Assembly (NCBI GenBank): GCA_018334075.1
Contig: JAGXSC010000046.1
Location: 1 to 62,889 of the forward strand
Source: Actinomycetota bacterium
GTDB lineage: Bacteria > Actinomycetota > Coriobacteriia > Anaerosomatales > UBA912
Length of the DNA: 62,889 nt
Reading direction: 5' to 3'
Within the stretch, counting starts at the first letter, position 1; the number at the start of each line of letters is the position of its first letter. A program made the position numbers and the translations under genes. The notes beneath the pieces are model-generated. The model did not search any database, was not told where the DNA came from, and was given only the letters and a program-made list of their open reading frames with translations. This document shows positions 1-62,889 of this stretch, piece after piece.

Positions 1-669
1 CGGATCATCGGCGAGATTGAGGAACAAAACGGCTCGCTCGATAGCCGCCGTATCGCGCATCTCACGCATAAAATACTCGGCGTCCTCGAAGGTAATCCCC
101 ATCGCGGCGAAGACCACGGCGAACTCGCCTTCCATCTTCTGGCCGGCCTTTGCGGGATCATCGCTTCTTTCAAGAACCGCGGCCTGCCGGGCGATCTGGG
201 CGGCCAGCTCGTTGTGCGGCAGTCCCGGGCCGGAAAAAACAGGTAGCTTCTGGCCCCGCACCAGGGGATTGAGGCCGTCGATGCTCGAAACTCCGGTCTG
301 GATGAAATCATCAGGAAAGTCCCGGGCTACAGGATTGATCGGCGAGCCATGTATGGAGAGCCTCTCCTCCGGCAGTATTTCGGGCCCCTTGTCCCGAGGG
401 CGTCCGAGCCCGTCGAAAACTCGACCCAGCATGTCTCTTGAGACTCCAAGCGTCATTCCGCGGCCGGTGAAACGAACCTTTGTCTGTGCCGGATTGGAGC
501 CCTGGGTGCCCTGAAACGCCTGAACCAACGCGACGCCCTCGTCGACCATAAGCACGTTGCCGAGTGAATGAGTTCCATCCGGATACTCAAGCTCCACCAA
601 TTCGCCGTAAGTAACACCGGCAACATCTTCTACCAACAAGAGCGGTCCTACGATATCGCGTGTCGTCAT
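1..669 (-). CDS. ntpB: V-type ATP synthase subunit B, C-terminal part beyond the window
   Basis: Non-catalytic nucleotide-binding subunit that alternates with subunit A in the cytoplasmic head of the V/A-type ATPase. The 223 visible codons begin at an ATG 11 bases after the subunit A stop codon and stay open to the window edge. The translation starts [18 protein letters not shown] and carries family-typical stretches such as [41 protein letters not shown] and [17 protein letters not shown]. The last places a modified, P-loop-like segment where B subunits lack a true Walker A. It is the most distal gene seen in the operon; subunit D would be expected next, outside the window. The assignment is secure, but the full length cannot be judged. 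Confidence 0.95.
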
Positions 670-680
670 ATACTGGCGCA

Positions 681-2513
681 CTATCGCCTCACCCCCACTC
701 CAGAACCATCGGCCACCAACTGGGTTTCGATATCAGAGATTATTCCGGCGAACGCGTCCTCGTCGTCTTCGGGCGTGAATTTGGCCCGGGCGATCTTCTC
801 GCGCACCGGCGCCGAGAAAATCGCGGCGAGCGGCGCCCCGGCCGCATGCGCCATAAGCGCGCGGTCGTAAAAGTGCAAGATGACCTGAAGCAGTCTGTCT
901 TGCTTGCGCAAGGAGGTGAACTGATCGTCGTCACGAAATGCATTTTGCTGCAAGAAATCCTCGCGTATGGACTTCGCGACCTCCATCAATATCTGCTCCT
1001 CGGGCGAGAGCGCATCCACTCCCACAAGCCGAGCGATCTCGGCGAGCTCGCTTTCGCGCTGCAAAATCACCATGCAGCGATTGCGGCGTGACCGAAACTC
1101 CTTGCTTACATTGGCATCCCAAAACTCCATGGCCCTGTCGAGGTAGAGCGAGTAGCTGGTGAGCCACTCGATAGCAGGAAAGTGTCTCTGGTAGGCGAGC
1201 GTGTCCTGAAGCGCCCAAAACACCTTGACCACCCTGAGCGTATTCTGAACGACAGGCTCGGAGAGATCGCCTCCTGGTGGTGATACGGACCCGACGACCG
1301 ACACCGAGCCCACTCGCTCGCCGGCATCGTGGGTCGAGAACACACCGTCGTCGTGGGCAGAAGGCGCACCGCTTGATCGGCTCCCCAAAGCCACAACCCT
1401 GCCCGCTCTCTCATAAAAAGCCGCCAGCTTGGTGCCGAGATAAGCGGGGAAGCCCTCCTCGCCAGGCATCTCCTCAAGGCGCCCCGATATCTCACGCATG
1501 GCTTCCGCCCAGCGGCTGGTCGAATCGGCCTGCAATACGACGTTGTAACCCATGTCGCGGAAGTACTCCGCCATCGTAATGCCGGTGTATACGCTCGCCT
1601 CGCGGGCGGCCACCGGCATGTTCGACGTGTTGGCGACAAGCACCGTCCGCTTCATCAGTGGCTGGCCGGTACGAGGATCATGGAGCTCGGGGAACTCCAT
1701 GAGCACGTCGGTCATCTCGTTGCCGCGCTCACCGCAGCCGATGAATATGACGATCTCGGCGTTGGACCACTTCGCTATCTGGTGTTGCGTCACGGTCTTT
1801 CCCGCGCCGAAAGGTCCCGGGATACAAGCTACACCGCCTTTTAGCAGCGGAAAGAAAGTGTCGATGACGCGTGTGCCGCTTACCAGGGGAGAATCCACCG
1901 GCAATCTGCGCGAGTACGGCCGAGGAACCCGTACCGGCCACCTTTGCATGAGCTTCAGCTCGACAGACTTGCCGGTGCTTTCGTCTGCCACCAACCCGAT
2001 CGGCTGATCGACCGTGTATGTGCCTCCGCTGATGGACTCGACCCTGCCGGCGACACTTGGCGGCACCATGATCTTGTGGCTGATAACCTCGTTCTCCTGA
2101 ACCACGCCGATCACATCTCCCCCGCTGATGCGATCTCCCTCCTTCACGTTAGCATGAAACACCCAGGTTTTCTCGCGATCAAGCCCTGGCGCGCTTATCC
2201 CTCGCGTCAAGAAAGCTCCCGCCTTCGCTTGCAGCGCATCTAGCGGCCGCTGGACGCCGTCGTAAACCGTCCCGAGCATGCCTGGGCCCAGCTCCACCGA
2301 GAGCGGAGCGCCTGTCGACATCACAGGATGCCCGGGCCCCAAGCCCTCTGTCTCTTCGTATACCTGAATCGAGCAGCGGTCCTTGCGCATCTCGATGATC
2401 TCGCCCATCAGCCCTTCTTCTCCCACACGGACCAGATCGTACATCCTGGAGGTGCCAAGCCCCTCGGCTACAACAAGGGGACCGGAGACCTTCACGATTC
2501 TGCCTTGCTCCAT
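681..2513 (-). CDS. ntpA: V-type ATP synthase subunit A (catalytic)
   Basis: Catalytic ATP-hydrolysing/synthesising subunit of the V1 head (EC 7.1.2.2 or its Na+ equivalent). At 610 residues it has the usual family length. The N-terminal beta-barrel begins [18 protein letters not shown], the A-type non-homologous insertion lies around residues 120-200, and the Walker A motif GPFGAGKT is near residue 235. Other typical segments are [43 protein letters not shown] and [13 protein letters not shown]. The ATG directly abuts the stop codon of the F-type subunit upstream, and subunit B follows after 11 bases, so the three are almost certainly one transcript with translational coupling. Confidence 0.97.
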
Positions 2514-2846
2514 CTACTCATCCTCTTCCCGAGTTGGAATGGTGGCGCCAAGGGCCCGCTCGATGGCGCGATTGATCTTACGCTGCCCCGCCCCGGTACC
2601 TCCAGCCGCCTCCGGTATCAGGGTCACAGCGGGAAGCATCTCCTCTGCGGTCGCATCGACAAGATCGGCGATCGCTTCGTAAACCCTCTCCACGACAAGC
2701 ACGACCGCATATCCGCCTTGAAGTAGCGTGGGCCATATCTCCCGCGCGTCCGACGGTCTTGTTACCGAGAAAACTTCGAACCCCAGCGGCCGATATATCC
2801 CGACACTGGCTTCGTCTCCTATGACCGCAGCCTTCATGGGAGTCAT
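2514..2846 (-). CDS. ntpG: V-type ATP synthase subunit F (central stalk)
   Basis: Small central-stalk subunit that joins subunit D to couple rotation with catalysis; called NtpG in Enterococcus and AtpF in archaea. The 110 residues match the usual length. The N-terminal MKAAVIGDEASVGIYRPLGFEVF and the central YAVVLVVERVYEAI fit the Rossmann-like fold of this family, followed by LPAVTLIPEAAGG. It overlaps the end of the subunit C gene by ATGA and abuts the start of subunit A without any spacer. A second in-frame ATG at codon 4 is a possible alternative start. Confidence 0.93.
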   Translation of the reverse strand: MTPMKAAVIGDEASVGIYRPLGFEVFSVTRPSDAREIWPTLLQGGYAVVLVVERVYEAIADLVDATAEEMLPAVTLIPEAAGGTGAGQRKINRAIERALGATIPTREEDE

Positions 2847-3844
2847 CGTGTCACATCCCTCAATCTGGCACGCAGTAGTTCGCGCGGGACGCCTGCGATC
2901 ATGCCACAGAGCAAGGTCCGCACGATGGCTATCTCTACTCGGCGCAAGAAGAAGTAAGCGAAGACCGGCTCGGGACCAGCTGCAACCAGCATGGCCTCCT
3001 CGCGTGCATGCCGTGCGATGACCGTATCGGCCACCACATCAAAACGAGCCGGCTCGAAAAGCGCCTCCGGGTCGACCTTACTGAACACGCCAAACCCGGT
3101 CATGTAGGCAGCGGCCTCTTCCGCCGAATACCGATAAACTCCAGCAAGGCCTTCTTGTGTAAGCGAGCCGCCCGCAATGAAGCTGTCCGCAAGCGTATCG
3201 GAAGGAAGTCCCCTGGCTTTGGTCCTGACCAGCGCTTTTACATTGGCCACATCCACCATGACGCCTGCCATTTTATTCAGAAACCCGCTCTTAGCCGCTT
3301 TCGCTTGCCTGAAAAGCGCACGATACATCTCTGCGTCAACCGCCTGATCGATTCGATCTAAGGCAAGAGTCTCGTCGTCAAGAAGCGCCTTGCCGCGAAC
3401 CACACTCAACACCGAGGCAAGGTAAGCTGGCAGACGCCCGGCCGCAAACTTCTCGGCGTTCACGGTGCCCAGGCCGCCGAGAAAGACGTCCGGCGCCAAT
3501 CCCAGCGCCTCGGCCTTCAGCAAGCCGCGCAATTCATTGTAGTCCTCGAATGCCCTGAGGAACCTGACGACATGCACCGGCAGATTTGCGCTCTCTAGAA
3601 AGCGGCCGAGCAGGTCCGCTGACGCCCTTCGCAGCGCAAGCTCGACGTCTGCGATCTCCGAAACATCGTCCAGATAGCCTCCGTAGACACTCTCCGACAA
3701 AATCCTGACCTGCTCTCCCAGGCTGTCGGTATCGAGCAGCCGCTCGAGGTGGGATCTGCCGAGAAGTCTCGTCTCGCATGCCCGGACTCGGCCTGTGGCG
3801 AACCCAAACTCCAGTGAGCCTCGTATGGTGGCGGTTCCTGTCAC
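2843..3844 (-). CDS. ntpC: V-type ATP synthase subunit C (C/AC39 family)
   Basis: Funnel-shaped subunit that connects the central stalk to the membrane rotor ring (vma6/d-subunit homologue). At 333 residues it is of normal family size and mostly helical. The N-terminal region with VRACETRLLGRSHLERLL and the repeated three-helix pattern through residues 90-310 support the family call, together with its place between subunits E and F. The start is a GTG whose last bases overlap the subunit E stop (GTGA), and its own stop overlaps the next start (ATGA). Sequence conservation in this family is low, so operon position carries much of the weight. Confidence 0.9.
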   Translation of the reverse strand: MTGTATIRGSLEFGFATGRVRACETRLLGRSHLERLLDTDSLGEQVRILSESVYGGYLDDVSEIADVELALRRASADLLGRFLESANLPVHVVRFLRAFEDYNELRGLLKAEALGLAPDVFLGGLGTVNAEKFAAGRLPAYLASVLSVVRGKALLDDETLALDRIDQAVDAEMYRALFRQAKAAKSGFLNKMAGVMVDVANVKALVRTKARGLPSDTLADSFIAGGSLTQEGLAGVYRYSAEEAAAYMTGFGVFSKVDPEALFEPARFDVVADTVIARHAREEAMLVAAGPEPVFAYFFLRRVEIAIVRTLLCGMIAGVPRELLRARLRDVTR

Positions 3845-4434
3845 GAAGTCCCTCTTTCGGTCCCGAACAGATAGTCACCAGCGATTGCCTCAAGAGCAAA
3901 GCGGCGCTCTTGCACCAGGGCGGCAATCGAAATCTCCGCATACACGCGCTTGCCATGAACGACAACGCCTTTCTCGGCAGCGCCAGGAGCAACATCAACG
4001 GACACATCGAAACCGGCATCACGAAGCATGCCAGAGATGCGTTCCGCTACCCTCTCGGCGTCATGGCGGCCAACCTCGACACGCTCGTCATCACGCAAGA
4101 TACCGATCGTTTCACGCACAAGAATCGCGGCATACTCATCGTCGGGTAAAGATTCCACGCGCTCTACCGCTTCCCGCAAGACCCTGTCGAGTAAGGCGTG
4201 CTTCTCGGCGATCCTTGCGTCACGTGCGCGTAACCGCGCGGCCGCTACGATCGCGCCTGCCTGCGCGTTGGCCCCGCGCGTGGCCCTCTCAATGCTCTCG
4301 TGCGCGGCGGACACCGCTTGATTCCTTGCGGCCTCAAGCAGGGCCTCGGCCTCTCTTTGCGCCTCCGCGAGTATCTTTCCTGCCTCAGATTGAGTGTCGT
4401 TTTCGATACGGCTGACGATGTCTTTTAGAGCCAT
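3841..4434 (-). CDS. ntpE: V-type ATP synthase subunit E (peripheral stalk)
   Basis: Peripheral-stalk subunit that pairs with the G/H-type coiled coil to anchor the head to subunit I. It is 197 residues long, as expected. The first 100 residues are a charged, alanine-rich helix (MALKDIVSRIENDTQSEAG, then many E, A and R), and the C-terminal half is a globular domain with DDEYAAILVRETIGIL and GGVVVHGKRVYAEISI-like segments (the actual text reads EKGVVVHGKRVYAEISIAAL). The C-terminal ALVQERRFALEAIAGDYLFG resembles the family ending. It sits three bases after the rotor gene and overlaps the subunit C start. Confidence 0.92.
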   Translation of the reverse strand: MALKDIVSRIENDTQSEAGKILAEAQREAEALLEAARNQAVSAAHESIERATRGANAQAGAIVAAARLRARDARIAEKHALLDRVLREAVERVESLPDDEYAAILVRETIGILRDDERVEVGRHDAERVAERISGMLRDAGFDVSVDVAPGAAEKGVVVHGKRVYAEISIAALVQERRFALEAIAGDYLFGTERGTS

Positions 4435-4437
4435 ACA

Positions 4438-4926
4438 TCATCCCGTCACGGTTATCAGCATCAAAACACTTATGATCAGCGAGAAAACAGCGTAGGTCTC
4501 GACAAGCGCCGGAAATATCAGCGCCTTGCCGGCTTCCTCGTCCCGCCTGGCGACCATACCTACGGCTCCGACTGCGGCAAGACCTTGATATATCCCCGAG
4601 ACCATGCAAACAAAGGCCACCGGCAGACAGGAAAAGAAGACCCTCAGCCCCTCGGTAGCGCTCAGAGCCAGATCACCTTCGAAAAATCCCAGAAAAATAA
4701 AGACCAACAGGGCGGTGATGAAGCCGTAGATGCCCTGCGTGCCCGGCATCGCCGTCAGCGGGAGCAGCCGGCCGAACTTCTCGGGCGCCTCGGAAACCAC
4801 GCCGGTAGCCGCTCCGCTCACAATCGCAATGCCTATGGCGGAGCCGATTCCACCCCCTATCGCGGCCAGAGCCGCGCCAAAAAACGCCCACTCCACACCT
4901 GACATCCCCAGGACAAACTCCTTCAC
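4438..4926 (-). CDS. ntpK: V-type ATPase rotor proteolipid, two hairpins, Na+-type signature
   Basis: Membrane rotor (K/c) subunit that carries the translocated ion. The 162-residue protein has four transmembrane helices in two hairpins, like E. hirae NtpK and unlike one-hairpin F-type c. Only the second hairpin has the ion-binding carboxylate, E143 in ALVETYAVFS; the equivalent place in hairpin one is G62 in MPGTQGIYGF. The Na+ ligands known from the NtpK structure (Thr64, Gln65, Tyr68, Gln110, Glu139) line up with T63, Q64, Y67, Q114 and E143. From this I infer Na+ rather than H+ coupling. Start is GTG overlapping the subunit I stop (GTGA). Confidence 0.95.
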   Translation of the reverse strand: MKEFVLGMSGVEWAFFGAALAAIGGGIGSAIGIAIVSGAATGVVSEAPEKFGRLLPLTAMPGTQGIYGFITALLVFIFLGFFEGDLALSATEGLRVFFSCLPVAFVCMVSGIYQGLAAVGAVGMVARRDEEAGKALIFPALVETYAVFSLIISVLMLITVTG

Positions 4927-6911
4927 AAGCGTTTGCCTCCTTCCTGCTCACCCAACTCCGGGTGAAGCACCAGTGATTTGGTCCGCCAGGAAAACGGCGA
5001 GTAGACGCTTCCTCCGGCACTGTAAAACTTGCTGAAGAACTCAACAAACTGCAGACGCGCTGAATGAACGAATGCGCCGAGGATGTTGATGGCGATGTTG
5101 AACGCATGTCCGACGATAAGGATCACGGCTGCCGCAAGAATGCCGATCCCCCACGGCAACTCCACGACCATGCCGGCAAGAATGTTCATTACCTGCCCTA
5201 CCAGCAAACTTGCAAGCCCCAACGCCACAAGCCGGGTGTAGGAAAGGAAATCCGAGAGGTACCCCGAGAGCCCATAAAGCCCGAGTAGCCCTCTTCCCAA
5301 CCCGACTAACGTCTCTTTCGGGCTCAACCTCATCACGGCCTCGATCACGCGCCCTTTGAGCACAACAGCGGCCGTCCCAAGCCATGCCAACCACAAGCCT
5401 TGACTCGTCACACCAGCCAGGACCAGCGCGACAATCATGAGTAACCCGGAAAAATCGTCCTGCACCGCAACCGGCCACTCGCCGGCCTTGACCAAGCGAT
5501 ACATATTTACCAGCACCCCGAACACCACGTGGATAACGCCAATGGCTACCGAGATCAGCAGCAGCAGCATTATGTCCTCCAGCGGATCAAAGAGCGGCTG
5601 ATAGCGCAGGAAAGCGGGAAGCTGGTCGACCGACAGCGCGAAATAACTCCTGCTGGCCACTCCGACAACTATCGAGGCCAGGCCTCCCGCGATTAGCAAG
5701 TCCATGAATCTCTGCACTCCGGGGGCCACATCCAGCCTTGTTTTGATCAGATAGCCAAGAGCCATCAGTACCGCCCCATACCCTGCGTCTCCCACGCACA
5801 TCCCAAAGAACAGGAAGAAAAATCCCGCAACCAGCGGCGTTGGATCGATGCCTCCGTACGCAGGACGGCCGTACAGGTCCGTCAAAACTTCAAAAGGACG
5901 CAAGTACCAAGGATTCTTCAAAGCCACAGGGACAGATTGCCCCTTTTCCGGCTCGCTGAAAGTGATGTCGACTTCACTTGAAATCGACGACAGGAGCTGC
6001 TTGAGTGAATCGCTTTCGCACTGAGGTACCCAGCCCTTCAGCGAAAAGGTCTTGTGTGTGGCGACAAAGTTTTCGCGGATATCGAGCGCATCTCGATTGC
6101 TCAACAAAGCCTGAACAAGCGCACAGGCGCGTTCGTAGCCAGATTCAAGTTCGAGGGCCCTTCGCCTCAGCTCGGCCTCCTGCCGGTCAAGCTCGCCAAG
6201 CTGCTCGCAAGCACGGGCTATCTCCTCGGCGGGGTAATCGACAAGCTCCAGGAATGAAGCCTCTCTAAAATCAAAGGTCGCAAGCGTCGAACGTGTCTGG
6301 TCAACCACATCCTTGTGGACCATCACGATCCACGCTTCCCGACCGCCGCCACGGCCCGCCTCATCGACAGTGACCTCAGCCACCTCCTCGCGCAATGCCT
6401 GGCGAATCTCGGACGAGCGCTCGAAGGGAACCGTTCCGGCGATGAGCGCAACACGGTCGCGGCACTTCCACTGCGATATCTGTAGCCGCACCTCCCGCCA
6501 GGGAGTGAGCTCGTCGACTAGCGCCAACAGGCGTTTTCGTTGCCGCTCGATCCCGGAAAGCCTGGCCGACATGGCATCGCACTCAGCATAGAGCGCGTCG
6601 AACTCTTCATCGGCGGCCAGCTGAGTGAACTCGTTGGTTGATATGTGAATCTTCTCGGAAATGAATGCTCCGAGCCTGACATCCGACACATGATACCTGC
6701 CGAGAAACTCACAGACGAACTGCGCGCGAGCGATCTGCTCATCGAGCGACCGGCTACGCCCCAAATCGATCAAAAGGCGCTCGGGTCCCTGGAGATCAAC
6801 ATCAAAGCGCTCGATCTCGACCGCCCCGAACTCCTGTAGGGCCGACACCGTATCCTCCAACAGTGAAATATGCCCGATGACCGTAGCCTGCAGCATGCGC
6901 ACGATCGCCAT
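4923..6911 (-). CDS. ntpI: V-type ATP synthase subunit I (membrane stator, a-subunit homologue)
   Basis: Large stator subunit that forms the ion half-channels against the rotor ring. The 662 residues divide into a cytoplasmic N-terminal half with long coiled coils (about residues 80-300) and a C-terminal half with about seven to eight membrane helices from residue 355 on. The segment FLSYTRLVALGLASLLVGQVMN near residue 555 contains the conserved membrane arginine needed for ion release from the rotor carboxylate. LYGRPAYGGIDPTP and FGMCVGDAGYG are further family hallmarks. It overlaps the rotor gene by four bases and follows the ntpF-like gene after two bases. Confidence 0.95.
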   Translation of the reverse strand: MAIVRMLQATVIGHISLLEDTVSALQEFGAVEIERFDVDLQGPERLLIDLGRSRSLDEQIARAQFVCEFLGRYHVSDVRLGAFISEKIHISTNEFTQLAADEEFDALYAECDAMSARLSGIERQRKRLLALVDELTPWREVRLQISQWKCRDRVALIAGTVPFERSSEIRQALREEVAEVTVDEAGRGGGREAWIVMVHKDVVDQTRSTLATFDFREASFLELVDYPAEEIARACEQLGELDRQEAELRRRALELESGYERACALVQALLSNRDALDIRENFVATHKTFSLKGWVPQCESDSLKQLLSSISSEVDITFSEPEKGQSVPVALKNPWYLRPFEVLTDLYGRPAYGGIDPTPLVAGFFFLFFGMCVGDAGYGAVLMALGYLIKTRLDVAPGVQRFMDLLIAGGLASIVVGVASRSYFALSVDQLPAFLRYQPLFDPLEDIMLLLLISVAIGVIHVVFGVLVNMYRLVKAGEWPVAVQDDFSGLLMIVALVLAGVTSQGLWLAWLGTAAVVLKGRVIEAVMRLSPKETLVGLGRGLLGLYGLSGYLSDFLSYTRLVALGLASLLVGQVMNILAGMVVELPWGIGILAAAVILIVGHAFNIAINILGAFVHSARLQFVEFFSKFYSAGGSVYSPFSWRTKSLVLHPELGEQEGGKRL

Positions 6912-6913
6912 CG

Positions 6914-7228
6914 CTAATCGCCCCTCAATGCCTTGACGACGGCCCGGACAGCCGGCTCGAATTCCTTCTCGGCGTGCCGAATAAGGCGATCGAGCTCCGC
7001 CTCGGCCTCTATGGCGACCGAATCCGCTGTTGCCTGAGCCTCTCGGCGAATCCGGAGCGTCAACTCCTCGATCTGCCCGGCGGTCTCGCGCTCAGCCTCC
7101 AGTACAACAAGCTCGGCTTGCGCTTCTGCCTGCTTGAACAGGTCGCGTGCGTGCGAGCGCGCCGCTTCGAGAGCTTTTTGCGACGCCAGTTCTGCATGAA
7201 CGATGGTTTCGAGCTTTTCCATGTCCAA
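6914..7228 (-). CDS. ntpF: V-type ATPase G/H-type peripheral stalk subunit (coiled coil)
   Basis: First gene of the ATPase operon. The 104-residue product is almost entirely a charged, alanine- and glutamate-rich helix (for example HAELASQKALEAARSHARDL and AEAELDRLIRHAEKEFEPAV), the form of the G/H subunits that pair with subunit E in the peripheral stalks. Its position ahead of subunit I copies ntpF in E. hirae and atpG in Thermus. A purine-rich stretch (GTAGGGGCAG) lies about 9 bases before the ATG. The promoter should be within the 88 bases shared with the divergent gene at 7317; an AT-rich TATATA on the minus strand near 7260 is one candidate, without a good -35. Confidence 0.88.
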   Translation of the reverse strand: MDMEKLETIVHAELASQKALEAARSHARDLFKQAEAQAELVVLEAERETAGQIEELTLRIRREAQATADSVAIEAEAELDRLIRHAEKEFEPAVRAVVKALRGD

Positions 7229-7316
7229 TCTGCCCCTACCCTGAAATGCACTCCTTCAACTATATACCTATCCTCAGTTACACGGCTATACTGTTCGCTG
7301 TGTCGTTGCCCAATCC

Positions 7317-8165
7317 TTGAAAGACCCTCCAATTCAGCCAATCCGACGAACAACCCTGAAGAGCTATCCCGGCCGCACGCGGTCGGCTAAAGCCGCACGT
7401 CGCCGGGCCATTGCGCTGTTCACAGTCGCTTTGGCCGCTGTCGCAGTCGTCTTAGTCGCAACGGGCTGGCATAGGTCGAGCGGCGAGCGAACGTCGGCTA
7501 CTCCGCTCACTGCGCACCCCGAGATCGTTGGGGTAGAGCGGACCGTAACGGCAAGCGCCACGCCCACTCCCTTTTTCGCGCGCTATCGCGACCTCCATCT
7601 TTACCTGCCGATTGACCCGCAGAGCCTGACCGCGATCGCATTCCACCAAGCCTCCGGAAACACCGCGCGCTCCCTGGATTCGCTGCTGCCCGACGCCGAC
7701 ATGAATCTGGCCACGGAAACCCGCAAGCCCCAGCGCGTGAGGGTAAGTACCGCCGAGACAGGCCAAGCGGTGCTCGAGGGAGAAGTTTTGAGGATGTGGC
7801 GCACCAACCGTAGCGGGCCTCCCGACACCGCTGCCGACGTCGGAGCCGCTCCAGGAACCATCGTGCTCGCACCGGTCAGCGGCAAGGTAACCGGCGTGAT
7901 TCGCTACCAGCTTTACGGAGCCGACGAAGACCACGAAATCCACATCCAGCCCTTCGGAAGGCCGGATCTATGCGTGGTGCTGATCCACATCGATGAGCCT
8001 TCGGTCGAGCGCGGCGATGCCGTAGTGGGCGGAATAACTCCAATTGCCCGGGTACGTCTGCTGTCAGACAAGATCGACCATCAGCTGGGGGGCTACACCA
8101 CGTGCGGTGGCGATCACGTCCACATTCAGGTGAACAGCGCAGCTACCTGCCCAAAAACCCCCTGA
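7317..8165 (+). CDS. Exported M23-like (LytM-fold) protein, probably degenerate
   Basis: A membrane-anchored or secreted protein of 282 codons. Residues 1-30 are strongly basic and are followed by one hydrophobic helix (about 31-50, ALFTVALAAVAVVLVATGW). The C-terminal third resembles the LytM/M23 beta-fold: APVSGKVTGVIRYQLYG, VVLIHIDEPSVERGDAVVGG, then GGDHVHIQVN, which matches the HxH part of M23 peptidases. The usual first metal pair HxxxD is not clear, so catalytic activity is doubtful. The start is a TTG without an obvious ribosome site; TATACT at 7287-7292 could be a -10 box. The last 23 bases overlap the convergent DUF951 gene. Confidence 0.6.
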   Translation: MKDPPIQPIRRTTLKSYPGRTRSAKAARRRAIALFTVALAAVAVVLVATGWHRSSGERTSATPLTAHPEIVGVERTVTASATPTPFFARYRDLHLYLPIDPQSLTAIAFHQASGNTARSLDSLLPDADMNLATETRKPQRVRVSTAETGQAVLEGEVLRMWRTNRSGPPDTAADVGAAPGTIVLAPVSGKVTGVIRYQLYGADEDHEIHIQPFGRPDLCVVLIHIDEPSVERGDAVVGGITPIARVRLLSDKIDHQLGGYTTCGGDHVHIQVNSAATCPKTP

Positions 8166-8337
8166 ACCTCCGGTCGAACTCATAGCGCTCCAGCATTACC
8201 TGCCGCTCGCATCCCAGACACTGCAGCTTGATGTCGGCGCCAACCCGAAGCACTTCCCACTCGTTAGTCCCGCACGGATGCGGCTTTTTCAGCCGCACGA
8301 TATCTCCTACCCGCACCGGAGTTATCGGAACCCCCAT
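8143..8337 (-). CDS. DUF951 family protein
   Basis: Short conserved protein (64 residues) of unknown function, common in Firmicutes and Actinobacteria. The core VGDIVRLKKPHPCGTNEWEV followed by LRVGADIKLQCLGCERQVML is diagnostic, with three cysteines (CG...CLGC) that could bind a metal. The ATG at 8337 is chosen because TTTTGGAGGCGACT precedes it with ideal spacing; longer readings would begin without a ribosome site. It stands alone on this strand, convergent with the M23-like gene and divergent from the ACT-domain gene. In many genomes this gene lies near ychF or rpsF/ssb; that context is absent here. Confidence 0.88.
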   Translation of the reverse strand: MGVPITPVRVGDIVRLKKPHPCGTNEWEVLRVGADIKLQCLGCERQVMLERYEFDRRFRGFLGR

Positions 8338-8441
8338 AGTCGCCTCCAAAAAACACAATAACCGCCAACCGCCTGACACGCGCCCAAACAAGCGGTATAA
8401 ATGAGTATAGCCTTTTCATCAGCACTTCAAAGGAGCCAAGC

Positions 8442-8717
8442 ATGCACGTGAAAACCGTCCTGTCGGTTCTAGGTCAGGATCGAATCGGAATAGTGGCCGC
8501 CATCTCAACGGCATTGTTCGAGTCCGGCGCAAACATCGAAGACATCCGTCAAACCATCATTGGCGGCATCTTTTCGATGACCATGCTGGTGACCGTGAAT
8601 GAAGATGTGGCCTCCTTCGATACAGTTCAGGCGCGTCTGGCCGAGGTGGGTGAGCGCATCGGCATGCAAGTTACCCTGCAGCGCGAAGACGTATTCCACT
8701 TCATGCACCGCATCTAG
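8442..8717 (+). CDS. ACT domain protein (UPF0237)
   Basis: A single stand-alone ACT domain of 91 residues, presumed to bind an amino acid or related small ligand. The start MHVKTVLSVLGQDRIGIVA and the DIRQTIIGGIFSMTMLV segment are typical of the UPF0237 branch. AAGGAGCC lies 7 bases before the ATG. It is followed after 21 bases by the UPF0210 gene, a pairing found in many Gram-positive bacteria and archaea, so the two are probably co-transcribed and functionally linked. Nothing in the sequence reveals the ligand. Confidence 0.9.
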   Translation: MHVKTVLSVLGQDRIGIVAAISTALFESGANIEDIRQTIIGGIFSMTMLVTVNEDVASFDTVQARLAEVGERIGMQVTLQREDVFHFMHRI

Positions 8718-8738
8718 ACCACCAAGGAGAACAATACA

Positions 8739-10103
8739 ATGCGCATAACCCCCGAAGAGGTCCTTGAGACGCTACTGATGGTCACACAGCAAAACCTCGA
8801 CATCCGCACCGTCACACTCGGACTTTCGCTGGACGGCTGCGCAGACCCCGATATCCACAAGCTGGCCGGAAACGTCTACGACCTGATCTGCACACGCGCC
8901 AGGCACCTGGTGCCGGTCGCCGAGGCGATCTCGCGAGAGTATGGAATCCCCATCGTCAACCGCCGGATCGCAGTCACCCCGATATCACAGCTCGCGGCAG
9001 CGTGCGGCAGTGCTGACCTGACGCCTGTCGCGGCGGCTCTCGACCGCGCCGCGCATGAGGTCGGAGTTGATTTCATCGGCGGTTTCTCGGCGCTTGTGCA
9101 TAAAGGAGTCGGCGAAGGGGACAGGCGAGTGATCGACTCAATACCCTCGGCTCTCGCTAGCACCGACAGGGTATGCGCGTCGGTCAACGTAGCCTCCACT
9201 CGAGCCGGCATCAACATGGACGCGGTTCTGCGAATGGCGGAAGTGATCGTCGCGACGGCGCACGCCACCGCCGAGATCGGCTCATTCGGTTGCGGCAAAT
9301 TGGTGGTATTCGCCAACATGGTCGAAGACAACCCCTTCATGGCTGGCGCAGTGCACGGCCCTGGCGAGCCGGACGCCGTCATCAATGTCGGGATCAGCGG
9401 CCCCGGAGTGGTGCGCGCGGTCGTCGAGTCCCTTTCGGCCGAAGCCGATCTGACCGAAGTCGCCGAGGCTATCAAGGCCACCGCCTTCAAGATCACGCGA
9501 GCAGGCGAGCTCATTGCCCGCGAAGCCGCCCGCAGGCTGGAAGTGGCGATGGGCATCGTGGATCTCTCGCTGGCGCCCACGCCCGCGCAAGGGGACAGTG
9601 TCGCCGCGATCATAGAGGCCATCGGCGTCGAACGCTGCGGCGGCCCTGGCACGACCACGGCGCTCGCCCTGCTCAACGACGCCGTGAAGAAGGGTGGAGC
9701 GATGGGAACCTCCAGTATCGGGGGCCTGTCCGGCGCGTTCATCCCAGTCTCCGAGGACGCCAACATGCTTCGGGCGGTGCTCGAAAACGCGCTCACGCTA
9801 GAAAAGCTCGAAGCTATGACAAGCGTTTGCTCCGTCGGCCTGGACATGATAGCTATACCCGGAGACACGCCGGTAGAGACCATCGCCGCGATCATATCGG
9901 ATGCTTGCGCAATCGGGGTGATCAACAACAAGACAAGCGCGGCCCGGCTCATTCCGGTAATCGGAAAGAGCGCCGGCGATATCGTCGAGTACGGTGGACT
10001 CTTCGGAACAGCGCCCGTGATATCGGTAAACCAATGGGCTGGAACACGCCTTATTCGCCGAGGAGGCCGCTTCCCGGCTCCCTTGGGGTCCCTTAGGAAC
10101 TAA
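8739..10103 (+). CDS. PFL-fold family protein (UPF0210/DUF711)
   Basis: A 454-residue member of the UPF0210 family, whose structure is related to the glycyl-radical enzyme barrel of pyruvate formate-lyase but lacks the radical glycine; the reaction is unknown. Family hallmarks are [49 protein letters not shown] and the C-terminal [20 protein letters not shown]. The length is normal. AAGGAGAACA precedes the ATG. It follows the ACT-domain gene in the same direction, the usual arrangement, suggesting that the ACT protein regulates it. Confidence 0.93.
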
Positions 10104-10136
10104 AATAAAAGGCCTGCCGAGACCGAAGCACAGAGC

Positions 10137-11846
10137 TCAGGGGACCAGCGTGTATCTGATGGTGACTTCCAGAGGAACTCCGGGGTCGGTGGTCCAGGGG
10201 GGCACGGCCCATAGCGAGTCGGTGATCGTTCTCGGCCCGGCCGGCATGGATCTGCTGGCGTCACCGGAGATCGCAAACCCCATCGCACTTACGTCACCCG
10301 ACACAGTTCTGGTCAGGGTGTAAGGGACGTTCGCATCGATCACGACATCAATCGCTTCTGTAGCCGATGGTGAGTCCGGCATCAAGGCGCCAAAGTCCAC
10401 CAGGGCTGTGGGTAGTGTCAGCGAAAGTCGCGTGACGAAACGTACTTCGAAACCAGTGCGCACTATCTCGTTGCCAGTGGATGCATCTACGACAGCCACC
10501 GTCCAGTCCCCGCTGGGCGCATCCACGGAGAGCGCATGGCTAGACGCTGCCCGGCCATCCGCACCCACGGCTATTGACCCGCTTTGCGCAGCCGTCGCGC
10601 CCAGCGGGTCGAGCCACCTGAAGCGCACGTTACTTCCCGGCTGAAGGCCACTGCCCTGTGCCCATGCGGTGGCGCCCTGATCGAAAGCGGTGGCTGTTGT
10701 GGTAAGCGAGGCGTCTGAGTACAGTAGCAGTCGCACAGCCCTCGTGGTGTTGGTGGCTGTGGCCGTGACCGCAGGCCGCGTCGCGTGCGTGGCGCGCACC
10801 GTGGTGACATCGATCGCTCCAGGCGGGGCCGTGCCAGGTGCCGAGATCACGACGTTGATGGTGCGGCTCCCGCCTCTCGCCAACCTGATAGCCGAGGTAG
10901 CCTCTCCGCTGACCGCATCCCGAATGACGACACTCCACCCAAGCGAGGATGACGCTGTCAGGTTGAATGTCTCGGTCCCGTTGCCGGTATTGGCAACCGT
11001 GTGCGTGTAAGTGACCGCTTCACCGGGAAATACCGCCCCCGAATTATTGGGCGTAAGGGTTACGCCGAAATGACGCATCGATAGCACCGGCGCGTTATCC
11101 AGCGAAGTGTTGTCCAAGTCGGGCTCACGAGCACCGGTACCCGCACGCAAGGCAGCAAATTGGATATTGATCGGACTTCCGGGCGGCACGCCAAGCTGGG
11201 CCCAGGTGAGACTGAACTCAATCGCTCCACCAATAATGCTAGAGGCAGAGATCGTGGGGCCGGTGATCGCGGCTGGTGTCGATATGGTTCCCGGCGGTCG
11301 GAATCCATCACCCCGCAGCAGATCCCCAGCGGGATCTTGGGGAGTGTACCCGGCCCACCAGAGCCCGCGCACATCGCCGTCGCGATCGTAAACGATAATT
11401 GCCACTCTATCTGTGCTTTGCATCCTGCCGTCGCCATCCAAATCCAGGTAGGCGCGAACATTTCGACGCTCCCTTTCACTTACGGAGTTGAAGCGCACAA
11501 ATCCAAAATAGTGTGTCGCGTCAAAGGTGGATGACACCTGCGAAATGTCCGCCTGTGCGTGCGCCGGGTCAGGCTCGGCAGGCTCGATAGTGTCCGACCG
11601 AGTGTTGTTGGTGTTCGCCAGAACAGCGCTCCAGTCAGTGAACGCGCCATCGATTGTAATAGTGACAGGATGCACGAGCGCGGCCGCCTTGTTAGTCGGC
11701 AGACTGGTAAAAGTCGCCAGCAGCGCGACGAGGAGCACCCCACATATAGCGGCACCCACCACAGTTCGACTCATTATCAACGTCTGCTTCACTTTCACTT
11801 CACTGTAACCCGCGTCCACTAGCTGGTCGACAACAGTATGCGCCAT
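10137..11846 (-). CDS. Large exported surface protein with DOMON/CBM9-like, NEW3-like and C-terminal repeat-type domains
   Basis: Function unknown. An N-terminal signal peptide or anchor (TVVGAAICGVLLVALLATF) leads to a region resembling CBM9/DOMON sandwiches (ITIDGAFTDWSAV, then AYLDLDGDGRMQSTDRVAI with an EF-hand-like Dx(D)xDG loop, and GAIEFSLTWAQLGV). Around residue 270-350 is a NEW3/DUF11-like domain (VTYTHTVANTGNGTETFNL). The last 95 residues (VDFGALMPDSPSATEAIDV, LTRTVSGDVSAMGFAISG) are homologous to the small protein encoded divergently at 12092. The start is uncertain: the longest reading uses ATG at 11846, but GTG at 11798 (then KVKQTL) or ATG at 11774 gives a better signal peptide. 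It is divergent from the 12092 gene across a 245-base region. Confidence 0.72.
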   Translation of the reverse strand: MAHTVVDQLVDAGYSEVKVKQTLIMSRTVVGAAICGVLLVALLATFTSLPTNKAAALVHPVTITIDGAFTDWSAVLANTNNTRSDTIEPAEPDPAHAQADISQVSSTFDATHYFGFVRFNSVSERERRNVRAYLDLDGDGRMQSTDRVAIIVYDRDGDVRGLWWAGYTPQDPAGDLLRGDGFRPPGTISTPAAITGPTISASSIIGGAIEFSLTWAQLGVPPGSPINIQFAALRAGTGAREPDLDNTSLDNAPVLSMRHFGVTLTPNNSGAVFPGEAVTYTHTVANTGNGTETFNLTASSSLGWSVVIRDAVSGEATSAIRLARGGSRTINVVISAPGTAPPGAIDVTTVRATHATRPAVTATATNTTRAVRLLLYSDASLTTTATAFDQGATAWAQGSGLQPGSNVRFRWLDPLGATAAQSGSIAVGADGRAASSHALSVDAPSGDWTVAVVDASTGNEIVRTGFEVRFVTRLSLTLPTALVDFGALMPDSPSATEAIDVVIDANVPYTLTRTVSGDVSAMGFAISGDASRSMPAGPRTITDSLWAVPPWTTDPGVPLEVTIRYTLVP

Positions 11847-12091
11847 TACGAAATATCGGGTTTTTCGCCGTCGAACTTGATCTTGAGGTATTAAGGCCGC
11901 TTATACTGAATAGGTGCCTTTCATCTTAGACTAAGCGCCAAATGAGACTCAACGATCCCGCTTATCCGACCATTTATCCTTCGGTCAGAATACAGTTGTG
12001 TGTCTTGTCACAAAGTCCGATAAAAAACCCAGAAGGCGAACGAGAAAATACCTCTCGTCGGAACGCAAAGGAAAAGTAAAGGAGAAAAGGT

Positions 12092-12538
12092 ATGAAAATG
12101 AAGATGTTAGTAACGGCGGCGGTCGCATTCGCGCTGCTCGCCACGATGGGGATATTCGCGGTAGCCGATACCGTAACCCACTCGGGCACCTCACCCGTAT
12201 CGGGCACGGTGACTGCGCGCGCGACCGTAAACCCGATGATCGCACTAACTATCACGACACCCGATGTAGGCCAGGCTGTTGAGTTCGGTGCAGTCAACCC
12301 GGAGACCGCGCATTCAGATACGGTTGCCCTTGAGGTCAGGTCAAACAGAAATTTCGACCTGACTCGATCCATCACAGGTGATGTCGCGCTGATGGGATTC
12401 TCCACATCGCTGGGCGCTCAAATGAATCAGGTTAGGGGAGTACGTCCCTTTAGCGACACCTACTCGATCAACGTCCCCTACACTACTCTTCCCGGTAACT
12501 ATGCAGCATCCGTCACTTATACTGTGACTCAGCAGTAA
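12092..12538 (+). CDS. Small secreted beta-rich protein sharing a domain with the 10137-11846 protein
   Basis: A 148-residue exported protein of unknown function. Residues 1-25 form a clear signal peptide (MKMKMLVTAAVAFALLATMG, cleavage near AVA-DT). The mature part is a single threonine- and valine-rich domain: AVEFGAVNPETAHSDTVAL, LTRSITGDVALMGFSTS and a YT-rich ending (NYAASVTYTVTQQ). This aligns end to end with the C-terminal domain of the larger divergent protein. AAAGGAGAAAAGGT precedes the ATG. No cell-wall sorting motif and no W-x-L motif are visible, but the size and the membrane partner downstream recall WxL-type surface systems. A strong terminator follows at 12554. Confidence 0.78.
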   Translation: MKMKMLVTAAVAFALLATMGIFAVADTVTHSGTSPVSGTVTARATVNPMIALTITTPDVGQAVEFGAVNPETAHSDTVALEVRSNRNFDLTRSITGDVALMGFSTSLGAQMNQVRGVRPFSDTYSINVPYTTLPGNYAASVTYTVTQQ

Positions 12539-12553
12539 AACGTGTCGCAAACT

Positions 12554-12585
12554 AAAACCCCGTGCGAATTTTCGCGCGGGGTTTT
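12554..12585. terminator. Bidirectional intrinsic terminator between convergent genes
   Basis: A nearly perfect hairpin: AAAACCCC GTGCG, six-base loop, CGCGC GGGGTTTT, flanked by A-tract and T-tract so that it reads as a terminator on both strands. It sits 16 bases after the small secreted protein and 8 bases after the membrane-anchored protein that converge here. Confidence 0.9.
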
Positions 12586-12592
12586 ATCATTG

Positions 12593-13636
12593 CTATCTTT
12601 CGCGTTCCTCTCGGCGCCTACGCCGAGCCTCGGCCCTGGCATCCAACTTCTGATTCTTCCCTGACCGCACGCGCAGCACGTGCCAAGCCCCCCTCGCCAA
12701 CAGTATCAGCACGGCTGCACCGAGCGCGACTACCGCCCAAAGCGGTATAATCCAAACACTGCGACTCTCAAGTAACTGTTCGGGCTGCTCGATTATCTTG
12801 CCCTCTTCGTCAACCCTGTAAACCTCAGCCTGAACGTTGTAGGGGCCGAACAACTGCCGGTCGGAGGCTATCTCATCTTGCAGCCGCCTGTTGCTGCCCG
12901 CGAACACGACCGAAGCCAGGTGCGGCTCAGAGCGAGCGATCTCGACATCGTTGCGATCAAAAAGAACCACAGCGACACTGAGTCGCTGGTCCAGATTCCC
13001 CTCGTTTCGAAGTGTCAGATCGAAAGGAATCTGGTTCCCAATGACAAAGCCCGGCACAATAAACGGGCGGATGCTCATGCGCTCAATATGCTCACCTGTC
13101 ACACGCATCTGCAGGCGGCTGCCTATTCGGCCTCTAACCTGGGTAATCGCGCCTTCGGTGCCTTCCGGCATATCGAACATCTCAAAGAATAGGATGACAT
13201 TCTGATCGCCCGGAGCGGCGTTTAGCGGAGGTTGAAAGACAAACTTGACCGGGATACGCTGGCCCGGGGCCATCTCGAGGTAAGGCGTGTTGCCGATCGC
13301 CCTGGCTTCTGCGGGCATCTGAATCCTCACCCACGAAGTTGGCCGACGCGCGAAATCCGGGTCGTCGCGGTCAGGAGTCTTGTAAGTGATCTCACCTTCC
13401 TCGTCGATGATCTGATCGGAGGTGTAGACAAGTACCCTTATCGGCTCATCGCTTTCGTTGATCACAACCACTTCGCCGGACTTCTCCTGCCCGGGATCGA
13501 CCTCGAAGGCAAAGGAGCCGGCGGAAAGCGCGAGCGTGCGCTCAGCGTATGCCGAGGCCGGCGATATCGCCATAGCTAAAGCAACAAGAAGAGCGAGGGC
13601 CGCGCACCATCTGAAGAACATCCCTTGCACCTTCAC
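12593..13636 (-). CDS. Membrane-anchored surface protein, DUF916-like sandwich plus C-terminal helix
   Basis: A 347-residue exported protein. A signal peptide (ALALLVALAMAISPASAYA) is followed by two beta-sandwich regions, one transmembrane helix near residues 295-320 (WIIPLWAVVALGAAVLILLA) and a highly basic cytoplasmic tail (RAEARRRRREERER). The first sandwich (SFAFEVDPGQEKSGEVVVIN, then PYLEMAPGQRIPVKFVFQPP) looks like the DUF916 domain of WxL accessory proteins, and the second (GNQIPFDLTLRNEGNLDQRL) like their DUF3324 part; this is inference from pattern only. The start is a GTG that overlaps the TAG of the LytTR regulator gene by one base (TAGTG), so the two are translationally coupled. 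Confidence 0.72.
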   Translation of the reverse strand: MKVQGMFFRWCAALALLVALAMAISPASAYAERTLALSAGSFAFEVDPGQEKSGEVVVINESDEPIRVLVYTSDQIIDEEGEITYKTPDRDDPDFARRPTSWVRIQMPAEARAIGNTPYLEMAPGQRIPVKFVFQPPLNAAPGDQNVILFFEMFDMPEGTEGAITQVRGRIGSRLQMRVTGEHIERMSIRPFIVPGFVIGNQIPFDLTLRNEGNLDQRLSVAVVLFDRNDVEIARSEPHLASVVFAGSNRRLQDEIASDRQLFGPYNVQAEVYRVDEEGKIIEQPEQLLESRSVWIIPLWAVVALGAAVLILLARGAWHVLRVRSGKNQKLDARAEARRRRREERER

Positions 13637-14379
13637 TATATGCCGACCGCCTCCCTGAACGCGCGTGTTTGTCGCCTGGAAACAGGAATCCGGGTCTCAT
13701 CGCGATCGCCGACTACAACAACGTACGCGCCCTCTTCCCGCAAAATCTCCTTAACCTTGTCGAGGTTGATCATGAACGCCCGGTGTGCGCGAACGAAGTT
13801 CTCCTTGGCGAGCCGCGTTTCAAGCTCCGTTAGTGTCATGTCGACGAGATACTGGTTTTCAAAGGTGTGGGCATACGTGGACTTGTTGCGCGCAGAGAGC
13901 AAGACAATATCCTCGATGGCGAGCAGGGCGATCCTGCCGCCTTTTCTGACGGCAAGCTTTCTGAAATCGCCATCGGTGGAGGTGGTCTGACTCGGCTTGA
14001 TGCGCCTGCTTTTCGCAAGGCTCTCGACCCGCGCTGAGAGCTCTAATACGCTAAACGGTTTTGTCACATACTGCTGCACACCCTGCTTGAAAGCGAGGAT
14101 CTTCGCCAGATCCTGGGTCTTGGCGCTCAGCATTATCACGGGGATGCCGGCCGTATCAGGGTTGTTGCGGATCTCCATCAAGGCCATCCAGCCGTCCACA
14201 CGAGGCATCATTATGTCGAGAATGACGACATCGATCGACTCACTGGCCAGGACCTCTATGCCCTCGCCGCCGTCCGCGGCGCCGAACACACGCATGTTAT
14301 CCATTTCGAGGCCCATTTTGATCATCTCAACGATCGATTGATCGTCATCGATCACTAAAACATTAATCGGGTCAGTCAT
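13636..14379 (-). CDS. Response regulator, receiver + LytTR DNA-binding domain
   Basis: A 247-residue transcription factor. The receiver domain (about 1-120) has the acidic pocket D11-D12-D13, the phospho-acceptor D55 in VVILDIMMPRVDGW, the conserved S/T in VIMLSAK and K in VTKPFSVLEL. The C-terminal LytTR domain (about 145-245) has the typical IALLAIEDIVLLSARNKSTY, FVRAHRAFMINLDKVKEI and a final RIPVSRRQTRAFRE. No histidine kinase gene is nearby, so it is an orphan in this window. It is transcribed just ahead of, and overlaps, the membrane-anchored surface gene, which makes the surface cluster its most likely target. Start ATG is 69 bases from nfnB's stop. Confidence 0.92.
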   Translation of the reverse strand: MTDPINVLVIDDDQSIVEMIKMGLEMDNMRVFGAADGGEGIEVLASESIDVVILDIMMPRVDGWMALMEIRNNPDTAGIPVIMLSAKTQDLAKILAFKQGVQQYVTKPFSVLELSARVESLAKSRRIKPSQTTSTDGDFRKLAVRKGGRIALLAIEDIVLLSARNKSTYAHTFENQYLVDMTLTELETRLAKENFVRAHRAFMINLDKVKEILREEGAYVVVVGDRDETRIPVSRRQTRAFREAVGI

Positions 14380-14402
14380 TGAACCACCGCCGCACCTACC
14401 AA

Positions 14403-14422
14403 ATGAGCGGAAAGCCGCTCAT
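14403..14422. other. Perfect hairpin between nfnB and the LytTR regulator gene
   Basis: Inverted repeat ATGAGCGG, loop AAAG, CCGCTCAT. It lies 26 bases beyond the nfnB stop and 23 bases before the regulator start. On the minus strand only ATTT follows, so it is a weak terminator for nfnB at best; an operator for the regulator operon is the alternative. Confidence 0.5.
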
Positions 14423-14448
14423 CTACGGATACCGCCACTTAGTATAGC

Positions 14449-15918
14449 CTATCGGTCTCTCAGCCAACTGTCCATGGCGATAGCCGCTGTTTTGGCCGCC
14501 CCCATCGCCGAGATAACCGTCGCGGCGCCGGTGACAATATCGCCGGCGGCAAAGACGCCGGGCATACTGGTGGCGCCCTCGTTATCTGTGAGAATGTAGC
14601 CCCACTTGTTGAGCTCTAGCGAGGGCGCGGCCTTCGAGAGCAACGGATTCGCCCTTGTGCCCACCGCCATGATCACAGTGTCGCAGTCGATCACAAATTC
14701 AGAACCCAACACACAGACGGGAGCCCGCCGTCCGCTGGAATCGGGCTCTCCAAGTTCCATACGAGTAGCGACAATGCCCGTCACAAACCCTTCGTGACCC
14801 ACAATCTCCGTCGGCGAGCAGAGCATCTTGAATACGACGCCCTCCGCGCTCGCGTGGTGGACCTCTTCGTGTCGAGCGGGCATCTCGTCTTGCGTGCGCC
14901 TGTACACCAAAAACACCTCTTCGGCGCCTAGGCGTATCGCTGTTCGGGCAGCGTCCATCGCGACATTACCTCCCCCGACCACGGCGACTTTTCGCCCTCG
15001 CCATACCGGAGTGTCGGCCTTGGGAAACTCATACGCTCTCATCAGGTTCACCCTGGTCAAAAACTCGTTCGCCGAGTAAACCCCGTTGAGGTTCTCCCCG
15101 GGGATGCCCATGAACACCGGAAGTCCGGCGCCGGAACCGATGAAAACCGCGTCGAAGCCCTCCTCGGCGAGCAGCTCATCGACGGTCACGCTAGCGCCGA
15201 TGACGACTCCGCACTCCATCTTGACGCCCATCTGGACAAGCGAGTCGATCTCGGCCTGCACGATCTGCTTGGGCAGGCGAAATTCGGGGATGCCGTAGGT
15301 CAGCACCCCGCCTAGAGCATGCAGCGACTCGAATATCGTGACCTCATGTCCCATGCGCGCCAGCTCACCCGCGCACGCAAGGCCGGCAGGACCGGATCCG
15401 ACAACCGCGCATCGAAAGCCGGTTGCCTCTCCTGCGGCCGGAACGCAACGCTCATCTATCCGGCAGCTCATGTCGTAATCGCCGAGCCAGCGCTCAAGCC
15501 GCCCTATCGCCACCGGTTCGCCTTTTTTGGCGAGCACGCAAACGACTTCGCACTGCTCTTCCTGCGGACAGACGCGGCCGCAAACTGCGGGCAGCGCGTT
15601 TCGCTCCTTCAGCACAGACACGCCAGCCGCGTAATTACCCGAGATGATGTGGCCGATAAAGCCCTTGATGTCTATGTCGACCGGACATCCTTCGCGGCAC
15701 ACCGCGTTTTTGCACTGCAAGCATCGGGACGCCTCCATGCGAGCCTGCTCTTCCGTGTAGCCGAGAGCGACTTCGCCGAAATCCGCTATGCGCTCATCGG
15801 CGGGACGCTCCGGCATCGGCGTGCGTGGGGCCTTCGAGGGCTTGTGTCGCTGCGCCGAAGAGGCGTCTTGCGCGGATGACGCAGCTAGGTATGGGTTATC
15901 TACAGATGACACGCGCAC
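14449..15918 (-). CDS. nfnB: NADH-dependent ferredoxin:NADP+ oxidoreductase large subunit (NfnB/GltA-like)
   Basis: Flavoprotein of the glutamate-synthase small-subunit family, here most likely the large subunit of the electron-bifurcating transhydrogenase NfnAB (also seen as SudA). At 489 residues the N-terminal [4Fe-4S] domain has CLQCKNAVCREGCPVDIDIKG and CGRVCPQEEQCE. It then has an FAD site (VVGSGPAGLACAGELARMGH), an NADP(H) site (VAVVGGGNVAMDAARTAIRL) and a C-terminal GVFAAGDIVTGAATVISAM. The gene follows nfnA with a 19-base overlap, which favours Nfn over a true glutamate synthase. The start is a GTG; a second GTG two codons later sits at better spacing from GGGGG. Confidence 0.88.
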   Translation of the reverse strand: MRVSSVDNPYLAASSAQDASSAQRHKPSKAPRTPMPERPADERIADFGEVALGYTEEQARMEASRCLQCKNAVCREGCPVDIDIKGFIGHIISGNYAAGVSVLKERNALPAVCGRVCPQEEQCEVVCVLAKKGEPVAIGRLERWLGDYDMSCRIDERCVPAAGEATGFRCAVVGSGPAGLACAGELARMGHEVTIFESLHALGGVLTYGIPEFRLPKQIVQAEIDSLVQMGVKMECGVVIGASVTVDELLAEEGFDAVFIGSGAGLPVFMGIPGENLNGVYSANEFLTRVNLMRAYEFPKADTPVWRGRKVAVVGGGNVAMDAARTAIRLGAEEVFLVYRRTQDEMPARHEEVHHASAEGVVFKMLCSPTEIVGHEGFVTGIVATRMELGEPDSSGRRAPVCVLGSEFVIDCDTVIMAVGTRANPLLSKAAPSLELNKWGYILTDNEGATSMPGVFAAGDIVTGAATVISAMGAAKTAAIAMDSWLRDR

Positions 15919-16739
15919 CCCCGAGAATATTCGGCATCAGATTCACGTTCCGCATCCACATACACTCTCTGACGGCTCATCAGCTCCTCGAAATCCACCT
16001 TCCAGCCGTCGAAGTCCGGTCCGTCGACGCATCCGAACTTCATCTCATCGCCCACACTGACCCTGCAAGCACCGCACATTCCTGTGCCGTCGACCATGAT
16101 CGGGTTGAGCGAGACGGTGCACGGAATCCCCTGTTCCTTAGCGGTCGCGGCGCAAAACTTCATCATGATCGCCGGGCCAATCGCCATCGCCTGATCTATC
16201 TCGCCGGCCAAAGCCAGCCTTTTTAGCGGAGCGGTAACAAGACCCTTCTCGCCAGCGGAGCCATCATCCGTCACCACAATGAGCCTGCTTAGCCCCAGCG
16301 CCTCGAACTCCTCGCGAAGGATCAGGAGATCTTTCGTCCGAGCGCCGAGAATCACAGTGACCTCGTTGCCGGCATCGGCCATAGCCCGAGCGACCGGGTA
16401 CGCCACGGCAGCCCCGACTCCGCCGCCGACAACGGCTATCCGTCCAAGGCCATCGAGGTGCGTCGGGATACCGAGCGGCCCCACGAGATCGGAGATCGTG
16501 TCCCCAACATCCAGGTGCGACATCTTATGCGTGGTCTTCCCGACCCGCATGAAGATGAAGCGTATCCAGCCTTCCTCGGCAGACCAGTCCGAGAAGGTGA
16601 AGGGCACCCTCTCCCCGTCCTCGTCGACACGCACGATGAGAAACTGACCCGCGCGAACCTTGCGGGCAAGGCGCGGTGCCTCGACGCAAAGCTCAAACAC
16701 CGTGTCCGACAGTTGCCGCTTACCAATGACAGGAAACAT
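15900..16739 (-). CDS. nfnA: NfnA: ferredoxin-NADP reductase-type small subunit with [2Fe-2S] centre
   Basis: Small subunit of NfnAB (279 residues), homologous to PyrK/dihydroorotate dehydrogenase electron-transfer subunits. An FAD-binding barrel (residues 1-100, with RVPFTFSDWSAEEGW) is followed by an NAD(H) domain (GRIAVVGGGVGAAVAYPVAR) and a C-terminal [2Fe-2S] motif (DGTGMCGACRVSV...FGCVDGP). NfnAB couples NADH and reduced ferredoxin to reduce two NADP+ in anaerobes, or works in reverse. The ATG is preceded by TGGAGGCCAT. It is the first gene of the nfnAB pair and divergent from the ApbE-like lipoprotein gene. Confidence 0.9.
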   Translation of the reverse strand: MFPVIGKRQLSDTVFELCVEAPRLARKVRAGQFLIVRVDEDGERVPFTFSDWSAEEGWIRFIFMRVGKTTHKMSHLDVGDTISDLVGPLGIPTHLDGLGRIAVVGGGVGAAVAYPVARAMADAGNEVTVILGARTKDLLILREEFEALGLSRLIVVTDDGSAGEKGLVTAPLKRLALAGEIDQAMAIGPAIMMKFCAATAKEQGIPCTVSLNPIMVDGTGMCGACRVSVGDEMKFGCVDGPDFDGWKVDFEELMSRQRVYVDAERESDAEYSRGCACHL

Positions 16740-16776
16740 ATGGCCTCCAGTGGCCGAAAAACAAGTAATGCAGAAG

Positions 16777-16782
16777 TATAAT
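16777..16782 (+). promoter_or_regulatory. Candidate -10 box for the ApbE-like gene
   Basis: A perfect TATAAT on the plus strand, 40 bases before the ApbE-like start at 16822. No convincing -35 hexamer lies 16-18 bases upstream. Confidence 0.35.
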
Positions 16783-16821
16783 AACTATGCCCTGCTTCCG
16801 CACCCATTAATTTGGCTCAAC

Positions 16822-17772
16822 ATGCGCAAAGCCCTAATCAGCCTTACCCTGCTTGTCATCGCCGCTCTGACCGGCGCGCTTCTCGGCTGCGCGCGGCAGG
16901 CCGAGCCTTTGCGGGACGCGCGACAGGCGCTGGGCACTATCGTCAGCGTAACGGCATGGCCCGCCGATAACGCCAACGCGGAGTCCCTGACCGCGATCGA
17001 TTCCGCATACTCGGCGATGAGCGCTGTCGAAGGCGTGCTCAACGTGCACGACCCGGACTCCGTGATAGCCACCATACCTGCGGGGAGCGAAAGTCTGCCT
17101 GCCGAGGCAAGCGCGATCATCTCGGCGGTGGAGCGCCTCGGCGTCGAGCAGTACTTCTCGCCGCATCTGTTCGAGGTGGTCGCCTTGTACGATTTCGAGG
17201 GCGAGGGCCGAGTGCCTACAGAAACCGAGCTGAGAGCCGCACTGATCAGACCGCGCTACGACTTCGGCGGGGCGGCAAAGGGGCTTGCACTGGATGAGGC
17301 TGCGTCCGTGCTCGCCCGCTCGCCAGCGATCGGGGCCGCGCTCGTGAGCGCGGGAAGCACCACGATCACAACGGGCGAAAAGCCTGATGGCTCCCCATGG
17401 CGCATAGGGGTGGAGCACCCGAGGGAGCCCGGCCAGACTATCGCGGCGATTACCGCGCGTGGCGAGATCAGCGTTTCGACATCCGGTGACTACCAGCGTT
17501 ACTTCATGCGCGACGAAGTCCGGTACCATCACATCCTCGATCCCACTACCGGGCGGCCCGCGCAAGGATTACGCTCGCTGACGGTCGTGGGCGAGATACC
17601 GGGTCTGGATTCCGACATCCTGTCGACCGCGCTATTTGTGATGGGGCAGAAGGCTGCCACCACGTACGCCCGCAAACACGGCTTGGGGCTTGTGCTCGTT
17701 ACTGACCAGGGCGAGACGCTTATCGTCGACGGACCAGCCGAGGCGACATGGCAAATCACCCAGCCAGATTGA
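16822..17772 (+). CDS. apbE: FAD:protein FMN transferase (ApbE family) lipoprotein
   Basis: Predicted to attach FMN covalently to extracytoplasmic flavoproteins such as RnfG/D or NqrB/C. The ATG at 16822 gives a lipoprotein signal (MRKALISLTLLVIAALTGALLGC) with lipobox LLGC; an upstream ATG at 16768 would bury it. ApbE features are ARQALGTIVSVTAW, FGGAAKGLALDEA, ALVSAGSTT, ISVSTSGDYQRYF and YHHILDPTTGRPAQGLRS, which includes the Mg2+ and FAD contacts. The length of 316 residues is normal. No Rnf or Nqr genes are in the window, so its target is unknown. It is divergent from nfnAB. Confidence 0.9.
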   Translation: MRKALISLTLLVIAALTGALLGCARQAEPLRDARQALGTIVSVTAWPADNANAESLTAIDSAYSAMSAVEGVLNVHDPDSVIATIPAGSESLPAEASAIISAVERLGVEQYFSPHLFEVVALYDFEGEGRVPTETELRAALIRPRYDFGGAAKGLALDEAASVLARSPAIGAALVSAGSTTITTGEKPDGSPWRIGVEHPREPGQTIAAITARGEISVSTSGDYQRYFMRDEVRYHHILDPTTGRPAQGLRSLTVVGEIPGLDSDILSTALFVMGQKAATTYARKHGLGLVLVTDQGETLIVDGPAEATWQITQPD

Positions 17773-17867
17773 TCGATCGCAAAAAACATGGTATTCTCCT
17801 CGGCGTGTACAGCCTTCCGGAGCAACAACAGCATAATTCCTAGCCAGCAGGCCGGAGGATTCAAAGC

Positions 17868-19085
17868 ATGAAACGCACCCGCGCGTACATCGCCTCAATA
17901 CTTATCTTTATTCTCCTTTTCTCCTTTGCTTCTCAAGCGCTTGCCGCCACACCGGCTGAGCTCGCCGAATCCCGCCGCAAGGCCGAAGCGGCAAGGCAGG
18001 CGGCACAAGAAGCGGAAGCTGCGGCGGACGCCCTGCGCTCCGATATCGAAGAAATTGACGAAAAAATCTCGGCGCACCAACGGGAAATCCTCAAGCTCCG
18101 GCCGCAAATTAATGCAGCGCGCCAGCAGACCTCCAGCCTGGAGACGCAGATCGCGGAATTGAACGAGGTGATAGCCCAAAAAGAAGCTGAGATCACCCGT
18201 ATCCAGGCCGAGCACGACAAGCAAACTGCACTGCTGGCCGACAGAATCACCGTCGCCTACAAACAGGGTGACGGCTTCTTTCTGGAGGTGCTTCTTCAGG
18301 CCGAGACCCTAAAAGACTTCTTCGCCCGAACCGCGTTGGTTCAGCGCGTGGTCGAATCGGATCGAGACCTTGCGGTCGCTCTCGAGAATACAAGGGTCAC
18401 CCTTGAGGGGCACCGCGCCGAGCACGCACGAAGTCTCGAGGCCGTTCAAGCCAGGCATCAGGAAGCCAGGGTAGTCGAAAACAACCTGCGTGATCTTCAG
18501 TCCCGACAGGAGCGAGCACTGCACGAACAGCAAACGGTGCAGAACCAAAAGGCTGCCATGGTGGCCGAGAACGCCGAGAACGCCGAGCGCTTGCTCAAAC
18601 TCGCCGATGACGAAGATCGTGAATCCGCGCGCATAGCGGCCGAACTCCGCGCACGATCGTCCGACGGATCAGGCTTTCACGCCGGTGAGATGGTCTGGCC
18701 GGTGCCTGGGTTCAATCGGGTATCCTCTCCCTTCGGGTGGCGGACTCACCCGATCTTCAAGGAACGCAGGATGCACTGGGGTATCGACATCGCAGGCAGA
18801 GGCATAAATGGCGCGAGTGTGGTAGCTGCCGATGAAGGCGAGGTCATCTCCGCGGGACGCCGCGGCGGCTACGGCGTCACAGTGATGGTCGACCATGGAA
18901 ATGGAGTGGCCACTTTATACGCCCACCTACTCGGTGGCAGCATCGACGTATCGAGGGGGCAACGGGTTTCACGTGGTCAGCACATCGCTTCTGTTGGCTC
19001 GACCGGCTTCTCTACCGGAGCGCATCTGCACTTCGAAGTGCGCATCAACGGAAGACCTGTCGATCCGATGCCATACCTGCGCTAG
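17868..19085 (+). CDS. Secreted M23 metallopeptidase with N-terminal coiled coil (EnvC-like)
   Basis: Peptidoglycan endopeptidase or amidase activator acting outside the membrane. A signal peptide (residues 1-27, ending ASQALA) leads to a long coiled coil (about 28-265) and a complete M23 domain in the last 135 residues. The zinc site is intact: HWGIDIAG supplies the first His and Asp, and GAHLHFEVRING the HxH. The coil contains VLLQAETLKDFF, close to VLLQAESLTELF in the exported protein at 41695, so the two share a regulatory coil type. The ribosome site is GGAGGATTCAAAGC. Coils of this type are often activated by FtsEX; no ftsEX genes are in view. Confidence 0.93.
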   Translation: MKRTRAYIASILIFILLFSFASQALAATPAELAESRRKAEAARQAAQEAEAAADALRSDIEEIDEKISAHQREILKLRPQINAARQQTSSLETQIAELNEVIAQKEAEITRIQAEHDKQTALLADRITVAYKQGDGFFLEVLLQAETLKDFFARTALVQRVVESDRDLAVALENTRVTLEGHRAEHARSLEAVQARHQEARVVENNLRDLQSRQERALHEQQTVQNQKAAMVAENAENAERLLKLADDEDRESARIAAELRARSSDGSGFHAGEMVWPVPGFNRVSSPFGWRTHPIFKERRMHWGIDIAGRGINGASVVAADEGEVISAGRRGGYGVTVMVDHGNGVATLYAHLLGGSIDVSRGQRVSRGQHIASVGSTGFSTGAHLHFEVRINGRPVDPMPYLR

Positions 19086-19110
19086 GACCACCCAGCCTTA
19101 TTCGCGCCGG

Positions 19111-19680
19111 CTAGCTTCGCGAGTTGAATTCCTGCATCGCGGATGGCAGTCCATGGTTGAGCAGATGCATCACGCAATCGGCGGCATCTTCCACCGTTTG
19201 CGTGAGCTCCTCGAGCGCTTGACCCGAGAGTGGCTGCAGCACGTAATCGGCGGCGGACATTCTGCCGAAGGGACGCCCCACGCCAACCCGAATCCTGACA
19301 TACTCGTTCGACCCGAGCTCGTCGGTGATTGAGCGCAATCCGTTGTGACCTCCGTGGCCTCCACCCTGCTTGACTCGAATGAGCCCAGCGGGGATGTCTA
19401 TGTCATCATGCACGACCACCACTTCGGGAGCCTTGACTTCATACTTCTCTGAAAGTCTTCGGATCGCCCGACCACTCACGTTCATGTATGTCAGCGGCTT
19501 GGCCAGCACGATGGTAGCGTCATCGAAGTTCACCGACGCGGTATGCGATCCCGCCTCGTCCTTCCAGTATCGAGCGGAAAGCCGCTCGCCTAGGAGATCG
19601 ACGGTCATGAATCCGGCGTTGTGGCGTGTTCGAGCGTACTGCAAACCAGGATTGCCGAGTCCGGCGATCATGCGAAACAT
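19111..19680 (-). CDS. pth: Peptidyl-tRNA hydrolase
   Basis: Releases peptides from prematurely dissociated peptidyl-tRNA. The 189 residues begin MFRMIAGLGNPGLQYARTRHN with the family's N10/H20 environment, and continue with PLTYMNVSGRAIRRL and VVHDDIDIPAGLIRVKQGGG HGGHNGLRSI (catalytic Asp in the first, binding residues in the second). The length is typical. It is the last gene of the minus-strand glmU-prs-rplY-pth run, the same order as Bacillus gcaD-prs-ctc-spoVC. It converges with the M23 gene across 25 bases with no strong terminator. Confidence 0.96.
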   Translation of the reverse strand: MFRMIAGLGNPGLQYARTRHNAGFMTVDLLGERLSARYWKDEAGSHTASVNFDDATIVLAKPLTYMNVSGRAIRRLSEKYEVKAPEVVVVHDDIDIPAGLIRVKQGGGHGGHNGLRSITDELGSNEYVRIRVGVGRPFGRMSAADYVLQPLSGQALEELTQTVEDAADCVMHLLNHGLPSAMQEFNSRS

Positions 19681-19689
19681 CGGCGCGAT

Positions 19690-20331
19690 TTAGCCCTCGC
19701 CCGAACTCGCGGACTTCGAGCCTATGACCTCGGGCTCAGCCACCGTGCCTTCGGTTTCCTCGGCAGCTGATCCGCCTTTCGCCGCCACCGAGCATATGAC
19801 ACCCTCTGGATCCTCGAGAATGGTCACACCTTTCGGCAACACTATGTCGGCCACGGTCATCGTACTCCCCAGCATCAAGCCGGACATGTCGACCTCAAGG
19901 AAATCGGGCAGATCCGCCGGGAGCGCCTCCAGGGTGACCTCACGTATCTCGTGCAGGATGGTGCCGCCCTCCCTGGCCGCGGGCGCATCTCCCGTAAAGT
20001 GTAGCGTCACGCTAGCCTGAATTGGCCGATCAAGCCTGACCGCGAGGAAGTCAACGTGAAGAACGTGCCCCTTGAGCGGAGCCCTCTGGACCTGCCTTAC
20101 CATTGCGTTTACCGGCTTTGATGCTCCGTCGATATTCAGTTGCACCAAGCCCGGCGACCCGGCCTGTTGTTGCATGAATCTCTCGAACTCAAACCGTGGA
20201 AGGGAGAGCGTCATGGTTTCCATGGATGGCCCGTACAGCACCGCGGGAATGAGTCCTCTGGAGTAAAGTCGCCTGCTCGTCTTGCCTGTTTCTTTCCGGA
20301 GTGATGCGTTTATTGCAGTGGACTCTGTCAT
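19690..20331 (-). CDS. rplY: 50S ribosomal protein L25/general stress protein Ctc
   Basis: Binds 5S rRNA. The 213-residue long form has the L25 domain at the N-terminus (KETGKTSRRLYSRGLIPAVL, residues 10-30) and the TL5/CTC beta domain after residue 95 (TLHFTGDAPAAREGGTI and TLEALPADLPDFLEVDMSGL). The C-terminal 30 residues are an acidic, serine-rich tail of low complexity. AAAGGATCCGATC precedes the ATG. It lies 58 bases after prs and 9 bases before pth in the same direction. Confidence 0.95.
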   Translation of the reverse strand: MTESTAINASLRKETGKTSRRLYSRGLIPAVLYGPSMETMTLSLPRFEFERFMQQQAGSPGLVQLNIDGASKPVNAMVRQVQRAPLKGHVLHVDFLAVRLDRPIQASVTLHFTGDAPAAREGGTILHEIREVTLEALPADLPDFLEVDMSGLMLGSTMTVADIVLPKGVTILEDPEGVICSVAAKGGSAAEETEGTVAEPEVIGSKSASSGEG

Positions 20332-20388
20332 GATCGGATCCTTTCATCTTGGCGATGCCGTTTGCAACGACACTGCCTTCGATCCGGA

Positions 20389-21357
20389 CTAAAGTTGAAA
20401 ATCAGGATCAAAAAGTTCGGAAACAGACTCGTTATTGTAAACGTTTTGTATCGCATGAGCGATAAGTGGAGCAACTGACAGCACCCTGATCCTTCCGCCC
20501 CTGTGCTCATGTGGCACGGGCAAGGTGTTTGTGACAATCACTTCCTTGATCGGTGATGCCCCTATCCGATCATATGCGGGCGGGGAAAACACTCCGTGTG
20601 TGGCGGCAACGTACACCTCGCTTGCACCGGCATTGACAAGGGCTTTCGCGCCCTCCGTTATCGAGCCCCCTGTGTCGATTATGTCATCAGCAACGATACA
20701 TGTTTTGCCCTTCACCTCGCCGATTACGTACGTTATCTCGGCTACATTGTGCTCGGGCCTGCCTTTATGCATAATCGCCAAATCAGCGCCCAACATGTCC
20801 GCCAGCTTCTTGCACACCTTCACGCGGCCCACATCGGGAGAGACCACAACGCAATCGCTGAAGTTCAAAGACTCGATATAGTCGGCGAGAATAGGAAGGG
20901 CCGTCAGGTGATTGACGGGCTGATTGAAGAATCCCTGGATCTGCCCCTGATGAAGATCCATCGAGATCACACGGTCCACCCCTGAGACAGTCAGCAAATC
21001 GGCGACCAGCTTTGCGGTGATAGGCTCCCGCGCCGCCGACTTCTTGTCCTGTCTGGCATAGCCGTAATGGCTGATCACCGCGGTGATCGACCGCGCGCTG
21101 GCCCTCTTGGCGGCATCGGTCATGATAAGCAGTTCCATCAGCATCGAATTCACTGGCGCACAGATCGACTGGATGAGAAACACGTCAGCTCCCCTGACCG
21201 ATTCGAGGAAGCGCACATAGATCTCGCCATTCGCAAACTCACTTAGCTTGACGTTGCCAAGCTCAATGCCTAGATACTTAGCAACACCCTCTGACAGCTC
21301 ACGATTGGAGCTCCCCGAAAAGACCAGCATTCTCCTGTCGGAATCGCTCAAGTGCAC
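20389..21357 (-). CDS. prs: Ribose-phosphate pyrophosphokinase
   Basis: Makes PRPP from ribose-5-phosphate and ATP (EC 2.7.6.1). The GTG at 21357 is chosen because GAAGGAGCAGAA precedes it, it gives a normal length of 322 residues, and an upstream ATG at 21465 would sit well inside glmU. The catalytic flexible loop region YARQDKKSAAREPITAK is present, as are the metal-binding RVISMDLHQGQIQGFF and the PRPP motif CIVADDIIDTGGSITEGAK. It follows glmU after 16 bases and precedes rplY, as in Bacillus. Confidence 0.95.
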   Translation of the reverse strand: MHLSDSDRRMLVFSGSSNRELSEGVAKYLGIELGNVKLSEFANGEIYVRFLESVRGADVFLIQSICAPVNSMLMELLIMTDAAKRASARSITAVISHYGYARQDKKSAAREPITAKLVADLLTVSGVDRVISMDLHQGQIQGFFNQPVNHLTALPILADYIESLNFSDCVVVSPDVGRVKVCKKLADMLGADLAIMHKGRPEHNVAEITYVIGEVKGKTCIVADDIIDTGGSITEGAKALVNAGASEVYVAATHGVFSPPAYDRIGASPIKEVIVTNTLPVPHEHRGGRIRVLSVAPLIAHAIQNVYNNESVSELFDPDFQL

Positions 21358-21373
21358 TTCTGCTCCTTCACAC

Positions 21374-22744
21374 TCACTGCTCGCTCTTTCTTTTCCGCCT
21401 GGCCGCCCAATTATCAACGATACGCATGTCGGATCTTTCGATGCCGAGCGCCTCATCGGGCACATCGCCTGTAATCGCCGAGCCTGCGGCGGTCACAGCT
21501 CGCTTCCCGATATTTACCGGCGCTACAAGCATGGTATCAGAGCCGAGGAAAGCTCCGTCATTAATTGTAGTGCGATGTTTGTTCTTGCCATCGTAGTTGC
21601 ATGTGATTGTGCCAGCGCCAACATTTACATCTCTGCCGATGGTTGCATCGCCGATGTACGATAAGTGTGGCACCTTGGAGTTCTCTCCCACCGTCGAATT
21701 CTTTATTTCGACACACGTGCCCGCTTTGGCGCCACGTTCGAGCACGGCGCCCGGCCGCAGGTATGCGAATGGCCCCACAACAACTTCGGGGCCGACCCGC
21801 GCGGATAGCACCACCGACGAGTCTATGCACGCTCCTTCGGCGATCACAGAGTCTTCGATACGACAGTTCGGGCCAATATGTGCGCGAGCGCCTATAGATG
21901 TCGAACCCATCACCTGGGTCATAGGTTCGATCAGCACATCCCGGCCGATCTCGACACCGGGAGCGATCCATACAAGCGACGGGTCGGTCATTGTCACGCC
22001 GGCAAGCATGTGTCGCCTGTTGATGCGCGACTGAAGCACTGCCGTGGCTTCGGCGAGCTGGACGCGGGAGTTCACTCCCATGGTCTCCTCTGGTTCATCG
22101 GACTCGATGGCCACGACGGATAGGCCCTCCGCAACGATGAGCGATATGACGTCCGTGAGGTAGAATTCGCCTTGAGCGTTGTCGGTGCCCACGCGGTCCA
22201 GGTGCTCGAAGAGCACCTTCGCGTCAAAACAGTAGATACCTGTGTTGACTTCGTCGATGGCGAGCTGATCGGCGCTTGCATCCTTGTGCTCGACGATTCC
22301 AACAACCTCGCCCGCATCAGAGCGAACTATACGCCCATAACCGGTTGGGTCTTCCATGCGAGCAGTGAGAAGAACCGCCTCTGCCGACTCGCGCCGGCGA
22401 CACTCCACAAGCGAGCGTATGGTCTCTGGCCGCACCAAGGGAGTGTCACCACTCAGGATCACAAGTGAATCCGAGACACCGGATACAGCTTCGCGCGCGC
22501 ACACCACGGCATGCGCGGTCCCGAGCTGACACTCCTGCCGCACGCAGGCCACATCATCCAGCAGCGGTTCGACAATCTCGGCCTTATGGCCGGTGACCAC
22601 CACGCAATCACAGCCGGCCTCTCTGGCTGCGTCGATTACCAGCTGCACCATCGGAACGCCGAGCACAGCGTGCGCCACCTTTGGCAGATCCGAGCGCATC
22701 CTCGTGCCTTCGCCGGCCGCGAGCACAAGCGCAACCGCATTCAT
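21374..22744 (-). CDS. glmU: Bifunctional GlmU (glucosamine-1-P acetyltransferase / GlcNAc-1-P uridylyltransferase)
   Basis: Makes UDP-GlcNAc for cell-wall synthesis. The uridylyltransferase domain (1-230) begins LVLAAGEGTRMRSDLPKVAH and has QLGTAHAVVCA and LSGDTPLVRPETI. The acetyltransferase left-handed beta-helix (250-440) has hexapeptide repeats such as IGPNCRIEDSVIAEGACI, the catalytic region VPHLSYIGDATIG and NVGAGTITCNYDGKNKHRT. The length of 456 is typical. AAAAAGGAGCTGCG precedes the ATG. It begins 55 bases downstream of tRNA-Gln and leads into prs. Confidence 0.97.
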   Translation of the reverse strand: MNAVALVLAAGEGTRMRSDLPKVAHAVLGVPMVQLVIDAAREAGCDCVVVTGHKAEIVEPLLDDVACVRQECQLGTAHAVVCAREAVSGVSDSLVILSGDTPLVRPETIRSLVECRRRESAEAVLLTARMEDPTGYGRIVRSDAGEVVGIVEHKDASADQLAIDEVNTGIYCFDAKVLFEHLDRVGTDNAQGEFYLTDVISLIVAEGLSVVAIESDEPEETMGVNSRVQLAEATAVLQSRINRRHMLAGVTMTDPSLVWIAPGVEIGRDVLIEPMTQVMGSTSIGARAHIGPNCRIEDSVIAEGACIDSSVVLSARVGPEVVVGPFAYLRPGAVLERGAKAGTCVEIKNSTVGENSKVPHLSYIGDATIGRDVNVGAGTITCNYDGKNKHRTTINDGAFLGSDTMLVAPVNIGKRAVTAAGSAITGDVPDEALGIERSDMRIVDNWAARRKRKSEQ

Positions 22745-22798
22745 CGCAGCTCCTTTTTGGATCCACAGTCAATCACTCGGAGACGACATAAGACAAAC

Positions 22799-22873
22799 TG
22801 GCTGGGGCGGTAGGATTCGAACCTACGGATGGCGGATCCAAAGTCCGCTGCCTTACCGCTTGGCTACGCCCCA
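22799..22873 (-). tRNA. tRNA-Gln (anticodon TTG), CCA encoded
   Basis: The minus strand folds into a cloverleaf: acceptor TGGGGCG paired with CGCCCCA, discriminator G followed by an encoded CCA, anticodon loop CTTTGGA in a GCGGA/TCCGC stem, and T-loop GGTTCGAATCC. It lies between spoVG and glmU in the same direction and is probably co-transcribed with them. Confidence 0.97.
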
Positions 22874-22908
22874 AAGCATACCTACTTTATGGAAGCAGGC
22901 AGGGTGCG

Positions 22909-23190
22909 TCAACTACTTGAGTGGACAAACGCCTTGATCCCACCTTCTTCGTGAAATCGCTTCAGAACGGCCTGCTGTATCTTGAGTCTCGTCTCGGTGT
23001 CTACCGGATGACAGATGTCGCGGAACTTGCCTGTTGGCAGCTTTCGCGAGGGCATCGCCACAAAAAGTCCCTTGTCGCCATTGACTACCCGCAGGTCGTG
23101 TATGACAAACGAGTCGTCGATGACTATGCTGGCGATCGCGCATACTTTAGACATCGACACCGGCCGCAAGGTAACCTTTGTGATCTTCAT
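22909..23190 (-). CDS. spoVG: SpoVG-family RNA/DNA-binding regulator
   Basis: Small site-specific nucleic-acid-binding protein, known in Firmicutes as a regulator of septation and virulence genes. The 93 residues include MKITKVTLRPVSMSKVCAIA, IDDSFVIHDLRVVNGDKGLF and the diagnostic VAMPSRKLPTGKFRDICHPV. An ACAGGGGCGAT stretch lies before the ATG. The gene precedes tRNA-Gln and glmU, mirroring spoVG-gcaD in Bacillus. No sporulation genes are in the window, so a role outside sporulation is likely. Confidence 0.95.
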   Translation of the reverse strand: MKITKVTLRPVSMSKVCAIASIVIDDSFVIHDLRVVNGDKGLFVAMPSRKLPTGKFRDICHPVDTETRLKIQQAVLKRFHEEGGIKAFVHSSS

Positions 23191-23268
23191 ATATCGCCCC
23201 TGTTGATGTGAAACTCTTATTCCACCGAGACCCGCTGCCGGGCCGGGCGCACTATTGTTCTCTTATTT

Positions 23269-24039
23269 CTAGATGCGCGCTTTCCTACCTGCTTTTGCGT
23301 ACATGACCTTTTCGGCAACTATGACATCTACCGGCTTGTCGACATCGGCCCCTATCGAAGCGCCATCCATGTAGATCGCCACGCCCTTACCGCCGAGCAG
23401 TTCCCCCATCTTTGCCTCCACGTCGGTCACGTCCAGGCGACCCAAAACAAGTTTGAGAACAAAGCGGATACCGATCGCGCGAGCCATCCGCACCGGAGAC
23501 TTCCTGGTGTCAAATAACCGCTGCCCGATCTCCCGGTTGCGCTCCACAAGAGATGGATTGACCATCATCATATTGCCGCCGGTGAACTCGCCTTGCACGA
23601 GCCGGATGTACGTGCGCTTGCTGCCCGGAAACTGGTCGAGTAACGCTGCCTTCGATATCAGCGGATACGAAAAGTCGGCTTTCGCGGCGATAGACTTTCC
23701 GAGGAACTCCTCCACGTCGAGGGGATCTAAGGCAGGCAGATCTCCCGTTGTAATCAGCACCGGTCTTTTTTCGCGAAAAGCGCTGGTACCCGCTTCAATA
23801 TTTTTGAAGAACGGGCCATTGGACACGACGAGTTTGTCCACCTTGTCGACCCAAGGACCTAGATCCTCGGCGGTAGGTACCACGACTGCGATTCCGGCAA
23901 TCGTCCCGGATGCCCTCAGCGCGTCGACGACCCACTCCACCATCGGCTTGCCCGCTACGGGCAAAAGTCCCTTGACCTTGATGTCCGGATCGAGCACCGC
24001 CCCGTTGCCGCCCGCCAAAACAACCGCATCTACCTTCAT
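23269..24039 (-). CDS. MobA-like nucleotidyltransferase of unknown substrate
   Basis: A 256-residue protein of the GT-A nucleotidyltransferase fold. The N-terminus VDAVVLAGGNGAVLDPDI is the nucleotide loop, although the usual GxGxR is replaced by GNGAV. PVAGKPMVEWVVDALRA supplies the substrate lysine, and VLITTGDLPALDPLDVEEFL the metal-binding Asp. The C-terminal 100 residues (GGNMMMVNPSLVERNREIGQ and onwards) have no motif I recognise. It overlaps the ispE stop by ATGA and occupies the place held by purR-yabJ in Bacillus. The substrate (sugar-phosphate, molybdopterin or other) cannot be told from the sequence. Confidence 0.78.
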   Translation of the reverse strand: MKVDAVVLAGGNGAVLDPDIKVKGLLPVAGKPMVEWVVDALRASGTIAGIAVVVPTAEDLGPWVDKVDKLVVSNGPFFKNIEAGTSAFREKRPVLITTGDLPALDPLDVEEFLGKSIAAKADFSYPLISKAALLDQFPGSKRTYIRLVQGEFTGGNMMMVNPSLVERNREIGQRLFDTRKSPVRMARAIGIRFVLKLVLGRLDVTDVEAKMGELLGGKGVAIYMDGASIGADVDKPVDVIVAEKVMYAKAGRKARI

Positions 24040-24926
24040 GGGCGCTCCCCTGCGACACTCACTTTAGCTCCGGTGCTCAAGGTGCTGGTGGCCTGCGACC
24101 ACCAACCGTTACTTTCGGCAGCATTGCATATCGAAGTGGCGGAGCGGGCATTCTCGCAAATAGCAAACACTGCCGACCCACTTCCGCTCATCAGGCAACC
24201 AAGCACTCCTTCGCTGGTAGCGCAAAAATCTAGTATCCGAGGTATCTCCTCGGCGAGTATGCTTGCGGCACCAGTCAGGTCGTTGCGCAGTGCCGAAGCG
24301 ATCATGGCCGGATCCTGGCCTGACAGGGCAGCGAGCATGGAGCCCGCATCTGCGGATGATTGCGCGCCAACGCCTGTGAACAAACGATAGGCCTCAGCAG
24401 TGGAGACCGACCGATGCGGTTTGATCAACGCGATATCAAGAGCTGGAGTGGGCAGGCTCCTATCGAGCACATCGCCTTTTCCAGTGAGCAACGCGGTGCC
24501 ACCCCGAAGAAAGAACGGCACGTCGGCACCCAGGCCAGAAGCTATGCTCCAAAGATCGGCTTCGCCGACGGGCGAATCCCACAGGACAGATAGGGCCAGC
24601 AAGGTTGCAGCGGCATCAGAGCTGCCTCCGCCAAGTCCTGCTCCACTCGGAATCGTCTTCTCTATCTCGATACGCACGTCTGGCGAAACACCCGCTGCGT
24701 GCGCATATGCGACAGCCGCCTTGTAGACAATGTTTTCCTCGGCGGGGGTGCCGATATCCGGGCTCATAGCAACCTCAAGCCTTTCAGCCGAGGTCAGCTT
24801 GATGGTGTCGTGCAGCTCGATCGCTTGCACTATCGTTTTTACTTCATGGTAACCGTCGGGTCGGATGCCACCGACCTCGAGGTAGAGGTTGACCTTGGCA
24901 GGCGCTATCGCGGTTAGTTCAGCCAA
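24036..24926 (-). CDS. ispE: 4-diphosphocytidyl-2-C-methyl-D-erythritol kinase
   Basis: GHMP kinase of the MEP isoprenoid pathway (EC 2.7.1.148). The 296 residues begin AIAPAKVNLYLEVGGIRPDGYHEV, the classic substrate motif. The ATP loop is IPSGAGLGGGSSDAAATLLA around residue 90, and the C-terminal GHMP motif is GVLGCLMSGSGSAVFAIC. The start appears to be a TTG overlapping the end of veg by 13 bases. It stands in the conserved ksgA-veg-ispE order. Confidence 0.95.
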   Translation of the reverse strand: MAELTAIAPAKVNLYLEVGGIRPDGYHEVKTIVQAIELHDTIKLTSAERLEVAMSPDIGTPAEENIVYKAAVAYAHAAGVSPDVRIEIEKTIPSGAGLGGGSSDAAATLLALSVLWDSPVGEADLWSIASGLGADVPFFLRGGTALLTGKGDVLDRSLPTPALDIALIKPHRSVSTAEAYRLFTGVGAQSSADAGSMLAALSGQDPAMIASALRNDLTGAASILAEEIPRILDFCATSEGVLGCLMSGSGSAVFAICENARSATSICNAAESNGWWSQATSTLSTGAKVSVAGERP

Positions 24927-25195
24927 GGCAGCAGGTTCTCGCCGCTTTCACAATGCGTGAGCTCCACAGTGCCGGTTAGCACATCGACGTAGCTGTAAGA
25001 AACGCGTGCGGTGCGTTCCCTTTTTTCCTCCACTTTGACCACAAACAGCGCCGGGTGAGTCTGTTCGAGGATCCCCTCTCGCTCTACTATTTTCGACCTG
25101 CCCATATTTGCCCTAAGTCGCATGCGAGTACCCATCATGGCTTCCAGGTCGGTCCTTATGCGGCCAACAACTAAAGTCTGTGCAGCTAAATCCAT
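24914..25195 (-). CDS. veg: Veg family protein (DUF1021)
   Basis: Short protein (93 residues) linked in Bacillus to biofilm matrix gene control; its biochemical role is unsettled. The sequence contains RIRTDLEAMMGTRMRLRANM, GRSKIVEREGILEQTHPALF and RTARVSYSYVDVLTGTVEL, matching the family core. The ATG at 25195 is chosen for the GGAAGGAGGCGAGTGT that precedes it. It lies 54 bases after ksgA and overlaps ispE, as in Firmicutes and many Actinobacteria. Confidence 0.93.
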   Translation of the reverse strand: MDLAAQTLVVGRIRTDLEAMMGTRMRLRANMGRSKIVEREGILEQTHPALFVVKVEEKRERTARVSYSYVDVLTGTVELTHCESGENLLPWLN

Positions 25196-25249
25196 ACACT
25201 CGCCTCCTTCCACAGGAAGCCGAAAGTATACACTATATTCGTAAATAAC

Positions 25250-26119
25250 TCAAGGTAAAAGGCTGTTTCCACGCAGCGCAATCCCCATCTGCACAAACTG
25301 TTGGATATCCAGATTTTCCGCGCGTGTCAAACCATCGATTCCGGCTTGCTCAAGCGCCAAGTCCACCGTCCTAATGTCCGCGCCCAGAGCCGCGCAAAGG
25401 GAGTTGCGTAGCGTCTTTCTCCTGTACGCAAATGCGGCTCCCGCCGCGCTGCCCGCAGCTGCAATTTCAGCTGCCGAGGCCATAGAAGTTATACGATCGA
25501 GACGGATTACCGAAGAATCCACCCTCGGCGGCGGCAGGAAACAGGACCGCGCCACTCGGAATCGGCCTGTTGTGCGCGCCAGCAACCCCAATTTGACAGT
25601 AAAGGCCCCGTAATCTTTCGAGCTCGGCTCGGCGCTCATGCGATCCGCTACCTCGGACTGAACCATGACCGTAGCTGACGCAAGTGAAGGTGCCGACTGA
25701 AAGAGTGACAGGACAAGAGTGGCTGCAATTGAATAAGGCAGATTAGCGACCAGCGCGATTGGTGGACCCAGTGGCGTAACAAGATCATCAGCGCAGATCT
25801 TTAGCGCATCCCCATGGATGATAGTAAGCGTCCGACACTCGGCGACCAACTTTTCGAGCACCGGAAGCAGCCGGGGATCGCGCTCGATAGCCAGGACGTG
25901 CCCCGCCTCGGCGCACAAAGCCACTGTGAGAGTGCCTATCCCGGGGCCAATTTCCAGCACCGGCTCATCGGCGGATATGTCGGCCAGGGCCAGGATGCGA
26001 CCTACGATGTTGTCGTCAACCAGAAAGTGCTGCCCCAAAGATTTGCGTGTATGAAGGCCGTATTCTTGAAGCGTCTGAATAGTTGCCCTTGGAGACGCTA
26101 GCCGAGAGTTAGGCGACAC
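25250..26119 (-). CDS. rsmA: 16S rRNA (adenine1518/1519-N6)-dimethyltransferase KsgA
   Basis: Dimethylates two adenines near the 3' end of 16S rRNA. Features are HTRKSLGQHFLVDDNIVGRI, the SAM site VLEIGPGIGTLTVALC, and the catalytic motif LVANLPYSIAATLVL. The C-terminal helical domain has AFAYRRKTLRNSL. The GTG at 26119 follows GGGAGG by ten bases; an alternative TTG at 26137 directly follows the upstream stop but would overlap that ribosome site. It is tightly placed after the G5/3D gene. Confidence 0.95.
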   Translation of the reverse strand: MSPNSRLASPRATIQTLQEYGLHTRKSLGQHFLVDDNIVGRILALADISADEPVLEIGPGIGTLTVALCAEAGHVLAIERDPRLLPVLEKLVAECRTLTIIHGDALKICADDLVTPLGPPIALVANLPYSIAATLVLSLFQSAPSLASATVMVQSEVADRMSAEPSSKDYGAFTVKLGLLARTTGRFRVARSCFLPPPRVDSSVIRLDRITSMASAAEIAAAGSAAGAAFAYRRKTLRNSLCAALGADIRTVDLALEQAGIDGLTRAENLDIQQFVQMGIALRGNSLLP

Positions 26120-26137
26120 GAGGTGTGGGCCTCCCAA

Positions 26138-27160
26138 TCAGGGCAGGATGGTGATGGTCACAGTGCGCCGACCCCAGGAGATCGCCTCGGCGCCGGTTGC
26201 AAAGCAAAGATCGATCTTGTTGCCCTTTATGGCGCCTCCAGTGTCAGCCGCGACCCCATAACCATACCCGGGAACGTAAAGTCTGGTGCCCAGCGGAATC
26301 ACCCTAGGGTCGACGGCGATAATTCCCCTGGCAGCCCTGGCTCCGGTGGCGGTTCTTGTTCCCACGCCGTTAACGCCTGGCGCATAACCTGTGGCAACAA
26401 CGTTTAGTCTCCTGCCCACTGGGGCCGAAGTCGCTGTGCTGATCGGACGAATCGAAGGGGAGGAAGCGGTCGGTCGCCTGGTTCCCAGCGCAATGACCTT
26501 ATTCTGCGGCTCACGGACGACCTTCTCGGAGATGAGCTCCATCTCACCGGGGTTGCCGTCTATCACCGGAATCCGATAGATCCTCAGGGCCTGCCCTGGC
26601 GCACCCTCCGAGATAACCTCGCGCGACCCGACTTCCAGTGCAGGATCGTTGCGTGTCACCGTCGCATAGGCAACTTCGGTGGGCTTCTCCTCGATTCTGA
26701 CGAAGGCGTCGCGGACCTCGATTGTCATCGCAGAAGAGAGTGGCTCAGATATATCGGGGGAGACATCCAGCCCGGCGCCCGGATCCAATCCGGCAGCGGT
26801 CAGAGCGTCTGCCACGGTTCGCCCAACCACATCGACCTCGATTATCTCTTGTCCGAGGTGAATGGTGACCGGCACCGAGCTGCGAACGACCACGGTCATG
26901 CCGTCAGATACCTGGGTGTCGGCCGCTGGAGAAAGCAGATCCCCTTCAGCCACATTGATTCCGGCCTGATCCAGCAGGGCCTCCACTGAATCGGCCTGCG
27001 TATCGTAACAATGCGAGCTTCCATCCACTATGACGGTGACTCGCTTTTGGGCCCATGCAAATCCGGTTACGCTGAGTGCGACGATAGCTGTTACAGATAA
27101 AAGAGCGATAAACTGGTACGTTTTCAGGAACCCGGCCGACCTTCTCGGCGCTCGTCCCAT
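26138..27160 (-). CDS. Exported DUF348-G5-3D domain protein (YabE/RpfB-like)
   Basis: Cell-wall hydrolase candidate of the YabE/resuscitation-promoting group. After a membrane anchor (residues 13-37) come two DUF348 repeats (VTVIVDGSSHCYDTQADSVE and VPVTIHLGQEIIEVDVVGRT). A G5 domain follows (FVRIEEKPTEVAYATVTRND, then GQALRIYRIPVIDGNPGEME), and a C-terminal 3D domain with its three aspartates (GIIAVDPRVIPLGTRLYVPG, VAADTGGAIKGNKIDLCF). 3D domains resemble lytic transglycosylases such as MltA. The 340 residues are a usual length. GAGGGAAGAT precedes the ATG. It holds the yabE position before ksgA. Confidence 0.92.
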   Translation of the reverse strand: MGRAPRRSAGFLKTYQFIALLSVTAIVALSVTGFAWAQKRVTVIVDGSSHCYDTQADSVEALLDQAGINVAEGDLLSPAADTQVSDGMTVVVRSSVPVTIHLGQEIIEVDVVGRTVADALTAAGLDPGAGLDVSPDISEPLSSAMTIEVRDAFVRIEEKPTEVAYATVTRNDPALEVGSREVISEGAPGQALRIYRIPVIDGNPGEMELISEKVVREPQNKVIALGTRRPTASSPSIRPISTATSAPVGRRLNVVATGYAPGVNGVGTRTATGARAARGIIAVDPRVIPLGTRLYVPGYGYGVAADTGGAIKGNKIDLCFATGAEAISWGRRTVTITILP

Positions 27161-27215
27161 ATCTTCCCTCGGTGCAATCGGTTACAGTTCGGCAACAAAG
27201 AAAAATGGACTGCCC

Positions 27216-27244
27216 ATGTTATCGGAGTTACCAAGCTTTGACAA
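27216..27244 (-). promoter_or_regulatory. Candidate promoter for the G5/3D-ksgA-veg-ispE run
   Basis: On the minus strand a TTGTCA -35 box is separated by 17 bases from a TAACAT -10 box, about 56 bases before the G5/3D start. Confidence 0.4.
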
Positions 27245-27272
27245 ATGGAGTGTTTTTCGGCGGAGCTTTGCG

Positions 27273-27278
27273 TATACT
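27273..27278 (+). promoter_or_regulatory. Candidate -10 box for ilvD, leaderless spacing
   Basis: TATACT lies 8 bases before the ilvD ATG at 27287, and no ribosome-binding sequence is seen. The transcript may therefore start at or next to the ATG. The -35 region (GTGTTT) is poor. Confidence 0.4.
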
Positions 27279-27286
27279 CCATAGCC

Positions 27287-28966
27287 ATGAACATGCGAAG
27301 CGATCTCATGAAATCCGGATCCGCCCGGGCCCCTCACCGTAGCCTGCTCAAGGCCGACGGTCTCACCGACGAGCAGATTGCGCGGCCATTTGTGGCGGTC
27401 ATCAACTCGGCGAACGAGATCATCCCCGGGCACACCATGCTCGATCAGATCGCGCAGGGAGTGAAAACTGGCGTGCTCATGGCCGGCGGAACCCCTCTGG
27501 AGATCTCCACCATCGGCGTCTGTGACGGCCTGGCGATGAACCACCAGGGCATGTGGTCGTCCTTGCCGAGCCGGGAAGTGATCGCGGACTCGGTGGAAAT
27601 CGCTGTTTCCGCTCACGCTTTCGACGCCGTGGTTATGATCCCCAATTGCGACAAGGTAATTCCGGGTATGCTCATGGCGGCGGCGCGCTTGAACCTGCCG
27701 ACCGTCATCATCTCAGGCGGACCCATGCTTTCAGGTCGCGACAGCTCCGGGAAAGCGGTATCTGTCGAAACGGTATTCACCGCCGTTTCAAAGTTCGAGG
27801 CGGGCCTTATCTCAAAAGAAGACCTCTTTCATCTGGAAGAGCACGCATGCCCGACATGCGGCAGCTGCGCCGGGATGTTTACCGCCAACTCCATGAACTG
27901 CCTCATCGAGGCTCTTGGAATCGGCCTGCCCGGAAACGGCACCGTTCCGGCGGTCTACTCGGAGCGAATCCGGATGGCCAAGGAGGCCGGCATCCGGGTA
28001 ATGCGCCTGCTAGAGGAGAACATAACCGCGCTGGACATCATCACGCCTGTGTCGCTGCGCAACGCAATCACGGTCGACATGGCTTTCGGCGGCAGCTCCA
28101 ATACCGTCCTTCACATAACGGCGCTGGCGCAAGAGGCGAATATCGACCTTACCTACGATGACTGGTCCGCCATCTCGGCAAGAACGCCGAGTCTGGTCCG
28201 CATCAGCCCGGCAAGCGATATCTACATCGAGTCGCTCTACCATGTCGGCGGGATCCCTTCGCTCATTCGCGAGCTGGATCGCGGTGGGCTGATAGAGCGG
28301 GACGCCCCGACCATCACGGGCAAGACCATCGGCCAGATCGCCGATGAGGCAAAAGATGCCGATGGCGTCGTGATCCGCAGATTTGCCGAACCACACTTTC
28401 CCGAGGGTGGCCTGAAGATACTGCGTGGCAACCTTGCTCCAGACGGCGCGATAGTCAAGCAATCCGCCATCCCGCAAAACATGCGCGTGCTCACAGGTCC
28501 CGCGCGCGTATTCAACGATGAGGCTTCGGCAGTTGCCGCCATTCTCGGCGGAGCCATCACCGAAGGTGACGTCGTCGTCATCCGCTACGAGGGGCCCAAG
28601 GGTGGGCCTGGTATGCCAGAGATGCTTGCACCGACCGCCGCCATCTCCGGAGTACCCCACCTTGCCGCAAGCGTCGCGCTGATAACCGATGGGCGCTTCT
28701 CCGGGGCAACGAAGGGCCCCGCGATCGGGCACGTTGCGCCAGAGGCCATGGTCGGAGGGCCCATTGCCCTTGTAGCCGAGGGCGACGAGATCACAATCGA
28801 CATCAACACAGGAGCCCTGACCCTTCATGTCTCGGAGGAAGAGCTCGCCACGAGAAAGTCCTCTTGGCAGCCTCGCGCTCCTCGCGTTACAAAAGGCGTG
28901 CTTGCCCGTTTCGCCAGCCTTGTGAGTTCAGCCGATAAAGGCGCGGTTCTGAAGTCGGGTTTGTGA
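27287..28966 (+). CDS. ilvD: Dihydroxy-acid dehydratase
   Basis: Third step of valine, leucine and isoleucine synthesis, a [Fe-S]-dependent dehydratase (EC 4.2.1.9). The 559 residues include [20 protein letters not shown]-like text (here [20 protein letters not shown]), the cluster cysteines in [13 protein letters not shown] and [20 protein letters not shown], and KSGL at the C-terminus. The [19 protein letters not shown] segment is also diagnostic. The start is the ATG at 27287, which allows [11 protein letters not shown]; an earlier ATG lies upstream of the probable promoter. The gene is alone on the plus strand inside an otherwise minus-strand conserved block, so it is probably an insertion in that block. 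Confidence 0.96.
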
Positions 28967-29037
28967 CTTTACGCCGCACTGCCCTTAGGCTAGCAGGCTA
29001 ACCCACCTCGGCTGCCATCTTCGCTCGCAACTCGCCT

Positions 29038-29910
29038 TCACCAGCAGACACCGCACGCCTCGAAACCTCGGGCCCTCGCCTCTGTAAGCGAGATCGGTAT
29101 CCTGCTTCTGGCAAGGAAGCGGCAGCCATCGTCATGGTATCTCTCTCCCGTGCGTGTGATGAAGACCGTGGTGTCCCCTGCTTGCGGAGCGGCGGAGGGA
29201 GGTGGGACCGGCGCCGCTCCAACTGCGGCAGAGCCCCACAAGCCACGATCTGCCTCGCGCGCCTCAACTTGAAACGTCCGGAAAAGCTCAGCGTACTTGA
29301 CGTTTGGCGGAAATGTGTAGACCTTTGCATAGCCCGCCGAGACAAGACGCGCGTTGAGCATCTTCGAGCGCACCTCGCCAGGGGTGGAGTCAAGCGGTTG
29401 CCCGACCCACACGTATGCCAAAAGCCGCCCGTGGCGATCGCGATTCTCGACATCGGTCTCCAGCCAGACGCTCGCACCTACCGGAATCGCGCGCCTGGTG
29501 TAGGATGACGCCTCTCTTCCTAGCGGCTCGGCGCCTCCGAAAACCTCAGGGGTATCCACCCCGATAAATCGCACCTTCTCCTCGGCGCCTTCAATGCGAA
29601 ATCTTGCGGTGTCGCCATCCACATGCCGAGAGACCACGGCGCGTATGGTTCGCGGCGCGTCTTGACCCGGTTCACGCTGAGGCGGAGCCTCGGCCGCTGG
29701 AGGAGGCGCAGGGGGCGTGGGCGGCAGAGTTGGCTCAGGAAGCGGAGTGGTGGGAGTGGCCGGATCCGTCTCGGGCTGAAGCGGCGCCGTCTCAGTCTGA
29801 GTGAGCCGCTCACTCCGTTCGGGTTGAAGCGTCGCGTCGGCGGCGCACCCGGAGAAAATGGCCGAAACGAGAAGGATGACAAAGATCAATATTATCTTCG
29901 ACGATTTCAT
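29038..29910 (-). CDS. Thermonuclease (SNase) family lipoprotein
   Basis: Exported nuclease tethered to the membrane. The lipoprotein signal is MKSSKIILIFVILLVSAIFSGC. A proline- and threonine-rich linker of about 70 residues follows. The SNase OB-fold has VVSRHVDGDTARFRIEG, KVRFIGVDTPEVFGG, and DRHGRLLAYVWV, which supply the catalytic Arg, Asp and Glu set. A C-terminal cysteine-containing module (YHDDGCRFLARSRIPISL, then FEACGVC) is often seen on bacterial SNases. GGAG is directly against the ATG, too close for a normal ribosome site; a TATATA just upstream suggests a leaderless or unusual start. Confidence 0.9.
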   Translation of the reverse strand: MKSSKIILIFVILLVSAIFSGCAADATLQPERSERLTQTETAPLQPETDPATPTTPLPEPTLPPTPPAPPPAAEAPPQREPGQDAPRTIRAVVSRHVDGDTARFRIEGAEEKVRFIGVDTPEVFGGAEPLGREASSYTRRAIPVGASVWLETDVENRDRHGRLLAYVWVGQPLDSTPGEVRSKMLNARLVSAGYAKVYTFPPNVKYAELFRTFQVEAREADRGLWGSAAVGAAPVPPPSAAPQAGDTTVFITRTGERYHDDGCRFLARSRIPISLTEARARGFEACGVCW

Positions 29911-29967
29911 CTCCTATATATTATTACCCTGAAACCTGTACGGCCACGATGAACCTGCTGGAGAGAG

Positions 29968-30540
29968 ATGAGAAGGATCGCCCTGCTTTCAGATATCCAC
30001 GGTAACGCAGCAGCTCTTGACGAAGTGCTTGCGGATATTTCTGCCCGTGGAATCGCCGAACGATACTGCCTGGGAGACCTGATCGGCTATAACCGTGAGC
30101 CAACGCTGGTGACAACACGCCTCCGCGAACTGCAGATCCCCACTGTGCGCGGTAACTGCGACGAGCCCGCGGGCTCCACCGTATCTGATTTGGATCGCAA
30201 GTGGCTGGCCGGGCTGCCTTGGCAGCTGCGCTTCGAGCACCACGGCACTCGCGTGCTTCTGACCCACGGCAGCCCCAGAAGAATAAACGAGTACCTCACC
30301 CTCGACATAAGCGACTATCATCTGATGAACATGGCCGAGGACGCTGACGCTGATGTTGTTTGCGTAGGTCACGTCCACACTCCTTACCACCGCAAGGTGG
30401 CTGCGCCCTTCGGCAAAACACTTCACTTCATCTGTGCCGGCTCGGTAGGCAAACCCAGAGATGGATATCGAAGGGCTACCTGGGTGGAGTTGATTTTGGG
30501 AAACAGCGCCGAGGTCGACTCAGTAGTGCACAGAATTTAG
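29968..30540 (+). CDS. Calcineurin-like metallophosphoesterase (YfcE/MJ0936 type)
   Basis: Small cytoplasmic phosphodiesterase or phosphatase of 190 residues. Metal-binding motifs are ALLSDIHGNAAALDEV, YCLGDLIGYN, TVRGNCDEP, LLTHGSP and VCVGHVHTPYHRK. This is the full set for a two-metal site. GGAGAGAG precedes the ATG. The substrate cannot be inferred. It is divergent from the SNase gene and convergent with the flavodoxin-like gene. Confidence 0.9.
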   Translation: MRRIALLSDIHGNAAALDEVLADISARGIAERYCLGDLIGYNREPTLVTTRLRELQIPTVRGNCDEPAGSTVSDLDRKWLAGLPWQLRFEHHGTRVLLTHGSPRRINEYLTLDISDYHLMNMAEDADADVVCVGHVHTPYHRKVAAPFGKTLHFICAGSVGKPRDGYRRATWVELILGNSAEVDSVVHRI

Positions 30541-30560
30541 CTCCGCCGGCCCCGCTCGCC

Positions 30561-31184
30561 TCAAAGACCTTGCTGACGATGCACCGCTTTCGCCAGGCGC
30601 CGTCCCACCTCCACCGCCGAGCGCAGGATTTCGGGGTAGCGCAATATATCTCCAGCCTGATCGGGTCCCTCGGCCAAAATCTCCTCAGTGTAATCAATCT
30701 CCAGATTCGCAAATACGCTGCGCGTTGTTGCAATCGCTGCGTCGAATCCAAATGGGTCCCCGCCTGCGCCGACCAGCAGCAAAGCTCCCTTCCTGCGCAT
30801 CGGGACACCGGCGATCGCCTCGGAGGAGACGCGCGCGTGGCGGCGCTCCCAATATGGCTGGCAGCGATCGTAGAGCGCCTTTAGCGACGCCGGCACGGTC
30901 GCAAAGTAGACCGGAGAAGCCACCACGATCGCAGCCGCGGCATCTATTCGGGGATAAATCTCACTCATGTCGTCTTGGATAACACATGCGCCGCTCAGAG
31001 CGAAGCCGCCGCAGCCCCCACAGCCGACACACGGCTCGATTGCGTGCTCGACAACAGCCAGGCGATCGACCAGGACCCCGGAGTCCGTTATACCCGAGAC
31101 GCATGCGTCCAGCAGCTGCTCGCTATTGCCGTGGCGGCGTGGACTGCCTAAGATACAGAGGATTTTTGGGGCGCCCGCATCCAT
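30561..31184 (-). CDS. Flavodoxin-fold NAD(P)H:FMN oxidoreductase-like protein
   Basis: A 207-residue protein of the multimeric flavodoxin/WrbA-like reductase family. ILCILGSPRRHGNSEQLLDA is the FMN phosphate loop, and ASPVYFATVPASLKALYDR the isoalloxazine region. PCVGCGGCGGFALSGACVIQDDM contains a cysteine cluster common in anaerobe Fe-S flavoproteins and may hold a [4Fe-4S] centre. The ribosome site GGAGGCGGTGACAT is inside the end of tatD, three bases upstream, so it is the third gene of metG-tatD-flavodoxin. Confidence 0.87.
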   Translation of the reverse strand: MDAGAPKILCILGSPRRHGNSEQLLDACVSGITDSGVLVDRLAVVEHAIEPCVGCGGCGGFALSGACVIQDDMSEIYPRIDAAAAIVVASPVYFATVPASLKALYDRCQPYWERRHARVSSEAIAGVPMRRKGALLLVGAGGDPFGFDAAIATTRSVFANLEIDYTEEILAEGPDQAGDILRYPEILRSAVEVGRRLAKAVHRQQGL

Positions 31185-31187
31185 ATG

Positions 31188-32075
31188 TCACCGCCTCCGA
31201 AAAAACACCCTTTTGGTGTTCTCGAACACCGCTTGTGCAAAATCTTGCATACTCATATTTCTCGCCCCGGCGATCCGGGCAGCTATAAGCACGGCCAGTG
31301 CAGGCTCGTTCATGTAACCGCGATAGGGCTCAGGCGCCAGGAATGGGCAGTCTGTCTCGACCATTATCCGATCCAAAGGGAGCTCGGCGGCCACATCAAG
31401 TATCCCGGCTTTTCTGAAAGTTACCGGCCCGGCAAAGGAGATATGACACCCCAACTCGATCAAGGACTCCGCAACCTCGATATCACCGGTAAAACAGTGA
31501 ACCACGCAGCCTGCCTCCGGCACGCCCATCTCACGCAAAACCGAGATTCCCTCCGCGTAAGCATCGCGCAGATGAATCACCGCGGGAAGTGAATGATTGT
31601 GAGCCTGCGCGAGTTGAGCTCGAAACAGCCGCATCTGTGTATCACGCGGAGAGTGATCGTAGTAGAAGTCGAGTCCCATCTCCCCCAAAGCAACAGTGCG
31701 AGGGTCAGTCGCCAGTTTTTGAAAGAGAAACTCAAGCTCAGGATAGAAGTTCTTTGCGTTGTGGGGGTGAACGCCGATAACGACGCCTACGTCTGGAGCA
31801 GACACCTCCAGGTCCCAGTCCGATAGTCGCCGGTCAGCCTCATCTCTCCACTTGCTCAAGTTATCATACGTACCCTCAGGCACCTCGGTCAGATCGGCGA
31901 CGGTGAGCACCAGCGGAACTCCAGCCATAGCGGCTCGCTCCAAAACGCCCGCCGGATCGTCGAACATATCCAGGTGCGCATGCGTGTCCGCTATGGGCGC
32001 GCCAAGCTCAGGCAGATCGACGATGCGTGCTCTAGCGCGTGACTCTCTTGCCATTCCAGGCTCGTTGTTTGTCAT
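31188..32075 (-). CDS. tatD: TatD family metal-dependent hydrolase (DNase)
   Basis: TIM-barrel hydrolase with 3'-5' exonuclease activity in characterised members. The ATG at 32075 overlaps the metG stop (ATGA) and gives 295 residues. Metal and catalytic motifs are IADTHAHLDMFDD, VALGEMGLDFYYDHSPRDTQ, PAVIHLRDA, VVHCFTGDIEVAE and MVETDCPFLAPEPYRG. The N-terminus is about 20 residues longer than usual, so the ATG at 32051 (MARESRARAR) is a second candidate. The order metG-tatD is conserved in Gram-positive bacteria. Confidence 0.93.
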   Translation of the reverse strand: MTNNEPGMARESRARARIVDLPELGAPIADTHAHLDMFDDPAGVLERAAMAGVPLVLTVADLTEVPEGTYDNLSKWRDEADRRLSDWDLEVSAPDVGVVIGVHPHNAKNFYPELEFLFQKLATDPRTVALGEMGLDFYYDHSPRDTQMRLFRAQLAQAHNHSLPAVIHLRDAYAEGISVLREMGVPEAGCVVHCFTGDIEVAESLIELGCHISFAGPVTFRKAGILDVAAELPLDRIMVETDCPFLAPEPYRGYMNEPALAVLIAARIAGARNMSMQDFAQAVFENTKRVFFRRR

Positions 32076-33628
32076 TCGTCGTAAATTCGAGGAAACAAGG
32101 GGGTTCCCTTCACGATGCGATTGCCCGAAGGTAGTCCGCCCCACTTTGCCTGGGCCTCGATCTCTTTCACCTCATGAATATCTCCCAGGCCGAGTCGGCT
32201 CCATATATCGGCGCTTGTAATGGGCAGGATGGGAGCGCAGAACAGCGCGGCGATACGAACAGCCTCAAGAGCGTGATAGATCACGGTCTTTAGTCTGTCT
32301 GCGTGCTCCTCGGACTTTGCAAGATTCCAGGGCTCGGCGCTTTCGATGTAACGGTTGGTTTCCTTTATCAGATCCCATGTCGCCTCGAGAGCCGCCGCAT
32401 AATTCAGTGCCGCCATGGCGGACTCATACCTCTCGGGCAGCAGACCCGCAATCGCGCGCAGTGAGCGTTCGCCATCTGAAAGGTCTGTCGCTGAGTCTGC
32501 GGGCACCACGCTATCAAAGTACTTCTCCGCCATATTCAGGGCACGCGAGCAAAGATTGCCCCAATCATTGGCGAGATCGCCGTTATAGCGCTGCACCATC
32601 GACTCCATCGAGATCGAGCCGTCCGCCCCAAACTGAACGTCGCGAAGGAAGTAATACCTGTACCCGTCTACGCCGAATTTTTCGACTAGGCTTTGCGGAT
32701 CGACGACGTTACCTTTGGACTTGCTCATCTTTTCGCCCTTGGTCAGCAAGAAGCCATGGGCGAAGACCGACTCGGGGAGCTCGATCCCTGCGGCCATGAG
32801 CATGGCGGGCCAGATAACGCAGTGAAACCGGATGATGTCCTTGCCGACAAAGTGCACTTGGGCGGGCCAGTACCGCTCGAATCGATCCACCATGTCAGAG
32901 CTGCTCGAGCCGTACCCCGCAGCGGTGACATAGTTGAGGAGAGCATCGATCCAGACGTAGGTCACATGGTTCTCGGCGAAGGGCAGAGGCACTCCCCAGG
33001 AAAACGTCGTGCGGGAGATCGACAGATCTTTCAGTCCGCCACTGACAAAGCTAACGACCTCGTTGCGTCGAGTGGCAGGCTGTATGAATCCGGGATTGGC
33101 CTCGTAGTGGTCGAGGAGCCTTTGCTGGAACTCCGAGAGCCTGAAAAACCAGTTTTCCTCGCGAATATACTGGACGTCTCTCCCGCATCCCGGGCAAGCG
33201 CCGTCGGTGAGCTGCTCTTCGGAGTAGAAGGTCTCATCGGGCACGCAGTACCAGCCTTCATACCGGCCCTGATAAAGGTGGCCCTTATCATGCAGGGCAT
33301 TCCAGAATGCCTGAACTCCGGATTTATGCCGCTCCTCTGTCGTGCGTATAAAGTCGTCGTTCGTGATCTGCAGCAGCCCCCAGGTGTCGAGAAATCTCGG
33401 TGCGATCTCGTCGCACCACTGCTGAGGAGTCATATTATGCTCGGCTGCAGCCTGCGCGACTTTCTGCCCGTGCTCGTCAAGACCGGTAAGAAAGAATACG
33501 TCGTAACCGGTCATTCGGCGGTAGCGTGCAAGTGCATCCGCGGCTATCGTCGTATATGCCGTGCCGAGATGAGGCACAGAGTTTACGTAGTAGATCGGCG
33601 TTGTCAGGTAAAACGGTTTTTTGCTCAT
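32072..33628 (-). CDS. metG: Methionyl-tRNA synthetase
   Basis: Class I aminoacyl-tRNA synthetase of 518 residues, without the C-terminal tRNA-binding extension of E. coli MetG. The HIGH-type motif is NSVPHLGTAYTTIAADAL, followed by FLTGLDEHGQKV, the editing/zinc-knuckle region with CPGCGRDVQ, and the KMSKS motif EKMSKSKGNVVDP. The anticodon-binding helical domain runs from residue 370 on. It is the head of metG-tatD-flavodoxin, 63 bases after rsmI. Confidence 0.96.
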   Translation of the reverse strand: MSKKPFYLTTPIYYVNSVPHLGTAYTTIAADALARYRRMTGYDVFFLTGLDEHGQKVAQAAAEHNMTPQQWCDEIAPRFLDTWGLLQITNDDFIRTTEERHKSGVQAFWNALHDKGHLYQGRYEGWYCVPDETFYSEEQLTDGACPGCGRDVQYIREENWFFRLSEFQQRLLDHYEANPGFIQPATRRNEVVSFVSGGLKDLSISRTTFSWGVPLPFAENHVTYVWIDALLNYVTAAGYGSSSSDMVDRFERYWPAQVHFVGKDIIRFHCVIWPAMLMAAGIELPESVFAHGFLLTKGEKMSKSKGNVVDPQSLVEKFGVDGYRYYFLRDVQFGADGSISMESMVQRYNGDLANDWGNLCSRALNMAEKYFDSVVPADSATDLSDGERSLRAIAGLLPERYESAMAALNYAAALEATWDLIKETNRYIESAEPWNLAKSEEHADRLKTVIYHALEAVRIAALFCAPILPITSADIWSRLGLGDIHEVKEIEAQAKWGGLPSGNRIVKGTPLFPRIYDE

Positions 33629-33691
33629 GCTCCATCTTTCATCTTCGCCAAATGCGATGTGGGACTTTATGTGGTTTACGGAGCATAAACT

Positions 33692-34525
33692 CTACCGCTC
33701 GTGAGCGATCTTGTACACTTCGCTGCGGGCCAGACCTGTTTCTTTCGCAACCGCCCTTATCGCATCCGAGCGGGTAACCCCGTCAGAGATTTGGCGCTCG
33801 ACCGCCTCGCGTATGCTGTTCTCGTCAAACGCCCGCTCAGCTTCCTCAAGCGGAGGGGATATCACCAGCACCAACTCGCCTTTGAGTGTGCGCTCCGACA
33901 ACATCTTCGCCAAACCTTTCGCTTCACCGCGCAATATCTCCTGGTGGATTTTGGTAAGCTCACGCGCGACGACAGCTTGTCTTCCGGGCATAACGTCGGC
34001 GATAGCAGCGAGCGCGCCGGCGGCCCTGTGCGGAGACTCGTAGAAAACGAGCGTCGCATCCAGCGGCTTAATTGACTCCAGAAGCTTATGCCTGTCCCCG
34101 GTTTTTCTCGGAAGAAAACCACCAAAATAAAATGCCCGGGTCGGCGCACCGCTAAAGATCAAAGCGGTTATAGCGGCGCACGGTCCTGGCAGAACATCGA
34201 CTTCGATGCCCGCCTCGATTGCCTCACGGACAATCAGCTCCCCTGGATCCGACAGACCAGGAGTCCCTGCGTCAGAGACTAGCGCCACGGTCTGCCCCGA
34301 GGCCATCCGCTCGATGAGGCCGGCGCTGTGCTTAGACGCGGTGTGCGCGTCGTAGCGCCGCATCGGCGTTTCGATCCCATAGCGACGCAGTAGTCGCGAG
34401 GTGACCCGCGTGTCCTCGGCGGCGATCAGGTCGGCTTCCCGCAGTGCATCCAGGACCCTGAGTGTCACATCGCCGAGGTTGCCTATCGGCGTCGCACAGA
34501 CAAGCAGTCTACCCCTGTCACCCAT
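33692..34525 (-). CDS. rsmI: 16S rRNA (cytidine1402-2'-O)-methyltransferase
   Basis: Tetrapyrrole-methylase-fold enzyme that modifies C1402 of 16S rRNA (277 residues). LLVCATPIGNLGDVTLRVLD, AAEDTRVTSRLLRRYGI, VALVSDAGTPGLSDPGE and YFGGFLPRKTGDRHKLLES are highly diagnostic. The C-terminus has the usual helix-turn region (DAIRAVAKETGLARSEVYKI). Its start overlaps the end of the upstream membrane-protein gene by eight bases. The rsmI-metG neighbourhood matches Bacillus yabC-metS. Confidence 0.96.
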   Translation of the reverse strand: MGDRGRLLVCATPIGNLGDVTLRVLDALREADLIAAEDTRVTSRLLRRYGIETPMRRYDAHTASKHSAGLIERMASGQTVALVSDAGTPGLSDPGELIVREAIEAGIEVDVLPGPCAAITALIFSGAPTRAFYFGGFLPRKTGDRHKLLESIKPLDATLVFYESPHRAAGALAAIADVMPGRQAVVARELTKIHQEILRGEAKGLAKMLSERTLKGELVLVISPPLEEAERAFDENSIREAVERQISDGVTRSDAIRAVAKETGLARSEVYKIAHER

Positions 34526-35483
34526 CGATGGTAGGAGCCGGCGCTGGATTCACTGGTGCGGGAGTCTCGGCAACGGGCAGCGGTGACGGAGCAGCGACGG
34601 ATTGCGTGGGCTCGGCGGATAGCTCGGCGCGCCGGAAGAAAAGGGTCCATGCCCCCGAGTGGAAGCTCCACCAAATCACCGCGCCCGCAGTAAGTAGCAG
34701 AAAGTCGAGAAATCCAACGGCTACCGCGCCCCAGAAGCTAAACTGCGTCACAAATGTCTGAATAGCCTCAAGCAACACCGTGCCCGAGGTCATTATTCCC
34801 CAAACGATGATGCTTATCACGAACAAAAGTAGCCACATTACGACAACATCTTTGAATCGGGCGCGCAGATCTCTCCATGCTTGACCGATAGAGCGAATTA
34901 CCGACAAATCGCCGAGAACAATATGCCGCAGGCCAAGGTGTGAAAGCATATCGAGCAGTATGCCTCCGACAATCAGAAGGGGGCCTCCGATCATCATCCC
35001 ACCGCAAAACACAAGAAATGGACCGGACAGATCCTCTTCCATTCCAGCCAGCAAGAGTGGGGCTGCAATCAATCCTGTGACCACAGCGGCAACTATGGCA
35101 TATGGCACAAAGAGGACAATCATGAGAAGAAATATCCTTCCGAGCAACCCAAAGCCCGTCTTCCATCCTGTCCGACCTCTGACCGCCACCCCACTATCCG
35201 CGTCGGCGACAAGCCGAACCAGTCCTCCTTGCGCCGCCAGGCTGAGAACCCAAAAAGCTATAAAGAGCAGCAAGGCGGCAAAGGAAGCCCCAAAGATCAG
35301 GAAGAGATTCTCCGCGAACAGTGCCTCAAGCCCCTGGATATCCATCTCTGGCCCAAAGGCGGTAGTCGGGAAGATCAGGTAGATGTTGTATATCGAGCCC
35401 GTCGCAAAAAAGCTGAGCACCCACAGCACCTTGTGTTTCCACATGATGCTCGCTGCCTGCTTCAGTATCGGCGTGTATTCCAT
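34518..35483 (-). CDS. Multi-pass membrane protein of unknown function
   Basis: A 321-residue protein with about six hydrophobic helices (around residues 20-35, 60-90, 115-145, 155-180, 215-240 and 245-270). Its start, YTPILKQAASIMWKHKVLWV, is typical of membrane proteins related to the glycerophosphodiester phosphodiesterase membrane domain or DUF7544 group. The C-terminal 50 residues are a proline- and alanine-rich tail. No catalytic motif is visible. It overlaps rsmI by eight bases, so translation is probably coupled. The ribosome site is weak. Confidence 0.7.
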   Translation of the reverse strand: MEYTPILKQAASIMWKHKVLWVLSFFATGSIYNIYLIFPTTAFGPEMDIQGLEALFAENLFLIFGASFAALLLFIAFWVLSLAAQGGLVRLVADADSGVAVRGRTGWKTGFGLLGRIFLLMIVLFVPYAIVAAVVTGLIAAPLLLAGMEEDLSGPFLVFCGGMMIGGPLLIVGGILLDMLSHLGLRHIVLGDLSVIRSIGQAWRDLRARFKDVVVMWLLLFVISIIVWGIMTSGTVLLEAIQTFVTQFSFWGAVAVGFLDFLLLTAGAVIWWSFHSGAWTLFFRRAELSAEPTQSVAAPSPLPVAETPAPVNPAPAPTIDG

Positions 35484-35531
35484 CCCGCACTCTCCGTTCG
35501 TGTCCGCTAAATCGGTAACAGCGCCTCCGAG

Positions 35532-36653
35532 TCAGGCAACCGTTATGAGGTCATACTTACGTGTACCCAATCCCATGCTCTCGGCATACGCCATGGAAAT
35601 GCTTCCATCGATACCGGAGATTTTGGCGAACTTGTCAGAGTCTGCCGCAAGCCCCTCTCCCAGCGTGCCCTCCAGTCCAGGCGCCTTGACGACAAGGTCG
35701 TATGCCGCCTGGTCGATTGCGACTATATCCGTTGAGGCAAGAACGCCAATATCCGGTACAACCGCGGCGTCGGAGAAGTGCCAGCAGTCACAGTCGGGAG
35801 TAACATTCATCACGAACGACACGTATATGACTTTACCCTCCTTGCCGGCAAGGGCGCCCGCAACATGCTCCACGATCTTTTCCTGAATCGCGGCTGGCTC
35901 CGTCTTCCACTGAACGGCTATTGCGCCGAAGGGGCAAGCGGCAACACACTCCCCGCACCCGTAGCAAGTGCTGAAATCTATCTTGACTACCTTTTCATCC
36001 TTGAGCGTTATCGCGTCTACCGGACACCACTTGACGCATCTGGCGCACGCAGTGCACTTATCACCATCGACCGCGGGGCGGAAATCGGCGTGCATGCGCT
36101 GTTTGGCACTTCTACATCCAAGTCCCATGCCCACGTTCTTTATGGCACCACCAAATCCGGTAGCCTCATGGCCTTTGAAGTGGGTGACAACAACCATGGC
36201 GTCGGCATGAATCGCTGCAGAGCCTATCCTCACAGTGTCGAAGTGTTTGAATCCCTCTATCGGGACGTCTATAGCTTCACGTCCATCAAGCCCGTCAGCG
36301 ATCACTATCGGGGCCTCCACGGTCGCATAGGAAAATCCATTGCGAAGAGCGCAAACGATGTGATCCACGGCGTTCGAGCGCTGACCGCGATATAGCGTGT
36401 TGGCATCTGTGAGGAAGGGGTTGCCCCCTGCCTGCCGTATCCTCGATACCACTTCGCGAACGAACACGGGGCTCACAAAGCCGGTGTTCCCCTGCTCGCC
36501 AAAGTGCAACTTGACCGCGACCATATCCTTGTCAGCCACCACTCGAGCAAGACCAGCCTTGTCCAGCAAGGTGCCGGCTCTTGTAACCAGCGATTTCTTA
36601 CCCAAAGATCTCACAGGGGCAAAATAGACCTCGGCTTTGCTACCGGAGCTCAT
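35532..36653 (-). CDS. DUF362 domain protein with two [4Fe-4S] clusters
   Basis: A 373-residue iron-sulfur protein. DUF362 elements are VAVKLHFGEQGNTGFVSPVF, NPFLTDANTLYRGQR and VVVTHFKGHEATGFGGAIKN. Two ferredoxin motifs lie at residues 190-245: CTACARCVKWCPVDAI and CYGCGECVAACPFGAI. A third part (NVTPDCDCWHFSDAAVVPDI) completes the family pattern. The role is undetermined; the clusters suggest low-potential electron transfer. It overlaps the end of the ROK gene by ATGA. Confidence 0.9.
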   Translation of the reverse strand: MSSGSKAEVYFAPVRSLGKKSLVTRAGTLLDKAGLARVVADKDMVAVKLHFGEQGNTGFVSPVFVREVVSRIRQAGGNPFLTDANTLYRGQRSNAVDHIVCALRNGFSYATVEAPIVIADGLDGREAIDVPIEGFKHFDTVRIGSAAIHADAMVVVTHFKGHEATGFGGAIKNVGMGLGCRSAKQRMHADFRPAVDGDKCTACARCVKWCPVDAITLKDEKVVKIDFSTCYGCGECVAACPFGAIAVQWKTEPAAIQEKIVEHVAGALAGKEGKVIYVSFVMNVTPDCDCWHFSDAAVVPDIGVLASTDIVAIDQAAYDLVVKAPGLEGTLGEGLAADSDKFAKISGIDGSISMAYAESMGLGTRKYDLITVA

Positions 36654-37624
36654 CTGCTCAGCCCCTCTTTGCTGTCGCTTTCCTCAAACGCCAAGGCCGC
36701 AGCACCTAAAACTCCCGCATCATTACCCAGCTCGGCCGGAACCACCTTGACATCGCGTTTGCCGGCAAGACCCTCTGCCGCGATGATCTCGGCAGCCCTA
36801 TCGATCAGAAATGGGCACGCCTCGCCGATCCCTCCGCCAACCACAATCATCTGTGGATTGAGCAGGTTAACGAGTCCCACCAGCCCTCTTCCGAGAATCA
36901 CCCCGGCCTCCATCAAAATCTCTGTAGCCGCCTCATCGCCCGCTAAAGCTGCCTTGACGATGTCCTCGGCTGTCAGTACGTCAGGATCACCGCCTGCCTG
37001 CTCCAAAATCGCGGCTCCACGATAGGTTTTGGCGAGCTCCCGGCCTCTTGCGGCAAGAGCCGGACGGCCTAGATAGCTCTCAATATGACCGTTCCCGCCG
37101 CATGGACAGGGCGGGCCGTCCATCTGAACTACCATGTGGCCAACTTCGGCCCCAAGACCCCGAAACCCGCGGTATGGCTCTTTCCCAATGAACATTCCGC
37201 CTCCAACACCAGTCCCCAGGGTTATCATGAGAAAGTGCCGCACAGTCCTGGCAGCCCCGTATCGAGACTCCCCGAAAGCAGCCAGATTTCCATCGTTGTC
37301 CAAGATCACCTGGTGCTTGACCCTTGACATGACTAAAGCGCGAACATCCACTCCTGCCAAAGGAAGGTTCGTGCAAAACTCTACGTGCTGCCGAGCGAAG
37401 TCGATCTGGGCCGGAAGACCCACACCGATTCCAGAGATTTCTCCTGCTTGCACGGTGCAAGATACCTCTCCGATGAGATCTATGATCGCATCGACTATCG
37501 CAAAGGGCCCACCGCGCGGCGTCAGGGCTTTGGCGTCTCTCAGGATGCGACCTTTCCGATCCACCAACCCTACCGCTATCCGGGTTCCTCCTACGTCAAC
37601 GCCTATGGCGTAATTGGCATGCAT
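36650..37624 (-). CDS. ROK family sugar kinase (glucokinase-like) with altered zinc motif
   Basis: Predicted hexose kinase of 324 residues. The ATP loop is AIGVDVGGTRIAVGLVDRKG, the catalytic Asp lies in VILDNDGNLAAFGESRYGAA, and ITLGTGVGGGMFIG and GLGAEVGHMVVQMDG follow. The ROK zinc signature CxCGxxGCxE reads CPCGGNGHIES here, with the third Cys replaced by His (codon CAT, checked on the sequence). The E-x-G-H in AEVGHM supplies the His ligand. Cys to His may still allow zinc binding. AGGAGGTTTC precedes the ATG. Confidence 0.9.
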   Translation of the reverse strand: MHANYAIGVDVGGTRIAVGLVDRKGRILRDAKALTPRGGPFAIVDAIIDLIGEVSCTVQAGEISGIGVGLPAQIDFARQHVEFCTNLPLAGVDVRALVMSRVKHQVILDNDGNLAAFGESRYGAARTVRHFLMITLGTGVGGGMFIGKEPYRGFRGLGAEVGHMVVQMDGPPCPCGGNGHIESYLGRPALAARGRELAKTYRGAAILEQAGGDPDVLTAEDIVKAALAGDEAATEILMEAGVILGRGLVGLVNLLNPQMIVVGGGIGEACPFLIDRAAEIIAAEGLAGKRDVKVVPAELGNDAGVLGAAALAFEESDSKEGLSR

Positions 37625-37681
37625 GAAACCTCCTGGCTTGGATCAACTGTCAGACTCATCGGCGCCGGCAACCCTGTAATA

Positions 37682-38176
37682 TCAGTACTCCCAACGAATG
37701 CCCCTCTGCTGGATGATGCCCATATCGAACATCTTTTTCATCATCTCTTCTTCTGTCACTCCAAAGAGGCGCGCTAGGTAGCGATAGTCGTTAAACCACT
37801 TCTGCGCCTGATCCATGACCAGGTAAGCAGGGGTGATGAGCTCATCGGCTACGATGGCTGCGTCCAGATGCTCTTCGTTGGTATTCCTAGGATAAGAGCT
37901 CGAAGAATCCGCAAGCACTATCACCATGTGCCCCACCATATGCGCGAGAATCTTTCTTCGCGTGTACTCATCTTTGGCTGCATTGACAAGGATCACCGGG
38001 AGCCCATCCTCATTTATCGTCGCTCCGCCAAAAAAGGCAGGCATTACGACATCGCGAACCGGAATTCCGTACCCCCGCGCCATATCTTCAATTGGTACGG
38101 GAGGCTCTTCCACCCCCGCACGCTTCAGGGCGGCCTCAGCAAGGCTTCTATAGTATGAATCGGTACGTAGTGGCAC
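37682..38176 (-). CDS. ImmA/IrrE-like protein with inactive HExxH motif
   Basis: A 164-residue protein resembling ImmA/IrrE metallopeptidases. The helix that should read HExxH is LAHMVGHMV, with the catalytic Glu replaced by Met (H79-M80-V-G-H83; codons CAT ATG GTG GGG CAC). The later AAIVADELITPAYLV fits the family's AxxFAxELLMP segment. An N-terminal domain (PVPIEDMARGYGIPVRDV) is also typical. I infer a binding or sensing role without proteolysis. The start is a GTG with only a weak purine stretch upstream. No HTH partner is adjacent. Confidence 0.75.
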   Translation of the reverse strand: MPLRTDSYYRSLAEAALKRAGVEEPPVPIEDMARGYGIPVRDVVMPAFFGGATINEDGLPVILVNAAKDEYTRRKILAHMVGHMVIVLADSSSSYPRNTNEEHLDAAIVADELITPAYLVMDQAQKWFNDYRYLARLFGVTEEEMMKKMFDMGIIQQRGIRWEY

Positions 38177-38315
38177 GGTGCTCTTTTCTCAATCTCGGGA
38201 ACTATGATATTGAAAGCGAGTATCTTATGAAACAGTATCCTTCACTATAGATATGACCGCGCATTGGTCGATAACAAATATGAGCATACGCGATACAGGC
38301 CGAAAGGAGGCGCTG

Positions 38316-40226
38316 GTGGAGCACGAGGACATACTTTTCGCCGAGGAGCTGCTTCGTCTCCTCGCGCTCTCCGCTAGCGCATCTCGCCTCTACCCCCCGT
38401 CAAGCCCGATGCCCGAACAGGCAATCGCCAAGTTTGTCGACCGCTCGAACGAGATCGCCGAGGCGTTGGGCACAATCCAGCTTGGAGTAAATCCTGACGG
38501 CTTCAGCATGGGAAACGACACCCTGACTGGATCGCAAGCCCAAATGGCTTGGCTCGCTGAGACTCTTCACTCGATGCAGGTCGGACAGCTGATCGTATCT
38601 TCGGGTGTCACGCACGATGAGGTGATGGCGTTTGTCCATGTAGTCAACTCCGACCCTGTCTCCGTCCGGCAAAGAGGGGTTCGCTCTCTGCTCACAGGCG
38701 CAGGCGTAACACATATCGCGGTTATTGAAGTCACCCTTAGGTCATCCACCGAAGAAGGAATACTCGGTCTCGACTTGACCAGCGCGCCTATAGCCGAGAT
38801 CAGCCAAGAGGCAGTAGCCGCAGTTGAGCTGTGGTCGGATTCAGCCCGCAGTGGTTCCGGGCGTGACGATCTACGAGAGGCGATCGATCGGCTCGAAGCT
38901 GCCGCTCGCGATCTTGCCCTGACGCGTATAGCAGCAGCTCTCATGCAAGTCGACGAGCACACCAGGCTCAAGCTGATAGGGATGTCATTGGAGCCGGATC
39001 TCTCTGGCCGTCGAATGACCGGGCTTCACAATGTGCTTTCGCGCCTGCAGCCATCGGCGCTGGCTCGCCTGCTCACTTTGGCTGCCACGAGCGTTCCAAC
39101 GGATCCGACCAGAATGGTAAGTGCGCTTGAGCTTCCTCCTTCGCTGATGGATCAAGTTTTCCAGCTGCTCTCCCCCTCCCCCCGCTCCGAAGAGGAGTGC
39201 GGTGTGCCGGAAGATCCGGAGATAGAAGAGATTGCCCGCGTGATGGCATCGCAGGACAACTACTCTGACATCCAACAGCTATCGGCCAAATCTTCAGCGA
39301 TTGCGACCAGCAAGGCTCTCCAGACTACTGTAGCCATTTCTCGGATAACCCCCTCGGCGGATTCGGTCATGGCCATCGGTGAGGCCCTTGTGCCGGCAGC
39401 GCGGCAGGGCTCCTTCAATGCGGTCAGGGAGGCAATCAATCGCCTCGACGAGCTTGCTTCGATCCCTGCACTCGCACTCGAAATTGAGCAGGCAAAGTCC
39501 AAAATGCACGATCCTGAGATTTTGCTCGACTTATGCAGGGCTACATCCAGCAATGCCGACGCAGCCATGGCAGGTGAAATATTACGGCTAGGGGGAGCCG
39601 CAGGAGCCGAGGTGCTTTTGCTCTTTCTCGGCGAAACCAACGACCATACGCGCTCACTTTTCAGGCCTGTGGCGCGCACTATGGGCGAGCAGCTGCTGAC
39701 CGCAGCGGGCCGCCTGGTCAAGACTGGAGATGCGCCTGCACTTTTGGGCATACTCAAGGCACTCTCACTGATGGCGGATGACCGATCGGTTCCTGTTATA
39801 GTCCAGGCCATGAACCACCTGGACGCACAGGTAAGGCGAACTGCAGTTACAACACTGGCAGACATGCCCGGTAGCAAGAGCAAGTCTGCTCTGGCCGGGG
39901 CCGCATCCCATTGGGACCCGGAGACGCGTCGTTTTGCGATTCGGGAAATTGCCAGGGCAAAAGCGACCGAAGCGATCCCCGCGCTTGTTAGAATTCTGTT
40001 GGATATCAACATATTTGAGAGGAATCACGAGCTAAAGAAAGAAGTCATCAAGTGTCTTGAGTCACTTGGCTCGCCCGAGGCGCAGCGCCCGCTGAAACTT
40101 TTGGCGAACCGGCGCTTCGTTTTTGGCAGGCAAAACAAGGAGTTGCGATACCTGGCTAATCAGGCACTCGCTCGTATTTCTGAAACTTTGGATCGAGACA
40201 AGGGAGCGAACATAGATGAGCGATAG
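38316..40226 (+). CDS. HEAT-repeat protein with N-terminal domain shared with the HD-GYP gene
   Basis: A 636-residue soluble, all-helical protein of unknown function. The GTG at 38316 is preceded by AAAGGAGGCGCTG, better than the ATG at 38253. Residues 5-160 (LLALSASASRLYPPSSPMPE, VGQLIVSSGVTHDEVMAFVH) resemble the N-terminus of the next protein (TLAVAHTNSQLYPTTHPLLI, VSAVTFLDGFSRSDALALIS). The C-terminal third has HEAT-like repeats (SVPVIVQAMNHLDAQVRRTA, AIPALVRILLDINIFERNHE). It overlaps the HD-GYP start by 11 bases. I infer a scaffold or sensor that works with the HD-GYP protein. Confidence 0.75.
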   Translation: MEHEDILFAEELLRLLALSASASRLYPPSSPMPEQAIAKFVDRSNEIAEALGTIQLGVNPDGFSMGNDTLTGSQAQMAWLAETLHSMQVGQLIVSSGVTHDEVMAFVHVVNSDPVSVRQRGVRSLLTGAGVTHIAVIEVTLRSSTEEGILGLDLTSAPIAEISQEAVAAVELWSDSARSGSGRDDLREAIDRLEAAARDLALTRIAAALMQVDEHTRLKLIGMSLEPDLSGRRMTGLHNVLSRLQPSALARLLTLAATSVPTDPTRMVSALELPPSLMDQVFQLLSPSPRSEEECGVPEDPEIEEIARVMASQDNYSDIQQLSAKSSAIATSKALQTTVAISRITPSADSVMAIGEALVPAARQGSFNAVREAINRLDELASIPALALEIEQAKSKMHDPEILLDLCRATSSNADAAMAGEILRLGGAAGAEVLLLFLGETNDHTRSLFRPVARTMGEQLLTAAGRLVKTGDAPALLGILKALSLMADDRSVPVIVQAMNHLDAQVRRTAVTTLADMPGSKSKSALAGAASHWDPETRRFAIREIARAKATEAIPALVRILLDINIFERNHELKKEVIKCLESLGSPEAQRPLKLLANRRFVFGRQNKELRYLANQALARISETLDRDKGANIDER

Positions 40227-41700
40227 ACCCGATGGCATGCCAGCTGATGAAGAACTTCACTCCCCCGAACAGGTTGCAGGCGAGGCGCAGCCGATGACAA
40301 AGGTGCCGTTCTCTACCCCCCGGAAGTTAGAGCGGGCCAAAGAGCTGGTTCGCACACTGGCTGTGGCCCACACGAACTCACAGCTATACCCAACAACGCA
40401 TCCTTTGCTGATAGGCTCGATGGACGACCTTGTCGCAGCTGTCGGTGAGATTGGAGCGCTAGGCTTTGAGCAGGTGACCTTGAATCTTTACAAGAAGACG
40501 CTTTTCGTTGAAAACCAGGTATTCCCCGAGGAGAGCGTGACCTACCACAGGCTGGTAGACGAGCTGTTGGGGCGTGGAGTCTCGGCGGTCACATTCCTGG
40601 ACGGCTTCTCGAGAAGCGATGCACTAGCGCTGATCAGCCTCTTCACTGATACTCAGATACACGATATCTCTTCGGCCCAATCGTTTCTGGATGCCATTGG
40701 CGCCAGAAGTGTTTCGGTAGCAGAGACCACTCTCGACAAGGCCGATGGTGAATCACAGCGCCGAGAGAACAAGATCATCGCCAAAGAGGTCTACGACACC
40801 GGAATCTCGGCGATGAGAGATCTTGAGACGAGAATCAAGCTGGGGAAGGCCTTCGAGACCGACTCGCTACAAAATGTTGTCAGCTCACTGTTGGACAATT
40901 TGTTCCGGGATCCTGCCGCGGTATTAGGCCTGACAGCGATAAAGAGCCACGACGACTACACTCTCAACCACGCCATCAATGTGTGTATCCTGTCGATCTC
41001 GCTTGGCACCTCTCTCGGCCTTGACGATCTGTCACTTAGGTCACTCGGCCTGTCGGCGCTGCTTTATGACATCGGCAAGGTGCGCGTTCCCGAAGGAATC
41101 CTGAACAAACAAGGTCCACTCACTGCCGAGGAGTGGCAGGTAGTCAAGGGGCACACCACGAATGGGGCGGATCTTCTCAAGCGAATCCAGGTGGTAGATC
41201 ACATGCCGATGGTCGTCGCCTACGAGCATCACGTAAGGCACGACATGCAGGGATACCCAGATGCGACATCCGCCGAGGGTCAGCACCTTTTCAGCAAGGT
41301 CGTAGCATTGTGCGACGCCTACGACGCGATGACCACCCGAAGGCCCTTCCGGCGGGAAATCCGCCCTGACAAGGCGCTGGCTGTACTCATGCAAGGACGC
41401 GGGAAAGCGTACGATCCTTCTCTGACGAAGTCTTTGGTCGCCATGCTCGGAATCTATCCGATGGGGGCCATTGTGCGCCTGGACGATGACTCTATAGCCG
41501 CCGTGTTCCGCGTCAACAGCGATGACCTTTTGCGGCCGAGAGTCAAAGTGTTGGCCGACCCGGAGGGACGCTGGTTTTCCGAGCCACAGGTGCTGGATCT
41601 GCGAGTCATCGATCCAGGAACCGGGTCGCATGTAAGGAGCATTGGAGAAGTTGTCTCCGCAAGCGAGGCCGGGATAGACGACGTCTGGCAGTACCTATAG
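40216..41700 (+). CDS. HD-GYP domain protein with degenerate catalytic residues
   Basis: A 494-residue protein. An N-terminal domain (about 35-170) is shared with the upstream HEAT protein; an HD-GYP domain covers about 235-420. HD-GYP phosphodiesterases cut cyclic-di-GMP with motifs HDxGK, HxxxG and HHExxDGxGYP. Here these read YDIGK (Y284 in place of His), HTTNGADLL and HHVRHDMQGYP, so the HD His and the Glu of HHE are lost. The domain may bind nucleotide or another protein instead of cutting. A C-terminal 70-residue tail (IVRLDDDSIAAVFRVNSDDL) fits associated beta domains. It overlaps the convergent gene's stop by six bases. Confidence 0.85.
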   Translation: MSDRPDGMPADEELHSPEQVAGEAQPMTKVPFSTPRKLERAKELVRTLAVAHTNSQLYPTTHPLLIGSMDDLVAAVGEIGALGFEQVTLNLYKKTLFVENQVFPEESVTYHRLVDELLGRGVSAVTFLDGFSRSDALALISLFTDTQIHDISSAQSFLDAIGARSVSVAETTLDKADGESQRRENKIIAKEVYDTGISAMRDLETRIKLGKAFETDSLQNVVSSLLDNLFRDPAAVLGLTAIKSHDDYTLNHAINVCILSISLGTSLGLDDLSLRSLGLSALLYDIGKVRVPEGILNKQGPLTAEEWQVVKGHTTNGADLLKRIQVVDHMPMVVAYEHHVRHDMQGYPDATSAEGQHLFSKVVALCDAYDAMTTRRPFRREIRPDKALAVLMQGRGKAYDPSLTKSLVAMLGIYPMGAIVRLDDDSIAAVFRVNSDDLLRPRVKVLADPEGRWFSEPQVLDLRVIDPGTGSHVRSIGEVVSASEAGIDDVWQYL

Positions 41701-42948
41701 TGCGCCTGGCCCACCCAATGGGTCGCCGAAGTGCCTCCAGTAGATTAGCCAAAATGACATATTGCCCCGCATGTGCGGGGTGTACCGATAGAGTGTATGA
41801 GTTGAGGCGTTTGTCGGTCTAACCACACTACCGCTGATCCTTAGCTCGATGCCAGGGCGAAATCCTGCGGTGTTTCGGTCCAGGACACGAGCACCGTGCC
41901 ATATCTGCCTGCCGAAGCCCTCGAATTGAGGCAATGTGCGGCTATCCATCTTCCCGCACCCCATCGCCCAATCAAGGGCGCGCTGCTCCGGATTTCGGCG
42001 AGACAGCAACGACTGTTCCTTCTGGAGAGTCGCAAGTATCACTTTCGGATTAACTCTCCACGCAAGGGCAGCCTCTTCGATCATCTCGGCAGTGCTCATC
42101 ATCACACCTGCATGATTGGGAGCCCTGTAGCGCGCCAATATACCTGTCTGTTGCTCCAGAAACGCCTGTATCTGTTGAGCGTTCATGGAGTCGGCATCTC
42201 TAAAGTTCGCATCGGATATGATGGTGTCCGGATTGAACTCCGAGGACGGCGACGAAGTCGCAGGTCGTCCCGAGAATTGAGCGGCGGCTGCTGCGGCTGC
42301 TGCTTGCCTCATCATCTCCGCCAGATCTGTCCCCAATGAAGCTGCCTGCGTTTCCTGGGCTTCTATGTCAGCCTCTATCCGCTCACGCGTCGCATCAGCT
42401 TGATCTTGCATTTCAACAAGATGCTGCTCTCGGGCGCTCAGGGAGTGATGCAGCCACTCGCTCTCAACACGCGCCAACTTCATGTCTCGCATCATATCCG
42501 CATCTCGCTCGTTGACTATCGCCATGTAGCGGTAACGAGAGAACAGCTCGGTAAGTGACTCCGCCTGAAGCAGCACCTTGAGAAGGTTTCCCCACTCCCC
42601 CCGATAAAGCTCCTCGGCTCTTGCGCCTACCGCCTGCTCCTTGCGATGCAATTCGGCATCCACTACATCGATTTGCGCCCGCACTTCATCAATCTCCAGG
42701 CGGGCGCTCTCGAGTCTGCGGCTCAGGCGAACATACTCGGCTATCTCCTGATCGAGGGCGACTCGCATCCTGTCGAGCTCACTCAATGCTGCCTGCTGCT
42801 CGGCGCGCTTGGCCTCAATTTCTGCCGAGGAGGGAGCTCCCACAGCAACCTGCGTCGCCCCAGAGAGGAAAGCCGCCAGCAACAGTGGGGCTGTCAGTAG
42901 CAGCAGCCATACGTTGTGGTTGTGTGTCCTGATCTGACCGCCGAGCAT
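41695..42948 (-). CDS. Exported coiled-coil protein with C-terminal lysozyme-like domain
   Basis: A 417-residue secreted protein. The ATG at 42948 follows GAGGGAGGTGTC. A signal peptide (LLLLTAPLLLAAFLSGATQV) precedes a coiled coil (about 45-240) with VLLQAESLTELFSRYRYM, like the coil of the M23 protein at 17868 and of PcsB-type proteins. An Ala/Ser/Pro linker leads to a C-terminal domain with STAEMIEEAALAWRVNPKVI, LATLQKEQSLLSRRNPEQRA, GFGRQIWHGARVLDRN and SFWLIYWRHFGD. The pattern and the Glu in QKEQSL suggest a lysozyme-like muramidase or glucosaminidase fold (inference). It converges on the HD-GYP gene with overlapping stops. Confidence 0.75.
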   Translation of the reverse strand: MLGGQIRTHNHNVWLLLLTAPLLLAAFLSGATQVAVGAPSSAEIEAKRAEQQAALSELDRMRVALDQEIAEYVRLSRRLESARLEIDEVRAQIDVVDAELHRKEQAVGARAEELYRGEWGNLLKVLLQAESLTELFSRYRYMAIVNERDADMMRDMKLARVESEWLHHSLSAREQHLVEMQDQADATRERIEADIEAQETQAASLGTDLAEMMRQAAAAAAAAQFSGRPATSSPSSEFNPDTIISDANFRDADSMNAQQIQAFLEQQTGILARYRAPNHAGVMMSTAEMIEEAALAWRVNPKVILATLQKEQSLLSRRNPEQRALDWAMGCGKMDSRTLPQFEGFGRQIWHGARVLDRNTAGFRPGIELRISGSVVRPTNASTHTLYRYTPHMRGNMSFWLIYWRHFGDPLGGPGAL

Positions 42949-43000
42949 GACACCTCCCTCAAATGCGACCCTCAAGCCCCCAGTGCGGCATCGGAAAGCA

Positions 43001-43378
43001 TCAGCGTTTCACCTTTGAGTCATCTGCGACCATCGATAGCAGGAACGACACGATACTCACAACTATACCCCCGAGAAACGCCGGCCAAAAACCGTCGACG
43101 ATAAATCCGATCCCAAATAGATTGTAGGAAATCCAGGACGAGGCCCACAGCACAAAAGCATTGATAAAGAGTAGCCCGATACCCAGGCTTAGCACCACAA
43201 ACCCGCATGTCAAGAATGTCAGCAGCGGCTTGAGTGTGGCATTTAGCAGGCCAAGGATGAGGGCAGTGATCGCAAATGCGATAAACGCCTCATCGCCCTC
43301 GACTGTTATTCCAGGAACCACAAACGCAGCCACCACAAGAGCTATGGAGTTGATTAGCCAACGGATGAGTAGTCGCAT
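43001..43378 (-). CDS. Four-helix membrane protein (phage holin superfamily IV-like, PF04020)
   Basis: A 125-residue integral membrane protein with four hydrophobic helices. The pattern IRWLINSIALVVAAFVVPGI, then AITALILGLLNATLKPLLTF and LGIGLLFINAFVLWASSWI, is typical of the PF04020 family often labelled holin. In bacterial chromosomes its role is unknown; no phage genes are nearby. AGAGGTGACTT precedes the ATG. It is in the same direction as the coiled-coil lytic candidate, 52 bases further on, so a functional link is possible. Confidence 0.85.
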   Translation of the reverse strand: MRLLIRWLINSIALVVAAFVVPGITVEGDEAFIAFAITALILGLLNATLKPLLTFLTCGFVVLSLGIGLLFINAFVLWASSWISYNLFGIGFIVDGFWPAFLGGIVVSIVSFLLSMVADDSKVKR

Positions 43379-43452
43379 AAGTCACCTCTAACCTGAGCGT
43401 GCTATCCAGACTCTAACCCGAGTATGCCATCCAGAATTATCCGATACAAATA

Positions 43453-43529
43453 TGGCGGGAGTGACGGGGCTCGAACCCGCGACCTCTGGCTTGACAGGCC
43501 AGCGCTCTAACCAACTGAGCTACACCCCC
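43453..43529 (-). tRNA. tRNA-Asp (anticodon GTC), CCA encoded
   Basis: The minus strand gives acceptor GGGGGTG with CACTCCC, D-arm GCTCAGTTGGTTAGAGC, anticodon loop CTGTCAA between CTGGC and GCCAG, T-arm GCGGGTTCGAGCCCCGT, discriminator G and encoded CCA. The 253 bases between it and the ferredoxin gene contain no gene that I can support. Confidence 0.97.
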
Positions 43530-43782
43530 GAATCCGGGGCGCCATCTGCGGAAAAGACAGCGAACGGAATTGTACATTGACGGTGGTGGCGATGTCCAGC
43601 CGACAAAGTCAACTTCGCCAAAATCGCCCTGCCATTACTTATAGCTACTTTAGGCTATTTTACAACTGCTGGTGTCGTCTTGGTGTCATATCTTGGGTAT
43701 CCTTCAAGTGCATCTTGTGCGCTTGTATTGCTTACGTCTTTCGCTAGAGTGAATTCGCCCGGCTACAGGAGGAGGTGTCACG

Positions 43783-43974
43783 ATGAATCCAGTGGTGGAC
43801 AGAGACCTCTGCATTGGATGTGGGACATGCGAAGACCATTGCCCTGAGGTTTTTCGGGTAGATGAAGGTGGACTCTCTTACGTCCTGGAAGAGGATCCTG
43901 ATGCCGAGCTTTATGGCGCCATCCGCGACTGCGTCGAAGCTTGCCCCGTCGGCGCAATTAGTTTTGCCAGGTGA
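43783..43974 (+). CDS. Single-cluster [4Fe-4S] ferredoxin
   Basis: A 63-residue electron carrier. CIGCGTCEDHCPEVFRV gives the main cysteine run and CVEACPVGAI the last ligand; the count suits one [4Fe-4S] cluster with spare cysteines, as in Thermotoga- or Desulfovibrio-type ferredoxins. It probably serves low-potential redox enzymes such as NfnAB. AGGAGGAGGTGTCACG gives a very strong ribosome site. The DUF2905 gene follows after three bases. Confidence 0.93.
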   Translation: MNPVVDRDLCIGCGTCEDHCPEVFRVDEGGLSYVLEEDPDAELYGAIRDCVEACPVGAISFAR

Positions 43975-43977
43975 ATC

Positions 43978-44208
43978 GTGCAAGAGCTGCAAGGCATTGG
44001 CAAAATGCTCCTTCTTTTTGGAGCGGCGATCGCACTAATCGGCGGACTTCTTTGGGCCGGAAGCAAACTTGGGCTTGGCGCACTCCCAGGAGATCTGCGT
44101 TTCGGCCGAGAAGACTGGGGTTGTTACCTGCCGATTGCCACATCGATCGTTCTTTCGCTACTGCTGACGGTGTTGCTCAACGTTCTCTGGAGATGGTTCG
44201 GAAAATAA
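43978..44208 (+). CDS. DUF2905 family small membrane protein
   Basis: A 76-residue protein with two transmembrane helices (KMLLLFGAAIALIGGLLWAG and the C-terminal LPIATSIVLSLLLTVLLNVL), joined by the family loop LGALPGDLRFGRED. The function is unknown. The start is a GTG three bases after the ferredoxin stop, with AGGTGAATC as ribosome site, so it is co-transcribed with the ferredoxin. In other genomes DUF2905 genes often sit near ruvB or queA; neither is in view. Confidence 0.88.
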   Translation: MQELQGIGKMLLLFGAAIALIGGLLWAGSKLGLGALPGDLRFGREDWGCYLPIATSIVLSLLLTVLLNVLWRWFGK

Positions 44209-44276
44209 GTGTGCTGCTGGTAAGCCGAATATGCTGGCGGCCCATAAGTGCACTGTGATTCATAAGGCAATCTTGA

Positions 44277-44351
44277 TGGTGGGCGATGAGGGATTTGAAC
44301 CCCCGACTTCCTCCTTGTAAGGGAGGCACTCTCCCGCTGAGTTAATCGCCC
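44277..44351 (-). tRNA. tRNA-Val (anticodon TAC), CCA encoded
   Basis: On the minus strand the acceptor GGGCGAT pairs with ATCGCCC, discriminator A and an encoded CCA follow. The anticodon loop is CTTACAA between CCTCC and GGAGG, and the T-arm is GGGGGTTCAAATCCCTC. It lies in the 375-base gap between DUF2905 and sbtB; the rest of that gap holds an AT-rich likely control region. Confidence 0.97.
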
Positions 44352-44474
44352 ACGCTGATTCTGCACCGCTAATTGTATACTGGCAAAAACCATTTACAAG
44401 ATTGGTATTTCTCGCATTCGAATGCCATCGCCTCTCCGCTGTTTGTAAGTCGGGTATCCTGAATATTTATATAA

Positions 44475-44500
44475 CTTAACTCTTTACAAAATTTGTTAAG
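44475..44500. promoter_or_regulatory. AT-rich control region with inverted repeat upstream of sbtBA
   Basis: CTTAAC and GTTAAG form an inverted repeat around a TTTACA -35-like box, with the smaller repeat ACAAA-A-TTTGT inside. The composition is much more AT-rich than the flanking genes. It lies 84 bases before the PII-like gene. A LysR- or other dimer-binding site is possible; no regulator gene is adjacent. Confidence 0.35.
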
Positions 44501-44583
44501 CTTTGCTAAGGTTGACCCCCTGTATGCGATCCCGCCTACCAGACTGAGGCACCAAGCCAAACATCAACGAAAATGAGGCACCG

Positions 44584-44904
44584 ATGCAACTTTTCAATAA
44601 GAAAAAAATAAGCGTCATAGTGGAAAGGGCGTTCAGCAGCAAGGTGATTCACTTGCTCGAAGAGCTCGGAGTGGGCGGATACACCATTTATCCAGAGATA
44701 TCCGGCAAAGGCAAGCACGGCGCCCGAAACGGACACACCGAATTTGCAAGCGGCATTTTGGGTAACGTGGAAATCGTCACCATCGTCAGTGAAAAAACAG
44801 CTGAGCCTATCCTGAAGGAGCTGGCTGACATTATTGAAAGTGGCGTCGTAATAATAGTGCACGTCATCGACGTACAGGTGCTACGTAAAGACTACTTCGC
44901 GTGA
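44584..44904 (+). CDS. sbtB: PII-like protein, SbtB type
   Basis: A 106-residue trimeric PII-fold sensor, probably controlling the adjacent bicarbonate transporter. KISVIVERAFSSKVIHLLEE and the shortened T-loop region GGYTIYPEISGKGKHGARNG fit SbtB-like proteins rather than GlnB/GlnK (no uridylylation tyrosine motif RGxKGxEY). In cyanobacteria SbtB binds cAMP, AMP, ADP and ATP and shuts SbtA. There is no C-terminal Cys-pair extension (ends LRKDYFA). The gene precedes sbtA by 38 bases, the reverse of the usual cyanobacterial order. The ribosome site (GAGGCACCG) is weak. Confidence 0.85.
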   Translation: MQLFNKKKISVIVERAFSSKVIHLLEELGVGGYTIYPEISGKGKHGARNGHTEFASGILGNVEIVTIVSEKTAEPILKELADIIESGVVIIVHVIDVQVLRKDYFA

Positions 44905-44942
44905 TGCGGCCTTGATAGATTGCGCACGAAGGGGAGAAGACC

Positions 44943-46001
44943 ATGAACTTCAGTGATATCCTGCCAAGTCTTTTTGCTCCACCGATACTGTTCTTTCTGC
45001 TTGGGATGGTTACCGTTTTGGTAAAGTCCGACCTGGAGATACCACCGGAGATCGTAAAGGGAGCTTCGATATTTCTGTTGCTCTCCATTGGACTTACAGG
45101 AGGTCTGGAGGCAGTCAATGCGGTAAGGGCCGATCCGGATTTCCTCTCCGTAATTTTGGTCCTGATGGTTTTCAGCATCCTCATCTCATCGATGACGGCG
45201 ATATTTGGCGCAAAATTTCTGGAAAAAATAGTTGGGCTCAAGACGGCCGACGCATGGGGTACTGCGGGACTCTATGGAGCGGTGAGCTCTGCGACGCTCC
45301 TGGCCGCTATCGGTATCGTGGAGCCATTCAAGGCCGCCGCTCCTGAAGAACTCATCTATGGCGGGTGGATGCCTGCTGTAAATGTGTTTCTTGACGCTCC
45401 GGGAGTAATTGCGGCAGTTTTTCTGGGAAGAATGGCGCTTGAACAGTCGAAAGGTAAATCACGAGTCGCCCTTGACAAGAAAGAGCTCTTTCGAGATTCG
45501 GTTTTTGGCTATGCGATTTGGTTGATGATATGCGGACTCATCGTCGGCGGATTTGCACAGCTGTTTTCTCCGAACAGATTAGAAAGCGCAATGGCTTTCT
45601 TTGATGAGCTGTTCATCGGAATACTATGTATCTTCCTGCTGGAGATGGGTATGACCGCAGCAAGAAGACTTGGGGAGCTAAAAGAACTTGGTAGCAGCCT
45701 CATCCTGGCCGTCGTTGCCGCCTTCGGAATGCCACAGATTTGGGCAGGTTTCGCAATAGCAGCCGCTTACGTAGCCCACCTTATGTTTCCGGGAATGCTC
45801 GGCTGGGGAGATGCGTTCGTTTTCGCCGCAATGGCGGGAAGCGCGTCATATATATCAGCCCCTCCGGCGATTCGCGCCGCGCTTCCTGAAGCAAATCCCA
45901 CCATATATCTTGGAATGTCCCTTGCGTTGACATTCCCGTTCAATATGATCGTGAGCCTGCCCTTATGGATGATTATTTGCCGTGCAATATGGGGTGCCTA
46001 G
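44943..46001 (+). CDS. sbtA: Sodium-dependent bicarbonate transporter family permease (SbtA, DUF897)
   Basis: A 352-residue membrane protein with about ten helices in two inverted halves. ILPSLFAPPILFFLLGMVTV, GLYGAVSSATLLAAIG, AAPEELIYGGWMPAVNVFLD and AMAGSASYISAPPAIRAALP are SbtA landmarks, the last giving the second substrate-site motif. A large cytoplasmic segment around residues 175-190 is short and basic. Na+/HCO3- symport is known for the cyanobacterial proteins; substrate here is inferred. AAGGGGAGAAGACC precedes the ATG. The TAG stop overlaps the carB stop on the other strand through a CTAG. Confidence 0.9.
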   Translation: MNFSDILPSLFAPPILFFLLGMVTVLVKSDLEIPPEIVKGASIFLLLSIGLTGGLEAVNAVRADPDFLSVILVLMVFSILISSMTAIFGAKFLEKIVGLKTADAWGTAGLYGAVSSATLLAAIGIVEPFKAAAPEELIYGGWMPAVNVFLDAPGVIAAVFLGRMALEQSKGKSRVALDKKELFRDSVFGYAIWLMICGLIVGGFAQLFSPNRLESAMAFFDELFIGILCIFLLEMGMTAARRLGELKELGSSLILAVVAAFGMPQIWAGFAIAAAYVAHLMFPGMLGWGDAFVFAAMAGSASYISAPPAIRAALPEANPTIYLGMSLALTFPFNMIVSLPLWMIICRAIWGA

Positions 46002-49000
46002 GTACCCTGTCCCATACTGGCGTGATAGCTCTGTAGCGACCTGACACCATCCGCCGAGTCGCGCCGCGCATCGATCCCATTGAGCGCGGCAACGGCTGCC
46101 GCAGTGGTCGTTATATATGGCACCTTGTGTTTTATGGCTGCCTTGCGAATGTAAGAATCGTCGAACTCGCTTATCTTTCCGGCAGGCGTATTGATGATCA
46201 GTTGAATTTCACCGTTCTTGATAGCATCTTCAATGTTTGGCCTGCCTTCATGTAGCTTGAGAATCGACCTTGATGATACCCCGTTCTCCGCAAGGAAGGC
46301 GTGTGTCCCTGCCGTAGCCCTTATGGAAAAGCCTAACTGCGAGAATCCTTGGGCTACCGACAGAATGTGCTCCCTATCATGCTCAGCAACGGTAATGAGC
46401 ACGGATCCATCTGCAGGAAGTTTCGAGCCCGTGGCTTCCTGCGACTTATAAAACGCCAATCCGAAAGAGCTTCCCATTCCAAGGACCTCGCCGGTTGAGC
46501 GCATCTCCGGACCCAGCACGGGATCAACCTCGGGAAACATATTGAACGGAAAGACCGCCTCTTTCACGCCAAAATATGCGAACGTCGCTTTCCTGGGGCT
46601 AATCCCTGACAGTTTTGCGCCAAGCATCACCCTGATCGCAAGACTCACCATCTGCGTACCGCAAACCTTTGAGACTATGGGTACCGTCCTCGAGGCTCGA
46701 GGGTTTGCCTCCAAGACATATACCTGGCCATCTGCGATCGCGTATTGCACATTCATCAGCCCAACAACCCCAAGTTCGACCGCGATCTTTCGGGTGTATT
46801 CCTCAATGAGGTCGATGTGCCTGTCTGAAACAGAAACCGGCGGAATAACGCATGCGGAATCTCCTGAATGAACTCCGGCATACTCGATATGTTGCATCAC
46901 CGCAGGGACAAATGCTTGTAGTCCATCACTAACCGCATCAGCCTCGCACTCGATCGCATTCTCCAGGAACCGGTCGATGAGAAGCGGGTGATCCGGACTA
47001 ACCTCGGCTGCTGACTCAACATAGCGTAAAAGCATCTGCTCATCGTGCACGACCTCCATGCCTCGGCCACCCAAAACATAGCTGGGACGAACCATCAGCG
47101 GATAGCCAATGCTGCGAGCGACCGAAAGCGCCTCGTCAAGCGCGAATGCGACGCCTGCTTTGGGCATCGGGATTCCAAGCATCGCCATCATTCGGCGGAA
47201 CCGATCACGGTCTTCGGCGAAATCTATCGCCTCAGGAGATGTCCCGATGAGGGGGACACCGGCGACCTGAAGCTCGGAAGCCAGGTTCAGCGGGGTCTGC
47301 CCGCCAAATTGAACGATGACGCCTTCTGGCTGCTCTTTTTCGTAAATCGCCAGAACGTCCTCTACAGTAAGCGGCTCAAAATACAGCTTGTCGCAGGTGT
47401 CATAGTCAGTTGAGACGGTCTCGGGATTGCAGTTCACCATAATTGTCTCAAAGCCAAGTTCCCTGAGCGCGAAAGCGGCATGCACGCAGCAATAATCGAA
47501 CTCGATTCCTTGGCCGATACGATTGGGTCCTCCGCCGAGGATCATAATTTTTCTGCGATCGCTGACCAGCACAGAATCGACTGCGCTGTACGACGAATAA
47601 TAGTAGCTCGTCGGTTCATCGACCCCCGAGACGGGAACCGGGTGAAAACCGGGGGTGATCCCGAGAGCTTTTCGGCGCTCCCTGATAGCGGACTCCTTCA
47701 CGCCGAGTAACATCGCGAGATAGGCATCGCTAAAACCGTCTAGCTTAGCCTGTCTCAACAACTCATCTGGGAGCATGGTGTTCTTATCGCCAGCCCCCGC
47801 TACTCCTGATGGGCCGGCGTAAGCGAGAATCTGCTCTTCCAGCTCGACCAGCTCTTGCATTTGCTCGATAAACCAATGCTTGATGTGGGTTTTGGCATAC
47901 AGATCTTCGACACTGACACCCTTGCGAAGCGCTTCGTACATAATGAACTGTCGCTCACTTGAGGGACGCACGAGCAGTCCCATCAACTCCTCAGCAGACA
48001 TGGCGTTGAAGTCCTTCGCGAAACCGAGACCGGATCTGCCGATCTCCAGGGATCGGACCGCCTTGTTTAGAGTTTCCTTATAGTTTTTGCCAATGGACAT
48101 GACCTCGCCGACGGCGCGCATCTGCGTACCGAGTTCATCAACAGCCCCCGGAAACTTTTCGAACGCCCAGCGAGCGAATTTTGCCACCATGTAGTCGCCC
48201 GAAGGGGTATATCGATCGAGTGTTCCTTCACGCCAGTAAGGCAGCTCCTCCAAAGTGAGCCCTGCAGCCAGCAGCGCGCTGACAAGAGCAATCGGCAACC
48301 CTGTAGCCTTACTGGCAAGTGCGGATGAGCGCGAGGTGCGTGGATTAATCTCTATGATCACGATCCGACCTGACTTGGGATCGTGCGCCATCTGCACATT
48401 GAATCCGCCAATAAGCCCTATTGCATCTGCAATATCATATGAATGCTGCTGAAGCATCCTTTGGGTTTCAGCCGAAATGGTAAGCATGGGAGCAGTGCAA
48501 AGCGAATCTCCCGTATGTACCCCCATCGGATCCACATTTTCGATGAAGCATACGGTAATCTTCCGACCTTCGGCATCGCGAATAACCTCTAGCTCAAGCT
48601 CCTCCCAGCCTATTATGGACTCTTCCACCAGTATCTGCCCTACACGACTTGCCTGAATACCTCGGGCGGCTATTGTCCGTAGCTCCTCAACGTTGTAAAC
48701 AATCCCGCCGCCAGTGCCGCCCATCGTATAAGCCGGCCTGACCACAGCTGGATATCCAAGATCGGCTGCTATCAGCTCCGCCTCTTTGACAGTATGAGCA
48801 GTGACGCCGCGTGGCATCTCTAGCCCAATGGAGTCCATTGTCTCCTTGAAGATCAGCCTATCCTCGCCGCGCTGAATTGCCTCTGCGCTAATCCCTATAA
48901 GTTTGACGCCGTACTCATCCAGAACTCCAGCATGCACCAGCTCAGAGGAGAGGTTCAGTCCCGTCTGGCCGCCGAGATTTGGCAATAGCGCGTCCGGACG

Positions 49001-49243
49001 CTCCTTGGCGATAATCTCGGTCAATGTCTGGAGATTCAGCGGCTCAATGTACGTAGCATCCGCCATTATCGGATCAGTCATTATCGTGGCCGGATTGGAG
49101 TTGACCAAAACGATCTCGTACCCAAGCGAGCGCAACGCCTTGCATGCCTGGGTTCCTGAGTAGTCAAACTCGCATGCCTGCCCAATTACTATTGGCCCAG
49201 ACCCGATTATTAGCACTTTCTTGATATCGTCTCGACGCGGCAT
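45998..49243 (-). CDS. carB: Carbamoyl-phosphate synthase large subunit
   Basis: Makes carbamoyl phosphate from bicarbonate, glutamine-derived ammonia and ATP for pyrimidine and arginine synthesis. The 1081 residues hold two ATP-grasp halves. The first starts KKVLIIGSGPIVIGQACEFD and has MGGTGGGIVYNVEEL; the second starts RKIMILGGGPNRIGQGIEFD and has VRPSYVLGGRGMEVVHDEQ. A C-terminal MGS-like regulatory domain has FSIRATAGTHAFLAENGVSS and LIINTPAGK. GAAGAGGGGGTTAA precedes the ATG. carA is not adjacent, which is unusual since carAB normally form an operon; it must be elsewhere or beyond the window. Confidence 0.96.
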   Translation of the reverse strand: MPRRDDIKKVLIIGSGPIVIGQACEFDYSGTQACKALRSLGYEIVLVNSNPATIMTDPIMADATYIEPLNLQTLTEIIAKERPDALLPNLGGQTGLNLSSELVHAGVLDEYGVKLIGISAEAIQRGEDRLIFKETMDSIGLEMPRGVTAHTVKEAELIAADLGYPAVVRPAYTMGGTGGGIVYNVEELRTIAARGIQASRVGQILVEESIIGWEELELEVIRDAEGRKITVCFIENVDPMGVHTGDSLCTAPMLTISAETQRMLQQHSYDIADAIGLIGGFNVQMAHDPKSGRIVIIEINPRTSRSSALASKATGLPIALVSALLAAGLTLEELPYWREGTLDRYTPSGDYMVAKFARWAFEKFPGAVDELGTQMRAVGEVMSIGKNYKETLNKAVRSLEIGRSGLGFAKDFNAMSAEELMGLLVRPSSERQFIMYEALRKGVSVEDLYAKTHIKHWFIEQMQELVELEEQILAYAGPSGVAGAGDKNTMLPDELLRQAKLDGFSDAYLAMLLGVKESAIRERRKALGITPGFHPVPVSGVDEPTSYYYSSYSAVDSVLVSDRRKIMILGGGPNRIGQGIEFDYCCVHAAFALRELGFETIMVNCNPETVSTDYDTCDKLYFEPLTVEDVLAIYEKEQPEGVIVQFGGQTPLNLASELQVAGVPLIGTSPEAIDFAEDRDRFRRMMAMLGIPMPKAGVAFALDEALSVARSIGYPLMVRPSYVLGGRGMEVVHDEQMLLRYVESAAEVSPDHPLLIDRFLENAIECEADAVSDGLQAFVPAVMQHIEYAGVHSGDSACVIPPVSVSDRHIDLIEEYTRKIAVELGVVGLMNVQYAIADGQVYVLEANPRASRTVPIVSKVCGTQMVSLAIRVMLGAKLSGISPRKATFAYFGVKEAVFPFNMFPEVDPVLGPEMRSTGEVLGMGSSFGLAFYKSQEATGSKLPADGSVLITVAEHDREHILSVAQGFSQLGFSIRATAGTHAFLAENGVSSRSILKLHEGRPNIEDAIKNGEIQLIINTPAGKISEFDDSYIRKAAIKHKVPYITTTAAAVAALNGIDARRDSADGVRSLQSYHASMGQGT

Positions 49244-49398
49244 TTAACCCCCTCTTCTGCTTTTTTTCCTAAGCAATTGTATTGCTTTCGCTTCGCATAG
49301 AGTAGACCGCGCGAAACCAGTCGGTTAGAGCACGGATATGCAACTGATCTATATTGTGGGGCACATTTGAATATGCTGCAGGTTTATACAAATATCCA

Positions 49399-50475
49399 TT
49401 AGCGAACCTCTACCAGGTAAATTGTTGATTGAGGGGGGCTTTCTGGGGCGTCCTCCTGAAAAGCCACCGCCGCAAAGGTGTTCTCATCGGCTGTATAAAT
49501 TATACCGAAGGTGGTACCCAGCTTTTCGGTAAGGTTCTCATGCCGACTGTGATCTTCCGTGTCGTAGATTATTAGATGCTGTTTTTCGTCAATCACGGCT
49601 AATTTTGAGCCTGCAACTTCATGATGGTTGATGAAACGATCCTCAATCAGTGGTGTAAAAGTTGCCTCCTTGGTTGAGTAATAACCAAATTGCTGCACTA
49701 CCCAGTCCCACTCGACAAAATTATCGAAGTTTATGGAATAGAGATGGTCCCCAAAGCGCTCAACATAGCCTGGATAGCGAAAACGAATATCCTCCACCCG
49801 AAAATCTTCAACTCGGATACCTTCTGACTCCAAGCCCCGCGCAGATTCTTCATCGATATGAGCGATGCGATAGTGGCCTACCCCGCCTATGATGTCTGTC
49901 CAAAAAAGCTTTCCGCCGGACAGGCTTACAAAAGCGTTATAAAAACCAGGCAAATGAACCTTAGCCACAACCTGAGTCTTGCCTTCAGAAAGATCATGAA
50001 CAGCGATCCCGTACTGCCCCTCTTCTGTCTCATCCATCCACGCGACCAGATCGCCTTCCAGCGCGGGACCGAATATCGACTGGTCAGAGGCCAGTGTTGT
50101 TACTTCCCCTCCGAGCCTTGGCCGAGCCAACAGGTTCCCACCGCTCTCCCATACGATCCAATCATTATTGACTCTCAGCCATTCAATTTGATCCGAAGAT
50201 TTGAGAACCACCTCTTCACGTTGGGTGCGAAAGTCGAAGGCTATTATCGTGTCTTCTTTGCCGCTATCGGGATCGGTTTCAGCTTGCATATATAACAGAT
50301 CCCCGACTTTACTGATCATGCCCGTGCTAGCGTATGGCATCACAACCTCGGTCAGCTCCCCATATAGCGGTTCTTCTGAGGCCGGATCCGGCGAGCCTCC
50401 TCCTCCCTCGCACCCCACAAGCGCTACGCCCGACAACCCTAGCAATAACGACATTCCTACGATCGCCCACTTCAT
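49399..50475 (-). CDS. Exported lipoprotein, beta-propeller-like, function unknown
   Basis: A 358-residue lipoprotein. MKWAIVGMSLLLGLSGVALVGC is a signal with lipobox LVGC, followed by a Gly/Ser/Pro linker. The body has repeats of 40-50 residues with short aromatic and Asp motifs (DTIIAFDFRTQREEVVL, WLRVNNDWIVWESGGNLLAR, YGIAVHDLSEGKTQVVAKVH, LAVIDEKQHLIIYDTEDHSR). This resembles TolB/DUF5050-type propellers. No catalytic residues are recognisable. It lies downstream of the C39-like peptidase in the same direction, with a hairpin between. Confidence 0.72.
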   Translation of the reverse strand: MKWAIVGMSLLLGLSGVALVGCEGGGGSPDPASEEPLYGELTEVVMPYASTGMISKVGDLLYMQAETDPDSGKEDTIIAFDFRTQREEVVLKSSDQIEWLRVNNDWIVWESGGNLLARPRLGGEVTTLASDQSIFGPALEGDLVAWMDETEEGQYGIAVHDLSEGKTQVVAKVHLPGFYNAFVSLSGGKLFWTDIIGGVGHYRIAHIDEESARGLESEGIRVEDFRVEDIRFRYPGYVERFGDHLYSINFDNFVEWDWVVQQFGYYSTKEATFTPLIEDRFINHHEVAGSKLAVIDEKQHLIIYDTEDHSRHENLTEKLGTTFGIIYTADENTFAAVAFQEDAPESPPQSTIYLVEVR

Positions 50476-50516
50476 GCCATGCCTCCCCTTCCTTGAGCAT
50501 TATCTGCACCATACTG

Positions 50517-50550
50517 GTAAGGACAGGAATCCGTTTATCCCTGTCCTTAC
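50517..50550. other. Hairpin with 11-bp stem between the C39 peptidase and lipoprotein genes
   Basis: GTAAGGACAGG and CCTGTCCTTAC flank a 12-base loop. It starts four bases after the peptidase stop (reading the minus strand), where a terminator would be expected, but no T-tract follows. It may be a processing or transcript-stabilising element. Confidence 0.55.
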
Positions 50551-50553
50551 TTG

Positions 50554-51414
50554 TTACCAAACCATTGCCATATTCGTACCTGCTCGATCAGCCTCTAGGC
50601 AAGCCCTGAAAAGACCCCTTGTTGTCGAGGTGCCCACGGGATCCCAGTGTGCGCCGAAAAAGCGGCTATCCCAATGTGGATCGACGCTGCGCATCTTCAC
50701 TACCGTGGCGCGCTCGTCGTAGCCGCTGATTGATATGTAGTGACGCGATGACCGACCCTCATACCTGGGTACATACCGCGTCTGAACAAGGATTACCGGA
50801 ACCGTCCCTGGAGATGCCGAGTGATGAAGTGATATTCCCACCCTCCAGCGAAAGGCCCACAGCGGATTCGATTGGTTCGTCAAATCTGATGCCGCATAAT
50901 TTACGCGGCCGAATACTCCATTGTAGCTATTCAAAGCCCTGGCTATCCCAGTAGTAAGACTGCCTGACTGCGTGGTTCCGATACGTCCTGCTAGTGTCGC
51001 TTGCGAAGGAAGAGGCAGCCTGGGATTGCTTACCCTCCTGTGCCAGGCTAAACTCTGTCGCGCCGAGGCGGGCCCGCACCACCAACCGGTTTCTTGCCTA
51101 AAGTTCGGAACGTCTCGTGTGACAAAACCAAAGCTGCCAACAGCTAGCCCCTCGGAAATGATTCCCATTGCGCCCACTGTGCCCTGCGAAGATACTTCCC
51201 CTCCTTGAAGAGCTTGCTCTTTGGCTGCGGTCAACTCTGCCCATCGCCGAATCTCGGCTTGCGTCAGCGTCGGGTCTTCGACAGGCGCCCCATTTTCCAA
51301 CGACCTCGGCGAATTTGGTGCGGCATATACCGGGCTAACCAGCAAAGCGGTCATAGCAACCACCGCAAGCGACATACAAAATCTCTTGGATCCCCTCAAA
51401 TATTTAATTCTCAT
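50554..51414 (-). CDS. Secreted C39-like (papain-fold) cysteine peptidase
   Basis: A 286-residue exported protein. A signal peptide (MSLAVVAMTALLVSPVYAA) is followed by an 80-residue helical prodomain-like segment. The peptidase part begins DVPNFRQETGWWCGPASARQ, where the Cys is the predicted nucleophile. RHYISISGYDE carries the His, and MRSVDPHWDSRFFG the Asp/Asn. This matches secreted C39_2-type peptidases. An exported protease or adhesin-processing role is inferred. The first ATG of the reading gives basic residues before the hydrophobic core; a later Met (codon 14) is also possible. The 271 bases to hsdR contain no recognisable gene. Confidence 0.82.
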   Translation of the reverse strand: MRIKYLRGSKRFCMSLAVVAMTALLVSPVYAAPNSPRSLENGAPVEDPTLTQAEIRRWAELTAAKEQALQGGEVSSQGTVGAMGIISEGLAVGSFGFVTRDVPNFRQETGWWCGPASARQSLAWHRRVSNPRLPLPSQATLAGRIGTTQSGSLTTGIARALNSYNGVFGRVNYAASDLTNQSNPLWAFRWRVGISLHHSASPGTVPVILVQTRYVPRYEGRSSRHYISISGYDERATVVKMRSVDPHWDSRFFGAHWDPVGTSTTRGLFRACLEADRAGTNMAMVW

Positions 51415-51685
51415 AAAACCCCCCCATTACCTCAGCATGTAACTGCCGAGAAAACATATCCGCCTTCTGGCATCCCTCCGCCAGAGGCATATCAATCTTA
51501 CAGCGATACAATCGTACTAGTTACGCCAACTGGGATCCCCTCACGACTCCTATCTGGCGTGGATCTTTACTGCCATCTCATAAGCAACACCTCCCCATAA
51601 TCTGCTGCTACGGATCTCCCCCGTACTGCCCTCCCCACCCACTGCGATTACCTCGCTAAGCCTAATCGCTAGAACCTAACACAAT

Positions 51686-54600
51686 CTAACAGTTTCCTAT
51701 ACCCCCCATACCGAAAAAGCGCTCGAAGAACGCAGCCAGCTTGTCCAACACCGTTTGCTTTTTCACCGCATGGCCGTTGTCTTTGCTGAACCTTGAAACC
51801 GGCGGCAGGATCTTCGTGATGGCGGTGCCGGTGACCGGGATCGCGCCGTCCCGAAACGCATTGTCGATAAACGCCTTCGTTTCATCGACGTTGAGACCTT
51901 CATCGGCGATGATCCGGTCAAGCTCCTCCGCCTTCTTGGTCGCAATGAAGGCGATCCACTCCACATCGACCTTGGCGTTCACAGAGACGGAATCCACAAA
52001 CTGCTCGATGAGGTCTTTTTTGTTGCGCAAGCTGGGGCTGGCATTGACCGCGCGCTCGATGGTGGCCCGGATCTCTTTGTCTTCGCCCGAGCCTTTCTCC
52101 TTCAGATACTTTTCGACCAGCATCAGGATGTAATCAACGTTGATCTCGACCTGTTTGATCAGCTCGATCTCGAACACCACATCGTCGATGATCGACTCCT
52201 TTTCCGCTTCCGATGCGTTGCGGAACTCGGTGTACAAGTTGAGATACCAGCTCTGGTAATCCTGGAAATCGCGACTGCTGAGGATTTCGTTGCCTGCGAA
52301 ATCATCGAATGCCGTAAGAATGTTTTTCAGCCGCAAGATGACGCCGAAAAGCTTGATGAACGCCTTCTGCGCCGCTTCGCCGACGATGGCCTTATCGAGC
52401 GGAAACTCCTCAGTCAACTCCTTGATCCGCTCCTGGTACTCGTTGTAGTACTCGGCGTAAGGTTTCAGCAGCGCGATGCCCTTGGCGTCCTTGTTGCCGA
52501 ATAGGGCCAGCGCATCGTTGGTTTCCTGCTCAAGATCGCGGAAGGAAACGATGTTGCCGAAGGTCTTGACGGAGTTGAGGATGCGGTTGGTGCGCGAAAA
52601 AGCCTGGATCAGCCCGTGGGCACGCAGGTTCTTGTCCGCCCACAGGGTATTGAGCGTGGTGGCATCGAAGCCGGTCAGGAACATGTTGACCACAATCACC
52701 ACATCCAGCTCGCGTTTTTTCAGCCGCTCCGACAAATCCTTGTAGTAGTTCTGAAACTTGTCGCTTGATGTGTCAAAGCTCGTGCCGAAAAGAGCGTTGT
52801 ACTCTTTGATCGCAGCATCCAGAAAATCGCGTGAGCTTTGATCCAGCCCTTCGGTTTCGAATTCCTCCTCAGTCAGGAGACCATCGACTTCTTCCTCGTT
52901 GGCGGTAAAACTGTAGATCAGGCCCACCTTGAGACGCCGAGCAGGAGGCAGCTCTTTTTCTTGCTCGGCGAATTCGGCGTAGTATCGTTTGGCCGCGTCG
53001 ATGGAGGCTGTGGCGAAAAGCGAGTTGAACCCGACCAGCCGCTGGCCCTCGACGTGGTATGAGGCGGCTCGCTTGGTTTTCTGGTCGAAGCGCTCTCGGA
53101 TATAGCCCACTACCTGCTTGATACGTTCCGGGGCCAACAGCGCCCGCTCCGTGTCAATGGCCGAGACCTTTTTGTCCTTGATAGTCGGCGATGTCTTGAT
53201 CGTGTTGATGTAGTCGATGCGAAAAGGCAGCACATTTTTGTCGTTGATGGCATCGACAATCGTGTAGGTGTGCAGCTTGTCGCCAAAGGCCTGCTCGGTG
53301 GTGCGCATAAGCGGGTTGCCGCGGCTGGCTGCGTTGTCGGCAAAGATCGGTGTGCCGGTGAAGCCGAACAGGTGGTAGCGCTTGAATGCCCGTGTGATTT
53401 CGGTATGCATATCGCCGAACTGGCTGCGATGGCATTCATCGAAAATCACCACCATATGCTGGTCATGAACCGAATGCCTTTTGTTCTTGGCAATAAAGCG
53501 GGAAAGCTTCTGGATGGTGGTGATGATAATGCGCGCGTTCGGGTCTTCCAACTGCCGCTGGAGCACCGCCGTCGAGGTATTGGAGTTGGCCGCTCCTTTT
53601 TCGAAGCGCTCGTACTCGCGCATGGTCTGATAGTCCAGATCCTTGCGATCCACCACAAACAGCACCTTATCTATCTCCGGCAGACCCCGCGCCAGTTGCG
53701 CCGTCTTGAAACTGGTCAGCGTCTTGCCCGATCCGGTGGTGTGCCAGATGTAACCGCCCGCGGCGGTGGTGCCCAGTTGCCGATGGTTGGTGCTGGTCGC
53801 GATGCGTTGCAAGATCTGCTCAGCCGCCGCGATCTGATAGGGCCGCATCACCAGTAGCTTGCGATCCACATCGAACACGCAATACCGAGTCAGGATGTTT
53901 AGCAGCGTATGTTTGGCGAAGAAGGTCTTGGTGAAACCGACCAGCTCGGTGATGGGGTGGTTCTTCGCGTCGGCCCACCAGCTTGTAAACGAAAAGCTGT
54001 TGGAGGTCTTCTGGCGCGAGCGCTTGCTTCGCTGTCCCGCAAGATGGCCGTCACGCACCGTGTTGCTGTAATACTTGGTCAGGGTGCCGTTGCTGATCAC
54101 GAACAACTGCACGTACTCGAAAAGGCCAGAATCCGCCCAAAAACTGTCGCGCTGATAGCGGTTGATCTGGTTGAAGGCCTCGCGGATGTCCACCCCCCGG
54201 CGCTTCAACTCCACATGCACCATTGGCAGCCCGTTGACCAGCACCGTCACATCGTAGCGATTGGCGCGGGGAAGCTCTGCGGAGCCGCCTGCCACCTCGT
54301 ACTGATTGATCACCTGCAAGCGGTTGTTGTGAATGTTTTGCTTGTCGATAAGGTAGATGTTCTTGATTGTGCCATCGTCGCGCTTGAGCACCTGAACATG
54401 GTCTTCCTGGATACGTGCGGTCTTCTCGACGATGCCGTCATTGGCGCCGGCAACACAGGTGGTGAAGAAGCGATCCCATTCGGCGTCGGAAAATGTGATC
54501 TTGTTCAGGGCCTCCATCTGCAGGCGCAGGTTGCCGATCAGATCGGCCTCCGAGGTGATCGGCAGGTATTCATAGGCCTGCAACTGTAATTGCTTGATGA

Positions 54601-54739
54601 AGGCGCTTTCCAGCTCGGCCTCGGACTGGTACGCCGCCTCACGCACACCCAGCGCATCGGGCAGGAATTCGGCGACGACCGTGCTTTCATTTGAGAGCGC
54701 AATCGGTTCGATGCGGTACGGTGTGAGGTCTTCGCTCAT
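51686..54739 (-). CDS. hsdR: Type I restriction enzyme R subunit
   Basis: ATP-dependent translocase and nuclease of the type I system, 1017 residues. An N-terminal PD-(D/E)xK nuclease has YDVTVLVNGLPMVHVELKRR. The helicase part has Walker A in GYIWHTTGSGKTLTSFKTAQ, motif II VVIFDECHRSQFGD, motif III HLFGFTGTPIF, and motif VI region HGLIQAFSRTNRILNSV. The C-terminal helical domain (residues 830-1017) interacts with the methylase in characterised members. Its start overlaps the hsdS stop by ATGA. The reading frame is intact. Confidence 0.95.
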   Translation of the reverse strand: MSEDLTPYRIEPIALSNESTVVAEFLPDALGVREAAYQSEAELESAFIKQLQLQAYEYLPITSEADLIGNLRLQMEALNKITFSDAEWDRFFTTCVAGANDGIVEKTARIQEDHVQVLKRDDGTIKNIYLIDKQNIHNNRLQVINQYEVAGGSAELPRANRYDVTVLVNGLPMVHVELKRRGVDIREAFNQINRYQRDSFWADSGLFEYVQLFVISNGTLTKYYSNTVRDGHLAGQRSKRSRQKTSNSFSFTSWWADAKNHPITELVGFTKTFFAKHTLLNILTRYCVFDVDRKLLVMRPYQIAAAEQILQRIATSTNHRQLGTTAAGGYIWHTTGSGKTLTSFKTAQLARGLPEIDKVLFVVDRKDLDYQTMREYERFEKGAANSNTSTAVLQRQLEDPNARIIITTIQKLSRFIAKNKRHSVHDQHMVVIFDECHRSQFGDMHTEITRAFKRYHLFGFTGTPIFADNAASRGNPLMRTTEQAFGDKLHTYTIVDAINDKNVLPFRIDYINTIKTSPTIKDKKVSAIDTERALLAPERIKQVVGYIRERFDQKTKRAASYHVEGQRLVGFNSLFATASIDAAKRYYAEFAEQEKELPPARRLKVGLIYSFTANEEEVDGLLTEEEFETEGLDQSSRDFLDAAIKEYNALFGTSFDTSSDKFQNYYKDLSERLKKRELDVVIVVNMFLTGFDATTLNTLWADKNLRAHGLIQAFSRTNRILNSVKTFGNIVSFRDLEQETNDALALFGNKDAKGIALLKPYAEYYNEYQERIKELTEEFPLDKAIVGEAAQKAFIKLFGVILRLKNILTAFDDFAGNEILSSRDFQDYQSWYLNLYTEFRNASEAEKESIIDDVVFEIELIKQVEINVDYILMLVEKYLKEKGSGEDKEIRATIERAVNASPSLRNKKDLIEQFVDSVSVNAKVDVEWIAFIATKKAEELDRIIADEGLNVDETKAFIDNAFRDGAIPVTGTAITKILPPVSRFSKDNGHAVKKQTVLDKLAAFFERFFGMGGIGNC

Positions 54740-55989
54740 AGATGAGCCTCCTCGAAGGTCAGCAGGCGGTCGCGGTAGTGTTCATACTGCTTGCGCCGAG
54801 CGACGATCTCCGCCGGTAGGCCGATGCTGAGGTCGTTCACGAGCGCGTCGAACTTGTCGAGGGTGTGGGCAATTCGCCGCTGTTCGTTAATTGGAGGAAC
54901 CGGGATCTCAACCTTGGCGAGTCGCCCCTTCGAGACGTTGAACCGCGTGACACCACTTGCAGTCTTGATGATTTGGCTCCGCATTCCGCTGGATCGGAAC
55001 AGGTGCTTCGAAAAGTCAGGATGCAACAGTGTGGGGTCATGCAGGCGATAGCCGATGCAGAAGCTGTTGAGATACAGCGGTTCCGCCACCTCGGCAGTAA
55101 CAACCGCGGACATGCCAACCTCGTCGGGAGTCTCCGAGGAGCCAGTAAAGAGTACATCACCGCGCCGGAGTGCGCGCTGCCGCTCTCCTGGGCGGACCAT
55201 AACGTAGTCATCAGCGGCGGTGTCGACTGCGCTGTTCTTGAGCACGTTAACGTACGAGACAAAGCGCGCGTTCCCGCCAGCAAAATCGGCCTTCGCCTTG
55301 CCCGTGAGTCCTCCGAAGAAGGATCCAAAATCACCCATGGGCACCCACCGGGCCCCCTCAGGGAAGGCCAAGAGCAAGTCCCGGTAGTGGGCATACTGCC
55401 GCCGACGCGCTTCCAGCTCCGCTTCCAGCTCCGCCTCCAGCTCCGCCTCCAGCTTAGTGAACGTGTCCAGTACTTTCACGATTTCGCGCTGCACTTCGAG
55501 CGGCGGGACGGGGATGAGAAGCTTGGCCATGCTATCGCCTGAGAGCCGCTTCACCTTGGTCCCGGTGATGTGACGCATTTTCTGTGACTGGAATTGTTCG
55601 GACTGAAAGAAGTACGCAACATACTTTGGTTCAAGCGAATGGCTATAAATGTATGCATCACCGCTGATGGCAATGCTTTCTTTACCCAGCCATGCGACAG
55701 CCTTACAAACATCCTCGTCATTCTCGCTCGTTGTAGCGATAACGAGATCGCCGCTCTTTGCTTTTCGTAGTCGCTTGGCCAACTCTGGTGAAACAAACGA
55801 CTTCGTTTCAGTCGCCCAAATGCCGTAATGCGTGTAGACCTGCCCGTAGTGGATTGCACCAACTCCGATGTCAGCGAGGTCCTTCTTTTGAAGGCCATTG
55901 CCTCGGACAAATTTACCTACATCGCCGAGGCGTTTGTGCTCCACCCCATCCGGGCACAGCTCGGCAATCAGCTCGTCAATTCGGCTCAT
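54736..55989 (-). CDS. hsdS: Type I restriction-modification specificity subunit S
   Basis: Determines the DNA sequence recognised by HsdM and HsdR. The 417 residues hold two target-recognition domains (about 1-160 and 205-380), each followed by a conserved helix: RRRQYAHYRDLLLAFPEGAR in the centre and RRKQYEHYRDRLLTFEEAHL at the end. Between the first domain and the central helix is a tetrapeptide run (LEAE three times, then LEAR). The frame is complete. It overlaps rhuM upstream and hsdR downstream by four bases each. The recognition sequence cannot be predicted by eye. Confidence 0.95.
   Translation of the reverse strand: MSRIDELIAELCPDGVEHKRLGDVGKFVRGNGLQKKDLADIGVGAIHYGQVYTHYGIWATETKSFVSPELAKRLRKAKSGDLVIATTSENDEDVCKAVAWLGKESIAISGDAYIYSHSLEPKYVAYFFQSEQFQSQKMRHITGTKVKRLSGDSMAKLLIPVPPLEVQREIVKVLDTFTKLEAELEAELEAELEARRRQYAHYRDLLLAFPEGARWVPMGDFGSFFGGLTGKAKADFAGGNARFVSYVNVLKNSAVDTAADDYVMVRPGERQRALRRGDVLFTGSSETPDEVGMSAVVTAEVAEPLYLNSFCIGYRLHDPTLLHPDFSKHLFRSSGMRSQIIKTASGVTRFNVSKGRLAKVEIPVPPINEQRRIAHTLDKFDALVNDLSIGLPAEIVARRKQYEHYRDRLLTFEEAHL
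55411..55456. repeat. hsdS: 12-bp tandem repeat inside hsdS central spacer
   Basis: Three full 12-base units (TTCCAGCTCCGC twice, CTCCAGCTCCGC once) and a partial fourth encode LEAE repeats on the minus strand. Being a multiple of three, gain or loss of a unit keeps the frame. Confidence 0.93.
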
Positions 55990-56993
55990 GGCTTTTTCGT
56001 TCCTTCAATCTTCCGCTGCAAGGCTTTCACATTTTCCAGATAGTCCATTTCCACCTCGGAAGGTTCGCTCGCGAGCTGGGCGCGGTATTTGGTGTATTCC
56101 ACCTCGGCTTTGCTGATCGCCTGTCGATGGCTGACGCTACCCGCGCCTTCTAAGGTCTTGGCCTCCATGGCCACGATCAGCCGATCCAGATGCGCGAGCC
56201 AGTCTTTCATATAGGTGGGCTCATGGTTCAGGGCGCGAAACTCGGCGGCATCGAAATAAGCCGATACCAGCGTGTTCAGCCGCTTGAGCTCTTTTTCGTC
56301 GAGATAGTTCTTGGCAATGACAATTTCCGCCTTGGTCGGCTGGCTGCCGCTGAACGACAGTAGCCCCATGAAGGGTTTTCCGGCATCGGCACGGCTGGTA
56401 ATCACCTCGGCGGCGGTCTGGCCGTGGGCGGCGTAGTGAAGTTTGTTCTGTACGGCCTTGAAGAAAAGTGCGGCTTCATCGCTTTTGGGGTTGTAGTCCA
56501 CGCTGGTGGCGTAGAGATCCAGCACCTGCCGGTAGAGCACCTTTTCGCTGGAGCGAATGTCGCGGATGCGTTCCAGCAGCTCTTTCCAGTAGGCACCGCC
56601 CCCCAGGTTTTTCAGGCGGGCATCATCCATGACGAAACCCTTTGCCAGATATTCCCGCAAACGCTCGGTTGCCCAGATGCGGAATCGCGTGGCAACCTTG
56701 CTCTTCACGCGGTAGCCGACAGAGAGAATCACATCAAGGTTGTAGTGGGTGAGCGTGCGTTCCACCTCGCGTGACCCCTCTTGTCGAACTGTTCGGAAAT
56801 CCCGAACAGTTGCCTCTGGCGCAAGTTCCCCCTCTTCGAAGACGTTTTTGATGTGTTCGCTGATGTTAGCCTTCGAGCTCTGAAACAGGTCGACGAGCTG
56901 TGCCTGCGTGACCCACACAGTGTCGCCTTCTAGCCGGACCTCGATTGCTGGAGTGCCGTCGTCAAGCTGATAGAGAACGATCTCGCCGCTCAT
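55986..56993 (-). CDS. rhuM: RhuM family protein
   Basis: A 335-residue protein of the RhuM (virulence RhuM) family, often found inside type I restriction operons; its function is unknown. The N-terminal VRLEGDTVWVTQAQLVDLFQ, NISEHIKNVFEEGEL and TLTHYNLDVILSVGYRVKSK are diagnostic. RFRIWATERLREYLAKGFV follows, related to Bro-N/KilA-N-type DNA-binding elements. The C-terminal 130 residues contain a Fic/Doc-like GLLSFSGSQPTKAEIV stretch without a clear catalytic motif. It overlaps hsdM and hsdS by ATGA. Confidence 0.92.
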   Translation of the reverse strand: MSGEIVLYQLDDGTPAIEVRLEGDTVWVTQAQLVDLFQSSKANISEHIKNVFEEGELAPEATVRDFRTVRQEGSREVERTLTHYNLDVILSVGYRVKSKVATRFRIWATERLREYLAKGFVMDDARLKNLGGGAYWKELLERIRDIRSSEKVLYRQVLDLYATSVDYNPKSDEAALFFKAVQNKLHYAAHGQTAAEVITSRADAGKPFMGLLSFSGSQPTKAEIVIAKNYLDEKELKRLNTLVSAYFDAAEFRALNHEPTYMKDWLAHLDRLIVAMEAKTLEGAGSVSHRQAISKAEVEYTKYRAQLASEPSEVEMDYLENVKALQRKIEGTKKP

Positions 56994-58567
56994 ACCCTTT
57001 CCCCCTCCAGGTCGGCGACGATCGCGTCGATCTGCGCCCTAAGCTCCGTCTGCCGCGCCACGATATGGGCGATCTCGGCATTGAGCTTCACGATGTCGAC
57101 CGCCTCGCGCGTGTCCTCCTGCTCCACGTACGACGAAACGGCGATATTGTAATCGCTCTCGGCGATCTCGGCATTGTCTACCAGCCGCGCGAAGTGGTCG
57201 ATAGTCTTGCGTCCGATAAAAGCATCGAGGATTTTTTGCTGGTGTTCGGGGCTGAGCTTGTTCTTGTTGCCGCCGCGGACGAACTCGGCAGACGCATCGA
57301 TGAAGAACGTCGCATTGTCGTGCTTGGATTTTTTCAGCACGATGATGCAGGTAGCGATCGTGGTGCCGAAAAAGAGATCCGGCGGCAGCTGGATGACCGT
57401 GTCCACGTAGTTGTTGTCGATGAGGTACTTTCGGATCTTGCGCTCCGCGCCGCCTCGGTAGAGCACGCCGGGGAACTCGACGATCGCCGCCGTGCCGTTT
57501 ACCGCAAGCCAGGACAGGATATGCATTGTGAAGGCAAGGTCAGCCTTGCTCTTGGGGGCTAGCACACCTGCCGGGGCGTAGCGCGGGTCATTGATGAGCA
57601 AGGGATTGTCATTGCCCGCCCATTTGATCGAGTACGGCGGATTGGAGACGATGGCCTCGAATGGCTCGTCATCCCAGTGGGCGGGGTCGGTCAGCGTATC
57701 GCCGTGGGCGATGTCGAACTTCTCGTAATTGACGTCGTGCAGGAACATGTTGATGCGCGCGAGGTTGAAGGTGGTCAGGTTGATTTCCTGGCCGAAGAAG
57801 CCCTGGCGCACTTTGTCGTGGCCCAGCACCTTCGCGAACTTGAGCAGCAGCGACCCTGATCCGCACGCCGGGTCGTAGACCTTGTTCACCTCGGTCTTGC
57901 CCACCACGGTGATTCGCGCGAGCAGCTCGCTCACTTCCTGCGGGGTGTAGTACTCGCCACCCGACTTGCCCGCGCTCGACGCATACATCTGCATCAGGTA
58001 TTCATAAGCGTCGCCGAACAGGTCGATGCTGTTGTTCGAAAATTCGCCACCGTTGGAGAGCGGCAGGTCACCGATCGCGTCGAGCAGCTTGACCAGCTTT
58101 TCGTTGCGCCTGGCCACTGTGGCCCCCAACTTGGCAGAGTTGACATCGAGGTCGTCGAACAATCCCTTGAAGTCGTCCTCACTCTCCGCGCCTGTGGCAG
58201 AACCTTCGATATCGGCAAAGACGCGGCTCAGGGTCTCGTTGAGGTTGGCATCATGTCGCGCCCGCGCCTGTACACTGGCAAAGAGTCTGGAGGGCAGGAT
58301 GTAAAAACCTTTTTCCTTGACTACCTCGGCGCGGCCGAATTCGGCATCTTCGTCATTTAGTGTGGTGTAATCGAAGTCCGGATTGCCCGCCTTGCGCTCC
58401 TGCGTGTTGAGGTAGGCGGTGAGGTTCTCGGAGATGAAGCGATAGAACAGCATGCCGAGCACATAGCTCTTGAAGTCCCAGCCATCCACGCTGCCACGCA
58501 GATCGTTGGCGATGCGCCAGATGGTTTTGTGGAGCTCCGTGCGTTCGACTTCCCTGTTGTTGTTCAT
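56990..58567 (-). CDS. hsdM: Type I restriction-modification DNA methyltransferase M subunit
   Basis: N6-adenine methyltransferase of 525 residues. The N-terminal HsdM domain has TIWRIANDLRGSVDGWDFKS and LGMLFYRFISENL. The SAM motif I is VYDPACGSGSLLLKFAKVLG and motif IV is FEAIVSNPPYSIKW. QEVSELLARITV and the GGEYYTPQEV segment precede motif I, as usual. AGGAGGATTTTTAGCC lies well upstream, too far for direct use; the start ATG is followed by an Asn-rich NNNR. It is the first gene of the hsdM-rhuM-hsdS-hsdR run. Confidence 0.96.
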   Translation of the reverse strand: MNNNREVERTELHKTIWRIANDLRGSVDGWDFKSYVLGMLFYRFISENLTAYLNTQERKAGNPDFDYTTLNDEDAEFGRAEVVKEKGFYILPSRLFASVQARARHDANLNETLSRVFADIEGSATGAESEDDFKGLFDDLDVNSAKLGATVARRNEKLVKLLDAIGDLPLSNGGEFSNNSIDLFGDAYEYLMQMYASSAGKSGGEYYTPQEVSELLARITVVGKTEVNKVYDPACGSGSLLLKFAKVLGHDKVRQGFFGQEINLTTFNLARINMFLHDVNYEKFDIAHGDTLTDPAHWDDEPFEAIVSNPPYSIKWAGNDNPLLINDPRYAPAGVLAPKSKADLAFTMHILSWLAVNGTAAIVEFPGVLYRGGAERKIRKYLIDNNYVDTVIQLPPDLFFGTTIATCIIVLKKSKHDNATFFIDASAEFVRGGNKNKLSPEHQQKILDAFIGRKTIDHFARLVDNAEIAESDYNIAVSSYVEQEDTREAVDIVKLNAEIAHIVARQTELRAQIDAIVADLEGERV

Positions 58568-58687
58568 TCAGATTGATCCTGTCTGCTCTTGCCGCCAGGC
58601 TAAAAATCCTCCTTAGCGAGAGTGACCGAATACGCTCGATATGTCGAGCGTTGCTCAGCTCTCCTGCGACCATCCGGAAACCACAAT

Positions 58688-59302
58688 TCACATCAGCGCC
58701 TGGACGTAGGGGCGCATTACCTGCTCCACGCGGTCGACCTTGGCGTAGCGCATCACCTGCGCGGGCGTCGCCCGGCGAGAACGGATCGTCTCCTGCAGCG
58801 CCTCCATCGCGATGTCGAAGCCGATCCTGTTGCGATACTTGAAGCAGTCGGCCACGGTCTTGGCGACGCCATACACACGAAACTGCGCCCCCACCATCGA
58901 GTGCTCCTCCACCCCGGCTCTAAACGCCGCGTCGCTCATGCTGAAAACCTGCACCCGCGGGTAGCTGAACTTAGGAGGCGTCACGTTGCGTGGCAGCGCG
59001 ATCTGCACGGCATTGGGTATCTGCGTCCCGATGCCGTGATACTCCAGAGCGCTCACGAGGCACAGGACTGCCCTGGGGATGCGGCGCATGACCGCGGCGA
59101 CATCCGGACTCTCAGGAAGCGGCGCCGAGGCGAGAATGAACACTCCCCTGCTCAGGGCCTCAAGCTTCCCGTGGTCCCTCATCCAGTACAGGGTCCGCCG
59201 ATGTATACCAGCCTCAAGCGCTTCACCCGTGCGCATGACTCCTCCATGCGCGAAGAAGATGGCCTCTGCGGCAGCAAGCGCGTTGTCACTTGGCTCTCTC
59301 AT
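58688..59302 (-). CDS. AbiEi-like antitoxin/transcriptional regulator, without an AbiEii partner
   Basis: A 204-residue protein of the type IV toxin-antitoxin AbiEi family. An N-terminal winged helix-turn-helix (AIFFAHGGVMRTGEALEAGI, HRRTLYWMRDHGKLEALSRG) is followed by the AbiEi domain with CLVSALEYHGIGTQIPNAVQ, VYGVAKTVADCFKYRNRIGF and AMEALQETIRSRRATPAQVM. The AbiEii nucleotidyltransferase toxin normally follows with overlap, but only 120 bases separate this gene from hsdM. A promoter (TACTAT, 7 bases before the ATG) and a palindrome lie just upstream, consistent with self-repression. It may regulate the restriction operon. Confidence 0.85.
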   Translation of the reverse strand: MREPSDNALAAAEAIFFAHGGVMRTGEALEAGIHRRTLYWMRDHGKLEALSRGVFILASAPLPESPDVAAVMRRIPRAVLCLVSALEYHGIGTQIPNAVQIALPRNVTPPKFSYPRVQVFSMSDAAFRAGVEEHSMVGAQFRVYGVAKTVADCFKYRNRIGFDIAMEALQETIRSRRATPAQVMRYAKVDRVEQVMRPYVQALM

Positions 59303-59318
59303 GGGACATATAGTACAG

Positions 59319-59334
59319 CACTTGGGGCCAAGTG
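59319..59334. promoter_or_regulatory. Palindromic operator candidate upstream of the AbiEi-like gene
   Basis: CACTTGG, two bases, CCAAGTG: a perfect 7-bp inverted repeat 16 bases before the start and just upstream of the TACTAT -10 box (59310-59315). A third half-site, CACTTGG at 59287-59293, lies within the first codons of the gene. AbiEi proteins of known systems bind inverted repeats in their own promoter. Confidence 0.65.
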
Positions 59335-59479
59335 TTGCAGATTTTGTCCCGGCCGCCCACAGCCTCCGGTGGCGAGGCTCGCGACGAAGTAGGCGACCTG
59401 TTCAGCGGCGCCTTAGGTGCAATGGAAATCAAATCGGGCGACAAATCAGAGGTCGTACCCACTCTGAGCTGAGAACAAA

Positions 59480-59555
59480 TGGTGCCCCCAAGGGAATTCG
59501 AATCCCTGTTGCCGCCTTGAAAGGGCGGAGTCCTTGGCCACTAGACGATGGGGGC
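59480..59555 (-). tRNA. tRNA-Glu (anticodon TTC), CCA encoded
   Basis: On the minus strand acceptor GCCCCCA pairs with TGGGGGC, discriminator A and encoded CCA follow. The anticodon loop CTTTCAA is between CCGCC and GGCGG, and the T-arm is CAGGGATTCGAATTCCCTT. It is 178 bases upstream of the AbiEi-like gene on the same strand; the stretch between holds the operator and nothing else I can name. Confidence 0.97.
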
Positions 59556-59565
59556 ATATTCACTT

Positions 59566-59641
59566 TGGTGGGTCGTATAGGGATCGAACCTATGACCTTG
59601 GGATTAAAAGTCCCCTGCTCTACCTACTGAGCTAACGACCC
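59566..59641 (-). tRNA. tRNA-Lys (anticodon TTT), CCA encoded
   Basis: On the minus strand acceptor GGGTCGT pairs with ACGACCC, discriminator A and encoded CCA follow. The anticodon loop is CTTTTAA, D-arm GCTCAGTAGGTAGAGC and T-arm ATAGGTTCGATCCCTAT. It lies ten bases from tRNA-Glu, and the two are probably one transcript. Confidence 0.97.
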
Positions 59642-59753
59642 GATATATACAACTACCACTCTGACAAATCCGCAAAACCTCCGGTAGTCTATCGCGCAAC
59701 GGCCATGCGGTCAACGGGGAGCCCAAATGCTGAAGCTTTGGTAACATCATGAA

Positions 59754-59831
59754 TCAGGAGGTATCGGGCAAGGTCGCTATCTGGCTCCTCGGGCTCGCCA
59801 CCTTGTGGACATCGATCCCGATGCGCGTACA
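59754..59831 (-). mobile_element. Possible N-terminal relic of an IS110-type transposase
   Basis: On the minus strand a short open stretch reads CTRIGIDVHKVASPRSQIAT and soon stops. IS110 transposases start with a closely similar segment (IGIDVHKxxSQIAVL, with the first catalytic Asp). Only about 25 codons are recognisable and no ends or remaining transposase are found, so chance similarity is possible. Confidence 0.3.
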
Positions 59832-59869
59832 TGCTCGTTCGTGGCCCATTAGGTAAAAGGGAGAGTGGG

Positions 59870-60307
59870 TTGAAGAACCTTGTGAAGCTACTGCTATCCT
59901 CACTCGACTTAAGACTATCACGGTCGAGCAAATCCGACGTGGTCGACAAAGGCAATCCGCGATGCGCTGAAGCGGTCGCATCAGTCTACGAGTTGATGAG
60001 CGATCACGTTCTGCCGCATCTTCCGCCGCTTACGGATGATCGGGTCGCCCGCATCACATCCTTTCCAGGCGTTACCATCGCCCAGGCCATCTATTTGATC
60101 GATTTGCTGCGCGAAACGTCGAATTTGAAGGGGGCAGTACTCGAGATGGGCGTCGCCCAGGGCTTCACGTCGCAGCTCATTGCAGTGGAAATCCTTGAGC
60201 AGACTCGAGACATGTGGCTCTTTGACTCATTTAAAGGATTGCCAGCACCCACCGCAGAAGATGAACTGATCGACGACATATTCAGCCTCGGGGATATCGG
60301 AAAATGA
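59870..60307 (+). CDS. TylF/MycF-like methyltransferase, N-terminal part (frameshifted)
   Basis: First piece of a SAM-dependent methyltransferase related to macrocin O-methyltransferase. The TTG at 59870 is chosen for AAAAGGGAGAGTGGG before it; an ATG at 59831 is upstream in frame. The SAM loop is GAVLEMGVAQGFTSQLIAVE and the following strand MWLFDSFKGLPAPTAEDEL, both typical of TylF. The frame ends in GDIGK-stop at an AAAATGA, exactly where the second piece begins. The two together have the size and order of one TylF protein, so this is either a one-base deletion in an A-run or a programmed shift. Confidence 0.75.
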   Translation: MKNLVKLLLSSLDLRLSRSSKSDVVDKGNPRCAEAVASVYELMSDHVLPHLPPLTDDRVARITSFPGVTIAQAIYLIDLLRETSNLKGAVLEMGVAQGFTSQLIAVEILEQTRDMWLFDSFKGLPAPTAEDELIDDIFSLGDIGK

Positions 60308-60678
60308 GTGTGCCGCGTCGCTTTGTAGAGCAGAAACTGCATGATTGCGGATTCCCCGAAAGCCGCATTCATATAGTCGAGGGATTCTTCGATGCAGGCA
60401 CCCCGCAAAGAGTGAGCCTGCCCCAATCTGTGAGCTTCGCCTTCGTCGACTTCGATTTCTATCAGCCCGTCTGCGACGCACTCGGCTATCTGGACGGGGT
60501 CCTGGAACCTGGCGCCTGCGTTGCGGTGCATGATTATGACTTCTTCTCCACGGGACCCAAAAAGGCCGTCGAGGAGTTCCTGGCAGCCAACGAACGCGAA
60601 TACACCCTTAGCCTTCCCGTGTACGCGCACGGCATGGCTATTCTCAGGAAGGAGAGGGGCGACCACCCATCCGCATGA
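60304..60678 (+). CDS. TylF/MycF-like methyltransferase, C-terminal part (frameshifted)
   Basis: Continuation of the preceding gene in another frame, with overlap ATGA. SVPRRFVEQKLHDCGFPESR and IHIVEGFFDAGTP match the TylF region after the FDSFEGLP motif. VSFAFVDFDFYQPVCDALGY and CVAVHDYDFFSTGPKKAVEE supply the metal-binding Asp residues of this family. Adding one A to the AAAA tract at the junction would give GDIGKMSVPRRF in one frame. As a separate protein it would lack the SAM loop. No ribosome site other than the overlap precedes its ATG. Confidence 0.72.
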   Translation: MSVPRRFVEQKLHDCGFPESRIHIVEGFFDAGTPQRVSLPQSVSFAFVDFDFYQPVCDALGYLDGVLEPGACVAVHDYDFFSTGPKKAVEEFLAANEREYTLSLPVYAHGMAILRKERGDHPSA

Positions 60679-60731
60679 CAAACGTCGGGGCTTCGCGGCC
60701 CGATATACGACCGCCACTGGAGGTAGACAAC

Positions 60732-61784
60732 TTGACGAACATTATACCGAATCTCACCGCGGCTCTGCCTTTGCTCGCCCTCGTCATCCTAGTTGGCGTC
60801 GCGATAGATCTCATCGGATCGAAGCTGCTTGCCAGAATCGCACGAAAGCACGGCTGGAAAATCGCCGAGGCAAGCATCACATCGCTCAAGGGGCTTCCTT
60901 CCCTGCTGGCTTTCGCCCTGGCAGTCGCGCTCTTCGCCCAGCGACTAGGGCTCGAGGAGCGCACGTTAGCGACCGTCATCGGCGTAGTCAAAGCCGCCAC
61001 CATCGTGATCGTCACCGCCAAGATCGCCCGATTGGCCGGGAGTCTCATCCGGCTGTTCACCAAACGCGAAGACACCGTTATCTCCTCCAGCACGATCTTC
61101 GTCAACCTGGGTAGGGTCACTGTCTGGCTGCTCGGCTCGCTGATCGTTTTGGCGACTTTGGATATCTCGATCACCCCGCTTCTGACCGCACTCGGTGTCG
61201 CCGGCCTCGCTGTGGGTCTCGCTCTTCAGCCCACGCTTGAAAACCTGTTTTCCGGAGTGCAGGTGCTCATGAGCCGCCAGGTCGAAATCGGAGATTTTGT
61301 GCGGCTGGAAACCGGCGAGGAGGGCTGGATCCAAGACGTGACCTGGCGCAACACCACCATCAGGACCGTCTCCAACGATCTCGTGATCGCGCCGAATGCA
61401 GCGATCGGCAGGTCGCTTGTTGTCAACTTCACCTCCGATGACGAGGAGCACGGCCTCGTCGTTCCCCTCGGCGTTTCATACGACAGCGACCTGGCGCACG
61501 TCGAGCGCGTGGTCCATGAGGTCGCGACCTGGGTCCAGCGCGAGGTCGAGGACGCCGTGACCGGTCACAACCCATCGGTCAGATTCACTGCCTTTTCCGA
61601 TATCCGCATCGACCTGATCGCGGTTTTGCGCATCAACCACTACGAAAACCGCTTCAAGGTCCGTCACGAGTTCCTCAAGCGCATCCACACCCGTTTCGCC
61701 GAGGAGGGCATCGATATCCCTTACCTCCGTCAAACGCCGCTATCCGATACGGGCATCGCCGAGAACGGGTCGCGCCTTCAGTAA
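60732..61784 (+). CDS. MscS-family small-conductance mechanosensitive channel
   Basis: A 350-residue channel that releases solutes on osmotic down-shock. The TTG at 60732 has GGAGG eight bases upstream and begins just before the first helix; an ATG at 60675 overlaps the previous stop but has no ribosome site. Three or four membrane helices precede the pore helix TALGVAGLAVGLALQPTLEN (glycine/alanine packing as in MscS TM3). The beta domain is GDFVRLETGEEGWIQDVTWR and IRTVSNDLVIAPNAAIGRS. The stop is 45 bases inside the end of the convergent pabB gene. Confidence 0.93.
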   Translation: MTNIIPNLTAALPLLALVILVGVAIDLIGSKLLARIARKHGWKIAEASITSLKGLPSLLAFALAVALFAQRLGLEERTLATVIGVVKAATIVIVTAKIARLAGSLIRLFTKREDTVISSSTIFVNLGRVTVWLLGSLIVLATLDISITPLLTALGVAGLAVGLALQPTLENLFSGVQVLMSRQVEIGDFVRLETGEEGWIQDVTWRNTTIRTVSNDLVIAPNAAIGRSLVVNFTSDDEEHGLVVPLGVSYDSDLAHVERVVHEVATWVQREVEDAVTGHNPSVRFTAFSDIRIDLIAVLRINHYENRFKVRHEFLKRIHTRFAEEGIDIPYLRQTPLSDTGIAENGSRLQ

Positions 61785-62889
61785 CGCTTCGCGCCACTCC
61801 TCGGCGGGCACAGAGTCTATCGTCACCCCGCCGCCAGTCCCCCAGTACGCTTCATCGCCGCGGTATTCTAGCGTGCGGATAAGCACCGAGGAATCCAGGC
61901 GGCCGCCCATCGCCACAAGAAGGCTTCCTGTGTATGCGCCGCGAGGTGAGACCTCGAGCTCGCGTATCAGCCGCATCGCCGCGATCTTCGGCGCGCCTGT
62001 GACCGATCCGCAGGGAAACGTCGACTCCAGAAGCTTTGCGAGCGGCAGCTCCGGCCGCATGCGGCCCGTGACCTTGCTGACAAGCTGGTGGCAGTAGGGG
62101 GTCTGGAACACCTCGAACAGCGAGGCCACGCTGACGCTTCCTGTCTCGCAAACTCGCCCGAGGTCGTTTCGCTCCAGATCGACTATCATCAGATGCTCCG
62201 CGCGCTCTTTCTCGCTATCTGCAAGCTCACGCGCCAAGCGAGCGTCTGTCACCGGATCAGGGCCGCGAGGGCGCGTGCCCTTGATCGGCCATATCTGCGC
62301 TCGACGTATGCCGCCGTCATCCTCCACAGACAAAAATCTCTCCGGCGACACCGATACTATCGATCGATCACGGTCGACCCAAAGCGCCGACATCGGCCCC
62401 GCCGAGGAGTTCAGCAGCGTCTCGAACGCCCGCACAGGATCAGCTGGCGCGTTTCCCTTCACGCGCATCGTCAGGTTCAGCACATACACATCACCTGCAC
62501 GGATCGCCTCACGCACCGCCTCGACACGCTCAAGATAATCGCGCATCCGGAAATCCAGGGAGAAGCGAGAGAGAAGCGGTGCTGCTTCAGGCGACAAAAC
62601 AGGTGCGGCACCGGTATCCAGCGAAAACTCGAAGTCAGGCTCACCCCACGCCATCCAGCCTTCCTCGGCAAGCACGACCCCGCTTCGATAGATCCGGACG
62701 CGCGTGTCGTCGTCGTATGGCAGTACAGCGGATGCGACCATCGGCTCTGCGCTACGCATCGCGCTTTGAAGAGTTGTCGCGACCCGATCGATGTCGCAGC
62801 CACGCACCTCCTCGACAGGGTCGGCGCAAACCATCGTCATGCCGGAAAACCAGCCGGTCTCGTTCGCCGAGACAAGCGCCAGTGGCTTG
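61740..62889 (-). CDS. pabB: Aminodeoxychorismate synthase component I, N-terminal part beyond the window
   Basis: Converts chorismate and ammonia to aminodeoxychorismate for folate. The frame is open to the window edge and begins mid-gene (ALVSANETGWFSG precedes the first visible Met). PabB is favoured over TrpE by the motif PIKGTRPRG (Lys nucleophile; TrpE has PIAGTRPR). Other motifs are HLMIVDLERNDLGRVCETGS, STFPCGSVTGAPKIAAMRLI and GAYTGSLLVAMGG. A shorter reading from the Met at 62840 gives 366 residues and lacks part of the N-terminal domain. It converges with mscS, overlapping by 45 bases. Confidence 0.92.
   Translation of the reverse strand, partial: KPLALVSANETGWFSGMTMVCADPVEEVRGCDIDRVATTLQSAMRSAEPMVASAVLPYDDDTRVRIYRSGVVLAEEGWMAWGEPDFEFSLDTGAAPVLSPEAAPLLSRFSLDFRMRDYLERVEAVREAIRAGDVYVLNLTMRVKGNAPADPVRAFETLLNSSAGPMSALWVDRDRSIVSVSPERFLSVEDDGGIRRAQIWPIKGTRPRGPDPVTDARLARELADSEKERAEHLMIVDLERNDLGRVCETGSVSVASLFEVFQTPYCHQLVSKVTGRMRPELPLAKLLESTFPCGSVTGAPKIAAMRLIRELEVSPRGAYTGSLLVAMGGRLDSSVLIRTLEYRGDEAYWGTGGGVTIDSVPAEEWREALLKARPVLGDARIG

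What the first reader, a model, noticed from the sequence alone, without database searches (positions are those of the whole stretch)
10137..14379. Undescribed surface-protein locus under a LytTR regulator
A small secreted protein (12092) and the last 95 residues of a large exported protein (10137) are homologous: FGA...P, LTR..(S/T)GDV..MGF and a Thr-rich YT ending align in order. They are divergently transcribed. A DUF916-like, C-terminally anchored protein with a basic cytoplasmic tail follows, coupled by a TAGTG overlap to a LytTR response regulator. This resembles the logic of WxL systems (small domain protein, large domain protein, membrane partner) without the WxL motif, so it may be a new surface-assembly family.
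Basis: partly seen in the sequence, partly recalled or inferred. Interest (0 to 1): 0.75.

Follow-up and report, generated by a model that had tools for sequence, protein, structure and literature searches.

The report
Divergent WxL-type surface cluster, LytTR-controlled
This locus in a little-known anaerobic actinobacterium encodes a small and a large secreted protein that share one domain, a membrane protein that probably holds or assembles them on the cell surface, and the regulator that probably switches them on; it is a remote, unrecognised cousin of the WxL surface clusters of lactic acid bacteria and a candidate for the unexplained pili-like hairs of this bacterial order.

Summary
The small protein (12092) and the C-terminal ~110 residues of the large one (10137) are homologous (BLASTP 8e-13). 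In relatives of the same order (Anaerosomatales, inferred) nearly every locus encodes a small protein made of this domain; most intact loci add a large protein ending in it, opposite a conserved LytTR-regulator/membrane-protein pair. Domain and membrane protein co-occur across 69 genomes (41 both, 2+2 one, 24 neither; p=4e-14).

The membrane protein is a WxLIP (DUF916/DUF3324) homologue (profile-profile E 4e-9; PF06030 above cut-off in 8 relatives; structure matches solved WxLIP). The shared domain is not a recognised WxL domain (0/69 genomes), but comparison through distant actinobacterial members links it to WxL (E 2e-5, 0/150 shuffles), with the two W-x-L motifs decayed to aromatic-x-L and Y-T-V. 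Its predicted fold most resembles chaperone-usher pilins, the partner's fold their chaperones.

LytTR-type direct repeats lie upstream of these genes in 27 of 40 loci (2.9 expected).

Best reading: a divergent WxL/WxLIP-type cluster working by strand complementation; a pilus is possible, unproven.

The parts
13636..14379 (-). LytTR-type response regulator (247 aa), first gene of the regulator/membrane-protein pair
   Evidence: Pfam Response_reg 5e-25 and LytTR 1e-23; beside the membrane-protein gene in nearly all relatives
12593..13636 (-). WxLIP-like (DUF916-like) membrane protein: signal peptide, two Ig-like domains, C-terminal TM helix, basic tail
   Evidence: PF06030 21.6 bits in the window, above cut-off in 8 relatives; profile vs WxLIP E 4e-9; AF2 pLDDT 90.5; Foldseek 9i25 WxLIP 6.6e-10 and CfaA/CsuC/FimC chaperones
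13100..13210 (-). Long beta-hairpin (residues 143-179) of the membrane protein with invariant F150-F151 and G169-R170; candidate donated strand (inferred)
   Evidence: Strands 143-155 and 166-179 with lowered confidence at the tip; conservation in A1; analogy to the WxLIP hairpin that enters WxL (PMC10599100)
12092..12538 (+). Small secreted protein: signal peptide plus one copy of the shared domain
   Evidence: AF2 of the mature protein pLDDT 92, six strands, chain ends in the last strand; Foldseek best hits are chaperone-usher pilins
12167..12238 (+). N-terminal extension of the mature small protein (SGTVTARATV pattern), outside the strand core in the model; candidate donor strand (inferred)
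   Evidence: Same alternating VTVTATV stretch right after the signal peptide in nearly all small proteins; no strand assigned for mature residues 1-24
10137..11846 (-). Large exported protein; start probably at about 11774
   Evidence: Ig_VWA7 4e-6 and MG2-like 9e-5 matches
10140..10493 (-). C-terminal copy of the shared (WxL-like) domain in the large protein
   Evidence: E 5e-31 with profile A2; BLASTP to the small protein 8e-13
11040..11681 (-). N-terminal module of the large protein, conserved in 13 large proteins, DxDxDG calcium-loop-like motif; ligand unknown
   Evidence: Alignment A4; only weak Dockerin_1/GEVED matches; no solved relative by sequence
11896..11924 (+). LytTR-type direct repeat GCCGCTTAT-N11-GCCTTTCAT between the two divergent genes
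   Evidence: Best pair in the intergenic region, spacing 20
14414..14442 (+). LytTR-type direct repeat GCCGCTCAT-N11-GCCACTTAG upstream of the regulator (possible autoregulation)
   Evidence: weak in the window taken alone, but such repeats are enriched at this place in relatives
12554..12585 (.). Palindrome with A/T flanks between the convergent small-protein and membrane-protein genes; likely shared terminator
   Evidence: Read directly from the sequence; not listed by the terminator scan

Best explanation
A divergent WxL/WxLIP-type cell-surface cluster of Anaerosomatales, switched by its own LytTR regulator. Proposed mechanism: the small and large proteins are exported with an incomplete Ig-like domain; the membrane-anchored WxLIP-like protein offers a beta strand from its long hairpin, completes the fold, and holds or hands on the subunit outside the membrane. 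The small protein is the abundant subunit (one to three genes per locus). The large protein carries ligand-binding or spacer modules on the same domain and would be the tip or adhesive part. The N-terminal strand of the small protein could replace the partner's strand in a neighbouring subunit and so build a fibre. Shown by computation: gene set, homologies, co-occurrence, regulator-type repeats, fold class. Inferred: strand donation, order of assembly, polymerisation, function as an attachment structure.
For: Domain shared by small and large proteins. Co-occurrence 41/2/2/24, p=4e-14. Membrane protein homologous to WxLIP: PF06030 over cut-off in 8 of 69 genomes, hhalign E 4e-9 over both domains, best solved relatives by sequence EfmWxLIP1 9i25/9i1y, weak, Foldseek 9i25 6.6e-10. 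Domain linked to WxL: hhalign E 2.3e-5 for distant members, 4e-4 (global) for the order's own profile, 0/150 column shuffles, reversed controls at or below 1.1% probability; aromatic-x-L and Y-T-V motifs at the two W-x-L places. Fold of the small protein: top Foldseek matches CfaB, FimA, FimG, PapG pilin domain, PapA, CsuA/B, TasA; fold of the partner: CfaA, CsuC, FimC, Caf1M. The WxLIP hairpin inserts into WxL in published models (PMC10599100). LytTR-type repeats upstream in 27 of 40 loci vs 2.9 expected, spacings 20-21 preferred. Cultured Anaerosomatales bear pili-like appendages; those of Parvivirga appear only with ferrihydrite (PMC9686372).
Against: Pilin matches of the small protein are weak (E 3.5e-3 or worse, TM mostly below 0.5) and Ig-like folds match one another easily; the partner also matches RbmA and HYDIN/SPD-2-type Ig proteins. 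No complex was modelled. WxL homology of the order's own profile alone is weak (local probability 4%). No usher and no known polymerising enzyme in the locus. Published WxL work favours non-covalent peptidoglycan binding, not fibres. The repeat scoring matrix was adjusted after seeing the first hits, although the first, literature-consensus test was already enriched.
Confidence: 0.6

Rival explanations
1. A WxL-like wall-attachment platform without fibres: small and large proteins bind peptidoglycan non-covalently through the shared domain and the membrane protein only stabilises them.
For: Same gene set and remote homology as WxL clusters, whose domain binds peptidoglycan in Firmicutes (PMC5817068, PMC9772566).
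Against: The domain lacks the tryptophans and most other WxL motif residues; up to three small paralogues per locus and a conserved N-terminal strand suit a polymer better; fold search favours pilins.
Confidence: 0.35
2. A surface fibre of donor-strand type responsible for the pili-like appendages of Anaerosomatales, assembled by a membrane-anchored chaperone without usher.
For: Two-sided fold match (pilins and chaperones), N-terminal strand, weak matches to NCBIfam 'Pam pilus' pilin and PamT models, appendages in cultured members.
Against: Weak scores; only 43 of 69 genomes carry the membrane protein; type IV or tad pili were not examined and could form the appendages; a reported diameter of 0.8-0.9 nm is thin for an Ig-subunit fibre.
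Confidence: 0.3
3. Unrelated Ig-like secreted proteins beside a general membrane protein; the WxL and pilin resemblance is convergence of small beta sandwiches.
For: Ig-fold proteins often give weak mutual matches; no Pfam family for the domain.
Against: Strict co-occurrence and co-location with a WxLIP homologue in the order and again in distant actinobacteria; reversed and shuffled controls.
Confidence: 0.1

Closest known systems
WxL / WxLIP (DUF916-DUF3324, Csc) clusters of Lactobacillales and Bacillales
   Same: Small domain protein, large protein with the domain at its C-terminus, membrane protein with two Ig-like domains and a C-terminal TM helix; membrane protein homologous; at least one Firmicute cluster also lies near a LytTR regulator
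   Different: Shared domain below WxL detection, motifs decayed to aromatic-x-L and Y-T-V; a LytTR regulator adjoins the membrane-protein gene in nearly every locus; small and large genes usually converge on that pair; no LPxTG protein seen; Actinomycetota instead of Firmicutes
Classical and archaic chaperone-usher pili (Fim, CFA/I, Csu)
   Same: Predicted folds of subunit and partner, adhesin-like large protein with C-terminal subunit domain, N-terminal strand on the small subunit
   Different: No usher, partner anchored in the membrane, single-membrane cells, no detectable sequence similarity
NCBIfam CPR 'Pam pilus' (NF058581 pilin, NF058579 PamT)
   Same: Weak matches at the C-terminal strands of several small proteins (best 22.5 bits)
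   Different: All far below the curated cut-off of 55 bits; no description found in the held literature

Membership tests
WxL domain (PF13731) | Match to the family model | tested here: not met
   0 of 69 order genomes at E up to 1; control Lactococcus lactis positive
WxL domain (PF13731) | Two Trp-x-Leu motifs, the distal one YXXX(L/I/V)TWXLXXXP | tested here: not met
   Window has F-D-L and YAASVTYTVTQQ; in 41 copies motif 1 is W/F/Y then L/F/I in most, motif 2 starts with Tyr in 40
WxL domain (PF13731) | Detectable homology by profile-profile comparison | tested here: inconclusive
   Order profile 4-15% probability; distant actinobacterial relatives 76%, E 2.3e-5, 0/150 shuffles
WxL domain (PF13731) | Binding to peptidoglycan | not testable with these tools
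   Needs purified protein
WxLIP (DUF916/DUF3324) | PF06030 match above cut-off | tested here: inconclusive
   Window protein 21.6 bits (cut-off 27.3), 8 relatives above cut-off at the same locus
WxLIP (DUF916/DUF3324) | Two-domain homology plus C-terminal TM helix | tested here: met
   hhalign 96%, E 4e-9 over 214 columns; helix 299-346; Foldseek 9i25
WxLIP (DUF916/DUF3324) | NQIDKxxxYFDLK motif | tested here: not met
   Aligned stretch reads LSAGSFAFEV
WxL cluster | One WxLIP with at least two domain proteins, small and large | tested here: met
   Both kinds in the window and in 21 other loci; several loci, many of them short contigs, show only one
Chaperone-usher pilus | Outer-membrane usher (PF00577) | tested here: not met
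   None in the genome; control E. coli positive
Chaperone-usher pilus | Subunit Ig fold lacking a strand, completed by a donated strand | tested here: inconclusive
   Six-strand model with free N-terminus, fold hits to pilins; donation not modelled
Sortase-assembled pilus | LPxTG-type signal on subunits | tested here: not met
   No such motif in the four proteins; the sortase gene lies elsewhere in the genome
CPR Pam pilus pilin (NF058581) | Curated cut-off of 55 bits | tested here: not met
   15.8-22.5 bits

The most novel reading that the evidence does not exclude
WxL/WxLIP-type clusters, of which this is a diverged actinobacterial branch, are single-membrane counterparts of chaperone-usher pili: a membrane-anchored two-Ig-domain chaperone assembles donor-strand fibres without an usher, here under a dedicated LytTR regulator, and these are the pili-like appendages of Anaerosomatales.
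Probability: 0.22. Interest if true: 0.88.

Novelty: new variant of a known kind. Interest (0 to 1): 0.6.

Why it matters
WxL clusters are described almost only from Lactobacillales and Bacillales, mostly gut commensals, and are read as host-binding platforms. Finding the same gene logic, a homologous membrane partner and a remote WxL-like domain throughout an environmental actinobacterial order, and in other Actinomycetota, makes a host-specific role unlikely as the ancestral one. It offers a concrete candidate for the pili-like appendages of Anaerosomatales, and the fold resemblance of both partners to chaperone-usher subunits and chaperones makes a testable claim about how Gram-positive WxL systems work. 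The regulator sites give a direct handle.

Tried and rejected
Single-sequence search of genome contigs with the membrane protein found nothing; the alignment worked. Solved-structure search with the domain profile gave only chance hits, and with the large protein's N-terminal module nothing useful. A direct order-profile vs WxL comparison was not convincing at first; more WxL sequences and distant relatives were needed. The phylum-wide search failed twice for technical reasons and worked with fewer genomes. A WxL-motif query of plasmids found nothing; the WxLIP fragment did. No description of the 'Pam pilus' was found in the library. Sortase pilus rejected for lack of sorting signals.
Full report
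OBSERVATION. BLASTP between the last 97 residues of the large protein and the small protein gives 34% identity over 74 residues, E 8e-13 for that comparison. A profile started from the small protein converges on 66 reading frames in the 41 loci searched. They fall into small proteins (signal peptide plus one domain) and large proteins with the domain at the very C-terminus (about 270-1150 aa). The shared unit is therefore real and far beyond chance.

DISTRIBUTION. The membrane protein was found in 43 of 99 relatives, all in the window's order. The shared domain was found in 43 of 69 genomes of the order; 41 have both, two only one, two only the other, 24 neither (p=4e-14). Three of the four exceptions look like assembly effects: the lone membrane-protein genes lie at contig ends or near one (G040, G045), and G027 is a 64% complete genome; G034 was not followed up. 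The regulator and membrane protein are neighbours in nearly every locus. Record titles of matching contigs (Coriobacteriia, Anaerosomatales) and the NCBI lineage place the organism, by inference, in Anaerosomatales. The usual order is regulator, membrane protein, then small and large genes on the opposite strand pointing towards them, between a glutamate-synthase-like gene and a 454-aa housekeeping-type gene; the window's divergent small/large arrangement is an exception.

MEMBRANE PARTNER. Pfam gives WxLIP_PGBD (PF06030) at 21.6 bits in the window, below the cut-off of 27.3, but 20 of 36 aligned homologues match at E<0.01 and 8 of 69 genomes pass the cut-off at this locus. Against a set of WxLIP proteins from lactic acid bacteria on plasmids, profile-profile comparison gives 96%, E 4e-9, over both Ig-like domains. 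The AF2 model (pLDDT 90.5) matches WxLIP bound to WxL (9i25, E 6.6e-10) and the pilus chaperones CfaA, CsuC, FimC and Caf1M at about 1e-9 to 1e-6, along with other Ig-type proteins such as RbmA. The long hairpin 143-179 is strongly conserved and least certain at its tip; in published models the corresponding WxLIP hairpin becomes ordered on entering a gap in WxL (PMC10599100).

SHARED DOMAIN. No Pfam family matches any of 41 copies, and the WxL model finds nothing in 69 genomes of the order. The AF2 model of the mature small protein (pLDDT 92) has six strands, with the chain ending in the last one and the first 24 residues outside the sheet. In nearly all small proteins that N-terminal part is the same alternating hydrophobic stretch right after the signal peptide. 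Most of the best Foldseek matches are chaperone-usher pilins (CfaB, FimA, FimG, PapG pilin domain, PapA, CsuA/B), with TasA among them, all weak (E 3.5e-3 to 0.1, TM 0.5 or less).

RELATION TO WxL. Distant homologues of the membrane protein occur in other Actinomycetota (20 of 119 sampled genomes, the window's own included). In 9 of 15 such loci inspected a match to the small protein's profile lies beside or near it, and two or three more have a neighbour with the same kind of C-terminal ending. Several of these distant small proteins keep a W-x-L at the first motif place (for example NKPWSLAV). Profile-profile comparison with 18 WxL domains gives 76%, E 2.3e-5 for the distant set, 40% for the combined set and 4% (local) or 15% (global, E 4e-4) for the order's own set; no column shuffle of 150 reaches any observed score, and reversed alignments reach at most 1.1%. 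Column shuffles destroy strand periodicity, so they are a lenient control; the reversed alignments are the better one. In the order the motifs read W/F/Y-x-L/F/I in most copies and Y-T-V/A, at the places of the two W-x-L motifs; the distal one in the window fits the published form YXXX(L/I/V)TWXLXXXP (PMC5817068) apart from W to Y, L to V and the last Pro. The simplest reading is a diverged WxL-type domain, but formal membership tests are not met.

REGULATION. With the LytTR consensus as recalled from the literature, direct repeats upstream of the domain genes are enriched (18% of upstream regions score 16 or more, against 2.4% of shuffles), and unbiased 9-base direct repeats peak at spacings 20-21. 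With a matrix refined on these hits, the best repeat pair in each locus of up to about 20 kb lies within 350 bp upstream of the regulator, small, large or third small gene in 27 of 40 loci, against 2.9 expected; pairs in these regions prefer spacings 20 and 21. The refinement is partly circular and related genomes are not independent, so the p-value printed by the script should not be taken literally. The window has candidate pairs at 11896-11924 and 14414-14442, although its best-scoring pair overall lies elsewhere.

FUNCTION. The large protein carries an N-terminal module with a calcium-loop-like DxDxDG motif, conserved in 13 large proteins but of unknown ligand, and Ig/MG2-like spacers. The general picture, an adhesive or ligand-binding protein and an abundant single-domain partner on a common assembly domain held by a membrane protein, fits an attachment structure. 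The first cultured Anaerosomatales have pili-like appendages over the whole cell; in Parvivirga they appear only with ferrihydrite (PMC9686372); the passages retrieved name no genes for them. Connecting the two is a hypothesis.

VERDICT. Observation confirmed; interpretation partly supported. It is a new, diverged, LytTR-controlled variant of the WxL/WxLIP kind, not a new kind. The claim worth testing is that this kind works by strand complementation like chaperone-usher pili.

Noticed in passing
L049:8181-8501, L050:9290-9610, L051:7979-8299, L048:9354-9683 and others: A third, shorter secreted protein (~105-110 aa) with the same N-terminal strand but a truncated domain lies beside the membrane-protein gene in some relatives, in several with a LytTR-type repeat upstream; possibly a capping or base subunit.
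   Followed up: partly
L133 (G187:C3), 5418-9084: In another actinobacterial lineage a related LytTR-type regulator (E 8e-52) again sits next to two small proteins and the membrane protein, so the regulator link is wider than the order.
   Followed up: partly
L031:2259-3685: Two copies of the regulator gene in tandem, with a repeat pair between them.
   Followed up: no
e.g. G062:C64:2602-2991, G004:C16:55670-56056, G004:C38:52293-52682: Weak domain matches (about E 1e-4 to 1e-8) at other loci in proteins of about 800-1200 aa, possibly further clients or a related domain family.
   Followed up: no
NCBIfam NF058581 and NF058579: NCBI curates a 'Pam pilus' pilin and PamT for CPR bacteria that weakly match this domain; no paper was found in the held library.
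   Followed up: partly
CP069367.1:102334-102483 (hit H1): A record labelled Klebsiella pneumoniae plasmid holds a stretch 100% identical to the Enterococcus faecium WxLIP fragment, probably contamination or a mis-assembly.
   Followed up: no
L148:1989-2744: In Enterococcus gilvus a LytTR regulator and a GHKL-domain gene lie a few kb upstream of a WxL/WxLIP cluster, so LytTR control may occur in classical WxL clusters too.
   Followed up: no
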